Positions 1 through 64,000 of a DNA stretch of 64,000 nt are shown one piece after another. Under the pieces are notes generated by a model, which ran no database searches, was not told the DNA's origin, and saw only the letters and a program-made list of their open reading frames with translations. The DNA is from Ardenticatenia bacterium (lineage in GTDB: Bacteria; Chloroflexota; Anaerolineae; Ardenticatenales; Ardenticatenaceae). The translations under genes were made by a program, and so were the position numbers. The stretch lies in NCBI GenBank assembly GCA_030949995.1, contig JAUZRY010000027.1:1-64000 (forward strand), in the 5' to 3' direction. The number at the start of each line of letters is the position of its first letter. Position 1 is the stretch's first letter.

Positions 1-945
1 ACGAGACCGCCTGGCAAGCAAGAAGAGGACCACGAAGATGAGCATCAAGCCCAGCCCTAGCAGGTGGGCGAAGAGGAAGCGATTCCAGAAGAACTCCCGG
101 AGCCAGTAGAGCACGGCCGCGCCCAACGGCGGCCCCCACACGGTGCCGAGGCCACCGAGAACGGCCGCCATGATCATCTCCAGGTTCCGGGGCTCGAAGA
201 AGACCACATCGGGGTCGATGTAGGTGTTCTGCCACGCCCAGAAGCCACCCACCAGCCCGGTGAGAAAGGCGGAGAGGGCGAAGGCTGTTGTCTTGTGAAG
301 GGTGGTGTTGATGCCCCGCATCTCGGCACCAACTTCGTCCTCGCGGATGGCCATGAGGCTGAGGCCGAACTCCGAATTGCGAATCCACCACATGAGTCCC
401 ACGGAGAGGGCCATGAGCCCGAGGGCGATGTAGTATTCTTGGGTGCGGTTCAGCTCGGGGGGAAGGTCGAGTCCGCCGCCCCCGCCGGTGATGGGGGCGA
501 CGAGGCGCACGATTTCCCGCATCGCCAGCAGGGTGGCCAGCATGGCAATGGAGAAGTAGGGTCCTTTCAGCCGCAGTGTGGCCGAGCCCACTGCCAGGGC
601 GAAGAGCATGGCCGTCAGGCCGCTGAAGGGCCACGCCTGCCAGAAGGACAATTGGGGGGCGAAGATCACATCGCTGGATCGGGTCATGAGAATGCCCACA
701 GTGTAGGCCCCGATGCCGAAGAAGGTCAGGTGGCCGAAGTCCACGTAGCCCGTCATGCCGCCGATGAGGTTCCAGTTGCTCGCCAGCGTAATCAGCAAGA
801 ACATCTGGATGGCGATGAGGAGCCGGGCTGTCGTCGGCTCGGTAAAGGGGTAGAGAGCGGCCACGAGGATCATGATCACCCACAGCCAAATGTCATAACG
901 GCGAATGGGATTTCCGGGAGCGGATGAGGGTGTGAAGCCGCTCAT
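1..945 (-). CDS. livM: Branched-chain amino-acid ABC transporter permease LivM (partial, runs off left edge)
   Basis: Membrane permease of a HAAT-family ABC importer for branched-chain amino acids or similar small organic solutes. The minus-strand frame is open from ATG 945 to position 1 (315 codons, no stop), so the C-terminal end lies outside the window. The translation is mostly hydrophobic with about eight membrane segments. It carries the LivM-type cytoplasmic loop AIREDEVGAEMRGI near residue 200, which contacts the ATPase. Its ATG overlaps the livH stop (TGA 944-942), showing translational coupling. The ATPase genes livG/livF would be expected beyond the left edge. The family call is firm; the substrate is unknown. 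Confidence 0.92.
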   Translation of the reverse strand, partial: MSGFTPSSAPGNPIRRYDIWLWVIMILVAALYPFTEPTTARLLIAIQMFLLITLASNWNLIGGMTGYVDFGHLTFFGIGAYTVGILMTRSSDVIFAPQLSFWQAWPFSGLTAMLFALAVGSATLRLKGPYFSIAMLATLLAMREIVRLVAPITGGGGGLDLPPELNRTQEYYIALGLMALSVGLMWWIRNSEFGLSLMAIREDEVGAEMRGINTTLHKTTAFALSAFLTGLVGGFWAWQNTYIDPDVVFFEPRNLEMIMAAVLGGLGTVWGPPLGAAVLYWLREFFWNRFLFAHLLGLGLMLIFVVLFLLARRSR

Positions 946-1826
946 GCGCCTTCCTCCACGGGGCGAAGTCCCTTGAGCAGGCCTTGGGGCCTAGTCACCA
1001 GCACCAACACCAGGATGAGGAAGCTCACAGCCGTGCCCACTTTCGCGCCCGTGCCCGGCACGTAGATGGTGAGCAGGGTCTCCACGATGCCTAGCAGGAG
1101 CCCGCCCAAGAGTGCGCCGGGAATGCGCCCTAGCCCGCCCAATGCTGTGATGGCAAAGGCGCGCACTGTGAAGAGCGGCCCCATGAAGGGGAAGATGGGC
1201 TGGATGGGCGCGATCATGGCGCCGGCCATGGCCGTAAGGCCCACACAGATGCCCGCAGTGATCGCGTACACCCGATGAATGTCAATGCCCACGATTTTGG
1301 CCGCCTCCTTGTTTTGGGCGGCTGCCCGGATGGATTTGCCCAACCTGGTGCGTTGGAGAAAGAGGTGGAGTCCTGCCATGATGAGCAGCCCGGCGAAGAA
1401 GATGATTGTCTTCACCGTGGGAAAAGTCAGCCCGGCCACCTCGAAGGAGCCGGCGTAGGCCACTGTGACTGAGCGGTAGTCGGCCGTGTAGATGAGCTTG
1501 TAGATGTTGGCGATGGAAATGGAAAGGCCGAAGCTCAGCAACAGGGAGATCAGGTGGGGGCGTTCCACCACCCGGTTGATGACCAGCCACTGGAGCACAT
1601 AGCCCACCACGAACATGATTGGGAAGACCAGCACGGCTGACACAAGGGGATCAATGCCAAATTGCCGGAACATGACCCAGGCGAAGTAGGCGCCCATCAT
1701 GACGTACTCGCCGTGGGCCAAGTTGATAATGCCCATGACCCCCCAAATGATGGAGAAGCCCAAGATCATGAAGCCGTAGAACCCGCCCACCAGAATGCCA
1801 TTGAGCAGGGCTTGCAGGAAGAACAT
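942..1826 (-). CDS. livH: Branched-chain amino-acid ABC transporter permease LivH
   Basis: Second permease of the HAAT importer, 294 residues, the usual length. The N-terminus FLQALLNGILVGGFYG is typical of LivH and is followed by about eight membrane helices. The ATPase-contact loop AAAQNKEAAKIVGID lies near residue 167. The gene follows livK on the minus strand after a 93-nt gap that holds a strong stem-loop, and overlaps livM by 4 nt. The gap hairpin probably allows more binding protein than permease to be made (inference). Substrate specificity cannot be read from the permease. Confidence 0.95.
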   Translation of the reverse strand: MFFLQALLNGILVGGFYGFMILGFSIIWGVMGIINLAHGEYVMMGAYFAWVMFRQFGIDPLVSAVLVFPIMFVVGYVLQWLVINRVVERPHLISLLLSFGLSISIANIYKLIYTADYRSVTVAYAGSFEVAGLTFPTVKTIIFFAGLLIMAGLHLFLQRTRLGKSIRAAAQNKEAAKIVGIDIHRVYAITAGICVGLTAMAGAMIAPIQPIFPFMGPLFTVRAFAITALGGLGRIPGALLGGLLLGIVETLLTIYVPGTGAKVGTAVSFLILVLVLVTRPQGLLKGLRPVEEGA

Positions 1827-1860
1827 GTCAAGTCTCCTCGACGAGGTGGGAAATCAGGGC

Positions 1861-1895
1861 GGCCGGGGAGGAGTTTCGGGTTGCCCTCCCCGGCC
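1861..1895 (-). terminator. Intercistronic stem-loop between livK and livH
   Basis: A perfect 11-bp inverted repeat (1861-1871 with 1885-1895, arms GGCCGGGGAGG/CCTCCCCGGCC) encloses a 13-nt loop in the livK-livH gap. There is no U-run, so it fits an mRNA-stabilising or partially terminating element after the binding-protein gene better than a full terminator. Confidence 0.6.
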
Positions 1896-1919
1896 ACACC
1901 ACAGAGCGTGCGTGGGCGC

Positions 1920-3209
1920 TCACCGTTCGTTCCACGGCGTCATGGGGTAGATGAGGTCGGCCACCGCCGCCTCTTCAGGGGCGACGACGACGATTTGGCC
2001 GTCTTGGATCTGGATGGCGCCCATGGCCTTGGCCACGTTTTTGCCCGTCTCGTCGAACTTGATGGGGCCGTAGAAGGTCATCACGTCCATGTCTAACAGT
2101 GCCTGGCGCACGGCGTCGGAGTCCAATGAGCCGGCCTCCTCGATGGCGATCTGGAGGGCCAAGGCAGTAGCCGTGGATTCAGCGGCCTGGTAGGTGGGGG
2201 GCTCGTTCCAGCGCTCTTCGTAGCGCTTGGCGTATTCTTCGGGCGTGCCGAAATATTGGCCTTGCCAGGCCATGGTGCGCTCCCACTGCGTGGGGCCGAT
2301 GATGTAGTCAGCAGTCTTGCCGAGCTCCTGCACGAACTCGGGGTTGGAGGGGCCCACGGTCAACATAAACGCCTTGGGGGCGAAGTCCACCTCCTCAGCG
2401 TTGCGGGCCAGCAGCACGCCGTCGACGAAGTGGCCCGCGCCCACGAAGACGTCGGGGTTCAGGTCTTTGAACTTCGTCATCAGCGCGGTGGCGTCCTTAA
2501 TGTCCGCGGGATAGCTCTCCACGGCCAGCACGTCCATGCCGTATTCCTGGGCCCACTTCTCTGCCCCTTGGGCCACGCTCTTGGGGAAGGGCGAGTCCTT
2601 GTAGGCGATGACCACGCTCTTGGCGCCCGCATCGGCCAACGCCTTCAGGCCCGATTCCGTGTAGCGGGAAGCGGGGGTCAGCACGGCGAAGAGGTACTTG
2701 AAGCCCCGTTCGAAGAGGCTGTCGGAGGCCCCGTTCCCCTCGACCATGATGATCTTGTACTTCTCGGAGATGGCGCTGGCCGCTTTGGTGAGCCCGGAGC
2801 TGTAGGGGCCTAAGAGGAACTGGACTTTGTCCTCGGTAATCAGCTTCTCGGTCAACCTGGTGACGGTGTCAGGGTTGCTCTCGTCGTCGTAGATGATCAA
2901 CTCCACCTTGTAGCGCTCATCGCCGACCTTAATGCCGCCGTACTCGTTGTTCACCCACTCTTGCCAGAGGATGTACCCCTGGCGGGTGTCCTGTCCCTCA
3001 CGGGCGTACTTGCCCGTCTCGCTCACGGCGGCCCCAATGCGGATGACCTTTGCTTCCATTTCCTCCATTTGGTCCTTCGGTGCGTCCGCTTCCTGTTCCG
3101 CCTGCCCTCCCGTTTCGGCTTGGGGCTCAGGGGTTGGGGTTGCTGGCGATGGACAGGCCACCAACAGCACGGCCAGCATGATGAGAAGACCGAACGTGAG
3201 CTTGCGCAT
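1920..3209 (-). CDS. livK: HAAT-family ABC transporter substrate-binding lipoprotein
   Basis: Extracytoplasmic solute-binding protein feeding LivH/LivM; 429 residues. A signal peptide ends in the lipobox LLVAC with Cys19, followed by a Pro/Thr/Glu-rich linker (about residues 20-50). The periplasmic-binding type I fold then begins at IRIGAAVSETGKYA, with the typical GPYSSGLT segment after the first lobe. First gene of the livKHM operon; a minus-strand promoter with an extended -10 lies about 70 nt upstream. The ligand could be branched-chain amino acids, amides or urea; the sequence does not decide. Confidence 0.93.
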   Translation of the reverse strand: MRKLTFGLLIMLAVLLVACPSPATPTPEPQAETGGQAEQEADAPKDQMEEMEAKVIRIGAAVSETGKYAREGQDTRQGYILWQEWVNNEYGGIKVGDERYKVELIIYDDESNPDTVTRLTEKLITEDKVQFLLGPYSSGLTKAASAISEKYKIIMVEGNGASDSLFERGFKYLFAVLTPASRYTESGLKALADAGAKSVVIAYKDSPFPKSVAQGAEKWAQEYGMDVLAVESYPADIKDATALMTKFKDLNPDVFVGAGHFVDGVLLARNAEEVDFAPKAFMLTVGPSNPEFVQELGKTADYIIGPTQWERTMAWQGQYFGTPEEYAKRYEERWNEPPTYQAAESTATALALQIAIEEAGSLDSDAVRQALLDMDVMTFYGPIKFDETGKNVAKAMGAIQIQDGQIVVVAPEEAAVADLIYPMTPWNER

Positions 3210-3280
3210 CTCTCTCCTCCTTTGGATTCACCAACGACCATTGCCGGTTCGGTTGGGTTGGACACAGCGGGGGTGGCGCT

Positions 3281-3310
3281 ATTATAGCAATTCTCCACAG
3301 AGTGGGAAAA
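3281..3310 (-). promoter_or_regulatory. Probable promoter of livKHM
   Basis: On the minus strand an extended -10, TGCTATAAT (hexamer 3286-3281), has only a weak T-rich -35 about 17 nt upstream (3309-3304). Distance and orientation suit livK (start 3209). Confidence 0.5.
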
Positions 3311-3479
3311 TCGACCTGTGCGCTCTGGCGCAGAGGAGCGTGGTGGGGAGCCCTCGATTTGCCGCCAGGCCGTTTCCCCATATACTTCCCAAAGGGAAGC
3401 AAGCGAGAAGGTGCCCTGTGGCGGGCACAGTGTGCCCATGGTGTTCCGTTTCCCGAATATCGACGACCCGAGGAGCGTT

Positions 3480-4535
3480 ATGCCCGTCGAACATTTCGTG
3501 GACGAAGCGGTCTTCGAGCACTTAGCGGAGGAATGGGAAGCGCTCCACGCCATGAGCCCCACGGCCACAGTTTTCAACAGCCTCGCGTGGTGCCGGGTGT
3601 GGTGGCGCCACTTTGGTGCATCTGGCCGGCTCCACGTGTTGGCCGTGCGTGCCGAAGAAGACACGTTGGTAGGCTTGGCTCCCATGCGGATGGCCCCACC
3701 CCACGAGACGGGCTTCTCACGACCGGTCATCCGCTTTGTGGGCAGTACTGACCTGTGTGACTACCAGGATATGCTTTTCGCACCGGGGTATGAGTGGTAC
3801 GTAGTGGAGCGGCTTCTGGCCGTTTGGGAGCACGTGGGCTGTCAATGTGCCCTCGACCTGCATGCTGTCCCGCACAGGTCGCCGACCGTTCACGCTCTCT
3901 CTGCCCTGTGCCAACAGCTCGGCTACTCGGTGGTCCGGGAGGCCGAGGAGGTGTGTCCTGTTGTGCCCCTTCCCGGGCGCTGGCAAGACTACGTGCAGAG
4001 CCTCGATGCCAAGGATCGGCGTGAGTTGCGGCGCAAGATGCGCAAAGCCGGCCGGGCTGGGCTGGTGAGCTGGTATCGCGTGACCGATCCGGCCCACGTT
4101 GCCGAAGACTTGCCGCTGTTTTTCGCCCTGCACCGGGCCGGTGCGCCGGAGAAGGCGGCCTTCATGGACACTCGCCGGGAGGCGTTTTTCGCCGACATGG
4201 TCTCGTCCTTGGCGGCTCACGGGTGGGTGTGGCTGGCGTTTCTGTTGGTCGATGGGACGCCGGCAGCTTGTTACCTGGGATTCGACTTCCGGGGCGAAAT
4301 TCAAGTCTACAACTCCGGCCTGGCGCCAACGGTTGCCCCTCGCCTGAGCCCTGGGTGGATGCTTCTGGGATACTTGATTGAACATGCCATCGCTCTGCGG
4401 CGACATCGTTTTAACTTCTTGCGAGGCGAGGAGGCGTACAAGTATCAGTTTGGCGCCAGGCCGGAGCCGATTTATCATCTTCGCGTTGTACCGACCGCGC
4501 ACAGCTCGGTCCGCCACGCTCCGGCGCCGACGTAG
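3480..4535 (+). CDS. GNAT-fold acyltransferase of the CelD/BcsL (Acetyltransf_6) type
   Basis: Predicted cytoplasmic acyltransferase of 351 residues. It has the two-lobe pattern of the CelD/FemAB-like group: an N-terminal part with FNSLAWCRVWWRHFG and LVGLAPM, then a C-terminal GNAT half. The second half holds RRELRRKMRKAGRAG and a late VDGTPAACYLGFDF strand; proteins of this family often act in exopolysaccharide or cell-envelope modification. The frame is open farther upstream, but ATG 3480 has GAGGAG four nt before it and begins the conserved part; ATG 3438 is an alternative. The next gene in the same direction is a glycosyltransferase, which supports a glycan role. The acceptor is unknown. 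Confidence 0.72.
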   Translation: MPVEHFVDEAVFEHLAEEWEALHAMSPTATVFNSLAWCRVWWRHFGASGRLHVLAVRAEEDTLVGLAPMRMAPPHETGFSRPVIRFVGSTDLCDYQDMLFAPGYEWYVVERLLAVWEHVGCQCALDLHAVPHRSPTVHALSALCQQLGYSVVREAEEVCPVVPLPGRWQDYVQSLDAKDRRELRRKMRKAGRAGLVSWYRVTDPAHVAEDLPLFFALHRAGAPEKAAFMDTRREAFFADMVSSLAAHGWVWLAFLLVDGTPAACYLGFDFRGEIQVYNSGLAPTVAPRLSPGWMLLGYLIEHAIALRRHRFNFLRGEEAYKYQFGARPEPIYHLRVVPTAHSSVRHAPAPT

Positions 4536-4784
4536 ATGTTGGCCGCGTGCGGGTGGTGCCGGAAGCACACGCCGGCCCTCTGGGCTGCGCTCGACGTGTC
4601 AAGCTCCGGGCATTGGGTGGCCTCGTGTTGGGCGTGACACAGACGGGCGCGCGCACGGGTGGCCTGTTGGCCACGTCTCCGGCCTGCGGACCTTTTCTCC
4701 CCCACTGAGGCATCCACAGGGGGGGCTGTGTGGACGGTGGGTCTCGCGGCCACAACGTACAAACCACATTAATGGGGGAGACCC

Positions 4785-6131
4785 ATGCTTGACCGAACGA
4801 CCTGCTGTGATCAGATGATCTGTTCGATGCCCTTTGGGGATGCCTCCACGCACTCCACAGGGGGGCGCATCGCCATGCTCAGCGTGCACACGTGTCCTCT
4901 GGCCATGTTGGGGGGACGCAAGACGGGCGGCATGAACGTCTACGTGCGCGAGCTGAGCCGAGAATTGGGCCGGCGCGGGTGGGCTGTGGACATTTTCACC
5001 CACGCCGAGAGCCTAACGCGGCCGGCCGTGGTGCGGCTGGGACACAACGTGCGGGTCGTTCACGTGGTGGCGGGGCCTGTGAGGCATGTGGGTCGATATG
5101 AACTCTACCACTACCTTCCCGAATTTGCCCAGAACGTGGTGGCGTTTGCCGAGGCTCAAGGGCTCAGCTACGACCTCATTCACAGTCACTATTGGCTGAG
5201 CGGCTTGGTGGCGAGTCGGCTCCGCAGAACGTGGGGCGTGCCCTTCGTCCAGATGTTTCACACGTTGGGCGCGCTGAAGAATCAAGTGGCCGAGAGCGAG
5301 GCTGACCGCGAGCGGGAGGTGCGCATCGAAAGCGAAGCGCACCTCATGCGCTTGGCCGACTTCTTAGTGGCGGCAACGCCTTTTGACAGGCATCACATGA
5401 TCGCCCACTACGGCGCCGATCCCCGCAACGTGCGTGTGATTCCCTGCGGTGTTAACTTGAAGCTCTTTCGCCCCCTGTGCCAGCACGAGGCCCGAGCCGA
5501 GTTGGGCCTGTCGCCAGCCAGCCGCATTCTGCTCTACGTGGGGCGCATCGAGCCCCTGAAGGGGGTAGAGACGCTTCTCCAGGCAATGGCCCTGTTGGTG
5601 GCGCGCCGGCCAATGTGGCGTTCAACAGCTCGTCTGCTGATCGTTGGCGGCCAGGTGCCCTCGCGTGCCCACGGGTGGCCGGAGGAGATGGCCCGCCTGC
5701 ACCGGCTGCGAGCCTTTCTGGGGCTCAGTGATGTGGTCACATTCTTTGGCGCCCAAGACCAGGAGACGTTGCCCTACTTCTACGCTGCTGCTGATGTTGT
5801 TGTCGTGCCCAGTCACTACGAGAGCTTCGGTTTGGTGGCGCTGGAGGCAATGGCCTGTGGGACGCCCGTGGTGGCCAGCCGGGTGGGTGGGTTGGCGTAC
5901 ACGGTGCAAGACGGCAAGACCGGTTTCCTCGTCCCGCCAAAGGTGCCGGAGGCGTTAGCCCACCGGCTGGAGACCCTGTTGGACAATCCCACGCTCCGAC
6001 ATCGTTTGGGGCGGAATGGGGTGCAGCGGGCTCGGCGCTTCGGCTGGTCCGCCGTGGCTGACCGCGTTGAGGCGCTGTACAGACGTGTGCAGCCACGCTT
6101 GACAGGCCAACCATATCGGCACGCCGGATGA
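4785..6131 (+). CDS. GT4-family glycosyltransferase (sucrose-phosphate-synthase/MshA-like)
   Basis: Retaining glycosyltransferase with GT-B fold, 448 residues. The N-terminal donor/acceptor motif GGMNVYVREL is near residue 48, HSHYWLSG lies mid N-domain, and the C-terminal nucleotide-sugar site has the E-x7-E motif ESFGLVALE near residues 346-354 followed by GTPVVAS and GGLAYTV. This pattern is shared by MshA, sucrose-phosphate synthase and many exopolysaccharide transferases, so the product is undecided. ATG 4785 has GGGGGAG four nt upstream; ATG 4875 (before LSVHTCPLAM) is an alternative with a similar G-rich site. Convergent with mutY, 14 nt between stops. Confidence 0.85.
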   Translation: MLDRTTCCDQMICSMPFGDASTHSTGGRIAMLSVHTCPLAMLGGRKTGGMNVYVRELSRELGRRGWAVDIFTHAESLTRPAVVRLGHNVRVVHVVAGPVRHVGRYELYHYLPEFAQNVVAFAEAQGLSYDLIHSHYWLSGLVASRLRRTWGVPFVQMFHTLGALKNQVAESEADREREVRIESEAHLMRLADFLVAATPFDRHHMIAHYGADPRNVRVIPCGVNLKLFRPLCQHEARAELGLSPASRILLYVGRIEPLKGVETLLQAMALLVARRPMWRSTARLLIVGGQVPSRAHGWPEEMARLHRLRAFLGLSDVVTFFGAQDQETLPYFYAAADVVVVPSHYESFGLVALEAMACGTPVVASRVGGLAYTVQDGKTGFLVPPKVPEALAHRLETLLDNPTLRHRLGRNGVQRARRFGWSAVADRVEALYRRVQPRLTGQPYRHAG

Positions 6132-6145
6132 GGACGGGACCGCGT

Positions 6146-7297
6146 CTACGGCGGTCGAGGTGAGCCCTCGTGGGAATCCGCCAGCTTCTTCCCCGTGCCC
6201 AGAACGTGTTCGATCACCTTGAGGTCGGCTGCTGACCAGGCGAACCGGTGTAACGCCTCGGGGTGCACCCAGCGCCACTCGGCCACGTGGAGGGCTTGAG
6301 GGGTGCCCCCGATGTGCCGGCAGTGGAAGGCGTGCAGGGTAATGGAGAAGTGGGAGTACCCGTGCTCCACGCGGGCGGCCAGCGTTCCCACGGCCACCTC
6401 GATGCCCAATTCCTCGTGCAGCTCTCGTCGGAGGCAGGCCTCGAGCGTTTCGTCCGGCCGGCACTTGCCGCCGGGAAACTCCCACAGCCCGCCTAACATC
6501 TTCCCCGGCGGACGCTTGGCAATGAGCAGTTCCCCCTGCCCGTTCCAAATGAGACCGGCGGCCACCTGATAGTGAGGGCGCGGCCGGCGCGGCACACGGC
6601 GTGGGAGTTCGTGCTGGCGTCCCTGACGTCGGGCTCCACATTCGTCGTGCCATGGGCAGCGCTCACACCGGGGGGCTCGTGGCCGGCAGATGGTGGCGCC
6701 CAACTCCATGAGAGCTTGGTTCCACGCCCCAGCCTCCTCGGCGTCGGGGAGGAGGCGGTCAGCGGCCTCGCGGAGGAGGTGCTCGCCTCGGGAGGTGTTG
6801 ATGGGCTCGTCGAGGGCCAGCAGGCGGGCCAACACGCGCCGGCCGTTGCCGTCCAACGCGACAGCCCGCTGTCCGAAGGCTATGCTGGCTATGGCGCCGG
6901 CCGTGTAGGGGCCGATGCCGGGTAAGGCCATGAGCGCTTCCGCCGAGGCGGGGAGCTGGCCGCCGTGCTCTTCGACCACGAGACGAGCGGCCTCGTGGAG
7001 CTTGCGCGCGCGGGCGTAATACCCCAGCCCCTCCCACAGCTTCAGCACGTCGTCCAGAGAGGCCTTGGCCAGGTGCATCACGGTGGGAAAGCGGGCCATC
7101 CAGCGCTCGTAGAAGGGCACCACGCGGGCCACTTGAGTCTGTTGGAGCATCACCTCACTGACCCAGATGGCGTAAGGGTCCCGGGTGCGCCGCCAGGGCA
7201 GGTCGCGGGCCACGCCGCGGTACCACGTCAACAGGCGTTCTTGGAGCCGTCGAATGAGGTGGGCGTCCCATGAGAGGGCCACGGCAGCGGACTCCAT
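6146..7297 (-). CDS. mutY: A/G-specific adenine DNA glycosylase MutY
   Basis: Base-excision repair enzyme removing adenine opposite 8-oxoguanine; 383 residues. The HhH-GPD domain contains the catalytic Glu in SEVMLQQTQV, the hairpin LPGIGPYTAGAI and the catalytic Asp in VALDGNGRR. The 4Fe-4S loop C-x6-C-x2-C-x5-C spans about residues 202-218. The C-terminal NUDIX-like domain keeps a full NUDIX box (G-x5-E-x7-REL-x-EELG), more complete than in many MutY proteins, where it only recognises 8-oxoG. ATG 7297 is chosen because it overlaps the antiporter stop as ATGA; an in-frame start at 7315 is possible. Confidence 0.95.
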   Translation of the reverse strand: MESAAVALSWDAHLIRRLQERLLTWYRGVARDLPWRRTRDPYAIWVSEVMLQQTQVARVVPFYERWMARFPTVMHLAKASLDDVLKLWEGLGYYARARKLHEAARLVVEEHGGQLPASAEALMALPGIGPYTAGAIASIAFGQRAVALDGNGRRVLARLLALDEPINTSRGEHLLREAADRLLPDAEEAGAWNQALMELGATICRPRAPRCERCPWHDECGARRQGRQHELPRRVPRRPRPHYQVAAGLIWNGQGELLIAKRPPGKMLGGLWEFPGGKCRPDETLEACLRRELHEELGIEVAVGTLAARVEHGYSHFSITLHAFHCRHIGGTPQALHVAEWRWVHPEALHRFAWSAADLKVIEHVLGTGKKLADSHEGSPRPP

Positions 7298-8256
7298 CAG
7301 CGGTTGAACAACCACACGGTGAAGGTCAAGTAGGAGGCGAAGAGGAACCCAGCCCGCCAGCCGCGCAGGGTCTTGTCGAGCACAAAGGGCCAGAGCAGAA
7401 TGGAGAAGGCCAGCATGATGGGAATTTCGACGCGCAGGATTTCCGGGGCCACGGGGATGGGGCGAACCGTGGCCGTGATGCCCAAGATGGCGAGCAAATT
7501 GTAGATGTTCGAGCCAATGATGTTGCCCACGGAGATGTCACTCTCCTTGCGGAGCGCGGCCACCAGCGAGGTGGCCAACTCCGGGAGGGAGGTGCCGAAG
7601 GCCACCAGTGTGATCCCGATGACGATTTCGCTGACGCCCAAGGCTCGCGCGATCGTCACAGCACCGTCCACCATGAAGCGGGAGCCAAACATGAGAACCA
7701 CGGTCCCCAAGGCGATGCGCCCTACCTCGGCCAAGCGGGTAGTGGGGGCGGTGATCGATTCCAGCTCCTCGAATTCCTCGATCTCGACCAACAGGGCCTC
7801 GTCGTCACCCCGCTTGGCCAACACGTAGGCCATGACGTTGAAGACGATCAGTCCGGCCACGAAGATGAGACCGTCCACCCTGCTGATGAGGCCATCGGCG
7901 GCCATCAGGAACGCAACCAGCGAGATGGCGATCATCAGGGGAATTTCCCGGCGGATGACTTGGGCGTGGACGGCAATGGGGAAGATGAGCCCCGTCAACC
8001 CGAGGATGAAGCCCACGTTGGCGATGTTGGAGCCAATCACATTGCCCAGGGCAATGTCGCTGGCCCCCCGCAGCGCTGCCGTAAGGCTCACCAACAGCTC
8101 GGGCGATGAGGTGCCGAAGGCCACAACAGTCAGCCCGATGACCAGCGTGGGTACGCCGAAGGAGCGGGCCAAGCGCGCTGCGCCCTTCACCAGCCAGTCG
8201 GCGCCGTAGAAGAGCCCCAACAGGCCCAAGATGACGAAAATCACGCTGAGCACCAT
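7297..8256 (-). CDS. Calcium/sodium antiporter (CaCA family, YrbG-like)
   Basis: Inner-membrane K+-independent Ca2+/Na+ exchanger of 319 residues with about ten membrane helices. The two inverted CaCA alpha-repeats are clear: GTSSPELLVSLTAALRG with GNVIGSN in the first half, and GTSLPELATSLVAALRK with GNIIGSN in the second. An acidic cytoplasmic loop (EIEEFEELE) separates the halves and could sense ions. It overlaps mutY by the stop/start ATGA and is the first gene of that two-gene minus-strand unit. Confidence 0.92.
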   Translation of the reverse strand: MVLSVIFVILGLLGLFYGADWLVKGAARLARSFGVPTLVIGLTVVAFGTSSPELLVSLTAALRGASDIALGNVIGSNIANVGFILGLTGLIFPIAVHAQVIRREIPLMIAISLVAFLMAADGLISRVDGLIFVAGLIVFNVMAYVLAKRGDDEALLVEIEEFEELESITAPTTRLAEVGRIALGTVVLMFGSRFMVDGAVTIARALGVSEIVIGITLVAFGTSLPELATSLVAALRKESDISVGNIIGSNIYNLLAILGITATVRPIPVAPEILRVEIPIMLAFSILLWPFVLDKTLRGWRAGFLFASYLTFTVWLFNR

Positions 8257-8426
8257 CGCTGTTTCCCCTCCGAAGCCGGCGCCCTAGGGTATCACAGGCA
8301 GGCTAAAGCGCCAAATTGGGCCCGAAGTCGAGCGGTGATGTTGCCCCTGAGCCCCTCCCGCGCTGTGACCGTTCCCGAGAGGATGACTTGGCCTGAACCA
8401 TGAGAGGCGCTCACGGGTCACATGGA

Positions 8427-8455
8427 TTGGGGGGGAAGGGGGAGTGTGGTATAAT
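8427..8455 (+). promoter_or_regulatory. Probable secA promoter
   Basis: TTGGGG (8427-8432), 17-nt spacer, TATAAT (8450-8455) with the extended TGG preceding it. It lies about 130 nt before the secA ATG within the 338-nt gap 8257-8594, which otherwise holds no recognisable gene. Confidence 0.6.
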
Positions 8456-8594
8456 CCACATGATGTTCTGTGGAGTGTTCGGGCTCTGTTACAGCGAAGC
8501 GGCTGTTTTCATTGTGCTTTTGAGCTCTCCTCGGCCCACTTGACCCGAAAACATCCCCTTGTGCTTGGTTCGAGGGGAATGATGGAGGTTCCCC

Positions 8595-11530
<2,936 letters not shown>

Positions 11531-11535
11531 TCGCC

Positions 11536-11898
11536 GTGAGGCAGCACTGGCCCAACGAAGTGAGCGAGTTGGTCGCCACGTTTGCTCGCTGGGACGTAGT
11601 GCGAGCGTTATTCGAGGGTCCTGGGGCGTTTATATCTTTGAACACCTTGGCCAGTTATGTGGGCCGCTCGGCTGATGAGGTTGAGGAGGAGCTGGCAGCG
11701 CTGGTGGCTGGAGGCTTTGTGGAGGAGCATCGGCAGGAAGGACAGAGCGTGTACGCGCTGTCAGCGAGGGCGGTCCCACTCGTCGAGGAGGTGGTGTTGG
11801 CCTGCCGCGACGAGGAAATCTGTCTCGCCCTTGTCGCCGAGCTGGTCCACAAGTGGCGGAACCGTGTACAGCCCAATGAACAGCGCCCGAAACCATGA
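11536..11898 (+). CDS. Small winged-helix-like protein
   Basis: Unrecognised 120-residue protein. The middle part (WDVVRALFEGPGAFISLNTLASYV, split here at the helix-turn) followed by SADEVEEELAALVAGGFVEEH and QSVYAL reads like a winged helix (helix, helix, recognition helix, beta wing), as in ArsR/MarR-type proteins. No metal or ligand motif is evident. GTG 11536 is preceded by AGGTGA at good distance; GTG 11527, overlapping the secA stop, is an alternative. It sits directly after secA and overlaps the following deaminase by 23 nt, so all three are probably cotranscribed. Confidence 0.65.
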   Translation: MRQHWPNEVSELVATFARWDVVRALFEGPGAFISLNTLASYVGRSADEVEEELAALVAGGFVEEHRQEGQSVYALSARAVPLVEEVVLACRDEEICLALVAELVHKWRNRVQPNEQRPKP

Positions 11899-12949
11899 GT
11901 TGTCGTCTGGCCGCACACGCCATGGTCTCCATCGCTGGCCGAAAATCGAGCTTCACCGTCACCTGGAAGGCTGTGTACGATTCCAGACTGCCTGGAAATG
12001 GGCGCAAACCAGTCCCGCCTTGGCAGGGCTCAGCCACGATGCATTGCGCCAACGCATCGAGTTCGACGGCGTGCGCAATTTTACCCACTTCTTGAACCGC
12101 TTTGCTGTCCTCCGCCAACTCTACACATGTCGCGAGGCCATCGAACAAGTGGCATGGGAGGCCGTTGAGGACGCGGCTGCCGAACACATCCGCTACTTGG
12201 AGCTGCGTTTTAGCCCCGATCATTTTGCCAGCTATGCTGGCTTCGACATGGAAGCAGTGACCACTTGGATCCTGAACGTGGCCGGCGAGGCGGCCCGTGC
12301 CCACAACATCCGCGTGCGATATGTGCTCACCATTGCCCGCAACTACGATGAGAAGACCGCTGCCGAAATTCTCGCCATCGCGCTGCGCCACCGGGATCGG
12401 GGTGTTGTGGGGCTGGACTTGGCCGGCAACGAGCTCCTCTACCCCGATATCTCCTTCGCGGATCTCTTTGCCCGTGCTCGGGAGGAGGGGTTGGGCGTAA
12501 CCGTTCACGCCGGAGAGGCGGGCTCGGCTGCTTCAGTCTGGAAGGCCGTTGAGGAACTCGGTGCTCACCGCATTGGCCACGGCATCCGCAGCGTGGACGA
12601 CGCCCACCTGTTACGCGTGCTGCGCGAACGGCGCATCGCCTTGGAAGTCTGTCTCACCAGCAATGTGCAGACCGGCGTGGTGCCTTCCCTGTTGGACCAC
12701 CCCCTGCCCCGTCTGGTGAGGGCCGGCGTGCCCTTGACGCTCTGCAGCGATGATCCGCGCATCAGTCATATCACGCTGACCGACGAGTGGCGCAATGCCC
12801 TGGACTTGGGGCTCTCCATCGAACAGTTGGTGGAGTTCACCGTGCAGGCCGTTGAACATGCCTTCCTCACGCCCGGCGAGAAACAGGAGTTGCGCCGGGC
12901 GTTGATGGACGAGGTGCGCGCTCTGTTGCTCGACAGCCCCCTACAGTGA
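11876..12949 (+). CDS. add: Adenosine deaminase family protein
   Basis: Metal-dependent (zinc) amidohydrolase-fold deaminase of 357 residues, probably converting adenosine to inosine. Visible ligands and catalytic residues: HRHLEG (N-terminal H-x-H), VHAGEAG (His and catalytic Glu), HRIGHG, and SDDP near the C-terminus. The related families adenine deaminase and aminodeoxyfutalosine deaminase share these motifs, so the substrate is not certain. ATG 11876 lies inside the 3' end of the winged-helix gene, suggesting translational coupling. The 3' end overlaps the convergent membrane-protein gene by 9 nt. Confidence 0.85.
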   Translation: MNSARNHELSSGRTRHGLHRWPKIELHRHLEGCVRFQTAWKWAQTSPALAGLSHDALRQRIEFDGVRNFTHFLNRFAVLRQLYTCREAIEQVAWEAVEDAAAEHIRYLELRFSPDHFASYAGFDMEAVTTWILNVAGEAARAHNIRVRYVLTIARNYDEKTAAEILAIALRHRDRGVVGLDLAGNELLYPDISFADLFARAREEGLGVTVHAGEAGSAASVWKAVEELGAHRIGHGIRSVDDAHLLRVLRERRIALEVCLTSNVQTGVVPSLLDHPLPRLVRAGVPLTLCSDDPRISHITLTDEWRNALDLGLSIEQLVEFTVQAVEHAFLTPGEKQELRRALMDEVRALLLDSPLQ

Positions 12950-13900
12950 GCTGCCTCCCCCAATGTTCTCCTCCACGATGGTGAGCCACCCCAAGGACCA
13001 CAGGGTTTCCACGTAGGCGAGGGCGATTCCCTGTACAACCGCCCACCCTGTCCACGCCACGAGGCCCACGACAGCGCTGCCCGCAACCAGCAGGAGTCCG
13101 GGGATGCCGACGATCTGGCCGATTCCGGTGATCCCCCCAAGGATGAGTACCAATACGATGGCAAGCGCCGTCAGCGCTATCTGGAGGGCAAAGTTCACCC
13201 CCATCTGAACTAGCCACAGGATCAGGCTCGCCTGCCAATGGGTGCGGAACAGGCGCCACCCGGCTTGGAGCGACTCCAACACCCCTCGGCCGGCTAATAT
13301 GACGAAGCGAATGCTCCAGTGGTTGAGCACGGTGGCCAAGCCGCCGGCGAGCAGCATGGCTCCTATGAAGAGGAAGATGGTGGCCCCGGTGATGATGCCG
13401 ACCATGAGGCTGACGAGGCGCCATTCCCGCTCAAGGCTTACGAGAGTCACTCCCAAGAGAAGGAAGAAGAGGGCCATGATGAAGAGGCCTAGAAGCATCA
13501 CGGGCGCGTAGAGGAGGACGTTGAGCACCAACAGGCGCAGGGCGTCCGGCGAGAGACCACGTTTCAAGGTGCTGGTGAGGGTGAGGGGCTCCTCCCTGTG
13601 GGCGCGAGCACTCCCGTCAATGAGCCCCACGCGCGCCACGTATTGTACCGTTAAACCCACGACGACCAATCCTGCTCCCATGAGGATGCCGAGCACGACC
13701 AGGGGCAGCCTTGGAAGATCGCCTCCCGGGAGCACAGATGACGGCCACAAGTCGCCTGCGGTGTTCGCCACCATGTTGAAGAGGGAGGGCAAACTGCCGG
13801 TGCCCCCGCCGACAAAGGCCAATAGGATGCCCAACTGCCACAGGACAGGAACGGTGCGCACGAGCCGAAAGGCGCGGAAGAGCAGCGTGTTGTAGTTCAC
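12941..13900 (-). CDS. Integral membrane protein of unknown function
   Basis: 319 residues with about six to seven membrane segments: an early helix near LGILLAFVGGG, helices at PLVVLGILMGAGLVVVGLTV and around residues 120-200, and a C-terminal hydrophobic pair. The pattern resembles DUF-type six-helix proteins with a central amphipathic segment (ESLQAGWRLFRTHWQASL) that is common in bacterial glycerophosphoryl-like or stage-II-like membrane proteins, but no defined family was recognised. GTG 13900 is chosen because AGGAGA stands about 6 nt before it; the frame opens at GTG 13918. Convergent overlap with add. Confidence 0.6.
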   Translation of the reverse strand: MNYNTLLFRAFRLVRTVPVLWQLGILLAFVGGGTGSLPSLFNMVANTAGDLWPSSVLPGGDLPRLPLVVLGILMGAGLVVVGLTVQYVARVGLIDGSARAHREEPLTLTSTLKRGLSPDALRLLVLNVLLYAPVMLLGLFIMALFFLLLGVTLVSLEREWRLVSLMVGIITGATIFLFIGAMLLAGGLATVLNHWSIRFVILAGRGVLESLQAGWRLFRTHWQASLILWLVQMGVNFALQIALTALAIVLVLILGGITGIGQIVGIPGLLLVAGSAVVGLVAWTGWAVVQGIALAYVETLWSLGWLTIVEENIGGGSSL

Positions 13901-14050
13901 AGGCGTTCTCCTTGACACACGTGGTCTTGTCGGTGGAGTGTGCCCCGAAGAGCAACGTGGCCACGTTCATCAACTTCTGCTCGGGGTGAGGAGACAGGGG
14001 AGAGGGCGGGAGCCGGTGGGCGGTGCGTCCAGAGGACGGTCAAACAGCCT

Positions 14051-14085
14051 CCCGCCAGCCAGGCAGACTACTGGCTGAGGCGGCG
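14051..14085 (-). terminator. Terminator-like hairpin at the end of the cold-shock gene
   Basis: On the minus strand CCGCC-TC-AGCCAG can pair with CTGGCT-GGCGG (11 bp with a 2-nt bulge), straddling the csp stop codon at 14070-14068. A short T-containing tract follows. Confidence 0.4.
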
Positions 14086-14283
14086 CACCTGTTGAGCGCG
14101 CGGCCCCTTTTCAGCCTGCACGAGGATGAACTCCACGACTTCACCTTCCTGGAGGGTGCGGTAGCCATCCATCAGGATGTCCGTGTGGTGGACGAACACA
14201 TCAGCCCCCTCATCAGGTTGGATGAAGCCGTAGCCCTTCGCGTTGTTGAACCACTTGACGACACCCCGTTTCACTTCGGACAT
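14068..14283 (-). CDS. Cold-shock domain protein (CspA family)
   Basis: Single cold-shock-domain RNA chaperone, 71 residues, the family's usual length. RNP1 is KGYGFIQ and RNP2 is VFVHH; the start KRGVVKWFNNAKG and the core LQEGEVVEF match the fold. It would bind single-stranded nucleic acid and melt mRNA structure. Its promoter appears to lie 220-250 nt upstream, giving a long 5' leader like that of cspA mRNAs. It is the only gene of its unit, behind the terminator of the multicopper oxidase gene. Confidence 0.95.
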   Translation of the reverse strand: MSEVKRGVVKWFNNAKGYGFIQPDEGADVFVHHTDILMDGYRTLQEGEVVEFILVQAEKGPRAQQVRRLSQ

Positions 14284-14538
14284 ACGGCTTTTCCCCTCCG
14301 TCGTTCACACACAGCAGTTGATTGGCGATCTGAAGGCGGGCAGGGATAGGCTTCGCAAAACGGCTCAAGCGAAACACGTCCCCGATTCCCGGGCGCAGAC
14401 AACGCGCCGTTCCCCGCATCGAGCTGCTCCCGGCGGCCACGACATCACCGCCCACGACCTGTCAGACCACACCAGGAGGGCTCAACAAGGGGGACGGACG
14501 TTTGTTAGCATTCTACCAGCATCTTAGGTGTTCGTCAA
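14284..14538 (-). promoter_or_regulatory. Cold-shock gene promoter and long 5' leader
   Basis: On the minus strand TTGACG (14538-14533), 17-nt spacer, TAGAAT (14515-14510) with an extended TGG. The predicted transcript would start near 14503 and carry about 220 nt before the csp ATG at 14283. The leader holds no open frame with a ribosome site. Confidence 0.55.
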
Positions 14539-14614
14539 CCCCTTTTTCAAAATGGAACCACGGTTTGTGGAGATTCAGATCGATTTGAGCGACTACATGA
14601 CCACCGTTTGAATG

Positions 14615-14648
14615 ACCGACGGCCCCACTTCTCGGTGGAGCCGTCGGT
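14615..14648 (-). terminator. Terminator hairpin after the multicopper oxidase gene
   Basis: ACCGACGGC (14615-14623) pairs perfectly with GCCGTCGGT (14640-14648), and an inner CCAC/GTGG stem closes a 6-nt loop. It lies 30 nt beyond the oxidase stop and before the csp promoter. No long U-run follows. Confidence 0.6.
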
Positions 14649-14677
14649 GGTCCCGGGGTGTCGGAGGAAGGTGCGGG

Positions 14678-16516
14678 TCAACCTTCGATCAGGTAGTTGC
14701 GCATCATGCCCATGTCCTCGTGTTCCAGGTTGTGGCAATGGTACAGGAAGAGGCCGGGGAAGTCGGCAAAGCGGACAATGAGGGTAACTGTCTCACCAGG
14801 CATGAGCAGCACGGTGTCCTTCCACCCGTCGTCCACGTAGCCGGGGGCCACTTCGTCCCACAGGGCTCGCATGGACGAATCAACTCGTCGCTCGAGCACC
14901 TGGAATTGAACGCCGTGGAGGTGAACGGGGTTGGGGAGGGCCATGCCTCCCATGCCCATGCCGCCGCCCGGAGCGTTGTAGAGCTCCCAGATCTCCGTGG
15001 TGCCCAGGCGCACGCGCTCGTCCTGGGCCACGTCGCGCATCTGGAAGATGCGTCCATTGATCGTCCACGCCATTCGTTGCATGGCGAAGACGAAGCGGCG
15101 TGGTCGGTCCCGGTTCACTGCCTCCGAGGGGATCAGGCGCTCAACGGTGCTCAGGCGTTCGGGCAGGACGAGGTCAGCGCGCTCTTCCCGACTGACGCGA
15201 ACGCGCAGCACAGGAAAGGCAGCCCCTTGGGGCCAAGGCTCGTTGCTTCCCATCCCCATCCCGCCGCCGGGCCCAAAACCACTGCCCATGCCAGGGCCGC
15301 CCATGCCGCCGCCCATGCCAGCCGCCCATGCCGCCGCCCATGCCGGGCCGCCCATGCCGGGGCCGCCCATGCCGCCGCCCATGCCAGGGCCGCCCATGCC
15401 GGGGCCGCCCATGCCGGGACCGCCCATGCCGCCGGGACCGAAGCCAACCCCCATGCCGAAGGGATCGCCCGTGAACGGCAGGCTCTGGAGCACCAGCTCC
15501 GTGCCCACAGGATAGGCGCTGAAGTCCACCCACAGCTCCACGCGCTCGGCCGGCGCAAGCGTGACGAAATTGCGGCGCACCGGGCGTTCCAGCAGGCCGC
15601 CATCTGTTCCGATGACAGTGAGCGGGCTGCCGTCGCTCCAGGCGAGCTTGTAAATACGGCTGTTGGAGCCGTTGAGCAAACGGAGGCGGTATGGCCGTGT
15701 GGCCACATCAAGGGTGAACTCCGGTTGCCCGTTGACCAAGATGGTGTTGCCCAGGAACCCCATGAACTGGTCTTGCATCCCGTTGTCCAAGTAGACCAAT
15801 TGATTGGTGCTGTCGAACGCGCGGTCTTGGATCACCAGTGGAATGTCGTAGTCCCCCTGGGGCAATCCTGCTGCTTCCTCCTCGTCGTCGTGAACGATGA
15901 AGAAGCCGGCCATGCCCATGTAGACCTGTGGCCCCGTGCGACCGTGGGGATGGGGATGGTACCAGTAGGTGCCGGCTCGATTTTGTACGTGGAACTCGTA
16001 CTCGTAGCGCTCCCCTTGGCCGACGACGAATCGCGGGTGCCCGTCCATCTCCTCGGGGACGATGAGGCCGTGCCAGTGCACAATGCTTTCATCGGGAATG
16101 TCGTTCTGAAAGGTGATGCGCACGCGATTCCCGCGCCGAAAGCGCAGCAGAGGGCCCAAGTAGGAGGGAATGGGGGTGAGGTGATCGGCGCTGCCGGCCA
16201 AGAGCTCGCCGGTATATCGCCACACCCGAGTGGCACGACCCGGAAGAATTGCCACCTCGTCGGGATGGGCTCGCAAGGCGAGAGCCACGTCCACGTTGGG
16301 TGTCGTGGTTGCCGCAGCAGGTGCCGTAGCCGTTGCTGTCACAGTTGCTGTAGCTGACAAGGGGATTGACGTGGCCGTGCTCGCCCCGGCGGGCGCCGAC
16401 GCACTGCCCGAGGTGCGGCAACCGGCTAACACGCCGGCAGTGCCCAACACGCCTAGGCCCGTGAGGCGCAAAAACTGGCGTCGGTTCATGCTCGATGTGT
16501 GTTTTGACTTGACCAT
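14678..16516 (-). CDS. Tat-exported multicopper oxidase with a Gly/Met-rich insert
   Basis: Laccase/CueO-type cupredoxin oxidase, 612 residues. The N-terminus has a twin-arginine signal RRQFLRLTGLG ending in a lipobox-like LAGC, then an Ala/Thr/Ser linker. Copper motifs: HWHG, YHPHPHG, HLHG and HCHNLEHEDMGM. The last gives the type-1 Cys, one His and the axial Met, but the other type-1 His (first His of HPxHLHG) is Asn here (codon 14930-14932), so type-1 copper may be impaired. A Gly-Met repeat insert, as in copper-responsive oxidases, sits mid-protein. ATG 16516 follows GGAGGAAGGAG; ATG 16489, directly before NRRQF, is an alternative. A role in copper or manganese/iron oxidation is inferred. 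Confidence 0.88.
   Translation of the reverse strand: MVKSKHTSSMNRRQFLRLTGLGVLGTAGVLAGCRTSGSASAPAGASTATSIPLSATATVTATATAPAAATTTPNVDVALALRAHPDEVAILPGRATRVWRYTGELLAGSADHLTPIPSYLGPLLRFRRGNRVRITFQNDIPDESIVHWHGLIVPEEMDGHPRFVVGQGERYEYEFHVQNRAGTYWYHPHPHGRTGPQVYMGMAGFFIVHDDEEEAAGLPQGDYDIPLVIQDRAFDSTNQLVYLDNGMQDQFMGFLGNTILVNGQPEFTLDVATRPYRLRLLNGSNSRIYKLAWSDGSPLTVIGTDGGLLERPVRRNFVTLAPAERVELWVDFSAYPVGTELVLQSLPFTGDPFGMGVGFGPGGMGGPGMGGPGMGGPGMGGGMGGPGMGGPAWAAAWAAGMGGGMGGPGMGSGFGPGGGMGMGSNEPWPQGAAFPVLRVRVSREERADLVLPERLSTVERLIPSEAVNRDRPRRFVFAMQRMAWTINGRIFQMRDVAQDERVRLGTTEIWELYNAPGGGMGMGGMALPNPVHLHGVQFQVLERRVDSSMRALWDEVAPGYVDDGWKDTVLLMPGETVTLIVRFADFPGLFLYHCHNLEHEDMGMMRNYLIEG
15242..15459 (-). repeat. Coding Gly-Met-rich repeat inside the multicopper oxidase
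   Basis: Degenerate tandem units encoding GMGGP, GMGG and GMGGG, about ten copies. One stretch (about 15319-15350) is read out of frame and gives AWAAAWAA instead of Met/Gly units, with the frame restored afterwards. Confidence 0.85.
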
Positions 16517-16619
16517 GATGCTCCTTCCTCCTCCCAATGTGACCGAGAATGTGCTGACATCCGCCTTCCACGCATTTCACCCGGCAGGGGGCGATCTGTT
16601 TTCTACTGTACCCGGTAAC

Positions 16620-16652
16620 TGTGAAGGGGGTGTGAAGGAATTGTGAGGAGAT
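16620..16652. promoter_or_regulatory. Three direct repeats with 11-bp period (possible operator)
   Basis: TGTGAAGGGGG, TGTGAAGGAAT and TGTGAGGAGAT follow one another without gap at 16620, 16631 and 16642. The shared TGTGARG recurs once per helical turn, as in binding sites of OmpR/PhoB-type regulators. It lies between the divergent oxidase (start 16516) and the gene at 16761. Confidence 0.5.
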
Positions 16653-16760
16653 GATGAAGCAGTGCTGCATCCAAAGGCTCAACTCGTGCGTACTCTTCTG
16701 TGTCTGAGCTCGGGTTCTGGTGGGCAAGGGAGAGCGTTCCGAATGGTACGAGGTGCTTCC

Positions 16761-18335
16761 ATGCGCTTGCAGGACGTGCGCCGAGGGTGTTTGGTCGTGG
16801 TCGCCGGGCTGCCCGTGTGTGGGTTCCTGGTGGCCGGGGTTGGCGGCTTGGTCGTCGTCCTTGTGCTCCTGCTCTTCACACTGATCGGATGTGCTTCGCC
16901 GCCCACCACAGTGGGCTACATTGCCTACCCCCCTGACGGAGTGCGTGTGCCCGCCGGGGAGATGGTGGTGCAGTTGCGCGCTTACCGGCGTGGCTGGGCT
17001 ACCTTGCAGGTCGATTCGGGGTGGTCAGCGTCCAGCGAGCCGCCGGAGACCATTTCCCTGACCATCGACGGCCAGGTGGTCTTCAGGTGGGCAGGGGGCG
17101 ATAGTGGGCCTCCCCGTGAGGTGCCTGTTTCACTGGTGCCCGGCGAGCACACGCTGTCCCTGACGGTGTACGCTACTGGATACACGGTGCAGGACACAGT
17201 AACTGTGACGGCAGTCCCCTCCCGAGTCTGGCGCTCTTGGCGTGTGCCCGAGCTGACAGACCCGTCGGCCTGGCTTCTCTTCACTGACGCCAGTGGTGAA
17301 CTGTGGCGTGTGGCCCGCCCGCGCCCGGAGATTGCCGGGGCTTTCGTGGATGTCATCTCGTGGCGGACGGAGGGGGCACTCCCGCCAGAGGAGCACTACG
17401 GCGTGATCTTGGCCGCTGATGGGGAACGCGCGCGCTTCTTGAGCCTCACTGCGGGACGTGATATCACGCTCACCTTGGCTGTGCCCCTGCCCGCCAAGGC
17501 GCACATGGGCACGCTCTACGTGGGAGCAGAGGGGCCCCGGGAGCTGCTCTGGTTTCCAGCATGGCCTCTGGAGCGGTGGAATGGTCGCACGTGGGCGCCT
17601 ACTTCTCTCCGCGTGCCTTTGAGCACCTCGGTCAACCCTCACGTGGAGCTCGTGTGGCCCGATGATGTGTGGTATTGGAGCCGAGGGCGAAACGCGGCTC
17701 GGTGGGATGGCACGCGCTGGCAAATCATCCCGGCGCCGCCCGGCGACGCTCGCCTAATACGGGCGGCCGTGGCACTTGAGGGGCGCACGTTCTTCGTGTG
17801 GACTGGAAAAGCATGGCAGCCTACAGCCCCAGTGCCCGCTCCCCAAGACCCCTTTGCTCTCGATTTCGCGGCCCTGAACAGCGAGCGAAGAGTGCTTCGA
17901 TGTGGTGGCTCGCTCTGGATGGCGGGCAACGCTGCCTCGTGGGATGCCGATGACCCTGAAGCAGGGCAACGAGTACGCCTGTTTCGTTGGGACAAGCGTG
18001 CTTGGACGTGGCAGGATGTGCGCCCAAGTGACGAGTACAGCGTGGGCTTTCTGGCTTGTGTGGGCAATGTGCCGTGGTTCATTGCCCAAAGGGGGGGAAA
18101 GCGTCGCCTTCAGGCGGGCGCGCCGCAAGTGGCCAACCGCTTGGGCGGGCGCTTCCTAGGCCCCGAAGCAGGCATCCCGCTGGACGTGGTGCGGCTTTGG
18201 CAGTGGCAGGAGGGGCGATGGCGGCCGGCCGTTCACGCCCCCTTGTGGGGCCAATATGCCGCTGACGTGCTGCCGGGCAGCGGCTTGGGCGTGGCCTCCT
18301 TCGTCACAGAGCGCGTGGCCGTGGCATCGCCGTGA
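16761..18335 (+). CDS. Membrane-anchored exported protein with repeated W-motif hairpins
   Basis: Unrecognised, 524 residues. An N-terminal hydrophobic anchor (about residues 10-40) ends in TLIGCASPP, which could act as a lipobox. The next 150 residues look like an Ig-like beta domain (YPPDGVRVPAGE, SLTIDGQVVF, VSLVPGEHTLSLTV). The C-terminal half has at least five short hairpins of the form W-x(2-4)-W (WNGRTWAP, WDGTRWQI, WTGKAWQP, WDKRAWTW, WQEGRWRP), suggesting a beta-propeller. ATG 16761 has GAGGTG upstream; ATG 16743 is possible. Divergent from the multicopper oxidase; convergent with the GT87-like gene, one base between them. Confidence 0.6.
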   Translation: MRLQDVRRGCLVVVAGLPVCGFLVAGVGGLVVVLVLLLFTLIGCASPPTTVGYIAYPPDGVRVPAGEMVVQLRAYRRGWATLQVDSGWSASSEPPETISLTIDGQVVFRWAGGDSGPPREVPVSLVPGEHTLSLTVYATGYTVQDTVTVTAVPSRVWRSWRVPELTDPSAWLLFTDASGELWRVARPRPEIAGAFVDVISWRTEGALPPEEHYGVILAADGERARFLSLTAGRDITLTLAVPLPAKAHMGTLYVGAEGPRELLWFPAWPLERWNGRTWAPTSLRVPLSTSVNPHVELVWPDDVWYWSRGRNAARWDGTRWQIIPAPPGDARLIRAAVALEGRTFFVWTGKAWQPTAPVPAPQDPFALDFAALNSERRVLRCGGSLWMAGNAASWDADDPEAGQRVRLFRWDKRAWTWQDVRPSDEYSVGFLACVGNVPWFIAQRGGKRRLQAGAPQVANRLGGRFLGPEAGIPLDVVRLWQWQEGRWRPAVHAPLWGQYAADVLPGSGLGVASFVTERVAVASP

Positions 18336-18336
18336 G

Positions 18337-19404
18337 TCACGGGTTGTCGGGCTGTGTGGGAGGTGAAGTCACCAAATACCAGATAAGAGCGCCACTGGCC
18401 ACAGCCGGAATGAGCCAGAACAGGGGTCCACCAGACGGGAGGCCGAAGAAAATGAGCGCCAGCACAGCCGCCACCCTGTAGCGTGACTTGGACGGCAGAA
18501 CGAGCAAGCCCGGCAAGAGGAGCGAGAAATCCAAAGGCCGCATGTAGATCGTGGTGGCCGTGCCCACCGTCAGCGCAAGGGCGGCTAACGTGTACCATTC
18601 TGCCTTTTGCCAGTGCCAGATCGTCCACAGGCCGACGAACATGCCAAGTACGGCGAACCACGGTGGCAACCCCACCATGGCAAGCACGTTGGGAAGCCCG
18701 GCGGACATCCAGCTTTGTCCCCCACCCTGCTGGCTGTCGGCCCAGCGGGACCCCAGCCAGGTCAGAATCCACCACGGCTGAAGTACCCACCCGATGAGTG
18801 TGACCGCGGTCAGGCTGATCACAGCGCCCACAATGGCCTGTCGGCGCCCCCGCCAGAGGATCAACAGGCTGAAGAAGGGCACTGTGTGAGGTTTGATGGC
18901 CAATAGAGGCATCGTGGCCCCGGCCCACAACCAGCGACCTCGAGCACCCCAGAGCAGAGCCAGGAAGACGCCAACGGCAACCAAGGGAGAGTTCTGCCCG
19001 ACGAACCAGGGAATCAACAAGAGCCATCCGACCAAGGCAAGCCAACCCGGCGTAGGATACTCCCCACGGAGGCGGGTGATCACGTACACCATCGTCCCTT
19101 GGGCAATTGCCAACGTGAATCGCCAGAGGTTGAAAGCCACTGCCGGCGAGAGAGGGACAAGAGGAGCTACCGGAAACGTGGCCCACAGGGGATTGAAGAA
19201 CCCTTGAAGACCGTTGGGTTGAGGGGCGTACACATTCTCCCCCGCCAGTAGGGCGCGGGCTGCCAAGTAAAAATCGTAAAAGTCGCTGTGGGTGACAGGC
19301 AGGCCCATGAGGAGAACCATCAACCCCACAAGCGTGGAGATAACCATGGCCCACTGCGTGAAGGTTTTCAGATCCATAACACACCTAGGAGAATGGTTCA
19401 CCAT
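18337..19404 (-). CDS. GT87-like (DUF2029) membrane glycosyltransferase
   Basis: Polytopic membrane protein of 355 residues, about nine helices. The N-terminal extracytoplasmic loop contains SDFYDFYLAARALLAG followed by NVYAP and FNPLWATFPVAPL, the pattern of GT87/DUF2029 polyprenol-phosphate-mannose-dependent transferases with an Asp near the first helix. The acceptor is unknown. Two start codons are plausible: ATG 19404 (AGGAG 8 nt upstream) and ATG 19377. It has its own predicted promoter at 19440-19467, divergent from the respiratory cluster. Confidence 0.65.
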   Translation of the reverse strand: MVNHSPRCVMDLKTFTQWAMVISTLVGLMVLLMGLPVTHSDFYDFYLAARALLAGENVYAPQPNGLQGFFNPLWATFPVAPLVPLSPAVAFNLWRFTLAIAQGTMVYVITRLRGEYPTPGWLALVGWLLLIPWFVGQNSPLVAVGVFLALLWGARGRWLWAGATMPLLAIKPHTVPFFSLLILWRGRRQAIVGAVISLTAVTLIGWVLQPWWILTWLGSRWADSQQGGGQSWMSAGLPNVLAMVGLPPWFAVLGMFVGLWTIWHWQKAEWYTLAALALTVGTATTIYMRPLDFSLLLPGLLVLPSKSRYRVAAVLALIFFGLPSGGPLFWLIPAVASGALIWYLVTSPPTQPDNP

Positions 19405-19439
19405 CAGCTAAACTCCTGCCAATGTGTATTTGGAATACA

Positions 19440-19467
19440 AGTTTAAGTTGGCCGTATAAAATGTCAA
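19440..19467 (-). promoter_or_regulatory. Probable promoter of the GT87-like gene
   Basis: Minus strand TTGACA (19467-19462), 16-nt spacer, TAAACT (19445-19440), 36 nt before ATG 19404. Confidence 0.5.
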
Positions 19468-19571
19468 CTGCCCAAACCTGTCTCTGATACACTTCACTCG
19501 CCTTGGCGAAAGCAGAAAACGGAGAGGCTGCCTGTCATGAGGGATGTGAATTCACGCTCGGCCGCCTCCAT

Positions 19572-19600
19572 TTGAAAAAATCCCCGCTTTGGTATATTAT
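19572..19600 (+). promoter_or_regulatory. Probable promoter of the respiratory supercluster
   Basis: TTGAAA (19572-19577), 17-nt spacer, TATTAT (19595-19600), in the 331-nt gap 19405-19735. Transcription from it would begin about 130 nt before the Rieske gene. Nothing else is recognisable in this gap apart from the opposing promoter. Confidence 0.5.
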
Positions 19601-19735
19601 AGGACCAGCATTTGTGCCTGATTTCACATGAGCGAGCCTCTTCCACGCGGGGTGACTCTTCCCGGCGAGCTACAAGCGGTGGAAGGGGTGTTGGTATCGG
19701 ACAGCCACAAGTGACGAAGTGTCTAGGGGGAAACG

Positions 19736-20302
19736 ATGAGCCGAGCACAGGAGCAAGCTCAGAGCCAGTCGCCGGCCGTTAAACCGATCACCCGGCGAGA
19801 GCTGCTCAACTACATTTGGCTGGGATCGTTGGGCGTGTTTTTGGCAGAATTCGCCGGGTTAGGTGTCATCTTCGCCTTCCCTCGCTTTCGAGAGGGCGAG
19901 TTCGGCGGCGTCTTCAGGCTTGGGCCGGCTGCCCAATTGCCGGAAGTTGGGTCCTCCCCTCAGCCCAACAGTGAGGGGAAGTTTTGGTTAGTTCACCTTC
20001 CGGAAGGGGTTTTGGCCCTCTACCGGGTCTGCACCCACTTGGGGTGTCTGTACAACTGGCAGGAGGCGGAGAACAAGTTCATCTGCCCGTGCCACGGCTC
20101 CCAATTCCAAAAGGACGGCACCTACATCACCGGGCCAGCTCCCCGGAGTTTGGACCGCTTTGTGGTGCGTGTCATTGACCCCAACACAGGCCAGGTGGTG
20201 GCCGAGACCGATCCCAAAGGCAAAGGGCCGGTGGCTGTGCCCGGTGAGGAGTACATTATTGCTGTGGACACTGGCGCGCTGATCCGAGGTGACCCGCGAT
20301 AA
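19736..20302 (+). CDS. qcrA: Rieske iron-sulfur protein of the cytochrome bc complex
   Basis: 2Fe-2S subunit oxidising quinol, 188 residues. An N-terminal membrane anchor (about residues 25-50) is preceded by ITRRELLNYIW, a possible Tat-type or inserted anchor. The cluster-binding motifs CTHLGC and CPCHGSQF are intact, including the disulfide Cys of each loop. A GPAPRSLDRF segment follows, as in b6f/menaquinol-type Rieske proteins. First gene of the cluster, followed by cytochrome b and a diheme cytochrome c, which together make a complete bc-type complex. Confidence 0.95.
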   Translation: MSRAQEQAQSQSPAVKPITRRELLNYIWLGSLGVFLAEFAGLGVIFAFPRFREGEFGGVFRLGPAAQLPEVGSSPQPNSEGKFWLVHLPEGVLALYRVCTHLGCLYNWQEAENKFICPCHGSQFQKDGTYITGPAPRSLDRFVVRVIDPNTGQVVAETDPKGKGPVAVPGEEYIIAVDTGALIRGDPR

Positions 20303-20374
20303 CGCCTGGCGTGTACTCGTGGTCGTGTTGGTCTGTTGGTAGGGGCGTGGAATGACGACCAAGGAGAAAAGCCT

Positions 20375-22009
20375 ATGCTGGGATTGCAGGACCTTCGCAA
20401 CTTGCCCAAGGACTTCGAGCGCAAGGTGCGCGAGCTGCTCAACCAGGACTTGGAAGAGACGGTGCGCGAGCGGCTTGACAGCCGGGTGCGCACTATCACG
20501 GCCGGCTTAGACTTGGAGGAGTTGCGTGCCATTTTCCGTGGCGATGCCCCCACCGAGAAGCCCAACCCCCGCTGGAAGGTGCACACCACGTCATTCCTCT
20601 TCCACATTCGCCCCCGCTACTACCAGCGGGCCTCAACGTGGTTTACCCACACCTTCCGCCTCGGTTGGCTGAGCACGTACCTGTTCTTCATCGAGCTGAT
20701 TACCGGCATCATCTTGATGGTCTACTACGCGCCCACCCCGGACACGGCCTACCGCGATATGCTCAACATCTTGAGCAACGTGCGCTTTGGGTTGCTCATG
20801 CGTGACCTGCACCGGTTGGGCGCGGAGCTCATGGTGATTGCCGTCTTCCTCCACATGGTGCGGGTCTATTTCACCGGCTCGTACAAGAAGCCACGCGAGT
20901 TCACGTGGCTGACCGGCGTGGTGTTGCTGGGCATTACCCTCTTCCTTTCCTTCTCCGGTTACCTCCTGCCCTGGGATCAGCTCGCCTATTGGGCGGTGAC
21001 CATCGGCACCTCGATGGCCGACAAGACGCCCCTCATTGGCCGTGAGGTGAACTTGCTCCTGCGGGGTGCGCCGGACATCGGGGCCGGTGGGCTCCTGCGG
21101 TTCTACTTGCTCCACGTGCTCTTCCTGCCGCTTTTGGCCATTCTCTTCATCAGTGTCCACTATTACAAGGTCTCCCGCGAACACGGTATTTCCCTTCCCG
21201 CCGTTGTCGAGGAAGGGGAGATGGACGAGGACCGCCGGCGCTGGGCCAAGGAGCGCATCGACTTCATCCCTGACCTGTTGACCCATGAGCTCTTCCTCTC
21301 CGTGCTCGTGTTGGTGGCCATGGTGATTGCGGTCACCGTCTGGTTCGACGCGCCGCTGGAGAGCCAGGCGAACCCGCAGGTCACGCCGTTGGACACGAAG
21401 GCGCCCTGGTACTTCCTCTGGCTGCAGGGTATGTTGAAGCTGGGTGACCCCACGTTGATGGGTGTTGTCCTGCCCGGGATTATTGTGCTCTTCTTGGCAG
21501 CCATCCCCTACATCGACAATAACCCCAGCCGGCTGGCGAAGAACCGGCCGGTGGCTCTCTCCTTGGGCGTGTTGGGGGTCATCGTGTTGATCATCCTCAG
21601 CTACATGGGTACGCCTCAATGGGGCATTGAGACGCCGCCGGCCGTGCGCATCGTTCAGGATTTGGTGCCCCAAGAGGGCGTAGGGCCCTTCCGCAAACTG
21701 GGCTATGAGAAAATCAAGCTCGGCACGTTCGAGACCGACTCCTTCACGCTACCCGACAACCCGGATGAGTTCGACATCCTCTTCGCCGAGTTCCAGGATC
21801 GTGTGCGCAATGCGCCATTGGCCAGCCCCCAGGGGGTGTGGGAAATTGATATGTTGCAGCCCACGCTCAAGCGGGTGAAAATGCGCATTACGTGGACGAA
21901 ATTGGATGAGAACGGCAACATCCTGCTCGACGAGCAAGGACAGCCGGTACGCGACCAGTATGAAAAGGTCTTCTTCGTGCATGAGAGCTCGGGCTACGAG
22001 TACGAATAG
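20375..22009 (+). CDS. qcrB: Cytochrome b (fused b6/subunit IV) with a long C-terminal extension
   Basis: Membrane quinol-oxidising subunit, 544 residues. Two heme-ligand His pairs are visible: LHR...LHM with 13 residues between, and LLH...VHYY with 14 between, the latter as in b6-type proteins. The subunit-IV-like half follows in the same chain, with APWYFLWLQ in place of the PEWY motif. The last membrane helix ends near residue 410; about 134 soluble residues follow with no heme motif. A soluble N-terminal stretch of about 75 residues precedes the first helix. ATG 20375 is chosen for its AAGGAG site 8 nt upstream. Confidence 0.93.
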   Translation: MLGLQDLRNLPKDFERKVRELLNQDLEETVRERLDSRVRTITAGLDLEELRAIFRGDAPTEKPNPRWKVHTTSFLFHIRPRYYQRASTWFTHTFRLGWLSTYLFFIELITGIILMVYYAPTPDTAYRDMLNILSNVRFGLLMRDLHRLGAELMVIAVFLHMVRVYFTGSYKKPREFTWLTGVVLLGITLFLSFSGYLLPWDQLAYWAVTIGTSMADKTPLIGREVNLLLRGAPDIGAGGLLRFYLLHVLFLPLLAILFISVHYYKVSREHGISLPAVVEEGEMDEDRRRWAKERIDFIPDLLTHELFLSVLVLVAMVIAVTVWFDAPLESQANPQVTPLDTKAPWYFLWLQGMLKLGDPTLMGVVLPGIIVLFLAAIPYIDNNPSRLAKNRPVALSLGVLGVIVLIILSYMGTPQWGIETPPAVRIVQDLVPQEGVGPFRKLGYEKIKLGTFETDSFTLPDNPDEFDILFAEFQDRVRNAPLASPQGVWEIDMLQPTLKRVKMRITWTKLDENGNILLDEQGQPVRDQYEKVFFVHESSGYEYE

Positions 22010-22051
22010 CTCAAATGCCGTCATCAACGCGGACAGCAGCGAGGGAATGTT

Positions 22052-22894
22052 ATGGTCCGACTGCAAATTGCCTTAGGGGTGATCATCACCGTTGTGGGGC
22101 TCATTGTGGTGGCCTGGATTGCCCTCAACGAGGATGCCAACCTGGCCCGTCGCGATGAGGAGATCTTGGCGCGCCGCATCGAGCGAGGGGCCGTGCTCTT
22201 CGAGCAAAACTGCTACACGTGTCACGGCTTCAGCGCGCAAGGCGTGCCTGGCTTGGGGCCGCCGCTCAATGACCGGGAGATGTTGGAACAGCGCGTCAAG
22301 GAAGTCGGGTGGCCGGGCTCCTTGTACTCCTACCTAGTACGCACTATCGCTGGGGGGCGTATTGTGTCCACCCGTCCCGAATACTTGGGCGGTAAGGCCA
22401 GTGATCCTAACGCCATGGCCATGCCGCCTTGGTGGGAGGAGTACGGCGGCCCCCTTCGTAAGGCCGACGTCGAGGATATCGCCCTGTTCCTGCAGAATTT
22501 CGAGGAGTTCCCGCCCGAGCTGTTGGCAGAAATGGCCACGCCAACACCCGAGGCCGGCGAGCAACAACCTGAAGAAGGAGGAGTTGATGCTGTTGCCGTC
22601 GACCTCTTCACCCAGCTCGGCTGTCTTGGGTGCCATTCCTTGGCCACTGTGCCTGGGGCGGTGGGCACGGTCGGGCCACCGTTGGACGGCCTTGGTGAGC
22701 GGGCCGCCTCAGTCATCGCCGATCCGGCCTACACGGGTAACGCCACCACGCCTGAGGAGTACATCCGCGAGTCCATCGTAGACCCGAGTGCCTTCGTGGT
22801 GGCCGGGTACCCTGACGTGATGCCCAAGGGCTTCGGAGATCAACTCTCCGAGGAGCAGTTGAACGCACTGGTCCAATTTCTCTTGAAACAGTAA
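22052..22894 (+). CDS. Membrane-anchored diheme cytochrome c
   Basis: 280 residues with an uncleaved N-terminal anchor (LQIALGVIITVVGLIVVAW) and two class-I heme domains. CYTCH lies near residue 53 and CLGCH near residue 191, each followed by its own C-terminal Met-containing segment. A linker rich in Pro and Glu (EAGEQQPEEG) joins the domains. It stands where cytochrome c1/f would be and probably receives electrons from the Rieske protein. Follows cytochrome b by 42 nt in the same direction. Confidence 0.92.
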   Translation: MVRLQIALGVIITVVGLIVVAWIALNEDANLARRDEEILARRIERGAVLFEQNCYTCHGFSAQGVPGLGPPLNDREMLEQRVKEVGWPGSLYSYLVRTIAGGRIVSTRPEYLGGKASDPNAMAMPPWWEEYGGPLRKADVEDIALFLQNFEEFPPELLAEMATPTPEAGEQQPEEGGVDAVAVDLFTQLGCLGCHSLATVPGAVGTVGPPLDGLGERAASVIADPAYTGNATTPEEYIRESIVDPSAFVVAGYPDVMPKGFGDQLSEEQLNALVQFLLKQ

Positions 22895-22896
22895 GG

Positions 22897-22933
22897 GCGG
22901 CCGTGGGGACAGTTTCCCTCTGAGAGAGGCCGC
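22897..22933 (+). terminator. Stem-loop between the cytochrome c gene and nuoBCD
   Basis: GCGGCC (22897-22902) can pair with GGCCGC (22928-22933), with small internal pairings. There is no U-run, so it may set transcript stability or allow partial read-through between bc-complex and complex I genes. Confidence 0.35.
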
Positions 22934-23030
22934 GCGTTGCAGTTCGTGTCCGGAAGGGGCTTGATCGCTGGTGGCTCTTCTGCGTCGGCCTGGAGAGGCC
23001 GTTGGGGGACTGAACGTGGGGAAGGTGATG

Positions 23031-25493
23031 ATGAACGATACATACGTGCGTAATCCGGTCCGTGATGTTATCCCCGATTACGAGGCGGAGTTCGGCGAGG
23101 ACGAGCTGCTTGAACAGTCGGTCCTGGTCACCACATGGAACAAGTTGATTCAGAATGTGGACGCCGTCTACAACTGGGGGCGCAAGTCTTCTTTGTGGCC
23201 GTTGGGCTTCGGGTTGGCCTGTTGTGCCATTGAGATGATCTCCACAGCAGCGTCCCGCTTCGACATTGCCCGCTTCGGCGCTGAGCTCTTCCGCCCTTCG
23301 CCACGCCAGGCCGACGTGATGATCGTGTCGGGCACCGTCACGAAGAAGATGGTGCCCCAGATCGTGCGCCTTTACAACCAGATGCCGGAACCCAAGTACG
23401 TCATCGCGATGGGCGCCTGTGCCACCGGTGGAGGGCCATTTAAGGAAGGGTACAACGTGGTCAGTGGCATCGACAAGTTTATCCCCGTGGATGTCTACGT
23501 GCCGGGGTGCCCGCCCACGCCCCAAGCCCTGCTGCAGGGCCTTCTCACCCTCCAGGCCAAAATCATGGGGCAGTCCATCAAGGAGGCGCCGTGGTATCGC
23601 AGTCCTGTCAGCGACTCCATTCCCGTCCCCGTATTGGGCCCTGATATTGTGGACCCGCGCCAAATTCCCGTCATCGAGGAGAAGATCGACCAGCAGGCAG
23701 AACCCAGCCGGGAGACAAAGAAGAAAAAGCACGGCCGCGTCAAGGTGGCCAAGATTCCCGAGGCTGAGCTGGAAGTTGCCGAACAGGTCGCACAAGCCCT
23801 GCGGGCCAAGTTCGGCGAGCGGGCCTTTGCCCAGAAGGAGAACGCCCTCATCGTCGAGCCTGACTTTCTGCCGGATGTGGCCCGGGCGCTCCGTGATGAG
23901 CTCGGGTACAATTACTTGGCGAACCTCACGGCTGTGGACTACATCGACGAGGGCAAGATCCAAGTTGTCTACCACCTCTACAACATTGAGACCGGGGGGC
24001 CGCACGTTTACTTGAAGGTGGACACCGACCGGGAAGACCCACAGGTGCCTTCCTTGGTGCCGGTCTTCCGGGGGGCGGACTTCCAGGAACGTGAAGTCTT
24101 CGACATGTTCGGCGTGCGCTTCTTGGGACACCCCAACATGAAGCGCATCCTCATGTGGGAGGGGTTCGAGGGGTTTCCCCTTCGCAAGGATTGGCTGGAA
24201 CCATACTACGAGCAAGAACATAAACCCTTTGACTCCCGATGGCCAGAAGGTCACCACCGAGCGGCTGAAGACCGCATCGTGTGGGGTAAAAACGTCCGTT
24301 ACCCGCCAGGGTGGGACCCGAAAGCATGGGACCCGGCCCGCGAGGACGTCATGGTCCTCCAGCCGGAGGACTTGGCCAACATGGGGGACATTCGCACCGA
24401 GAAGATCATCATCAACTTGGGCCCCCAACATCCCTCCACCCACGGCGTCTTCCAGATGCGCGTCCTTCTGGACGGGGAAACGATTGTGGACTTGGAGCCC
24501 GTGATGGGCTACATGCACCGCAACCACGAGAAGATCGGCGAACGTAACGCCTGGTTGATGAACTTCCCCTACACGGACCGGCTCGACTACTTGGCCCAAA
24601 TGGGCAACAACTTTGGCTACGCCATCACGGTTGAAAAGCTGCTCGGCGCTCAGGTGCCTGAGCGGGCCGAGTACATTCGCGTGATCATGGCCGAGCTCAA
24701 CCGCATTCAAAGCCACATGTGGTCCATTGGCTTCCTGCTCAATGACTTGGGCGCCTTCTTTACCCCGTCCCTCTACTGCATCGAAGAGCGGGAAATGATT
24801 CTGGACCTCTTCGAAATGGTGGCCGGCTCCCGCCTGATGGTCAACTATTTCCGCTTTGGTGGCCTGGCGTGGGATTTGCCTGAGGAATTCCTCCCCTTGG
24901 CCAAGAAGTTAGTCTACGACCGCCTGCCACGGGCCATTGAGGAGTTGGACCGCTATTTGACCACCAACGAGATCGTCCAAGCTCGCACGAAGGGCATCGG
25001 TGTGTTGCCCCGAGACTTGGCCATCAACTTGAGCGCCTCGGGACACATGCTGCGGGCCAGCGGGGTCAACTGGGACATCCGCCGCAAGGATCCCTACAGC
25101 ATTTACGACCGGTTCGACTTCGAGGTACCGGTGCTGTACGGCGGTGACATCTTCGACCGGTACTACATCCGCGTGCTGGAAATGTGGCAGAGCCTGCGTA
25201 TCCTGGAACAGGCGCTTGAGCAACTTCCTGAAGGCGAGATTCTGGCGGGGCGCAAACAGTGGAGCGTGCGCGTGCCGGCTGGCGAGGCCTACGGCCACGT
25301 GGAGAACCCGCGAGGTGAGCTCGGGTTCTATGTCGTGAGCGATGGAGGACAACACCCCTATCGTTACCACGTGCGCAGCGGCTGTTTTATCAACCTCACT
25401 GCCCTGAGCCATATTGCCAAAGGCCATAAAGTGGCCGACGTGATCGGGATTCTAGGGTCTGTTGACATCGTGTTGGGGGAGGTGGACCGCTAA
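23031..25493 (+). CDS. nuoBCD: Fused NADH-quinone oxidoreductase subunits B/C/D (second Q-module)
   Basis: One chain of 820 residues joins NuoB, NuoC and NuoD. The NuoB part has [17 protein letters not shown] and PGCPP, the four Cys of cluster N2. A Lys-rich linker (about residues 225-245) leads to NuoC with REVFDMFGV. The NuoD part starts at [11 protein letters not shown] and keeps the quinone-pocket His and the Tyr of RLDY, ending in GEVDR. There are no CxxC pairs, so it is not a NiFe hydrogenase. A complete separate nuoB, nuoC and nuoD set follows 3-6 kb downstream. Start ATG 23031 has GGAAGG 5 nt upstream. B/C/D fusions are known in other lineages; the co-location with a second set is the unusual part. 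Confidence 0.92.
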
Positions 25494-26083
25494 TGTACGG
25501 GACTGGGGCACTGAAAGGGATGTGGATTACGCTTCGCCATTTCATGGCAACGTTCGTGCAGGATGTGAAAACGAAGGGGCGGTGGGTGCCGCCGGGTGCC
25601 GGCACGACGACGAGCATTCCAGATGAAACGACAGGCTATATTACTGCCCAATACCCAGAAGTAAAACTGCCGGTTCCCGAGCGCTTTCGCTTCAACCCCA
25701 TGCTCATTTACGAGGAGGAGACCGGCGACATCCGGTGCACATCGTGTGGTATCTGCGCCAAAGTCTGTCCGCCACAGTGTATTTGGATCGTCCAGGCCAA
25801 GGACAGCGCCGGCAAAACCATCCCGCAATGCGCCGAGTTTTACATTGACACCTCCATCTGCATGCAGTGTGGCTTTTGCTCCGAATATTGCCCGTTCGAC
25901 GCCATTAAGATGAATCACGACTACGAGATCTCCTCCTATGAGCGCCATGAGTCGTGGGTGCTCGACATGCAAGAGTTGCTGGTGAGCACGCGCTACTACG
26001 CCGAAACACACCCGCGCGCGTGGGAACAGGAAGAAGCCCAACGCGCGGCCAAGGAGGCCGAAAAGTCGGCTGTGGAGCGGTAG
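25493..26083 (+). CDS. nuoI: NuoI-like 2x4Fe-4S ferredoxin subunit (second Q-module copy)
   Basis: 196 residues. Two 4Fe-4S motifs, CTSCGICAKVCPP and CMQCGFCSEYCPF, match the N6a/N6b clusters that pass electrons to N2. The N-terminal helix (MWITLRHFMATF) is the usual membrane-associated segment. Its ATG overlaps the stop of nuoBCD (TAATG), so the two are translationally coupled and probably assemble together. A second, clearly different nuoI lies at 34781. The tail after YAETHP is charged and lacks the Pro-rich extension seen in the other copy. Confidence 0.93.
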   Translation: MYGTGALKGMWITLRHFMATFVQDVKTKGRWVPPGAGTTTSIPDETTGYITAQYPEVKLPVPERFRFNPMLIYEEETGDIRCTSCGICAKVCPPQCIWIVQAKDSAGKTIPQCAEFYIDTSICMQCGFCSEYCPFDAIKMNHDYEISSYERHESWVLDMQELLVSTRYYAETHPRAWEQEEAQRAAKEAEKSAVER

Positions 26084-26230
26084 AAGAAGGGCGGCCGGGA
26101 GCAGATGTGAACAAGGGGTGCATGTGAGGCCCCGGCGCCCAAAAGGCGTACTGCTGCTAAGAAGAAGGAAGGCAGCGGCCCCAAATTCGGGGGGAACCTT
26201 GATCTGTGCCCCTCGAACAGGAGCAAGGCT

Positions 26231-26584
26231 ATGGTCCCGTATGTTGCCATTGCTGTCCTCTTTGTCCTCAGCACTGGGGTGGCCATCATGATCATGATGG
26301 TCGGCTCGCTCTTTGGTCCCCGACACCCCACGCCCCGCAAGCTCATGCCCTATGAGTCGGGCATGGTGCCCATTGGCCGGGCAATGCAACGGATGCCCAT
26401 TCGCTTCTACTTGATCGCTACCCTCTTTATCATCTTTGACATCGAAGTCATTTTTCTCTTCCCTTGGGCCCTGGTCTACCGTCAATTGGGTGTCTTCGGG
26501 CTGTTGGAGATGTTCGTGTTCCTGGCATTGTTGGTGGCCGGCTTCGTCTACGTGTGGCGGAAAGGAGCGCTAGAATGGGAGTAA
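26231..26584 (+). CDS. nuoA: NADH-quinone oxidoreductase subunit A
   Basis: 117-residue membrane subunit with three helices. The loop [16 protein letters not shown] and the following [22 protein letters not shown] are diagnostic of NuoA, with the conserved Cys-less Y-E-S-G turn. It begins the canonical A-N order. 147 nt separate it from the preceding nuoI copy, and its 3' end overlaps nuoB by 10 nt. Confidence 0.96.
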
Positions 26585-27102
26585 ACGGACGTCCTCAGGA
26601 ATTGCCGGTCCTTGACCCGACGAAGAGCGGCACACCGGGCATCGTGCTCACCACTGTAGACCAGGCCGTGGCGTGGGCCCGGGCCAACTCCATCTGGCCC
26701 ATGCTCTTCGGCTTAGCCTGCTGTGCCATCGAGATGATGGCGGCCCAAGCCAGCCGGTACGACATGTCACGTTTCGGCATGGAGCTGATGCGCGCTTCCC
26801 CGCGCCAGTCGGACTTGATGATCGTGGCCGGGCGCCTGAGCCGCAAGATGGCCCCCGTGCTGCGCCGGCTCTACGACCAGATGCCCGAGCCCAAGTACGT
26901 CATTGCCATGGGCGATTGTGCCTCGTGCGGGGGCATCTTCAACAATTACGCCATTGTGCAGGGCGTGGACGAGATCGTCCCCGTGGATGTCTATGTGGCC
27001 GGGTGCCCGCCTCGCCCCGAGGCGTTGATTGACGGCATCATGCAGCTTCAGAAGAAGATCATGGCTGAACACCAAGGAGACATGATCCGCCAGGGCCTGT
27101 AA
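26575..27102 (+). CDS. nuoB: NADH-quinone oxidoreductase subunit B
   Basis: 175-residue subunit holding cluster N2. Cys ligands appear in [20 protein letters not shown] and AGCPPRPE, the canonical NuoB set including the CASCGG form that differs from CATGGG in the fused copy. ATG 26575 overlaps the nuoA stop and has AAAGGAG upstream. This copy belongs to the standard complex I and not to the fused Q-module. Confidence 0.96.
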
Positions 27103-27235
27103 CGAGGAGAGGCGTGGGCGGAACAGAAACAAGCGGCACGTCAGGTAGTATAGGGGCCAAGGGGGCGTCCGGCAGAAGGTGACGCCCTCTTTTGTGGAAC
27201 AAGAAAAGCGCCGACGCCCGAACGGAGTGAACATC

Positions 27236-27778
27236 ATGACGGATGTAGACCGTACACACGCGGCACATCAACCCGACTCGCCGGCTCACCAGCTCCAAGC
27301 GGCCTTCCCCGAGGCAGTGGAGGCCCTACATCACCGCCTCGGGGAGGCTACGGTGATCGTGCAGGCCAAGGCGCTCCCCGAGGTGGCCCGCTGGTTGCGC
27401 GACAACCTGCAGTTCGAGCTCTGCGTGGACGTGACAGCCGTTGACTACTGGCCCCAAGAGCCTCGATTTCACGTCGTCTACCACGTGCTCTCGATCTCGC
27501 GCCGTCAACGGCTCCGCCTCAAGGTGCCGGTGGCCGGCAAGCGTCCCAAGGTGCCTACAGTCACCGACGTGTGGCCAGGAGCGAATTTCTACGAGCGAGA
27601 AGTGTTCGACATGTTCGGCATCACCTTCGACGGGCACCCTAACCTCAAGCGCATCCTCATGCCCGAGGATTGGGAGGGGCACCCGTTGCGCAAGGATGTC
27701 CCCTTGGGCGAAGAGCCGGTGCAATTCACGCACAACGTGGAGGAGATCCAGCGCAAAAAGCCCTACGCGAAACAGTAG
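27236..27778 (+). CDS. nuoC: NADH-quinone oxidoreductase subunit C
   Basis: 180 residues. The signature [19 protein letters not shown] with ILMPEDWEGHPLRKD identifies NuoC, the 30-kDa hydrophilic subunit supporting the Q-module. ATG 27236 is selected because a GGAG site stands 8 nt upstream; the open frame extends to 27179 without a site. 133 nt separate it from nuoB. The C-terminal tail is shorter than in the fused copy. Confidence 0.95.
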   Translation: MTDVDRTHAAHQPDSPAHQLQAAFPEAVEALHHRLGEATVIVQAKALPEVARWLRDNLQFELCVDVTAVDYWPQEPRFHVVYHVLSISRRQRLRLKVPVAGKRPKVPTVTDVWPGANFYEREVFDMFGITFDGHPNLKRILMPEDWEGHPLRKDVPLGEEPVQFTHNVEEIQRKKPYAKQ

Positions 27779-27795
27779 GGGGAGTGTGGATCACG

Positions 27796-29091
27796 ATGGG
27801 ATTGGTACAGGACGCCATCCGGTGGATTTTGGGCCGCGATATGCCCGACGATGTGGCCCAACTCGAGAGGGAGCGCCAACGCCGCATCGAGCAGATGCTC
27901 ATCCCCACGTGGGAGGAGGGGGAGAAAGGGCCGCGCATGGTGCTCAACATGGGCCCCCAACATCCCTCGACCCACGGCGTGTTGCGCCTCTTCTTGGAGT
28001 TGGACGGCGAGACGGTGGTCCGCCTGGAGCCAGACATCGGGTATCTGCACACGGGCATTGAAAAGACCTTCGAGTACAAGAAGTACGAGCAAGGCGTGAC
28101 CCTGACGCCTCGGCTCGACTACCTGTCCAACATGTTCAACACCTGGTGTTTCTGCATGGCGGTGGAGAAGCTGCTCCAAGTCGAGATCCCCCCCCGTGCC
28201 GAGTACGCCCGGGTGATCCTGGGCGAGTTGCAGCGCATTGCTAGCCATCTCGTCTGGTTGGGCACCCACGCGCTTGACATTGGTGCGCTGAGCGTCTTCC
28301 TCTACTGCTTCCGGGAGCGGGAGATGATCCTCGACATCTTTGAAATGGTCTCGGGAGCCCGCATGATGGCTTCCTACTTCCGCCCCGGTGGCTTGGCGTG
28401 GGACTTGCCCGACGGCTTCGAGGAGGCGGTTGCCAATTTCATCGAACTCTTCCCAGAACGGGTGGATAACTACGAACAGCTATTGACAGACAACCCTATT
28501 TGGAAAGAACGCACCCAAGGGGTGGGTGTCATCGACACGGCGACAGCCCTCAGCCTGAGCGTGACCGGCCCGATCTTGCGGGCCACCGGCCTGGAGTGGG
28601 ACCTGCGCAAGGCCATGCCCTATTCGGTCTACCCCGAATTCGAGTTCGACGTACCTGTAGGCGCTCATGGAGATGTCTACGACCGATACCGGGTGCGGAT
28701 GCAGGAAATGCGGGAGAGTGTGCGCATTATCCGTCAGGCCCTGGAGCGGCTGCCGGAAGGAGCCTTCCGGGTGGATAACCACAAGGTCGCGCCGCCGCCC
28801 AAGGAGGAAATTTACCTCTCCATGGAGGCACTGATCCACCACTTCAAACTCTGGACCGAAGGCATGCGCGTGCCCCCCGGCGAAGCATACGCGTGGGTGG
28901 AGTCGCCACGCGGTGAGATGGGCTTCTACGTGGTGAGCGACGGCAGCGCTCGTCCCTACCGCGTCCACATGCGCGCGCCCAGTTTCGCCAACTTGCAGGC
29001 CATGGCGCCCATGGCCGAGGGCAGCCTAGTGGCCGATCTCATCGCCATTATTGCCAGCTTGGACCCCGTGCTAGGAGAAATTGATCGCTAG
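27796..29091 (+). CDS. nuoD: NADH-quinone oxidoreductase subunit D
   Basis: 431 residues, quinone-binding 49-kDa subunit. It starts the conserved region at [15 protein letters not shown], keeps the quinone-pocket His and the Tyr of TPRLDYLSNM, and ends with GEIDR. No NiFe-binding Cys are present. ATG 27796 was chosen over the far-upstream open frame because it begins shortly after the nuoC stop, with a G-rich site near. It differs in sequence from the NuoD part of nuoBCD throughout, so it is a paralogue and not a recent duplicate. Confidence 0.95.
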   Translation: MGLVQDAIRWILGRDMPDDVAQLERERQRRIEQMLIPTWEEGEKGPRMVLNMGPQHPSTHGVLRLFLELDGETVVRLEPDIGYLHTGIEKTFEYKKYEQGVTLTPRLDYLSNMFNTWCFCMAVEKLLQVEIPPRAEYARVILGELQRIASHLVWLGTHALDIGALSVFLYCFREREMILDIFEMVSGARMMASYFRPGGLAWDLPDGFEEAVANFIELFPERVDNYEQLLTDNPIWKERTQGVGVIDTATALSLSVTGPILRATGLEWDLRKAMPYSVYPEFEFDVPVGAHGDVYDRYRVRMQEMRESVRIIRQALERLPEGAFRVDNHKVAPPPKEEIYLSMEALIHHFKLWTEGMRVPPGEAYAWVESPRGEMGFYVVSDGSARPYRVHMRAPSFANLQAMAPMAEGSLVADLIAIIASLDPVLGEIDR

Positions 29092-29109
29092 CCGGCGAGG
29101 AGGAGGCTC

Positions 29110-29634
29110 GTGTTACGCGAGAACCGGAGCACCGAAATCGAAGAGCTGCTCGGCCACTATCCTGAAAAGCGAGCCGCCATGATCCCGCTCCTCTACATGG
29201 CCCAGGAGGAGTACGGCTACTTGACCCCGCAAGCTATCAAGGAGGTGGCCGACATCCTGGAGCTGGACCCCACTGATGTGTATGGGGTCGCCCGCTTTTA
29301 CTCCCTTTTCTACCTTGAACCAGTGGGTAAGTTCGTCATCCGCTTTTGCACCGATCTGCCCTGTGCACTCGTGGGCGCCGAGGAGCTCTACCGTTACTTG
29401 TTGGAGACATTGGGTCTCGAGGAAGGAGGAACCACGTCCGACGGAATCTTCACCGTCCAAGAGGCCGTCTGCTTGGCCTCCTGTGGCACGGCGCCCGTCA
29501 TGCAGATCAACTTCCAGTACTTCGAACACCTGACCCGCGAGAAGCTGGACGAGATCCTCGCGTTGGTGCGTGCCCAAGGGCTGCCGCCGAACGGCAAGGG
29601 GCTCCGTTTTGCCCCACGCCCACAACAGCAGTGA
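29110..29634 (+). CDS. nuoE: NADH-quinone oxidoreductase subunit E
   Basis: 174 residues; thioredoxin-fold 2Fe-2S subunit of the NADH-input module. Cluster N1a Cys occur as CTDLPC and CLASC. The N-terminal helical part with MIPLLYMAQEEYGYLT and VYGVARFYSLF is typical. It begins with GTG 29110 behind a strong GGAGGAGG site and lies 18 nt after nuoD. Confidence 0.96.
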   Translation: MLRENRSTEIEELLGHYPEKRAAMIPLLYMAQEEYGYLTPQAIKEVADILELDPTDVYGVARFYSLFYLEPVGKFVIRFCTDLPCALVGAEELYRYLLETLGLEEGGTTSDGIFTVQEAVCLASCGTAPVMQINFQYFEHLTREKLDEILALVRAQGLPPNGKGLRFAPRPQQQ

Positions 29635-29682
29635 CACTGGCATTGTGTCACGCTGTCCACACAGGAAACGGAGAGAACGGCC

Positions 29683-30957
29683 ATGGAACAGGTGTACATT
29701 GTCCTGCGCCACCGCGAGATTCCGGACATTGACCAATACGAGACCTACGTAGCCCACGGCGGCTATGAGGGCTTGCGCGTTGCCTTGGAACAGGCACCCG
29801 ACGAGGTGATCGAACTGGTCAAACAGTCCGGCCTGCGTGGCCGTGGGGGGGCTGGCTTCCCGGCCGGCGTCAAGTGGGGTTTCGTGCCCAAGGACGTGTT
29901 TCCCAAATACTTGGTCTGTAACTTCGCCGAGGGCGAGCCGGGCACGTTCAAGGACCGGGAGATCGCCGAGTACAACCCCCATCAGCTCATTGAGGGCATC
30001 ATCATTGCCGCATACGCCATCCAGGCCAACACGGCCTACATCTACCACCGGGGCGAATTCACCTTCGCGGCACAACAACTTCGCCGTGCCATCGCCGCCG
30101 CGCGCGCCCACGGGTGGCTGGGCGAGGACATTCAAGGCACGGGCTTCACGCTCAACATCTATCTTCACCCCGAGGCAGGCGCCTACATCTGCGGCGAGGA
30201 GACCGCTCAGCTCAGCAGCATCGAGGGACACTTGGGCCAACCCCGCCTGAAGCCGCCCTTTCCCGCCACCCATGGCCTGTGGCAGAAACCCACAGTCATC
30301 AACAACGTGGAGACGCTCACCAACTTGCCCATGATCCTGCGCCACGGCGCCGAGTGGTATCGCCAGTGGGGCACGGAACGGACGCCGGGCACGCGCGTCT
30401 ACTGTGTCAGCGGCCACGTGGTCCGCCCGGGCAACTACGAGCTGCCCGCTTCGGTGACGGCACGCGAGCTCATCTTCGAGCATGCCGGGGGCATCTGGAA
30501 GGGCCACCGCCTCAAGGCGTTCATTCCTGGTGGCATGTCCGCCCCCCTCCTCACGCCCGAGCACTTGGACGTGCCCTTAACGTATGACGACTTGGCGGCT
30601 GCCGGGTCGATGGGGGGCTCCGGTGGCGTCATCGTTCTGGACGATCAGACGGACATCGCCTGGGTGATTGCCAAACAGGTGGCCTTTTACAAACACGAAT
30701 CCTGTGGCAAGTGTAGCCCCTGTCGCGAAGGCACCTACTGGCAGAAGATGCTGGCTGACCGCATCCTCTCCGGCCAAGCCTCACGGCGGGATGTGGAGTT
30801 GCTCAAGGCAGTCAGCGATCAGATGACCAACACGTGCTTCTGTCCGCTGGGCGAGGCATCCCGCATGGTCGTGCAGGGAGCCTACAAGTACTTTGCCGAT
30901 GAACTCTACCAGTGGGTGGAGGAACGGCGGCGTGCCGTCGAGCCCGCGGCCGTGTGA
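29683..30957 (+). CDS. nuoF: NADH-quinone oxidoreductase subunit F (NADH- and FMN-binding)
   Basis: 424 residues, catalytic entry point for NADH. FMN/NADH-site motifs GRGGAGFPAGVKW and NFAEGEPGTFKDR are intact, as is the N3 4Fe-4S motif ESCGKCSPCREGT with the fourth Cys in TNTCFCPLG. Length is normal for the family. It lies between nuoE and nuoG with the usual spacing; presence of E, F and G shows that this complex I can oxidise NADH. Confidence 0.97.
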   Translation: MEQVYIVLRHREIPDIDQYETYVAHGGYEGLRVALEQAPDEVIELVKQSGLRGRGGAGFPAGVKWGFVPKDVFPKYLVCNFAEGEPGTFKDREIAEYNPHQLIEGIIIAAYAIQANTAYIYHRGEFTFAAQQLRRAIAAARAHGWLGEDIQGTGFTLNIYLHPEAGAYICGEETAQLSSIEGHLGQPRLKPPFPATHGLWQKPTVINNVETLTNLPMILRHGAEWYRQWGTERTPGTRVYCVSGHVVRPGNYELPASVTARELIFEHAGGIWKGHRLKAFIPGGMSAPLLTPEHLDVPLTYDDLAAAGSMGGSGGVIVLDDQTDIAWVIAKQVAFYKHESCGKCSPCREGTYWQKMLADRILSGQASRRDVELLKAVSDQMTNTCFCPLGEASRMVVQGAYKYFADELYQWVEERRRAVEPAAV

Positions 30958-31005
30958 TGTCGGACAAACCGTCCACCCTCCCAAAACATGGAGCATGAGC
31001 GAACT

Positions 31006-33706
31006 ATGAGCGCGGACAAGGTGACGATCTACGTGAACGGCCGTCCGGTAGAAGCGCCTGCCGGCACAGTCATTGTGGAGGCGGCGAAGGCAGCCGGCGT
31101 GGAGATTCCCGTCTTCTGCTATCACCCGAAGTTGACCCCGGTGGGCATGTGTCGCATGTGCCTGGTAAAGTGGGACAGCCCGCGCGGGGCAAGGACGGCG
31201 CCCCCGAGCTGGACGAGGAGGGCAAGCCGGTGATGCGCTGGTTCCCCAGGCTGATGACGGCGTGTACTACCCCCGTCTCCGAGGGCATGCACACGTCATC
31301 ACCGACGCGCCCGAAGTGGCCAACGCCTGGCGGGGAACGCTGGAGTTCATCCTCACGAGCCACCCGCTCGACTGCCCCGTTTGTGACAAGGGCGGGGAAT
31401 GCCCCCTGCAAGACCTGACCTTCAAGTACGGGCCTGACTTGAGCCGTTTCTACGTGCCCTACAAGATGCACTTTCAGAAGCCCGTTCCCCTGGGCGAGCT
31501 CATCTGGCTCGACCGGGAGCGGTGCATCTACTGCTCCCGCTGCATCCGTTTCTGCGAGGAGATTGCCAACGACCCGGTGTTAGAGTTCGCCGACCGGGGC
31601 CGCGCTCAGGAGATTGTGACCTTCAGCGACCCGCCCTTCGATTCCTACTTCAGCGGCAACACCACCGACATTTGCCCTGTCGGCGCCCTTACCACTGAGG
31701 ACTTCCGCTTCAAGGCGCGTGTCTGGGAACTGCGCAACGTGCCCAGCATCTGCCCCCACTGCCCCGTGGGGTGCAACATCGTGATCGGCGAGCGGGCCGG
31801 CGACATCAAGCGCATCATGCCGCGCGCCAACGAGTGGGTCAACGAGATCTGGATTTGTGATAAGGGGCGTTTTGGCCACCATTTCGTGGGCGCCGATGAT
31901 CGCCTGACGGCCCCACTGATTCGTGGTGAAGATGGCCAATTCCGCGCGGCCACGTGGCCTGAGGCCTTGGACTACGTGGCCAACCGGCTGGCAGCCATTA
32001 TCTCCACCCATGGGCCGCGCGCTGTGGGCGGCATCGCCGGCGCGCGGGCGGCCAATGAAGACCTCTACGTCTTCGTCAAGTTCTTCCGCGACGTGCTCGG
32101 CTCGCCCAACGTGGACCACCGGGTGGCTTGGCCGACCGGCACGGGCATCGAGCAGGCCGTGGCTCACGTGGGCCTGGCCTCAGGATCCAACTTGGCCAGT
32201 TTGGGCCCGGGAAGTCTGATCCTGTTGGTCGGCTCGGACTTGGAGGAAGAACAGCCGGTGAGCTACTTGCGCGTGCGGCGTGCTCGCCGGAACGGGGCCA
32301 CTGTGGTGGTGGCCCAAGCTCGACCGGTGAAGGAGGAGGCTGAGGCCGCTCATCTCCTCAGATACCGAGTTGGTGGTGAAGCTCATGTGATGGCGGCCAT
32401 CCTGAAAGTGGTCCTGGAAGCCCATAAGAACGCCTTGGACAAGCGGTTCAACAAACTGAAGGGCGCCCAACAGGTGCGGGAGGCCGTGGCGGACCTATCC
32501 CTCGATGAGCTGGCTCGCATATCAGGGGTGAGCGCCGAACACATTCGGGCGGTCGCCGAGGTGGTAGTCAACGCGCGCGACGTGGTCATCATGGTAGGGC
32601 GCGAGGCCCTGGTGGGCGCTGAGGAGAACGCGCCAGCCCTGGTGGACGCTGCTGTGGCGCTGTTGGCGGCCACCGGCAAAGCTGGCCAAGTGAACAGCGG
32701 CCTGGTGGCCCTCTGGCCCCACAACAACAGCCAAGGGGCCTGCGACATGGGCGTGTTGCCAGACATGCTTCCCGGGTATCGCCCCGCCGACGAAGCGGGG
32801 GCCACAGTTGATGACATGTTGAGCGGCGCTGCCGACCTGAAGGCCCTCTACATCATGGCGGCCGACCCGGCGAGAGATCGGCCCTCCAGCTTGAACGCAC
32901 TGAAAAACGTGGAGCTTCTCATCGTACAAGACCTGTTCATGACCGAGACAGCACGCTTGGCCCATGTGGTGTTTCCGGCCGCCGCCTTTGCCGAGCGCGC
33001 TGGCTCCTACACGTCGTTGGAACGGCGGGTCCAGCGGACTGAACAGGCCCTGCGGCCGCCCGGCGAGGCCATGCCCGACTGGTGGATCGTGGCCCAACTG
33101 GCCGAACGCTTTGACGCGGCTTGGCCTCCTTACGCCACGGCCGTGGACATCATGAACGAGGTGGCCAAACAGGTCAAGGTCTACAAGGGCATGAGCTACG
33201 ACAAATTGGAGGGAGAACCCGTCTCCTGGTCGACCGTGGCCGGCTACCATCACGTCTACACGGGCACATCCACGCTCAACACGTGGTTTGGGCGAACGTG
33301 GGCCGTTCAGGCCGAGGCCCGTCGTCCCAAATATGCCCTGCGCTGGTCAGGGCTCCGGCCGCCTCGCCACGAGGAAGGCGTGCGCCTCGTGGCCCGTCGC
33401 CGCCTCTACGACCACGGCACCATGATCGCGCGCAGCCACCTGCTCGACCGGCGTCGGGCCCGGCCCGAGGTGCTCATCTCGTCCCAAGAGGCCGCGCGCC
33501 TGGGCTTGGAAGAGCAGGGAGGTGCTGTGCGTGTGCAGGCCAACGGTGTGACGCTGGTGACGGCCGCGCGGGTGGAACCCCGTCTGCCGGCAGATGTGGC
33601 AGTGGTGGCCTGTGATGTGGACGGCACGGCGTGGAACGCGCTCACTGAAGGCGGCGTGCGGGCACCCTTCGGCACGTTGGAAAAGGCAGAGGAGGCCGTG
33701 GAGTGA
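31006..33706 (+). CDS. nuoG: NADH-quinone oxidoreductase subunit G (two frame breaks)
   Basis: Iron-sulfur-rich subunit of about 900 residues after correction. Two one-base losses interrupt it: near 31167-31170, in an A-run after CRMCLVK, and near 31291-31295 after SEGMH. Correcting both gives a continuous chain with the N1b motif (CYHP, GMCRMC, TACTTP), the His-Cys motif CPVCDKGGECPLQD, the N4/N5 set CIYCSRCIRFC and CPVGAL, and the N7-type CPHCPVGC of the molybdopterin-oxidoreductase-like part. ATG 31006 precedes SADKVTIYVNG; ATG 30988 is also possible. Sequence error is the simplest cause of the breaks. Confidence 0.93.
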
Positions 33707-33708
33707 AC

Positions 33709-34734
33709 ATGAGCACCGCCGATGTCGTCGAGATTGTGGTGAAAAGTCTGGTCATCATCTTAGCGTTGCTCACCGGCTTTGCTTACATGACGTGGTTCGA
33801 GCGACGCGTGATTGCCCGTCTGCAATCCCGTGTGGGGCCGAACCGGGTGGGCCCCTCGGGCTTGCTGCAGCCGCTGGCTGACGGCGTGAAGCTGATGTTC
33901 AAGGAGGATATTGTGCCGGCTGAAGCTGATAAGGTGCTCTACCTGCTGGCGCCCCTAGTGACCGTGGTGTCAGCAATCATGGCCTTCGCCATCGTGCCGG
34001 TAGGGCCCTCGGTGACGCTCTTCGGCCGCACTGTTGCCCTCCACTTGGCCGACATGAACATTGCCCTGCTCTACTTCCTGGGCTTGGGCTCCTTGGGGGT
34101 CTACGGGGTGGTGCTTGCTGGTTGGGCGTCCAACAACAAATATGCCCTCTTGGGCGGATTGCGGGCCTCGGCCCAGATGATTTCGTATGAGCTGGCCATG
34201 GGGCTTGCTGTCCTCTCGGTGGTGATGTTGGCCGGGTCACTGAGCCTGGTGGACATTGTGAATGCTCAAGCTGGCGGCCGCTGGTTCATACTGCTCCAGC
34301 CAGTGGCCTTTCTCATCTTCCTCGTCACCATGATCGCCGAGACCAAACGGGCGCCTTTCGACTTGCCTGAGGCCGAGCAAGAGCTGGTGGCCGGCTTTCA
34401 CACCGAGTACAGCGGCATGAAGTTCGCCCTCTTCTTCATGGGCGAGTACATCGCCATGATCGCCATCAGCGGTGTGGCCGTCTCCCTTTTCCTCGGCGGG
34501 TGGCGAGGACCTTTTGCGGAGCAAGTGCCCATCTTGGGTGTGCTCTACTTCTTCGTCAAGCTGGTGGCCTTCCTCTTCTTCTTCGTCTGGCTGCGGGCCA
34601 CCTTACCCCGCTTGCGCTACGACCGCCTGATGCACTTGGGGTGGAAGGTCTTGCTGCCCCTCTCGCTGGCTAACGTGGTGGTGACGGCCATAGCTGTAGT
34701 GGCACGGGACACGGGGTTCTTCGGGCTAGGGTGA
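33709..34734 (+). CDS. nuoH: NADH-quinone oxidoreductase subunit H
   Basis: 341-residue membrane subunit that joins the Q-module to the membrane arm. Diagnostic segments: [19 protein letters not shown] in the first loop, [16 protein letters not shown], and the acidic loop [18 protein letters not shown] with GYHTEY-like [10 protein letters not shown]. About eight helices. ATG 33709 lies just after the nuoG stop with GGAG 5 nt upstream; GTG 33703, overlapping the stop, is an alternative. Confidence 0.96.
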
Positions 34735-34780
34735 AGGAACATGCATACACGAGAACACACACGGGAAGCCGAGGTGAATC

Positions 34781-35434
34781 ATGTTCGCTCAGATTCTGAA
34801 GGGGTTGCGCACCACGCTGGAGTGGGGGTTGAAGAAACCGGTCACCATTGAATACCCCGACATTAAGCGGCCCGTTTTCGAGCGCTTCCGGGGGCGCCAT
34901 GAGCTCAAGCGTCATCCCAACGGCCTGGAGCGGTGCATTGGGTGCTCCCTCTGTGCGGCGGCCTGCCCGGCTGACGCCATCTACGTGGAGCCGGGCGAGA
35001 ACACGGACGAGGAGCGCTACTCGCCTGGCGAACGCTACGCCAAGCGGTACGAGATCAACATGCTCCGCTGCATCTTTTGTGGCTTCTGTGAAGAAGCGTG
35101 CCCTGTGGACGCCATCGTGTTGGAGCACAACTACGAGATTTCCAGCTACTCCCGAGAGGCCATGATCTACACCAAGGAGATGCTCCTTGTCCCGCCTCCT
35201 CCGGGCGTGCCCGACACCCCACAGCGCACCCCAGCTCCACCGCCCCAGGATATGGAAGCACCGGTGAGCAACCCCCAGCGCGTCGAGCGCACACCTCCTG
35301 GCGGGTACATCACCAGCTATGTGCCGGTGCACGTGGTGGGCGAGGAGGTGCACCCTTGGCTGCTCAACCCGGTTGACGAGGAGGAGCACACTCCTCGTCC
35401 CGCGGAAGCACCCTCAGGCGAGGAGAGAGCATGA
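34781..35434 (+). CDS. nuoI: NADH-quinone oxidoreductase subunit I
   Basis: 217 residues with cluster motifs [14 protein letters not shown] and [14 protein letters not shown]. The N-terminal part [21 protein letters not shown] is the canonical NuoI start. It has a Pro-rich C-terminal tail of about 75 residues ([18 protein letters not shown]...), longer than usual and absent from the copy at 25493. Its stop overlaps the nuoJ start by 4 nt. Canonical position between nuoH and nuoJ. Confidence 0.96.
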
Positions 35435-35988
35435 ACGTGCAACTCCTGGTATTCGCCGTGTTGGCCGTGACATCCGTGGCTACAGCGCTGGCCATGATCT
35501 TTGCCCGTAATGCCGTCCACGGTGTGCTCTTCATGGTGGGCAACTTCGCCGCCGTGGCGTTGCTCTACGTGTTGTTGGGCTCTCCCTTCCTGGCAGCGGT
35601 CCAGATTCTGGTCTACGCGGGTGCCATCATGGTGCTCTTCCTCTTCGTGGTGATGCTCATGGGGCCGGAGCCGGCTCCCCTGTGGGAACACATCCCGGGC
35701 CAGCGCCCGTTTGCCCTGCTCTTTGGTCTCCTGTTGGCTGCCGGCCTCATTGTGGCCGTGAATGTGGAGAAGCTCACCGGCGTTCCCGGCATGATGACCC
35801 AAGAGGTGCTGGAGCGCTTGGGGCAGCCCACAGCTCTTGCGCAAACGCTCTTCGAGCGCTACGTGCTTCCCTTCGAGGTGACCTCCTTGCTGCTGCTCAT
35901 CGGCATGATCGGTGCCGTCGTTCTGGCCAAGCGGGAGAAGCACGAACTGCCGGCTGAACAGGCATCGCGTGAGGGAGGAACGGAATGA
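35431..35988 (+). CDS. nuoJ: NADH-quinone oxidoreductase subunit J
   Basis: 185-residue membrane subunit with about five helices. The pi-bulge helix region [21 protein letters not shown] (within a longer hydrophobic run) is characteristic, with FLFVVMLM following. It overlaps nuoI upstream and nuoK downstream by 4 nt each. The C-terminal soluble tail is short. Confidence 0.95.
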
Positions 35989-36290
35989 TAGTGCCGGTCT
36001 CATACTATCTCGTTTTGGGCGCCATTCTGTTCAGCATCGGTGTCACCGGTGTGCTCCTGCGCCGCAACGCCATTATGGTCTTCATGTCCATTGAGCTGAT
36101 GTTGAACGCGGTGAACCTCTCCTTCGTGGCCATGTCCAGGGCCTTGGACTCGTTGGACGGCCAGGTCTTTGTCTTCTTCGTCATGACTGTGGCCGCGGCC
36201 GAAGTGGCCGTGGGGCTTGCCCTGATCGTGGCCATCTTCCGTTCCCTGGGCTCGGCCGACGTGGACGATGCCCACGTGTTGAGAGGATAA
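35985..36290 (+). CDS. nuoK: NADH-quinone oxidoreductase subunit K
   Basis: 101 residues, three membrane helices with the buried acidic residues of this proton-path subunit: [11 protein letters not shown] in helix 2 and [15 protein letters not shown] in helix 3. The N-terminal part [18 protein letters not shown] matches NuoK. It starts within the nuoJ stop (ATGA). Confidence 0.97.
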
Positions 36291-36324
36291 TGACCAGCTC
36301 ACTTTCGCCTTCGAGGTGTTTCGC

Positions 36325-38263
36325 ATGGAAGCTCTGCTCTGGGCGTTGCTGCTGATCCCGCTCGCCGGTGCCGTGGTGAACGCATTAGGAGGACGCTGGT
36401 TGCCCCGCCGTGCGACCGGCTGGCTGGCCGCTGGTGCTGTGGGCTTGGCCTTTCTCATCGGCGTGATAGTCACATGGCGCCTGTTGGCCCTGCCGCCTGA
36501 GGAGCGCGCTTACCTCACTCCGGCACTCTACACCTGGGCCCTCGCCGGCCGCTTCGAGGTCCCGGTCAGCCTGCTCTTCGACCCGCTCTCGGCCGTTATG
36601 GTCCTGGTGGTGACCGGTGTGGGACTCCTCATCCACGTCTACTCGCTGGGTTACATGGCCGGTGAACCGGCCGATTACGATTTCCGGCGTTACTTTGTGT
36701 ACCTGAACCTCTTTATTTTCTCCATGCTCCTACTCGTCTTGGGGAGCAACTTCGTGTTGCTCTACGCAGGATGGGAGCTGGTAGGACTCTGTTCGTATCT
36801 GCTGATCAGCTTTTGGTACACGGAGCCACAGAACGCCGCGGCCGGTCGCAAGGCCTTTGTGGTCAACCGGATAGGGGACTTCGCCTTTGCCCTGGGCATC
36901 TTCCTTCTCTGGAGCACCTTCGGCTCCGTGGTGTACGGCGATGTGTTCGAGGCCGTGCACACGGCCGCGCCCCTGACGCTGACGGCCATAACGTTGTTGC
37001 TCTTCGTCGGGTGTACGGGCAAGAGCGCTCAACTGCCCCTCTACGTCTGGCTGCCCGATGCCATGGCCGGCCCCACGCCGGTTTCGGCCCTCATTCACGC
37101 GGCCACCATGGTCACGGCCGGCGTCTACTTGATCGCCCGCGCCAGTGTGCTCTTCGCTGCGGCCACGACCACCTCGGCCATTGTGGCGTGGGTGGGCGTG
37201 TTGACGGCCCTCTTTGCGGCTACCATTGCGCTCGTCCAAGTGGACATCAAGCGGGTGTTGGCCTACTCCACCATCTCCAACTCGGGTACATGTTCTTGGG
37301 CGTGGGCGTGGGAGCGTACGCGGCGGCCATCTTTCACCTGGTCACCCACGCCTTCTTCAAGGCCCTGCTCTTCCTAAGTGCGGGCAGCGTCATGCACGCT
37401 GTGGAACACGGTGCGCACCACGCCGATGATCACGTGGACCCCCAAGACATGCGCCAGATGGGCGGGTTGTGGAACCGCGCCCGCTGGACTGGGCTCACTT
37501 TTCTGGTGGGTTCAGCAGCCCTCGCCGGGCTTCCCCTGACATCGGGCTTCTTCTCCAAGGACGAGATCCTCGCGGGGGCCTTTGTGGAGGGCCATCTCCT
37601 GCTGTACGGTATTGGTCTGCTCACCGCCCTGCTCACAGCCGTCTACAGCTTCCGCCAGTTCTTCTCGTCTTCGCCGGAGAGCCGCGGAGCCAAGCAGCCC
37701 GCCACGCCGCCGAATCTCCCGGCGTGATGTTGGGGCCCCTCGGCGTGTTGGCCGCGTTGGCTTTGGGGGCCGGCCTGGTGTTAGGATGGCCACCGGAGCA
37801 CGGTATCATTCAGACGTGGCTGGAGCCGGCCTTCGCCGCTGCCCGCGAGGGTGGCGGGAAGGCTGAGGCCGGGTTCAACCCGATGATGTTGCTCCTCGTG
37901 AGCAGCGCTGTTGCCTTGGCAGGCGCCGGTCTGGCGTACTTGGCCTACGTGAGGCGCACTGTGGACCCGGTGGCCTTGGGCGCCCGCTTCCGGTCCCTTT
38001 ACGTGCTCCTGTGGAACCGATACTACGTGGACGAGCTCTACGCCCTGCTCTTCGTGCGTCCCTTCTTCGGCCTCGCCCGTTTCCTGGCCGACGTGGTGGA
38101 CAAGCTGGTCATTGACGGCGCCGTCAACGGCGTGGGCACAGTCGCGGCCGGCGTGCACGCCCTCAGCCGCCGGCTGCAAGCCGGTTACGTGCGCGTCTAC
38201 GCCCTCTCGATGGTGGTGGGGGCACTGCTCGTGCTGGGATATTTGGTCTATTGGGGACGCTAA
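36325..38263 (+). CDS. nuoL: NADH-quinone oxidoreductase subunit L (two frame breaks)
   Basis: Distal antiporter-like membrane subunit, about 646 residues after correction. Two single-base losses divide it: near 37280, after LAYSTIS, and near 37664, after YSFRQFF. The middle segment gives [32 protein letters not shown] and the last runs from [12 protein letters not shown] to the C-terminal helices. Key motifs [23 protein letters not shown] and [11 protein letters not shown] are all present. ATG 36325 has GAGGTG six nt upstream. Follows nuoK by 34 nt. Confidence 0.93.
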
Positions 38264-38284
38264 CGCTGAGGTGCGAACGCTGCC

Positions 38285-39801
38285 ATGAACGCCTTAGGAT
38301 TTCCCATTCTTTCGGCCGTCATCTTCTTCCCGCTGTTGGGGGTGTTCTTCATCGCCTTCATCCCGTCCGACCGACCGAAGACGATCGCGCAGGTGGCGTT
38401 CTGGGTCGCAGCCGTTGACTTCTTGCTCTCCCTGATCATCGTGGTCAACTTCGACGCCACGAGTGCCCAGTTCCAGTTCGTGGAATCTCGCCCGTGGATC
38501 ATCCTTTTCGGGGCTCCGGTTGTCACCTATAAACTCGGCGTGGATGGGATCAGCCTCTGGCTGATTCCCCTCACCAGCTTGCTGACAGCAGTTGCTATTC
38601 TCTTCTCGTGGGGAAGCATCGCCCACCGCGTGAAGGAATACTATATGCTGATGCTGGTGCTCTGCACGGCGATGTTGGGCGTCTTCACGGCCTTGGATGT
38701 CTTTCTGTTCTATGTCTTCTGGGAGGCGGTGCTTATCCCCATGTACTTCCTCATTGGCATCTGGGGGGGCGAGCGCCGCCTGTACGCTACCTTGAAATTT
38801 GTCCTGTACACAATGGCCGGCTCGGCCCTGATGTTGGCCACAATTGTTTACCTCGCCTTGGGCATGAGTGGTCAGGTCGGGACCTTGACCTTTGACGTGG
38901 AAGTGTGGTATCAGGTCTTCATTCCGCCCGAGGTACAGCGATGGGCCTTTTTGGCCTTTGCGCTTGCCTTTGCTATTAAGGTCCCCCTGTTTCCCTTCCA
39001 CACATGGCTTCCCGACGCCCACGTGGAGGCCCCCACCGCCGGCTCGGTCATCCTGGCCGGCATCTTGTTGAAGATGGGCACGTATGGGTTTCTGCGCTTC
39101 GCCATGCCCCTCTTTCCCCTGGCGACCCGCGAACTGGCGCCTGTGGTGGCAGGGCTGGCCATCGTGGGCATCCTGTACGGTGGTGCCGTGGCCTTTGCCC
39201 AACGGGACATAAAGAGCCTATCGCCTATTCTTCCGTGAGCCACTTGGGCTTTGTCATGTTGGGCCTCTTTGCCCTCAACGTCGAGGGCATGAGCGGCGGC
39301 GTGTTGCAGATGATCAACCACGGGTTGAGCACGGGGGCGCTCTTCCTGCTGGTGGGAATGATGTATGACCGCCGCCACACACGCCTCATGCGCGCCTACG
39401 GCGGGCTCTGGAAGGTGATGCCCGTGTGCGCGGCCTTCTTCCTCGTCGTGGCCTTGGCCAGCTTAGGCCTGCCCGGCCTCAACGGCTTCGTGGGAGAATT
39501 CCTCATCCTCTTGGGCGCGTTTGGGGCCAACCGATGGTGGGCTGTCTTCGCCACCTTCGGCGTGGTGTTGGCCGCCGTTTACATGCTCTGGCTCTTCGGC
39601 AACGTCTTCTTCGGCCCCATTACGGATCCCGAAAACGCTCAACTTCCTGACTTGGGCCGCCGGGAAGTGTTGACTTTGGTGCCGCTCGTGGCCCTCATCG
39701 TCATGATCGGCGTGGCCCCGAATCTCTTCTTGACCCCCATTCAGCCCAGTGTGCAGGCCTTGGTGGAGCACGTCAACAGCGCAGTCATGGTGATGAGGTG
39801 A
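38285..39801 (+). CDS. nuoM: NADH-quinone oxidoreductase subunit M (one frame break)
   Basis: Antiporter-like membrane subunit, about 505 residues after adding one base near 39219. There AQRDIKSL should continue into IAYSSVSHLGFVML. The uncorrected frame stops at 39238. The first half holds FYVFWEAVLIPMYFLIGIWGG and FPFHTWLPDAHVEAPTAGSV, the second NHGLSTGALFLLVGMMYDRRHTR and GLPGLNGFVGEFLILLGAF, all expected for NuoM. Confidence 0.94.
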
Positions 39802-39805
39802 ACGC

Positions 39806-41251
39806 ATGGAGCGCTTTCTCGCACAGAACTGGACAGTCATCCAACCGGCTCTCTTCTTGGTCTTCACCGGCCTGATCGTCCTGTTGGTGGACCTGTGGCT
39901 CAAGGATGAGGAACGGGATTGGCTCGCCTACTTCTCCCTGATCGGGTTTGGCGGTGCTGAGGTGATCGTCGTCCGGCAGTGGTTGTCCGTTCGCGGCCTG
40001 GAGACATCTCTCACCGGCTTTGGCGGCATGATGGTACTCGACACCTTGGGCCTGCTCTTCCAGATGCTCTTCTTCCTCGTGGGCTTTCTGGCGGTCCTGA
40101 TGGCTCCCGGCTACCTGATGCGCCGTCGCCTGCAGCGGGGTGAATTTTACGCCCTGCTGCTCTTCGCCACGGCCGGCATGAGCCTGCTGGCCGGCGCCCA
40201 AGATCTGATCATGCTCTTCCTGGGCATCGAAGTGCTCAGCATTCCCCTCTACATCTTGGCAGGCTTTGCCAGGCCACGCCTCGACTCCGAGGAAGCGTCG
40301 CTCAAGTATTTCCTGCTGGGCGCTTTTGCCACCGGCTTTCTGCTCTACGGCACGGCCTTACTCTACGGTGCCACGGGCACCACAGCCTTCGAGGGATTGC
40401 GCACCAGCCAAGCAGCGGCCGCACCCCGCGAACACCTGATGTTCATGGCTGGCATGGCGTTGGTGTTGGTCGGGCTTGGGTTCAAGATCTCCATGGCGCC
40501 CTTTCACCAGTGGACGCCCGACGTGTACGAGGGGGCACCTACCCCAGTCACTGCGTTCATGATCGCGGCCACGAAGGCGGGGGGCATGGTGGCCCTCATC
40601 CGCCTGCTCTACTGGGGCTTGGGGCCGGCTGGCGACGTGTGGCGCCCCCTGTTGGCTGCCTTGGCGGCCATTACCATGACGTGGGGGAACGTAGGGGCCC
40701 TCTTGCAGCGCAACATCAAGCGCATGTTGGCCTACTCGAGCATTGCCCACGCCGGATACCTGCTCATCGGCGTGCTCTCCGGCGGCATTGGCTTTGTGGC
40801 CGTCCTCGTCTACCTCTTGATTTACGCCCTTATGAACTTGGGGGCTTTTGGTGTCATCCTCCTCTTGGAGGACGGGAAACGTGAGACCCTCGACATTGAA
40901 GCTTACAGGGGCTTGGCTCGCTTTCACCCTGGTGCGGCCCTGCTAATGAGCATCTTCCTGCTCAGCCTGGCCGGCTTCCCGCCCACGGCCGGGTTCTTCG
41001 GCAAGTTTTTCCTCTTCACGGCGGGCGTCTCGGCCGGGCTGACGTGGCTGGTCATCGTGGCCGTGCTCAACAGCGTGCTCTCCGTCTTCTACTACGCCCG
41101 CGTTATTGTCAAGATGTACATGCAGGAGCCTGTGGAGCCCCCTGCCTTCTCCCGATCCTGGCTGGTGGCTGGCGCGCTGGCGGTAGCCGTGGCAGGCGTG
41201 GTTCTGCTGGGGCTGTATCCGACCGTCGTGGTCCGCCTGATAACGGCCTAA
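39806..41251 (+). CDS. nuoN: NADH-quinone oxidoreductase subunit N
   Basis: 481-residue antiporter-like subunit, intact. Characteristic parts: FLGIEVLSIPLYILAGF, FKISMAPFHQWTPDVYEGAPT, KRMLAYSSIAHAGYLLIG and GFPPTAGFFGKFFLF. It starts 4 nt after the nuoM stop and is the last gene of the complex I operon; a strong hairpin follows at 41258-41280. Confidence 0.97.
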   Translation: MERFLAQNWTVIQPALFLVFTGLIVLLVDLWLKDEERDWLAYFSLIGFGGAEVIVVRQWLSVRGLETSLTGFGGMMVLDTLGLLFQMLFFLVGFLAVLMAPGYLMRRRLQRGEFYALLLFATAGMSLLAGAQDLIMLFLGIEVLSIPLYILAGFARPRLDSEEASLKYFLLGAFATGFLLYGTALLYGATGTTAFEGLRTSQAAAAPREHLMFMAGMALVLVGLGFKISMAPFHQWTPDVYEGAPTPVTAFMIAATKAGGMVALIRLLYWGLGPAGDVWRPLLAALAAITMTWGNVGALLQRNIKRMLAYSSIAHAGYLLIGVLSGGIGFVAVLVYLLIYALMNLGAFGVILLLEDGKRETLDIEAYRGLARFHPGAALLMSIFLLSLAGFPPTAGFFGKFFLFTAGVSAGLTWLVIVAVLNSVLSVFYYARVIVKMYMQEPVEPPAFSRSWLVAGALAVAVAGVVLLGLYPTVVVRLITA

Positions 41252-41257
41252 AACAAG

Positions 41258-41280
41258 CTGGGGGAGACATTCTCCCCCAG
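41258..41280 (+). terminator. Terminator hairpin closing the respiratory supercluster
   Basis: A perfect 10-bp stem (CTGGGGGAGA 41258-41267 with TCTCCCCCAG 41271-41280) and 3-nt loop, seven bases after the nuoN stop. No U-run follows. It also lies at the end of the convergent acyl-CoA synthetase gene. Confidence 0.65.
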
Positions 41281-41351
41281 ACGGCGGGGTAAATCGGGAT
41301 AGAAGCCAGCAGCCCATGGGCACAAGATGTCCCGTGGCATTTACATGGTGG

Positions 41352-43038
41352 TCACATGCTGGCGTCCTGGCGACCGTCTGTTGACCTTGGGGGCTCGCTT
41401 GCGTTGTCGTCGCTCTTCCCCGTCTGTCGTTCACGCAGCACGCGGCGCATGATTTTCCCAGTGGCCGTTAGGGGCAAGGCATCCACGAACTCGATCTCGC
41501 GCGGGTACTCGTGAGCAGCCAGGCGATCCTTTACATAATTACGGATCTCTTCGGCCAAAGCCGTGTCAGGCTCATAGCCTGGCTTGAGCACGATGAACGC
41601 CTTCACGACCTCGTGGCGGACAGGATCGGGCACGCCGACCACGGCGGCCATGTTCACGGCCGGGTGCCCCATCAGGCAATCTTCGATTTCCCCTGGCCCA
41701 ATGCGGTAGCCCGCACTGATGATGATGTCGTCGTTGCGGCCCACGAAGCGGATGTAGCCCTCCTCGTCCACGATACCCATGTCCCCGGTGAGCAGCCACT
41801 CTCCCAAGAACTTCTGCCGTGTGGCCTGGGGATTGTACCAATATTCCAAGAACATGACCGGGTCTGGCCGCTTGACGGCGATTTGGCCCAATGTGCCGGG
41901 TGGCAGCCGACGGCCTTGCTCGTCCACGATAGCCACCTCGTGTCCCGGCACCGGGCGTCCCATGTGACCTGGCTTGGCCGGCATGATGGCAGCACACGAG
42001 GAGACGATCATGTTACACTCGGTCTGCCCGTAGAACTCGTTTATGGTCAGCCCAAAGGTTTGGCGGCCCCATGTCAACAGCTCGGCGCCCAAGGGTTCAC
42101 CGCCGCTGGCGATGGTGCGCATCTCGTACCTCCAGTATCTCCAGGGCGTGGAGACGGTGCGCATCATCTTGAGCGCCGTGGGGGGGCAAGAAGGCGTTGC
42201 GCACGTGGAGCACCGCCAGGAGCTCGAAGGCAGCTTCTGGGTCGAACTTGCGGAAGCGCTGAGAGACGACAGTGATCCCGTGGTGCCACGCCGGCATGAG
42301 GACGTCGTAGAGCCCTCCTATCCACGCCCAGTCGGCCGGTGTCCAGATGCGATCGTCCTGTTGTGGGAAGAAATCGTGGGACATCTCCACACCCGGCAGG
42401 TGGCCGAGCAGAGTGCGGTGGGCGTGAAGGGCTCCCTTTGGCGGGCCCGTGGTGCCCGAGGTGTAAATGATGAGTGCCGGATCGTCAGCCCTGGTGGTAA
42501 CGGGCGTGAACTCTGTGGACTGATTTTTCCGCCCTTGGTGGAAGTCCACACTACTGTGCCCACGTCCGTCCACGTTGAGGACCACGCGCAGGTGGGGCAG
42601 CTCATCCCGTAGGCGGGCCAACTTGGCGGCGCCCTCTTCGTCGGTGATAACAGCCATGGCGCCGCTGTTCTGGAGTCGGTAGCGAAGCGCCTCAGGCCCG
42701 AAGAGGGTAAAGAGCGGTACTGCAATGGCCCCCAGTTTGTAAATGGCCACGTGGGCGTAGGCCGTCTCCGGCCGTTGGGGCAACAGAACGCCTACCCGAT
42801 CGCCCCGCTCGATCCCGTGCTCGGCCAGGAGGTGTGCGGTCTGGTTGGAAAGTTGGCGGATTTCCTCAAATGTGAACTGTTCGATGTCTCCGTTTGCCTG
42901 CCTGTGGATGAGAGCCAAACGGTCAGGCGCGGCGTGAGCCCACTTGTCGCAGACATCGACGCCAATGTTGTAGTATTCGGGAATGTCCCACCGGAAGGCG
43001 TGAACCAATTCCTCGTAGGTGGACGCTGGTGGCAGCAT
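41352..43038 (-). CDS. Acyl-CoA synthetase, AMP-forming (one frame break)
   Basis: ANL-superfamily enzyme activating a carboxylic acid to its CoA ester; about 561 residues. P-loop YTSGTTGPPKGALH, the adenylate motif EFYGQTECN, the hinge region GYRIGPGEIED and the catalytic Lys motif TATGKIMRR are all present. The frame breaks at a seven-C run (42180-42186 on the plus strand reads G7); six C restore FLPPTALKMMRTV. It resembles medium-chain (AcsM) and acetyl/propionyl-CoA synthetases; the substrate is not decided. ATG 43038 has GAGGTG upstream, 50 nt after a strong promoter. With the glyoxylate genes nearby, acetate or fatty-acid use is plausible. Confidence 0.88.
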
Positions 43039-43094
43039 GTGGACACCTCGCTCCCCTGTTTTCACTGTGGGCCTGTGTGCACTGGGTGGAGGAA

Positions 43095-43123
43095 AGTATA
43101 CGGGGCCATTGCCCGAATGTCAA
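43095..43123 (-). promoter_or_regulatory. Promoter of the acyl-CoA synthetase gene
   Basis: Minus strand: perfect TTGACA (43123-43118), 17-nt spacer, TATACT (43100-43095). It lies 57 nt before ATG 43038 in the 318-nt divergent gap 43039-43356. No promoter of similar quality is seen for the plus-strand gene. Confidence 0.75.
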
Positions 43124-43356
43124 CCGCCCATCGCCCCGCTGGGCCCCTGGACAGGCGGAGCCATTTCTCGGAACCTGTGAGGGAGAAGGTCATGGAGAGC
43201 AGGGGAGGCAGTGCCATACGCCGGATCCGAGAATGTGGCCAGCACACGTGCTGTGCGGAAGGGTGGTTGGGTCGAGGGAACAGGCATCAGAAACGAGGTG
43301 TGAGGAGAGCTTCTACTGGGTGGAGCCCCGGAGCCTTGTGGGGAGTGTCACGGGAA

Positions 43357-45291
43357 GTGAGATGGTTCTTACTTCTCCTGGTCATTGGATGTCGCCTGAT
43401 GGGTGCCCCTGATGCCCCGTCACCCACAGTAGGACCTGTCAGCACGGCTTTCGAGCTGATCTTCGCCAGCGACAGGGGCGGCGCCGGCGGCCTCTACGTG
43501 TTAGATGACGATGGACAGGCGCGTCCTCTCGTGCAGAGCCCGGCCGGCGTGTGGGATCCTGCCTTGAGTCCTGACGGGTATCGGCTGGTGTACACCGATT
43601 ACGCGGCCAACAACGGTGACATCGTGGTCGTGAACGCCGATGGCACTGGTCGCCAAGTGCTCACTGACCACCCTGCTGATGACTACTGGCCAGCCTGGTC
43701 TCCCGATGGCGTGGCAGTTGCCTTCGTCTCCGAACGGGATGGCGGACAAGACCTCTACCTCGTGCGCCTGGACGAGTGTCGGCGGCCTGATCATCCCTGT
43801 CCGGCCCGACGGCTTGCCGCGTCGAGCCCTTTGGCGCTCCACAAGTACCCTGCCTGGGCACCTGATGGGACACTCGTTTTCAGCGGTGTGGATGCTGCTG
43901 GCCTTGAGGCGCTCTACCGCCTCGATTTGGCCTCTGACGCCGTGGTCCCCCTGGTTGGCCCCGAGGGGCTTGTGAAGGGCACAATGCCCGCTGTGGGCCC
44001 GGACGGCGCAGTCGCCTTTGTCACTTGGGAGGCCCTTCCCTCCGAGCGCACGCTGGCCCTCTGGCTGCCGACAGAGCAGCAAGTGCGCAGTCTCGTCAGG
44101 GCTGGTGGATGGCTCGGTCACCCCTCGTGGACGCCTGATGGTCGGGCTGTGCTCTTCGCCATGTGGAACGGCACGAGCCACGATCTCTACGTGGTGAGCC
44201 GGGAGGGCGGGAAGCCAACGCAGCTCACTGCCAACGTGGCCTGGGATGACACGCCCACGGCCAGGCCGGCGTCCATGGCCTCGTCGCCCGAGGTGTCTGA
44301 CAGCACGGACACCCCGTCTGGCCCCCGGACGCGCGTCTGGTGGGGGGCCAACGTGGCGCGCTTCGACCAGGCGTACCTGATGCACGATCTGGGGCTCACG
44401 TGGCTCAAGGGCTTTGTGGACTGGGCTCGAGTGGAGCCGGAGCCAGGACGCTACGAGTGGCGGGATGTGGAGCTGACGGTGCGCGAGGCGGAACGCGTAG
44501 GTGCCAAGCTGCTGTTGAGAATTCACAATGCCCCGGCCTGGGCCCGCCCGCCAGATTCACCGCCTAACACTCCACCTCAGAGCCCCGACGCCCTGGCGCA
44601 TTTTGTGCGTGCGTTGGGAACCCGCTACCGAGGGCGTGTCCACGCATATGAGTTCTGGAACGAGCCCAACTTGGCCTTTGAGTGGGGCGGCCAGTGGCCT
44701 GAACCGGCGCGCTACGCCGAGCTGGTGAGCGCCGTGTGGTCTGCCCTGCGGGGTGTGGACGAGAAAGCCCTTCTGGTGGTGGGTGGGTTGGCAGTGACAG
44801 GTGAGGGATCTGAGTTGGCCGTTGGCGATTTGGATTATGCGCGCGCTTTCTACGCGGCCGTGGAGCCCGGTACCTTCGACGCCTTTGGCCTCCACCCCTA
44901 TGGCTTTGGCCGGCCACCAGGGGCGCCGCCGGAACAGGGTTTGGGTGTACGCCGCGCAGAAGCACATCGGCGGCTCATGGTGGCTGCCGGCTTGGAGCAA
45001 GTGCCCATCTGGTTCACGGAGATGGGATGGGTGCTCGACGCGCCCGGGTGGAACTTGGGAGAGCACGAATATGGTGCGCTCCCCTTTGCGCTCCAAGCAC
45101 GCTACTGGGCTGATGGCGTCACGCTCATCGAGGAGTGGCCTTGGGTTCAGGCGGCCTTCATCTTCAACCTCGACTTCAGCACGGCCCCCTGGTACCCGGC
45201 CGGGGAGCAGATGCGCTGGTACGCGCTCCTGAACCCCGACGGATCCCCTAGGCCAGCCTACACGGCCCTACGAAGCCGACTTCGGCGTTGA
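43357..45291 (+). CDS. Lipoprotein with TolB-like propeller fused to a clan-A glycoside hydrolase domain
   Basis: About 644 residues. A short signal MRWFLLLLVIGC ends at a likely lipidated Cys. The first half contains about five TolB/PD40 repeats (DPALSPDGYRLVY, YWPAWSPDGVAVAF, KYPAWAPDGTLVF, GTMPAVGPDGAVAF, GHPSWTPDGRAVLF). The second half is a TIM-barrel hydrolase of GH39/GH5 type: FWNEPNLAFEW supplies the acid/base Glu and WFTEMGW the probable nucleophile. The upstream frame is open, but GTG 43357 starts the signal peptide; GTG 43345 or ATG 43192 are alternatives. It probably acts on a polysaccharide outside the cell; the substrate is unknown. Confidence 0.75.
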   Translation: MRWFLLLLVIGCRLMGAPDAPSPTVGPVSTAFELIFASDRGGAGGLYVLDDDGQARPLVQSPAGVWDPALSPDGYRLVYTDYAANNGDIVVVNADGTGRQVLTDHPADDYWPAWSPDGVAVAFVSERDGGQDLYLVRLDECRRPDHPCPARRLAASSPLALHKYPAWAPDGTLVFSGVDAAGLEALYRLDLASDAVVPLVGPEGLVKGTMPAVGPDGAVAFVTWEALPSERTLALWLPTEQQVRSLVRAGGWLGHPSWTPDGRAVLFAMWNGTSHDLYVVSREGGKPTQLTANVAWDDTPTARPASMASSPEVSDSTDTPSGPRTRVWWGANVARFDQAYLMHDLGLTWLKGFVDWARVEPEPGRYEWRDVELTVREAERVGAKLLLRIHNAPAWARPPDSPPNTPPQSPDALAHFVRALGTRYRGRVHAYEFWNEPNLAFEWGGQWPEPARYAELVSAVWSALRGVDEKALLVVGGLAVTGEGSELAVGDLDYARAFYAAVEPGTFDAFGLHPYGFGRPPGAPPEQGLGVRRAEAHRRLMVAAGLEQVPIWFTEMGWVLDAPGWNLGEHEYGALPFALQARYWADGVTLIEEWPWVQAAFIFNLDFSTAPWYPAGEQMRWYALLNPDGSPRPAYTALRSRLRR

Positions 45292-45300
45292 TGTGCTCCC

Positions 45301-45741
45301 CTACATGAGGTCGATGCCCTGGGCCAGCAGTGGTTCGTTGAGAAGGTGGGCGGTATGCCATACGTCGGCCAACGCCTCGGCTGCGGCGGCGTACTCGTCG
45401 GGCCTGAGCAGGTAGGGCATTATCCACCGGAGGTGGCGGGCCACTCTGTTGAGGAAGAGGAGGAGGTCCTGGTCGGGGTCGAAGAGGCGCACTTGTTGGT
45501 AGGCCGGCAAGACTTCTTCCAGGAGAATGCGGCCCACGAGGGCGGCGAAGCTCCACTCCTGCCGTTCGGCGGCCGCCAGAGCTTCGGCCTCGAAGGGGGC
45601 CAGAGCGTCGGCCAGGGCCTTGCCCACACCCCATCCGTAGGGCACAGCGTGGAACACGTAGGTGATCTGCTCCCGGAGTCGAGCCTCGGCCTCGGCTATA
45701 GGCGTGGGTTCTGGATCTGACCATCTCATCTCGGCCAACAC
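45301..45741 (-). CDS. Hypothetical protein
   Basis: 146 residues, mostly helical (EAEARLREQITYVFHAV, GKALADALAPFEAEALAAAER, DEYAAAAEALADVWHTAHLL), without signal peptide, membrane segment or recognised motif. GTG 45741 is chosen for the GGGAGAGAG site four nt upstream; the frame is open to 45849. It is convergent with the glycoside hydrolase gene (9 nt between stops). Confidence 0.55.
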   Translation of the reverse strand: MLAEMRWSDPEPTPIAEAEARLREQITYVFHAVPYGWGVGKALADALAPFEAEALAAAERQEWSFAALVGRILLEEVLPAYQQVRLFDPDQDLLLFLNRVARHLRWIMPYLLRPDEYAAAAEALADVWHTAHLLNEPLLAQGIDLM

Positions 45742-45900
45742 GGTTCTCTCTCCCTCTCTGCCGTCCTCTTGGGGAGCTGTCAGCACTCGTGGCATCAACG
45801 TCCTGATCTGGCCACGGGGAAATGGGTCCGCTCGGGGTATGATACACATGAGATCCCGACGTGCAAAATGGGCACGTTGGGGGAGAAGCTCCCTATAGGG

Positions 45901-46683
45901 TCACTGCTGCCACCAGTCTTTCGCCGACCGGGGGTCCATAAAGGTGCCGTTGTCGCGGATGGCCACTTTGATTTCCTGGCCCCGAGCGCGGCCAAGGGGT
46001 TGACCGGCCCGCAGGGCAGGTAACTCCGAGCGGCCGGCAGCGTTGGCCGCCCGGTACGTGGCCAGCAGGTTGGAGTCCACGCACAGGTTTTCCAGGTGGA
46101 GGGTGTACCCGTAGACGACGTTGTCCTCGCGGGTGTACTTGATGGTCAGGCGCTCCTCTGTGGCGTAGAGCACCAGCGCCTCGTAGCCCGAGCCGATGCT
46201 CACGCCGCGCCCTGGCAGGTGGATGATTTCCCCGGGCGCGGTGGCGAGGCCCGCCAGGGTGACTTCCCACGTGCTGAGCAGGCTTCCCCGGCAGTCACAG
46301 TTCCAGTCCCAATCGTACACCTGATAGGCGGCGCTGAAGGTCGGAATACGTTGGTCTGTGAAGAGGCGGTAGAGTTGGGGGGCGGCCGCGTCGGTGGCCC
46401 CGCCGTAGGAGACGAGCCCGAGAAACGCGTCCGTGGGCTCGTAGCCCCGGATGGCCAAGTTGAGGTCCGGGTGTTGCTCGGCTGGCCGATCGCTTGGGGC
46501 GCCGTTGATGGAGAGGGTAGCATATGTTTCTCCCACGTCGGTGCAGGGGGGCACGTTGGTGACCAGGGGGAGAAACACCTGAACCCCGGTTTGGGCTGCG
46601 GCAGGGCGCAAGGCTGGCCGGGGAAGGGCTGTGGAGAACATCAGGAGCAGAAACACAGCCAAGAGCAGGCGCCGGCGCGTCAT
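45901..46683 (-). CDS. Secreted protein of unknown function
   Basis: 260 residues with a Sec signal peptide (RRRLLLAVFLLLMFSTALP, cleavage near PAAAQ). A VFLPLVTN motif follows shortly after the mature N-terminus, a pattern common in exported proteins of Chloroflexota (from general knowledge). Four Cys (PPC, NCDC, NLC) may form disulfides. The C-terminal part ERLTIKYTREDNVVYGYTLH to GTFMDPRSAKDWW is conserved-looking but was not assigned. ATG 46683 has GAGGTG seven nt upstream. Confidence 0.6.
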   Translation of the reverse strand: MTRRRLLLAVFLLLMFSTALPRPALRPAAAQTGVQVFLPLVTNVPPCTDVGETYATLSINGAPSDRPAEQHPDLNLAIRGYEPTDAFLGLVSYGGATDAAAPQLYRLFTDQRIPTFSAAYQVYDWDWNCDCRGSLLSTWEVTLAGLATAPGEIIHLPGRGVSIGSGYEALVLYATEERLTIKYTREDNVVYGYTLHLENLCVDSNLLATYRAANAAGRSELPALRAGQPLGRARGQEIKVAIRDNGTFMDPRSAKDWWQQ

Positions 46684-46747
46684 GAACGTTCACCTCGTGA
46701 CAGATCCAACAGGGTTGAGGAGACGGGTTCTAGGAGGGGAAACGAAG

Positions 46748-46800
46748 AAAGGGAACCAAAGGAGGCAACAATGTGTGCTGTGATACCCTTGGCTCCCTTT
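46748..46800 (-). terminator. Possible terminator after the glgD-like gene
   Basis: On the minus strand AAAGGGAGCCAAGG can pair with CCTTTGGTTCCCTTT using G-U pairs around a loop of about 25 nt, followed by a T-rich tract. It lies between the glgD-like stop (46921) and the secreted-protein start (46683). Confidence 0.4.
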
Positions 46801-46920
46801 GCGTGCCCACATTTTACACCAAAGTTCGCACAAGGGCTATAGGACTTTGATCCCATTTTGGGCCATGCTCTTGGTCACCCCCAGGGGACTATGGGCATGG
46901 GCCCTTGGTCTACTGGGGGC

Positions 46921-48186
46921 TCACGCCGGGACAGTGGTGCCGCTGGGAATCATTCGATCAGACCATGTGCGGGCCTTGACGTGGGGGCGCACGACACAAT
47001 TGCGACCCAACACGCTCTCGGGAGGGATTTCGGCCCCCTTGCCCACCAGGGTGAGGCCGGTGTTAAGCACGTGAGGCATGTCGCGGTTGGGCGTGTTTTC
47101 GTCACCGCTGCCCACGTGAGCGCCCTCCCCGATGAGCACGTGTTTGTCCACAATGCACCGGTCCACCACGGCCCCAGCACGCACGTCGGCATCGGTCAAA
47201 AGGATGGAATCTTTCACGGTGGCCCCTGCGGCCACGTGGACGCCCGGGGAGATCACCGAACGGATCACCGTGCCCTCAATGCGGCATCCGTCGCTGAGCA
47301 GGCTGGTCTCCACGTGGGCATCGGGGCCCAAGAGGACGGGAGGGCGCTCCTCGCTCTTGGTGTGGACAACCCACTCCGGGTCGTGGAGTTCCAAGGCCGG
47401 GGTCTCGGCCAGCAGGGCCATGTGAGCTTCCCAGTAGGCCTGCACGGTGCCCACATCTACCCAGTAGCCGAGAAAGGTGTAGGCGTAAAGGCGCTTGCCG
47501 GCTTCCAACATGGCGGGAATTACCTCTCGGCCGAAGTCCCGGTGTGTTTGGCCCGGGCCGGTGAGCCAGTGGACCAGGAGATCTCGTGGGAAGACGTAGA
47601 TGCCCATGCTGGCCAGGGTGCTGCGCGTGCGGCGCGGTTTCTCCTCAAACTGGGTCACACGGCCGTCAGGGTCGGCGGTAACCATGCCGAAACGGTGGGC
47701 CTCATAGGGGTTCACCGAGCGCACAGCAATGGTCACATCGGCCCGTTGTTCCACGTGGTAGCGCAGGAGGGGACGGTAATCCATCTTGTAGATGTGATCT
47801 CCGGCCAAGATGAGCACCAAGTCCTCGGACTGTTCCTGTACAAAGTCCAAGTGGAAGCGCACGGCATCGGCGGTGCCTTCCTGCCAGGCGCCCGTTTCAC
47901 CCGGCCGGCTCAAATATGGTTGGAGGAGGTGGACACCGCCGTGGGCCCGGTCCAAGTCCCAAGGCCGACCGATGCCAATGTGTTCGTTGAGGGAGCGCGG
48001 CTGGTATTGGGTGAGCACGGCCACATTGTAGATGTCCGAGTTGACGCAGTTGGAGAGGGGGAAATCGATGATGCGGTACTTGCCCCCGAAGGGCAGTGCT
48101 GCCTCGCTGCGCACCTCGGTGAGCACGCTCAGCTCCGGGCTGGCGCCCCCCGCCAGGATCATGGCCAGAGCAACGGGAACGGACAT
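46921..48186 (-). CDS. glgD: GlgD-like ADP-glucose pyrophosphorylase paralogue (probably regulatory)
   Basis: 421 residues, same fold and length as GlgC. The fold motifs [27 protein letters not shown] and EEKP remain, and the C-terminal left-handed helix ([20 protein letters not shown]) is complete. The N-terminal catalytic signature is altered: [23 protein letters not shown] lacks the GTR of GxGTRL and the Lys of RxKPAVPF (shown here in two overlapping readings). That loss parallels non-catalytic GlgD of Firmicutes. It follows glgC with its ribosome site overlapping the glgC stop, so the two are coupled and may form a heterotetramer. Role inferred. Confidence 0.78.
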
Positions 48187-48195
48187 GGTGCCTCC

Positions 48196-49459
48196 TCAGA
48201 TGGTTTCCCCGGATGGCACTTCGTCGCCGTAGGACACGAAATCCTCTTCGTCCACGTGCGGGTGAACCACAACGTTTCGCCCTATGCGGATGTTGGGCGG
48301 AATGTGGGCTGCTTTGCCTACCACGGTGATCCCCGTGCGCAGGTGATCTCCGTAGGTGGTGTTGGGAACGCCTACATCGTTTCCACATCCGAGCTGGACG
48401 CCCGCTCCCACGACGACCTGTTTGTCAACGATCACCCGGTCCAACACAGCGCCCGGGCCCACCCACGTGTCGTTCATCACCACCGATTCGCGGACTACGG
48501 CGCCCGGGGAGACGTAGACGCCGGGGCCGAGGACTGAGCGTTCCACCCGGCCTCGGACGATGCACCCGTTGCAGATCATGCTGCGCGCGACGCGAGCTTG
48601 GGGGCCCAGCTTGGCCGGAGGGCGTTCGTAGCTGCGGGTGTGGACCACCCAGGCGCGGTCGTAGAGCTGTAAGGGGGAATCAGGATCTAGCAACGCCATG
48701 CTCGTCTCCCAATACGCCTGGATGGTGCCCACGTCCACCCAATAGCCGTCGAACCGGTACGCGTAGAGACGGTATCCCTCCGCGATCATGGTGGGGATCA
48801 CGTGGTGCCCAAAGTCGAGGTCTGAATATTGCTGGGCGTATCTCGGCAGACACTCGTGGAGCACGCCGGCCCGGAAGGCGTAAATGCCCATGTTCGCCAG
48901 TGTGCCCTTGTCCCGCTCCTTGGGCTTCTCGGTGAACTCCACCACGCGCCCCTGGCGGTTAACCGTCAGGATGCCGAAGCGATGGGTCTCTTCAACGGGC
49001 ACGTTCATGACGGCAATGGTCACGTCGGCCTCCTTCTCCTGGTGATAGGCCAGGAGGGGGCGGTAGTCCATTTTGTAGATGTGGTCTCCTGAAAGGACCA
49101 TGACCGTGTCGGCGCGCCGTTCGCTGACGTAGTCCAGATTTTGCCACACGGCGTCGGCCGTGCCCCGGTACCACTCCCGGTGGTCACGCGCCTGGTAGGG
49201 GGGGCAACAGGCGCACGCCGCCGCGGACGCGGTCCAAGTCCCAAGGTTTGCCGATGCCAATGTGCTCGTTGAGGGAGTGAGGGCGGTATTGGGTCAACAC
49301 GGCCACGTCGAAGATGCCGGAATTGACACAGTTGGAGAGGGTGAAGTCGATGATGCGGTACTTGCCCGCGAAGGGGACGGCCGGCTTGGCTCGGCGGTCG
49401 GAGAGAACCAACAGCCGCGTGCCGGCGCCGCCGGCGAGGATCATGGCCACCACGCGCAT
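48196..49459 (-). CDS. glgC: Glucose-1-phosphate adenylyltransferase GlgC (one frame break)
   Basis: Makes ADP-glucose for glycogen; about 420 residues after correction. The catalytic start [40 protein letters not shown] and [11 protein letters not shown] are canonical. The frame breaks at a seven-C run (G7 on the plus strand, 49198-49204); six C give [16 protein letters not shown] 49459 has AGGAG seven nt upstream and follows a promoter at 49505-49533. First gene of a two-gene unit with the GlgD-like paralogue. Confidence 0.93.
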
Positions 49460-49504
49460 GGCGTTGCTCCTGCGTGAAGTGCTCGCGTTTGCCCCGTTGG
49501 CGCT

Positions 49505-49533
49505 AGTATAAACCGGCCCCGGGAAGGGAGCAA
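49505..49533 (-). promoter_or_regulatory. Probable glgC promoter
   Basis: Minus strand TTGCTC (49533-49528), 17-nt spacer, TATACT (49510-49505), 45 nt before the glgC ATG. Confidence 0.5.
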
Positions 49534-49655
49534 ACCGAAAACAGCGCGTGCTGGATACACTGGGTTCGCCCGATTGTCCACGGCTTGCTACAATGTGCTC
49601 GACAAACACTGGGCAGTGGAACATTCGACGTATTCGCCTGAGGGAGCACCGCGTC

Positions 49656-52565
49656 ATGAGCCTTGGCTTCACTCACCCTGGCCTGCTCGGCCTGCTGGCA
49701 TTGCTGCCGCTCATGTGGTACGTAGCCCTTTCGGCCAGGCGCCGGGCAGCGCGCCAGCGCACGTGGGCCGCCCTGGCCGCGCGCACGTTGCTCTTCCTCG
49801 CGTTGGTCCTCGCGTTGGCCGGCATCCACCTTCGCCGTCCGGCCGATACCGTGGCTGTGGTCTTCCTCGTGGATGTCTCCGACAGCATTCCTCCCCGAGC
49901 GCGCGCCGAAGCCGTAAACTACATGCGCGCGGCCCTCGCCACCAAGCCGGCCGAAGGCCGTGCGGGCGTTGTGGTCTTTGGCCGAGATGCCCTGGTGGAG
50001 CGCACCGTGGGCGATCTCCGGGGCGTGGATGCCCTGGAGAGCACACCTGTGCGCACCCACACCGACATTGAGGAGGCCGTGCGGCTTGGGTTGGCCTTGC
50101 TCCCCGGCGACGCTCAGGGGCGCCTGGTGCTCCTGAGCGATGGCCAGGCCAATGAGGGGCGCGTCGAACGGGCCGTACAACTGGCCGCTGCACAGGGTAT
50201 CCCCGTGGACGTTGTGCCCCTGGAAGGCGGGATGACCGGACCTGAGGTGGTCTTGGCAGACCTGCGGGCTCCGCAGCGGGTGCGGGAGGGGCAGGCGCTC
50301 ACGTTGGAGGTGGAGGTGGAGGCCACGGTGAGCACGCAGGCGCGGCTGCGCGTGTGGGAAGCGGGCGGTGGGCGTCCGGTGGAGGAACGAATTATCGACA
50401 TCTCGCCGGGACACAGCCGAGTGGTGATTCCCCTCCAGGCATCGCGAAGTGGCGTGTTTCGTTACCGCGCCACCCTGGAGCCCGTGGAGGATACCCGCGC
50501 GGAGAACAACGTGGCCGAGACCGTGGTCTTCGTGGACGGCGCTCCACGGGTGCTCGTTGTCACCCTTGAGCCCCAGGAGGTGAGCCCGCTGGTTCGCGCC
50601 TTGAGCGATGCGGGCGTGGACGTGGAGATGATCAACCCGGCGGGCTTGCCCACTGACCCGACAACCTTGGCCGATTATGACACCGTTGTGTTGGCCAACG
50701 TGCCCGCTGCCGAGGTGACCCGGCCGGCTCAGGAAGCCCTGCGCGCTTTCGTGCGCGACATGGGACATGGGCTCATCATGGTGGGAGGCCCCCAAAGCTT
50801 TGGCGCCGGCCTCTGGCACCGCACGCCGGTGGAGGAAGCTCTGCCCGTTTCCATGGAGGTGCGCACCAAGGAGCGGGAGCCCAATGTGGCCTTGGTCATG
50901 GTGGTGGACAAGAGTGGTTCCATGGGCCAGTGCCACTGTGAGGACCCGAACGATCCCAACGCCACGGCCCAGCGCCTCCAGGCCGGACTGGCCAAGGTGG
51001 ACATTGCCAAGGAAGCCATTCTCCAGGCTGCCTTCGCATTGGGTGACATGGATGTGGTGGGGGTCGTGGCCTTTGACCAGGCCGCCCGTTGGGTCGTGGA
51101 TCCCCAACCTTTCGTCGGCCCCACGGCTTTGGAAGAGGCCATCGCCGGTCTAGAGGCCAACGGCCCTACCAACATTGTCGCCGGCCTCCGGGCGGCTGGT
51201 GACCGGCTGGCCGAGGTTCAAGCTCGCGTGCGCCACATCATCCTCGTCACCGATGGTTGGAGCCGGGCTGGCGATTACCAGCCTTTGGCCGAGCGCTTGC
51301 GCCAGGAAGGGATCACGTTGAGCGTGGTGGCCGCGGGCCGGGGCGCTGCCCTCGAGGACTTGGCCGGCATGGCCGCCGACGGCGGAGGGCGCTTCTACCC
51401 GGCCGACTCCCTGGATGACATTCCCCGCATCTTCCTCAAGGAGACCATTCGGGTGGCAGGGCGATACATTGTTGAGGAGCCCTTCCTGCCGGTGCCCGTG
51501 GCCGTGAGCCCGGTGGTGCGGGGAATCGATCCGGCGACTATGCCCCCTCTGCTCGGCTACAACGGTACGACGGCCAAGGGGGCGGCCACTGAAGTGCTCA
51601 CCACGCTCTGGGATGATCCGCTGCTGGCCCTCTGGCAGTATGGACTCGGCCGCAGCGTGGCGTGGACCAGCGACTTCTCTGGGCGGTGGGGGCGTGAGCT
51701 TGTGGCGTGGGAACGATTTGGCGACTTCGTGGCCCAGCTCGTGGCGTGGACGTATCCCTTGCGTGCCTCGGAGACGTTGGAGGTGACCAGCGAATGGGAG
51801 GGGAGCACAGTACGCCTCTATGCCACCTCGAAGGACGCCACAGGGAAGCCGCGCAACTTCCTGCGCACTGAAGCACGCATCCTTGCGCCGGACGGCCAGA
51901 CGGTCAACTTGGAGCTCTCCCAAGTCGGCCCTGGTGAATACGCTTCCACCTTTGTGCCCGACCAGGTGGGCGCCTACGTGATCACAGTGGTCCAACGGGA
52001 CGCCGAGGGCCTCCCCATTGACCGAGCTCAAGTGGGGCTCGTGGTGCCCTATTCGCCCGAGTACCGCCTCATCCAGGCCGACGGGACGCTGCTCCGAGAA
52101 GCCGCCCGCACCACGGGCGGGCGATTGGCCCCTCCACCGGACCACCTCTTCGCGCCCACCGGGGATCGCGTCTACCGTAGAACTCCCGTGTGGCCGTTGC
52201 TCCTCGTCCTGGCCGCTCTGCTCCTGCCGCTGGACGTGGCCCTGCGCCGCCTTGCCGTGGGCCGGCGTGAGCTCCGGCGCCTGTGGGAGCGAGTTCGTGC
52301 CCGCTGGCCCAGTGGTCCTGTTTCGGCCCGGGCCACGGTAGCGGGTCGGGCGCCTGAACGCCCCGAGCTCTTTGCGGCCAAAGCTCGTGCCCGCCGACGG
52401 CGGCGTGTGCAGGAGGCCGAGCCGGCAGCGGAGCTCTCCAACCAGGAGCCACCGTCGCCGGCCACACCGCCGCCTCCGCCGGCCCGGCCTGCTTCCGGGG
52501 CGGCGGAGGCCGAGGACACGCTGGCCCGCCTGCGGGCGGTCAAGCGCCGGCGGAGGCAGCGGTAG
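49656..52565 (+). CDS. Large membrane protein with two VWA domains and a GATase-like domain
   Basis: 969 residues. Two N-terminal membrane helices ([18 protein letters not shown] and [16 protein letters not shown]) precede a first VWA domain with MIDAS VDVSDS. An Ig-like part follows, then a glutamine-amidotransferase-like segment ([25 protein letters not shown]), a second VWA domain with VDKSGSMG and VTDG, a beta-rich part, a C-terminal membrane helix ([17 protein letters not shown]) and a basic tail. It resembles BatA-type proteins that often accompany MoxR ATPases; none is seen here. ATG 49656 has GGGAG nine nt upstream. Stops four nt from the convergent aceA. Confidence 0.8.
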
Positions 52566-52569
52566 CCCC

Positions 52570-53859
<1,290 letters not shown>

Positions 53860-54068
53860 CACAGCATCCTCCTCACAACCCCTGGTGCGGTGGAGCCGTC
53901 TCCAGGGCGTTTTAGGTTGTTGCGGCGAGAGGGCTGTGTGCCCTCCCGGGATTACCATCAAGGAATACACTGCCGTGAGGTCACCCGGTGCTGAGGGGCG
54001 CAAGACCGGCCCGGCGTGTGATGCACACGTCGGGACTCTGCAACGGATGACGGCTGTTTTTGGCCGGG

Positions 54069-55640
54069 TTAGTCAATGTACTCGTAGGAGATGTAGGTCA
54101 AGAATTCGGTGAACTCCTCCTCGAGCACCAGTGTGTCCAAGATCTCCCTGGCTTCTCGGTACCGACCCACATCGAGGCCACCCAGCTTGGCCAGCTCCTC
54201 GTCCCGAAGTTGCCGGTAGAGGTCGGCGGTGATGGGCCGGCCGTCATCCATCTGGGCGTGATGATGGCGCCACTGCCAGAGTTGGGCGCGGGCGATTTCA
54301 GCCGTGGCCGTGTCCTCCATCAGGTTGAAGATGGCCGCGGCCCCGTTGCCCAGCAACCACGAGTTGAGATACTGCAGGGCTACGCTGATGTTGTTGCGCA
54401 GGCCGGCTTCGGTGATGGTCCCGCCGGGCACGCGGATGTCGAGTAAGTCGTCCGCGCCCACGTGAACATCGTCGCGCAGCCGGTCCTTCTGGTGGGGGCG
54501 GTCGCCCAGCACCTGCGCGAATACCTCTCTGGCCACGGGGACGAGGTCGGGGTGGGCCACCCACGTGCCGTCAAACCCGTCGCCCGACTCCCGCTCCTTG
54601 TCCTCGCGCACCTTGGCCAACGCGCGCTCGTTGACCTCAGGATCGCGTCGGCTGGGAATGAAGGCCGCCATGCCGCCGATAGCGTGCGCCCCGCGGCGGT
54701 GGCAGGTCTTGACCAGCAGCTCGGTGTAGGCGCGCATGAAGGGTACGGTCATGGTCACTTGGGCACGGTCGGGAAGCACGAGGTCGTGCCGCTTGCGGAA
54801 CTTCTTGATGACGCTGAAGATGTAATCCCACCGGCCAGCGTTGAGGCCGGCCGCGTGGTCCCGCAGTTCGTAGAGGATCTCGTCCATCTCGAAGGCCGCC
54901 AAAATGGTTTCGATGAGCACGGTGGCGCGAATGCTGCCCACCGGAATGTTGAGGGCCTCTTGGGCGAAGACGAAGACATCGTTCCAGAGCCGGGCTTCCA
55001 GGTGGCTCTCCAGCTTGGGCAGGTAGAAGTAGGGGCCTGTGCCCCGGTCCAACAGCTCGCGTGCATTGTGGAAGAAGTAGAGGCCGAAGTCAAAGAGGCT
55101 GGCCGAAATAGGCTGACCGTCCACCAGGACGTGTTTCTCGGTCAAGTGCCACCCGCGCGGGCGCACCAGCAGAGTGGCAATCTCGTCCTTCAGGCGGTAT
55201 TCCTTGCCGTCGGGGCTCATGAACTCGATCCGCCGGCGCACGGCGTCAATGAGGTTGATCTGACCTTGGACGACGTTGTCCCACGTGGGCGACAGGGCGT
55301 CCTCAAAGTCGGCCATGAAGACATTGGCTCCCGAGTTGAGGGCATTGATCATCATCTTGCGGTCCACGGGGCCGGTGATCTCCACCCAGCGGCGCTGAAG
55401 GTCGGGCGGCGTGGGGGCCACTTGCCATTCGCTCTCCCGGATGTGGGCGGTCTCCGGGAGGAAGTCGGGAAGGGTGCCGGCGTCGAACGCTGCCTGACGC
55501 TCCTCCCGCCGTCGGAGCAGCTCCTCGCGCCGGGGGTTGAACTCCCGGTGGAGTTGGGCCACAAAGGCCATCGCGTCCGATGTCAGTATCTGTTCGTAGT
55601 CGGGCGTCACTCTCCCCAGAATTTGAATATCAGCAGACAT
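54069..55640 (-). CDS. aceB: Malate synthase A
   Basis: 523 residues, the short form A. Condenses glyoxylate and acetyl-CoA. MFMADFEDA-like [32 protein letters not shown] with [11 protein letters not shown], and [13 protein letters not shown] are all present. ATG 55640 has AAGGAGG upstream. It precedes isocitrate lyase; a promoter is predicted at 55839-55868, giving a leader of about 190 nt. Confidence 0.97.
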
Positions 55641-55838
55641 GAATCCCTCCTTCCCATGCTCCCTGGCTTGATACTTTTCGCTTGGCCCCACGGTGTGGGA
55701 TTGGGCACGAGTGTCGGTCAACGTGAAAAACATGCGCGGGGCCCTACAAGCGCCCCGCGCACGTCTCTATGTAACGCCGCTGTTTCTGGGTGTATTTGGC
55801 CGTTGAGCTTGTCTCTCCTGGCACCTTGTTTGTGAAAA

Positions 55839-55868
55839 ATTATACAAATCCTCTTGGCTCACTGACAA
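55839..55868 (-). promoter_or_regulatory. Probable promoter of the aceB-aceA operon
   Basis: Minus strand TTGTCA (55868-55863), 18-nt spacer, TATAAT (55844-55839), in the 415-nt divergent gap 55641-56055. It faces away from the response-regulator promoter, about 80 nt distant. Confidence 0.55.
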
Positions 55869-55946
55869 TATCCGTTCTGGTGGGTTATCAGGGGTCCATT
55901 TAGGTAGTCCTGGCCCTACCCTGATGGATAGGCTGGTGGGACCTAA

Positions 55947-55975
55947 TTGACCACCCACGGAAAATGAAGTATGCT
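55947..55975 (+). promoter_or_regulatory. Probable promoter of the response-regulator gene
   Basis: TTGACC (55947-55952), 17-nt spacer, TATGCT (55970-55975), 80 nt before the regulator ATG at 56056. Confidence 0.4.
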
Positions 55976-56055
55976 TCTGTGATCGGAAGCAGACCACGGA
56001 GGCCCCTGCCGAAAGCGCACACGGGATCCCTTGAAGGTGCCGGGTAGAGTGTGTC

Positions 56056-56703
56056 ATGTCAGAGAAAATCCGCGTGCTCATTGTGGATGATCACCCTGTG
56101 GTGCTGGAGGGCCTGAAGGGCCTGTTCGAGCGCGAACCGGACATTGAGGTGGTGGCCACGGCACGAAGCGGGGATGAACTGCTCGACCTGCTCCGGCGCC
56201 ACCGGGTTGATGTGGTGGTGCTCGACTTGCAGATGCCTTACCACGGCCTGGTGGCCTTGGCCGAGATCCGCCGGCGTCGCCTTCCGGTGCGCGTGTTGGT
56301 GTTAACGGCCTTCGACGATGATGAGAATATCCGCGCGGCCCTCGAGTTGCAGGTAGAGGGGTTCGTCTCGAAGACGCAGTCTCCCCGGCATGCGATTGCG
56401 GCTATCCGCCAAATTGCCGGCGGTCACCTCGTGTACCCCCGCGCGGCACGGCGTTGGCTGGCCGTACGGGCGGGAACAGGCATCACCTCGGCGGCTCAGC
56501 GCCTCTCCCCCCGCGAGTGGGAGGTGCTCTCCTACGTGGCCCAAGGGCTAACCAACGCGGAGATCGCCGCGCAGCTCATGGTCAGCGAGAACACGGTGCG
56601 CTTTCACCTGAAGAACATTTACGAAAAGCTTCACGTGGCCAACCGCACGGAGGCGACGGCCTGGTACCTGCAACACCAGGCGCCGGGCGCCGAGTCCGCC
56701 TGA
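56056..56703 (+). CDS. NarL/FixJ-family response regulator
   Basis: 215 residues. The receiver domain has the acidic pair DD at 11-12, phosphoacceptor Asp57 in VVLDLQMP, the switch Thr in VLTAFDDDE and Lys in FVSK. The LuxR-type HTH LSPREWEVLSYVAQGLTNAEIA with VSENTVRFHLKNIYEKL follows. No histidine kinase gene lies nearby, so it is an orphan here. It is divergent from the glyoxylate operon, which makes that operon a possible target (inference). Confidence 0.92.
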   Translation: MSEKIRVLIVDDHPVVLEGLKGLFEREPDIEVVATARSGDELLDLLRRHRVDVVVLDLQMPYHGLVALAEIRRRRLPVRVLVLTAFDDDENIRAALELQVEGFVSKTQSPRHAIAAIRQIAGGHLVYPRAARRWLAVRAGTGITSAAQRLSPREWEVLSYVAQGLTNAEIAAQLMVSENTVRFHLKNIYEKLHVANRTEATAWYLQHQAPGAESA

Positions 56704-56723
56704 TGGCCACTTTGAAGCACTGC

Positions 56724-56909
56724 TCATGATGACTTCCGGCCCCGGATTGAAAGGCGCAGCGCAGGGCGCCGTTCCAGCCACTGGAGCAGGAAGCCGATCA
56801 GTAGCCCGGTGCCCAACAAGAAGGAGAGGAGCAGCGGACCAATATGCCGACATCCTTGCCACGGACGGCATCCTGCACGGGCCGAGAAGGGGTGCCAAGA
56901 TAAGCACAT
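56724..56909 (-). CDS. Possible small membrane protein or gene remnant
   Basis: An open frame of 61 residues with one convincing hydrophobic segment (IGPLLLSFLLGTGLLIGFLLQWL) followed by a basic tail (RRPALRLSIRGRKSS). There is no clear ribosome site at ATG 56909, and the frame continues upstream into the epimerase gene. It could be a real single-pass peptide, the 3' remnant of a larger membrane gene, or chance. Confidence 0.25.
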   Translation of the reverse strand: MCLSWHPFSARAGCRPWQGCRHIGPLLLSFLLGTGLLIGFLLQWLERRPALRLSIRGRKSS

Positions 56910-56920
56910 GTCGTTTTCCC

Positions 56921-57832
56921 CTATGTCAGCAGGTCTCGCAACGCGGCTTCCACCTGGGTGAACTCGAACGTGAAGCCTGCTTCCAACAGGCGCCGGGGTA
57001 CAGCTCGCTGTCCGCCCAAGAGGACGGTGGCCATCTCTCCGAAGAGCAGCCTGAGCCCTATGGCCGGCACGCGCATGAAGGTGGGGCGGCCGAGCACACG
57101 GCCCAAGGCCCGGGTGAATTCGACGTTGCGCACCGGCGTGGGCGCACTGAGGTTGTAGGGGCCGTGGCTCTCCTCGTGCTCGATGAGAAAGCGCACGGCT
57201 CGCACGTGATCGCGGATGTGAATCCAGGGCAACCACTGCTGACCGTTTCCCAAGGGGCCTCCAAGGCCGAGCTTGAAGGGTGGCATCATGCGGGGTAAGG
57301 CGCCTCCATCGGTGCTGAGCACGATGCCGGTACGCAGGATCACGCGCCGTACGCCCTCCTGCTCCACAGGAGCGGTGGAGGCTTCCCACGCCACGCACAC
57401 TTGGGCGAGGAAGTCGTGGCCCGGCGGCGCTTCCTCGGTCAGCTCCTCGTTGCCTGCCGGCCCGTAGAAGCCCACGGCCGATGCTTGGACCACTACCTTC
57501 GGTTTCTGTGTGGCCAAGGAGACAGCCTCGACCACGGCCCGGCCGGCGTTGAGACGGCTCTCGCGAATGCGCCGCTTGCGTTCAGGGGTCCACCGGCCGG
57601 CGGCAATGTTTTCGCCTGCCAGGTTGACGATGGCACCGGCGCCGTCGGCCACGTCTGTCCACCCCTTGGCGCTGTGCGCGTCCCACGCCCTCAGACGCAC
57701 TCCGCCGGGCATGCGGCCGGCGTGCTGTGCCGGCGAGCGGCTGAGCACGATCACCTCGTGGCCTTGAGCAGCCAGCGAAGCCGAAAGAGCCCGTCCGAGC
57801 AGCCCTGTTCCCCCGGTGATGAGTACCCGCAT
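56921..57832 (-). CDS. TIGR01777-family NAD(P)-dependent epimerase (YfcH-like)
   Basis: 303 residues, extended short-chain dehydrogenase fold. The nucleotide-binding motif [12 protein letters not shown] is at residue 4; [21 protein letters not shown] and SAVGFYG are the family signatures, and the C-terminal part [11 protein letters not shown] is typical. The function of this family is not established. Monocistronic, minus strand, with a gap of 270 nt to the next gene. Confidence 0.92.
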
Positions 57833-58003
57833 GGGCGTATCCTTCCTTCACCCTCAGCGCCGACGATGTCGACCCCGTGATCTTCCAGGCAGAGTGTGTT
57901 CTCAACATCTGTACACGATGCCCTATTATTATACTGGCATCACCTCCCTGTTGTCGAACGGCGAACAGGACGCCTAAGCTCCCCGTTGACACAAGGGTAG
58001 CGG

Positions 58004-58032
58004 TTGAGCCAACCGAAAAAATTTGCTATAAT
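58004..58032 (+). promoter_or_regulatory. Promoter of the cNMP-like/PH-domain gene
   Basis: TTGAGC (58004-58009), 17-nt spacer, TATAAT (58027-58032) with extended TGC. About 70 nt before ATG 58103. Confidence 0.65.
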
Positions 58033-58102
58033 TTCTGTGCAAACTTTTGCCCATTTTTTGGTACATGGCGTTGGTGTGGAACAAGGCGACGGGGGGAACG
58101 TC

Positions 58103-59814
58103 ATGGCAGACTTGTTTGACCTCCTGCGAGCTCAGCCACTCCTCGCGAAGCTGCCGGGCGCGGAAATCGAACACTTGGCGAACCAAGCCCTCCTGAAGCG
58201 CCTAAATGCCGGGGAGTACCTCTTCCGCGCCGGTGAGCCGGCCGAGATGGTCTACTTCATTGTGTCCGGGCACGTAGAAGTCCATGCCGGCGATGATGGC
58301 AAAGCAGGGGTGAAAGCAGCGGTCCGACTCGGCCCTGGGGATGTGATCGGCAGCGGCGCGGTGTTCTCCGAGAATGGCGTCTATGACTCGTCGGTCCGTG
58401 CTTTGGAGCCCACCGAACTGATTGGCATACCGGCCGAGCATTTCCGCGAGTTGGCCGAGGCGTATTCTGAGGTCAAGAAACAGGCCGAGTACGACGCGAC
58501 TGAACACTTGGAGTTAACCGCTGAGGTTGCCGACCAGGAGTTCTTGCCCGGGGAGATGCCCATCATCGTCACCCGCCCCCACTGGATCACGCTCGTCACC
58601 AATGTGGTCCGGCCAATAGGGCTCATGGGGGTGGTGACCGTGGTGGCAGCCGTGCTCCTCCTGGTTCTGGCGGACAGTGATTGGGCGCTCGTCGTGTGGG
58701 GAGGCTGGGCCATCGTGTTGGGCGGGCTTGCCTTGTGGCTGGTCTGGAATATCGTGGATTATGTGAATGACTTCTACATTGTAACCACTCACCGGGTGAT
58801 TCACATTAATAAAGTCGTGTTTTTGTTAGAGGAGAGGTACGAGGCTCCCATTGAAAAGGTTCAAGATGTTGAGGCCACAATTTCCAACCCTCTCCAGCGG
58901 CTCTTGCGCTACGGCGACTTGGTGATCAACACGGCGGCCCAGGATCAGATCACGTTCAATCATGTGCCCGACCCGGAGCGCGTGCAGTCGGTCATTCTGG
59001 CCCAAAAAGATCGGTTTGAGGCCCGCGTGTACGCGCTGGCCCAAGAGGAGAAGCGCCGCCGTATCCGTGAGGCCTTAGGATTGGAACCGCGTCCCGAACA
59101 GGAGGCCGCCGTGTTTGAGGAGGAGATCAGCTCGGCTCCTCCGCCCCCTCCACCGACGCCGAGGTTGTGGGAGCGAGTGAAACAGTACTGGAACCCGTTC
59201 AACCTCCGCGAGCACCGCCCAAACAACATCATCGTGTGGCGCAAGCATTGGATTCGGTTGGTCATTCGTATCCAGCCGGTGCTCTGGTTCATGCTCTTGA
59301 TCTTTGTCGGCGCTGTCTTGGCCATTTTCTACGTGGAGAGCACGTCTCAGCCCTCCGCCTTTACCTCGATCATCGTGGCGTTGTATGTGGTACTCTTCCT
59401 CATCGGGGGCCTGTGGTTCTGGTGGGAGTACGAAGATTGGCGCAATGACCTCTACATTTTGGAGAACGACAAGGTGATTGACGAGGAGAGACTCCCCTTG
59501 GACTTGCAATCCAACGTGCGCCAGGCGCCTCTCGATTCCATCCAGGATGTGAAGTACAGGATACCTGGCCCCCTGTATGCCTTTCTCAACGTGGGCAACG
59601 TGATTATTGAGACGGCCAGCACCGAAGGACGGTTCACTTTCAATTGGGTAAAAAATCCCAAGAGGTGGTCCAGGAAATCACCAGACGGCTTCAGGCCCTC
59701 GAAGAGAAGCGGATGGCCGAACGTCAGGCGCGCATTGATGAGTCCGTGTTGGAAATCCTGGCCATTTACCACCGCGAGTTCAACACGCAGCCGTTCCGAG
59801 AAGAGGCGTCCTGA
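58103..59814 (+). CDS. cNMP-binding-like domain fused to tandem membrane PH modules (one frame break)
   Basis: About 570 residues after correction. The N-terminal domain (roughly 10-125) has the CRP/CAP_ED fold pattern: LNAGEYLFRAGEPAEMVYFIVSG and LGPGDVIGSGAVF. The Glu and Arg of the usual phosphate-binding cassette are missing, so the ligand may not be a cyclic nucleotide. Two copies of a module follow: two membrane helices, then a bPH_2-like domain (YIVTTHRVIHINKV...EKVQDVEATISN...YGDLVI; second copy LYILENDKVIDEE...DSIQDVKYRI...VGNVII). The frame breaks near an A-run at 59650-59661; one added base gives a helical tail ending EEAS at 59814. Ligand and role unknown. Confidence 0.75.
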
Positions 59815-59890
59815 GGGGGGACGGCCCCGGCAGGTGGTACGTGCTCCTGGAACAGGCGCACGGAGCAAAATCACGGAGAGGAGTGGGAGA

Positions 59891-60142
59891 ATGGCGGTTG
59901 AAATTACCATTAACCGGGCGACGAAGACGATGGTCATCCCGGCCGGCGAGGCGGACCGTGTCAAGGAAATCGCCGGCGGACGCATCCGCAAAGTGGGGGC
60001 TCTTACCGGGGCCGGTGGGACCAACCGGTATGTGGCCGGCGGTGACCTGGAAGAGCTCGCCGAGCTGTTGCGCCAGGCCGGCTATGTGGTGCGGCTCGTG
60101 GGCCAACCCATTGAGAAGGAAGAGGACGAGGATTGGTTGTAG
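59891..60142 (+). CDS. Small conserved-looking protein downstream of the PH-domain gene
   Basis: 83 residues, soluble, mixed alpha/beta: VEITINRATKTMVIPAGE, then a Gly-rich turn (GALTGAGGTNRYVAGG), a helix (LEELAELLRQAGY), a strand (VVRLVG) and an acidic tail. No family recognised. ATG 59891 has a purine-rich GGAG site upstream. It lies 76 nt after the preceding gene in the same direction, so cotranscription is likely; a strong hairpin follows. Confidence 0.6.
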   Translation: MAVEITINRATKTMVIPAGEADRVKEIAGGRIRKVGALTGAGGTNRYVAGGDLEELAELLRQAGYVVRLVGQPIEKEEDEDWL

Positions 60143-60154
60143 ACCAACACCCCT

Positions 60155-60191
60155 GCTCTCTGTGCGCGACCTTCAGCCGCGCACAGAGAGC
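60155..60191. terminator. Bidirectional terminator hairpin
   Basis: A perfect 14-bp inverted repeat (GCTCTCTGTGCGCG 60155-60168 with CGCGCACAGAGAGC 60178-60191) with a 9-nt loop, placed between the convergent ends of the 83-residue gene and the IS630-like gene. Confidence 0.65.
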
Positions 60192-60196
60192 GTCCC

Positions 60197-60694
60197 CTAT
60201 TTCCGCTTCCTCCTGTTCCCCTTGGGCTTATCGGATCCACTGAAAGGGCCGGGCGGGAAACCGATAGTCCACCCCCGCCTTCCTGAGAATTTGGCGCCGT
60301 ATTCGTGGCTGATGGTCTTCACGATTCCCCGCCGCACGGCCTCTTCTGCGAGCTTGTGGAGGGTCCAGCGGTTGTAGGGCAGGCCGAGATCGCGCGGGTG
60401 CGTGCGCGCAAGTTCGATGATCTGGCGCCGCTGTTCCTCGGTGAAGCGCGGTGGTGCCCCCCCGGAGCGCGGGCTGATGAGCCCTTGAATGCCGTGTTTG
60501 TTGAACCGGTGAATCCACTTGCGCAGGTTTGTGGGATGCGCTTGCAGCAGGGCGGCGATCTCCGGCACACGGTACCCGGCGTGGGAGAGCAGGATGACCC
60601 TGGCCCGGTGGCGCAGCGCGCTGTCCTCGTGTTCCAGCCAGCTTCGAAGCACCTTTTCTTCCTGGGACGTGAGTTTGCGGACGTAGAGAGCCAT
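60197..60694 (-). CDS. Truncated IS630-family transposase-like HTH protein (probable frame break)
   Basis: 165 residues as read. It contains the N-terminal HTH region of IS630-type transposases: RHRARVILLSHAGYRVPEIAALL, then LRKWIHRFNKHGIQGL and RFTEEQRRQIIELA. The catalytic DDE domain is absent. Near 60300 one missing base would convert the end into YRRQILRKAGVDYRF and a stop at 60228, closer to the family. No flanking terminal inverted repeats were found, so it may be a remnant or a domesticated DNA-binding protein. Start ATG 60694 follows a perfect AAAGGAGGT. Confidence 0.6.
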   Translation of the reverse strand: MALYVRKLTSQEEKVLRSWLEHEDSALRHRARVILLSHAGYRVPEIAALLQAHPTNLRKWIHRFNKHGIQGLISPRSGGAPPRFTEEQRRQIIELARTHPRDLGLPYNRWTLHKLAEEAVRRGIVKTISHEYGAKFSGRRGWTIGFPPGPFSGSDKPKGNRRKRK

Positions 60695-60701
60695 GTGTGG
60701 T

Positions 60702-60710
60702 ACCTCCTTT
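60702..60710 (-). promoter_or_regulatory. Perfect ribosome-binding site
   Basis: AAAGGAGGT on the minus strand, seven nt before ATG 60694, the strongest ribosome site noted in the window. The upstream gap to 60993 contains no convincing gene; a weak TATAGT (60797-60792) lacks a good -35. Confidence 0.7.
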
Positions 60711-60993
60711 CGCGGTTTCCGGGTTGGCACCTGTCGGGGACTGGCCCGGACATTGTGACGCCCATTTGTCCGAGGAACGCCTTCTGAACACACTATAGTG
60801 GAAGCAAATGTACGCTTGATGAACACTTTCAACGGGATATATGACGCTTTTTTCAGTGTGTGGCTGCACAGTCGATGCAACGGGGCGTTGGCGTTGCCCA
60901 ATGGAGGAAGCTGGCGTAATATCTAGCACACCGGCGAGGCACTGGCCTCGACCGGGCGTTGGCGAAGAACACACCTGACAGGGAACACGCACC

Positions 60994-61206
60994 ATGAGAA
61001 GCCTGTGGTTCTGCGGCGCCGGCGTGGCCTTCGGCACAGGGCTGTGGCTCCTGTACCGGGGGCGGATCTACGTGGCCGCCTTCGCCGCGCGCCTGCGCCT
61101 TTCACCCTTGGCCGACCGGCTGCTCCGAGCAACCGTGGCTGGGCTCATTACCCTGTTGCTCGCGCTCGGCTGTCGGCTCGTGGTGCTCCTGTGGGGTGGA
61201 ACGTGA
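60994..61206 (+). CDS. Small membrane protein
   Basis: 70 residues with two hydrophobic segments (WFCGAGVAFGTGLWLLY and VAGLITLLLALGCRLVVLLW) joined by a basic loop (RGRIYVAAFAARLRLS). No family recognised. The ribosome site (AGGGAAC) is weak. It precedes the DUF1786 gene with 19 nt between, so the two may be coupled. Confidence 0.45.
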   Translation: MRSLWFCGAGVAFGTGLWLLYRGRIYVAAFAARLRLSPLADRLLRATVAGLITLLLALGCRLVVLLWGGT

Positions 61207-61225
61207 ACGAGGAGGGATGAGTCCC

Positions 61226-62326
61226 ATGCGTATCTTGGCTGTGGATGTGGGAACGGGAACCCAGGATATTCTCCTCTTCGACACAGACGTGGAGCCGGAG
61301 AACTGCCTGAAGCTGGTGATGCCCTCGCCCACGGTGCTGGTGGCCAACCGCATTCGGCGGGCCACAGAGGCTGGTCGCGCCCTGCTCCTGACGGGTGTCA
61401 CCATGGGAGGTGGCCCCTCGACGTGGGCTGTGGAAGCACACCATCAGGCCGGCCTGCCCACGTATGCGACGCCCGATGCCGCGCGCACCTTCAACGATGA
61501 TCTCGCCGCCGTGGAGCGCGATCTCGGGGTGGTCATTGTGGGCGAAGAGGACGCGGCACGCTTGGCCCGCCGGGACGACATTGTCCACGTGGAGATGCGG
61601 GATGTCTACTATCAGGAGATCTGCCAAGCTTTGGCAGCTTTCGACGTGGTACCCCATGTGGACCTGGTGGCCGTGGCCGTCTTTGACCACGGGAACGCCC
61701 CGCCCGACGTGAGCGATCGCAAGTTCCGCTTCGATTACTTGCGAGAGCGGCTGAGCACAGGAGATGGCCTGGCCGCCTTCGCCTTCTGGCGGGAGGAGAT
61801 TCCCGAATCCATGACCCGCCTTCAAGCCGTGGCCCGCACAATGCCCGATGAACTTCCCTTGATTGTCATGGACACGGCTCCCGCGGCCGTCTTGGGTGCC
61901 CTGGAAGACCCGCAGGTGGCCGCTGCTGACGACAAGGTCGTAGTCAATGTGGGCAACTTTCACACCCTGGCGTTCACCATGACCGACGGCCACATCGCCG
62001 GCGTCTTCGAACACCACACTGGTCTCATCGATCGGCCCAAACTGGAGCGCCTCATCCGCCGCCTTGCTCAAGGCACCTTGACGAACGCGGAGCTCTTCGA
62101 AGACCACGGCCATGGTGCCATCGTCTTCACGCCGGCCGAGCGGGCGCTGCACCTGGTGGCCGTCACCGGCCCCCGGCGTGGGCTCCTGCGGAAGACGACG
62201 TTGCCCGTCTACTTTGCCGTGCCCCACGGCGACATGATGTTGGCCGGGTGCTTCGGCCTCGTGCGCGCGTGTGCGCACTTGGCCCCCCACTATGCCGAGC
62301 ACATCGAGCGGGCGTTGGCCCGTTAG
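61226..62326 (+). CDS. DUF1786 family protein (ASKHA-like ATPase fold)
   Basis: 366 residues. The start ILAVDVGTGTQDILLFD is the nucleotide phosphate-1 motif of the actin/ASKHA type and the signature of DUF1786, which databases sometimes label pyruvate-formate-lyase-activating-enzyme-like without a radical-SAM motif. LLTGVTMGGGPSTWAV and KVVVNVGNFHTLAF fit further nucleotide-binding loops; no CxxxCxxC is present. ATG 61226 is chosen from the start of the conserved part; GTG 61196 and ATG 61217 are alternatives. Function unknown. It is followed 13 nt later by an ABC exporter gene. Confidence 0.75.
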   Translation: MRILAVDVGTGTQDILLFDTDVEPENCLKLVMPSPTVLVANRIRRATEAGRALLLTGVTMGGGPSTWAVEAHHQAGLPTYATPDAARTFNDDLAAVERDLGVVIVGEEDAARLARRDDIVHVEMRDVYYQEICQALAAFDVVPHVDLVAVAVFDHGNAPPDVSDRKFRFDYLRERLSTGDGLAAFAFWREEIPESMTRLQAVARTMPDELPLIVMDTAPAAVLGALEDPQVAAADDKVVVNVGNFHTLAFTMTDGHIAGVFEHHTGLIDRPKLERLIRRLAQGTLTNAELFEDHGHGAIVFTPAERALHLVAVTGPRRGLLRKTTLPVYFAVPHGDMMLAGCFGLVRACAHLAPHYAEHIERALAR

Positions 62327-62339
62327 CGGGAGAGCACGC

Positions 62340-64000
62340 ATGGCCGATGAGGATGTGCTAGGCAAAGCGTATGACCCACACGTCATGCGACGCCTGTTGG
62401 GATATTTGGCGCCCCACCGCCGGCGCATTGGGGCGGCCTTTTTCTTCATGGCCGTGGGCAGCGCCGCCAATGTGGCCGGCCCTGTCTTCATCCAACGGGC
62501 CATAGACCAGGGGCTCACCTTGGGGCGATCTGACCGGCTGGCCCTCTACACGCTCTTCTTCCTCGGCACCGCTCTCCTCGAATGGGTGGCCGTCCGCTTG
62601 CGCGTCCACCTGATGGCCGTCACCGGCACACGGGTGGTGTGTGACGTGCGCGAGGAGCTTTTCGCCCACCTGCACACCTTGAGCCTCTCCTTTTACAACC
62701 GCTACGCCATCGGGCGCCTCATGTCCCGCCTGATCGGCGACGTGGGTGTGTTGCAGGACTTCGTCACCTGGGCCATTGTCGGGGTCTTCCGGGATCTCTT
62801 CCTGCTCGGCGGCACGGTGGTGGCCATGGTGGCCCTCAACTGGCGTCTGTCGGCCATGACGTTCCTCGTGCTTCCCCTCATGGCGTGGAGTACCAACCAG
62901 TGGCGCCGGCGGATGCGCCTCGCCTACCGCGTTGTGCGCCGGCGGATCGCCATCTTGAATGGGTACCTCAACGAGAGCATCACCGGCTTTCGGGTGACGG
63001 CGGCCTTCGTGCGCCACGCCCAGAACATCCGGCTCTTTGAGCAGCTAACCGGTCTCACTTTGAGGCCAATCGTCGGGCAGCGCGCCTCACAGCCCTCTTC
63101 TTCCCCGGTGTGGACGTGCTCGGCGCCCTGGCCAAGGCTCTGGTGGTGGTCTACGGCGGGTGGCAAGTGCTGGACGAGCGCCTGACGCCCGGCGTGCTCG
63201 TGGCCTTTGTCCTCTACGTGGACCGCTTCTTCGCCCCCATCCGTGACTTGGCCCAGCGCTACAACACCTTCCAGGGCGCCATGGTGGCTGGAGAGCGCAT
63301 CTTCGAACTCCTCGACGTGGAGCCCGAGATTCGTGACCGGCCTGACGCTGTGGAACTGCCCCCTGTGCGGGGGCGTGTTGAGTTCTGCCATGTGTGGTTT
63401 GCGTACGGGGACAACCAGCCGGTACTGAAGGACATCGTGCTTGTGGCCGAACCGGGAGAGACGGTGGCCTTCGTGGGCGAGACGGGGGCCGGCAAGAGCA
63501 CGTTGGTCCAGCTCATTCCCCGCTTCTTCGACGTGACACACGGCGCTATCCTCGTGGATGGTCATGACGTGCGCCATGTGACCCGGGCCAGCCTGCGGCG
63601 CCAGATGGGCATCGTGTTACAAGATCCCGTTCTGTTCAGCGGCACTGTTCGCGACAACATCCGCTACGGCCGTCCCGATGCCTCCGACGAGGACGTGGAG
63701 GCCGTGGCCAAAGCCATTGGGGCCCACGAGTTCATCCTCCGCCTTCCCCAAGGCTACGAAACCGACGTGGGGGAAGGCGGGATTCACTTGAGCGTCGGCC
63801 AACGGCAGGTGATCAACTTTGCCCGTGCCCTGCTGGTAAACCCCCGCCTGGTGATCTTGGATGAGGCCACATCGAGCGTGGACACGCCCACCGAGCGGCT
63901 CATTCAGCAGGCCACAGAACGCCTGCTGGCCGGCCGGACCGCCTTTATTATTGCCCACCGCCTGAACACCATCGTCCAGGCGGACAAGATCGTCGTGCTG
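62340..64000 (+). CDS. ABC exporter, fused membrane-ATPase half-transporter (frame break; partial at right edge)
   Basis: Type-IV (MdlB/LmrA-like) exporter half. Six membrane helices occupy about the first 310 residues, including the coupling segment FAHLHTLSLSFYNRYAIGRLMSRL. One base is missing near 63047; adding it turns QLTGL into QLNRSHFEANRRAARL and rejoins the frames. The ATPase part has Walker A GETGAGKST, Q-loop VLQDPVLFSG, signature LSVGQRQ (Val in place of Gly, seen in some heteromeric exporters), Walker B LVILDEATS and the switch His in IAHRLNT. It runs off the right edge near the C-terminus. The partner half may follow. Substrate unknown. Confidence 0.9.

Follow-up and report, generated by a model that had tools for sequence, protein, structure and literature searches.

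What might a protein do that joins a domain of the cNMP-binding fold to two membrane-embedded PH modules, and does the small gene behind it belong to the same system? Both questions are raised by a locus in the window, the whole 64,000-nucleotide stretch analyzed here, which is part of contig C27 of a 3.1-Mb Ardenticatenaceae metagenome-assembled genome (Chloroflexota); a sister species served as the comparison genome. The earlier note had read positions 58103 to 60142 as a possible new membrane sensor encoded together with a small partner gene.

Domain architecture and spread of the fusion

The features of the locus are as follows.

58004..58032, + strand: extended -10 promoter, TTGAGC-N17-TGCTATAAT, found by scan, kept in the sister species and occurring once in the genome
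58103..59814, + strand: gene for a protein with a cNMP-binding-fold domain (cNBD), two units of two transmembrane (TM) helices plus bPH_2, and a helical tail; frame interrupted near 59660 by a one-base deletion
58196..58462, + strand: cNBD, residues 32-120 (PF00027, E 6.7e-20), with the cassette Glu/Arg replaced by Ser/Tyr
58586..58765, + strand: TM helices 1-2, residues about 162-221, by hydropathy
58772..58990, + strand: bPH_2 domain 1, residues 224-296 (PF03703, E 7.7e-12)
59249..59428, + strand: TM helices 3-4, residues about 383-442, by hydropathy
59444..59656, + strand: bPH_2-like domain 2, residues 448-518, homologous to module 1 (hhalign E 6.6e-42)
59662..59814, + strand: helical tail, conserved and encoded in the frame that follows the deletion; stop at 59812-59814; 74% identity to the sister, dN/dS 0.09
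59891..60142, + strand: separate, family-restricted 83-aa gene, adjoining the cNBD-PH gene only in the window species and its sister

The open reading frame starting at 58103, where the earlier note had placed the gene start, stays in a single frame until about 59660. The domain search suggested there was run against Pfam and recovered both the cNBD (71.3 bits against a cut-off of 27.5) and the first bPH_2 domain (45.7 bits against a curated cut-off of 22) in the window protein, and its hydropathy shows four hydrophobic segments arranged as two hairpins. Residues 153-300 and 374-518 are homologous to each other at 29% identity by hhalign, which makes the membrane part two copies of one module of the form HW - TM - TM - DWxND - PH; the second PH domain alone scores weakly in the window protein and is the higher-scoring copy in some relatives. 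Pfam, hydropathy and the internal repeat thus agree with the proposed order of a cNMP-like domain and two TM/PH modules, the helical tail follows in the next frame, and the “corrected protein” of that proposal is accounted for by the one-base deletion relative to the sister. AlphaFold2 modeling of the full-length sister protein from a two-sequence alignment gave a pLDDT of 42, too low for the model to be used, and a scan of the genome’s contigs with the main protein returned no match. The genes flanking the cNBD-PH gene encode an SDR-type epimerase, the 83-aa protein and a helix-turn-helix (HTH) protein.

With the window protein as query, homologues at 1e-20 or better were found in 81 of 100 relatives, nearly always as one per genome. 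A 28-member profile matches the sampled genomes of the same class from the cNBD through the tail, with two exceptions, G022, where the match is divided over two frames, and G266, where it consists of the cNBD alone; PF00027 and PF03703 are both present in 28/28 aligned members. The fusion is nearly universal among the sampled members of the class, and the outcome that was to have overturned the proposal, a PH part never fused to the cNBD, did not occur. Some members carry two (L061 and L062) or three (L063, L064, L067, L068 and L072) tandem cNBDs. In other Chloroflexota classes the PH unit is found without the cNBD, the match beginning no earlier than about position 119 of the profile, and on plasmids the matches cover the cNBD only. 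On a tree of the PH unit the fusion needs three changes; as grouping the fused members in a single clade is not rejected (p-AU 0.31), the data are compatible with one gain and also with a gain followed by losses.

In its membrane part the protein resembles those of the YdbT/YdbS type (PF03703, DUF304; COG3428/COG3402), including DdF/DdE, which likewise combine repeated membrane helices with bPH_2 domains. As in that type, the bPH_2 domain scores above the curated cut-off, in the window protein and in all 28 members, and the module of two TM helices and a PH domain is repeated; the difference lies in the added N-terminal cNBD, or several of them. A YdbS-like small bPH_2 gene is absent beside the cNBD-PH gene in the window; such a gene is a usual companion of YdbT and is not essential to the family. 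No role assigned to a cNBD-PH membrane protein was found in the open-access literature, where the combination of cNBD and bPH_2 domains, which is real and widespread, is apparently undescribed. The word “new” is hence apt for the domain combination and not for the PH unit itself, which belongs to the established YdbT/bPH_2 type.

The cassette and the possible ligand of the cNBD

By profile, the cNBD falls in the same domain family (PF00027) as the regulatory domains of PKA/PKG, CRP and the CNG channels, and its attachment, presumably in the cytosol, to a membrane part recalls the CNG-type channels. Unlike in these receptors, the cassette Glu/Arg are lost or altered in most members, and there is no channel, kinase or HTH part; in particular, the C-terminal helix-turn-helix of CRP/FNR is absent, and it is the TM and PH modules that come after the cNBD. 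We read the cassettes of 37 cNBDs adjoining the PH unit and of 22 upstream tandem cNBDs. Among those adjoining the PH unit, the Glu is present in 20/37, the Arg in 22/37 and both in 15/37, the cassette is complete, with Glu, Arg and the small residues after Arg, in 3/37, and an Asp directly follows the key Arg position in 18/37; a canonical cassette occurs in 0/22 of the upstream tandem domains. At the Glu/Arg positions the window protein has Ser/Tyr, the sister Gly/Tyr, and G004 and G005 Asp/Tyr, so that the loss of both residues is common to that branch; G003, of the same family as the window species, retains the Arg, and some other cNBD proteins of the window genome carry GEMAL...RSATV. Despite its altered cassette, the cNBD is under purifying selection (dN/dS 0.26 against the sister). 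The statement in the earlier note that the cassette residues are not conserved is borne out by these counts. Elsewhere in the window species, a locus on another contig (L003, G000:C86, about 54.1-57.5 kb) encodes four tandem cNMP-binding-like domains, the cassettes of which are irregular too.

A search covering class III cyclases found none in 21 of the 81 genomes bearing the cNBD-PH gene. With only three of the 37 cassettes complete, an Asp in 18 and no class III cyclase in these 21 genomes, the sequences make canonical sensing of cAMP/cGMP unlikely as the shared function, although it is possible in some members; the doubt already raised over cNMP binding is upheld by the same degenerate cassettes and missing class III cyclases. 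That the protein acts as a sensor at all is something that we infer.

Two readings nevertheless give the cNBD a ligand. In the first, the domain would have switched, across the whole class, from 3',5'-cyclic mononucleotides to some other ligand, and the protein would be a membrane receptor gating a YdbT-like PH assembly; the Asp that roughly half of the domains have behind the Arg position and the occurrence of one to three tandem domains point in this direction, though we regard the conversion as doubtful. In the second, the protein would be a canonical membrane receptor of cAMP or cGMP, in which the ligand of the cNBD switches the PH unit as in a cyclic-nucleotide-gated channel. The strong cNMP_binding match, the PKA/PKG-type domains that are its nearest solved structures, the class III cyclases encoded in the window genome and a co-occurrence of gene and cyclase somewhat above chance (p 0.03, uncorrected for relatedness) are consistent with such a receptor, but with both Glu and Arg gone in the window protein and its nearest relatives, complete cassettes so rare in the adjoining domains and lacking from the tandem ones, and class III cyclases wanting in the 21 genomes, we consider it unlikely.

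The frame break, the promoter and the 83-residue gene

The one-base deletion near 59660 lies after the second PH domain, and the 50 residues past it, read in their own frame, are still under purifying selection, as their identity to the sister and their dN/dS of 0.09 indicate. Hence, either the frame was broken very recently or the assembly is in error here, and a second one-base deletion relative to the sister, about 640 bases farther downstream at about 60297 in the HTH gene, favors the latter. The interruption, together with a dN/dS of about 0.31 against the sister that makes this the quickest-evolving among the local genes measured, could suggest a decaying pseudogene in the window genome; given the tail kept in its own frame, the neighboring deletion and a promoter that is still intact, we think this very unlikely. 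The HTH gene itself (60197-60901, - strand) is IS630-like, has no catalytic part and, apart from the one base that it lacks relative to the sister, occupies an identical position there and is 95% identical as far as its break.

The claim that the gene has an extended -10 promoter of its own stands: promoter-type sites in the scanned region number 4, against a mean of 0.6 per shuffled region, and the TTGAGC-N17-TGCTATAAT block is kept in the sister. As the block occurs only once in the genome, no regulon is hinted at. A 13-bp inverted repeat, GGTTG-N3-CAACC (58002-58014), overlaps the -35 element, is likewise kept in the sister species and is possibly an operator.

The 83-aa gene is as strongly conserved as had been supposed, with 28 synonymous and 2 non-synonymous differences from the sister. 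In both species it follows the cNBD-PH gene on the same strand after about 76 bases, and no terminator was found on the + strand between them, so that the two are possibly co-transcribed in the window species. This spacing would suit a two-gene unit in which the membrane protein has the soluble 83-aa product as its partner or regulator. However, the small gene stands directly behind the cNBD-PH gene only in the window species (G000) and the sister (G002). In G001 and G005 it lies behind a small gene whose product resembles a heavy-metal-binding (HMA) protein and in G003 beside an xseA-like gene, both identified by eye; in G004 the two genes are on different contigs, and G001 has the small gene and no match to the cNBD-PH protein. 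The small gene occurs in clear form in Ardenticatenaceae only; faint relatives turn up in 11 further members of the class, and it is missing from most genomes that bear the far more widespread cNBD-PH gene. The rates also differ, with a dN against the sister of 0.011 for the 83-aa gene and 0.33 for its neighbor, about thirty times slower protein change. The limited adjacency and restricted distribution do not support a functional pair, and a two-gene unit seems to us scarcely credible; the synteny across relatives leads us to reject the 83-aa protein as a partner. Of the proposed unit from 58103 to 60142, what remains is two genes side by side, with no conserved link between them. The small gene has its closest named relatives in Ardenticatenaceae metagenome-assembled genomes, among them L050, which carries the same locus; the predicted structure of its product (pLDDT 80) runs beta-beta-alpha-beta-beta-alpha-beta and gave no significant match in the PDB.

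Finally, the cNBD fits PADLOC models of Pycsar effectors (E 3e-10), which, as cNBD-TIR or cNBD-TM proteins, also pair a cNBD of similar sequence with an effector part, but a defense effector triggered by cCMP/cUMP from a phage-responsive cyclase can be as good as discarded: the match is limited to the cNBD, no PycC cyclase lies beside the gene, the class III cyclases of the window genome are all on other contigs and those of many genomes are missing, and the protein, with duplicated PH modules and no TIR, is broadly conserved at about one copy per genome throughout the class, unlike a defense gene.

Neighborhoods and proposed function

In the cNBD-bearing class, the survey of neighborhoods found no conserved neighbor beyond small groups, and direct support for a role in the envelope is therefore absent there. 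The link to the envelope comes from the cNBD-less relatives, because these adjoin genes for PlsC-type acyltransferases or ABC transporters, or follow a CvpA-like gene. In one such group, a cytidylate kinase gene lies upstream, with a PlsC-type acyltransferase in part of the group, and downstream are genes for a 630-aa protein that matches nothing in Pfam and for an ABC ATPase, joined in some members by an ABC-2 permease gene; at L078-L085 the conserved order is the PH relative, the 630-aa protein and, in most, the ABC ATPase. In another group, the CvpA-like gene is upstream of that for the PH protein. At L092 (7686-9314), a cNBD-less PH protein encoded after a CvpA-like gene has a C-terminal PASTA domain, the membrane side of which is puzzling. 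For DUF304-type membrane PHb proteins, Xu et al. predicted that the PH domains lie in the cytosol and suggested that contacts between these domains hold together oligomeric pores or transporters (PMC2817789). Further, export of enterocin DD14 in Enterococcus faecalis requires DdE/DdF, PH proteins whose genes lie upstream of an ABC transporter (PMC8657885), and the ddE/ddF genes of that cluster thus share with the cNBD-less relatives a location near ABC transporter genes.

We propose, giving it roughly even chances, that the cNBD-PH protein is a YdbT-like unit of membrane assembly under the control of a cNBD with a degenerate cassette, with a likely output in an envelope job. It would sit in the cytoplasmic membrane through its two modules of TM hairpin and bPH_2 domain, with the PH domains probably on the cytosolic side, where they may assemble with those of other copies of the protein or with membrane partners. 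The N-terminal cNBD, its canonical cyclic-nucleotide pocket largely lost, would have a regulatory or assembly role in the cytosol, either relaying a protein contact ligand-free or binding a different small molecule. The output would most likely be an altered PH assembly serving the envelope, for example, in export or lipid handling.

Whatever its output, the protein has been retained, with roughly one copy in each genome, in most of the members sampled from a major class of Chloroflexota. Its cNBD-less PH relatives are the natural comparison for what the cNBD contributes, and the family provides a test case for cNBDs no longer tied to cyclic nucleotides.
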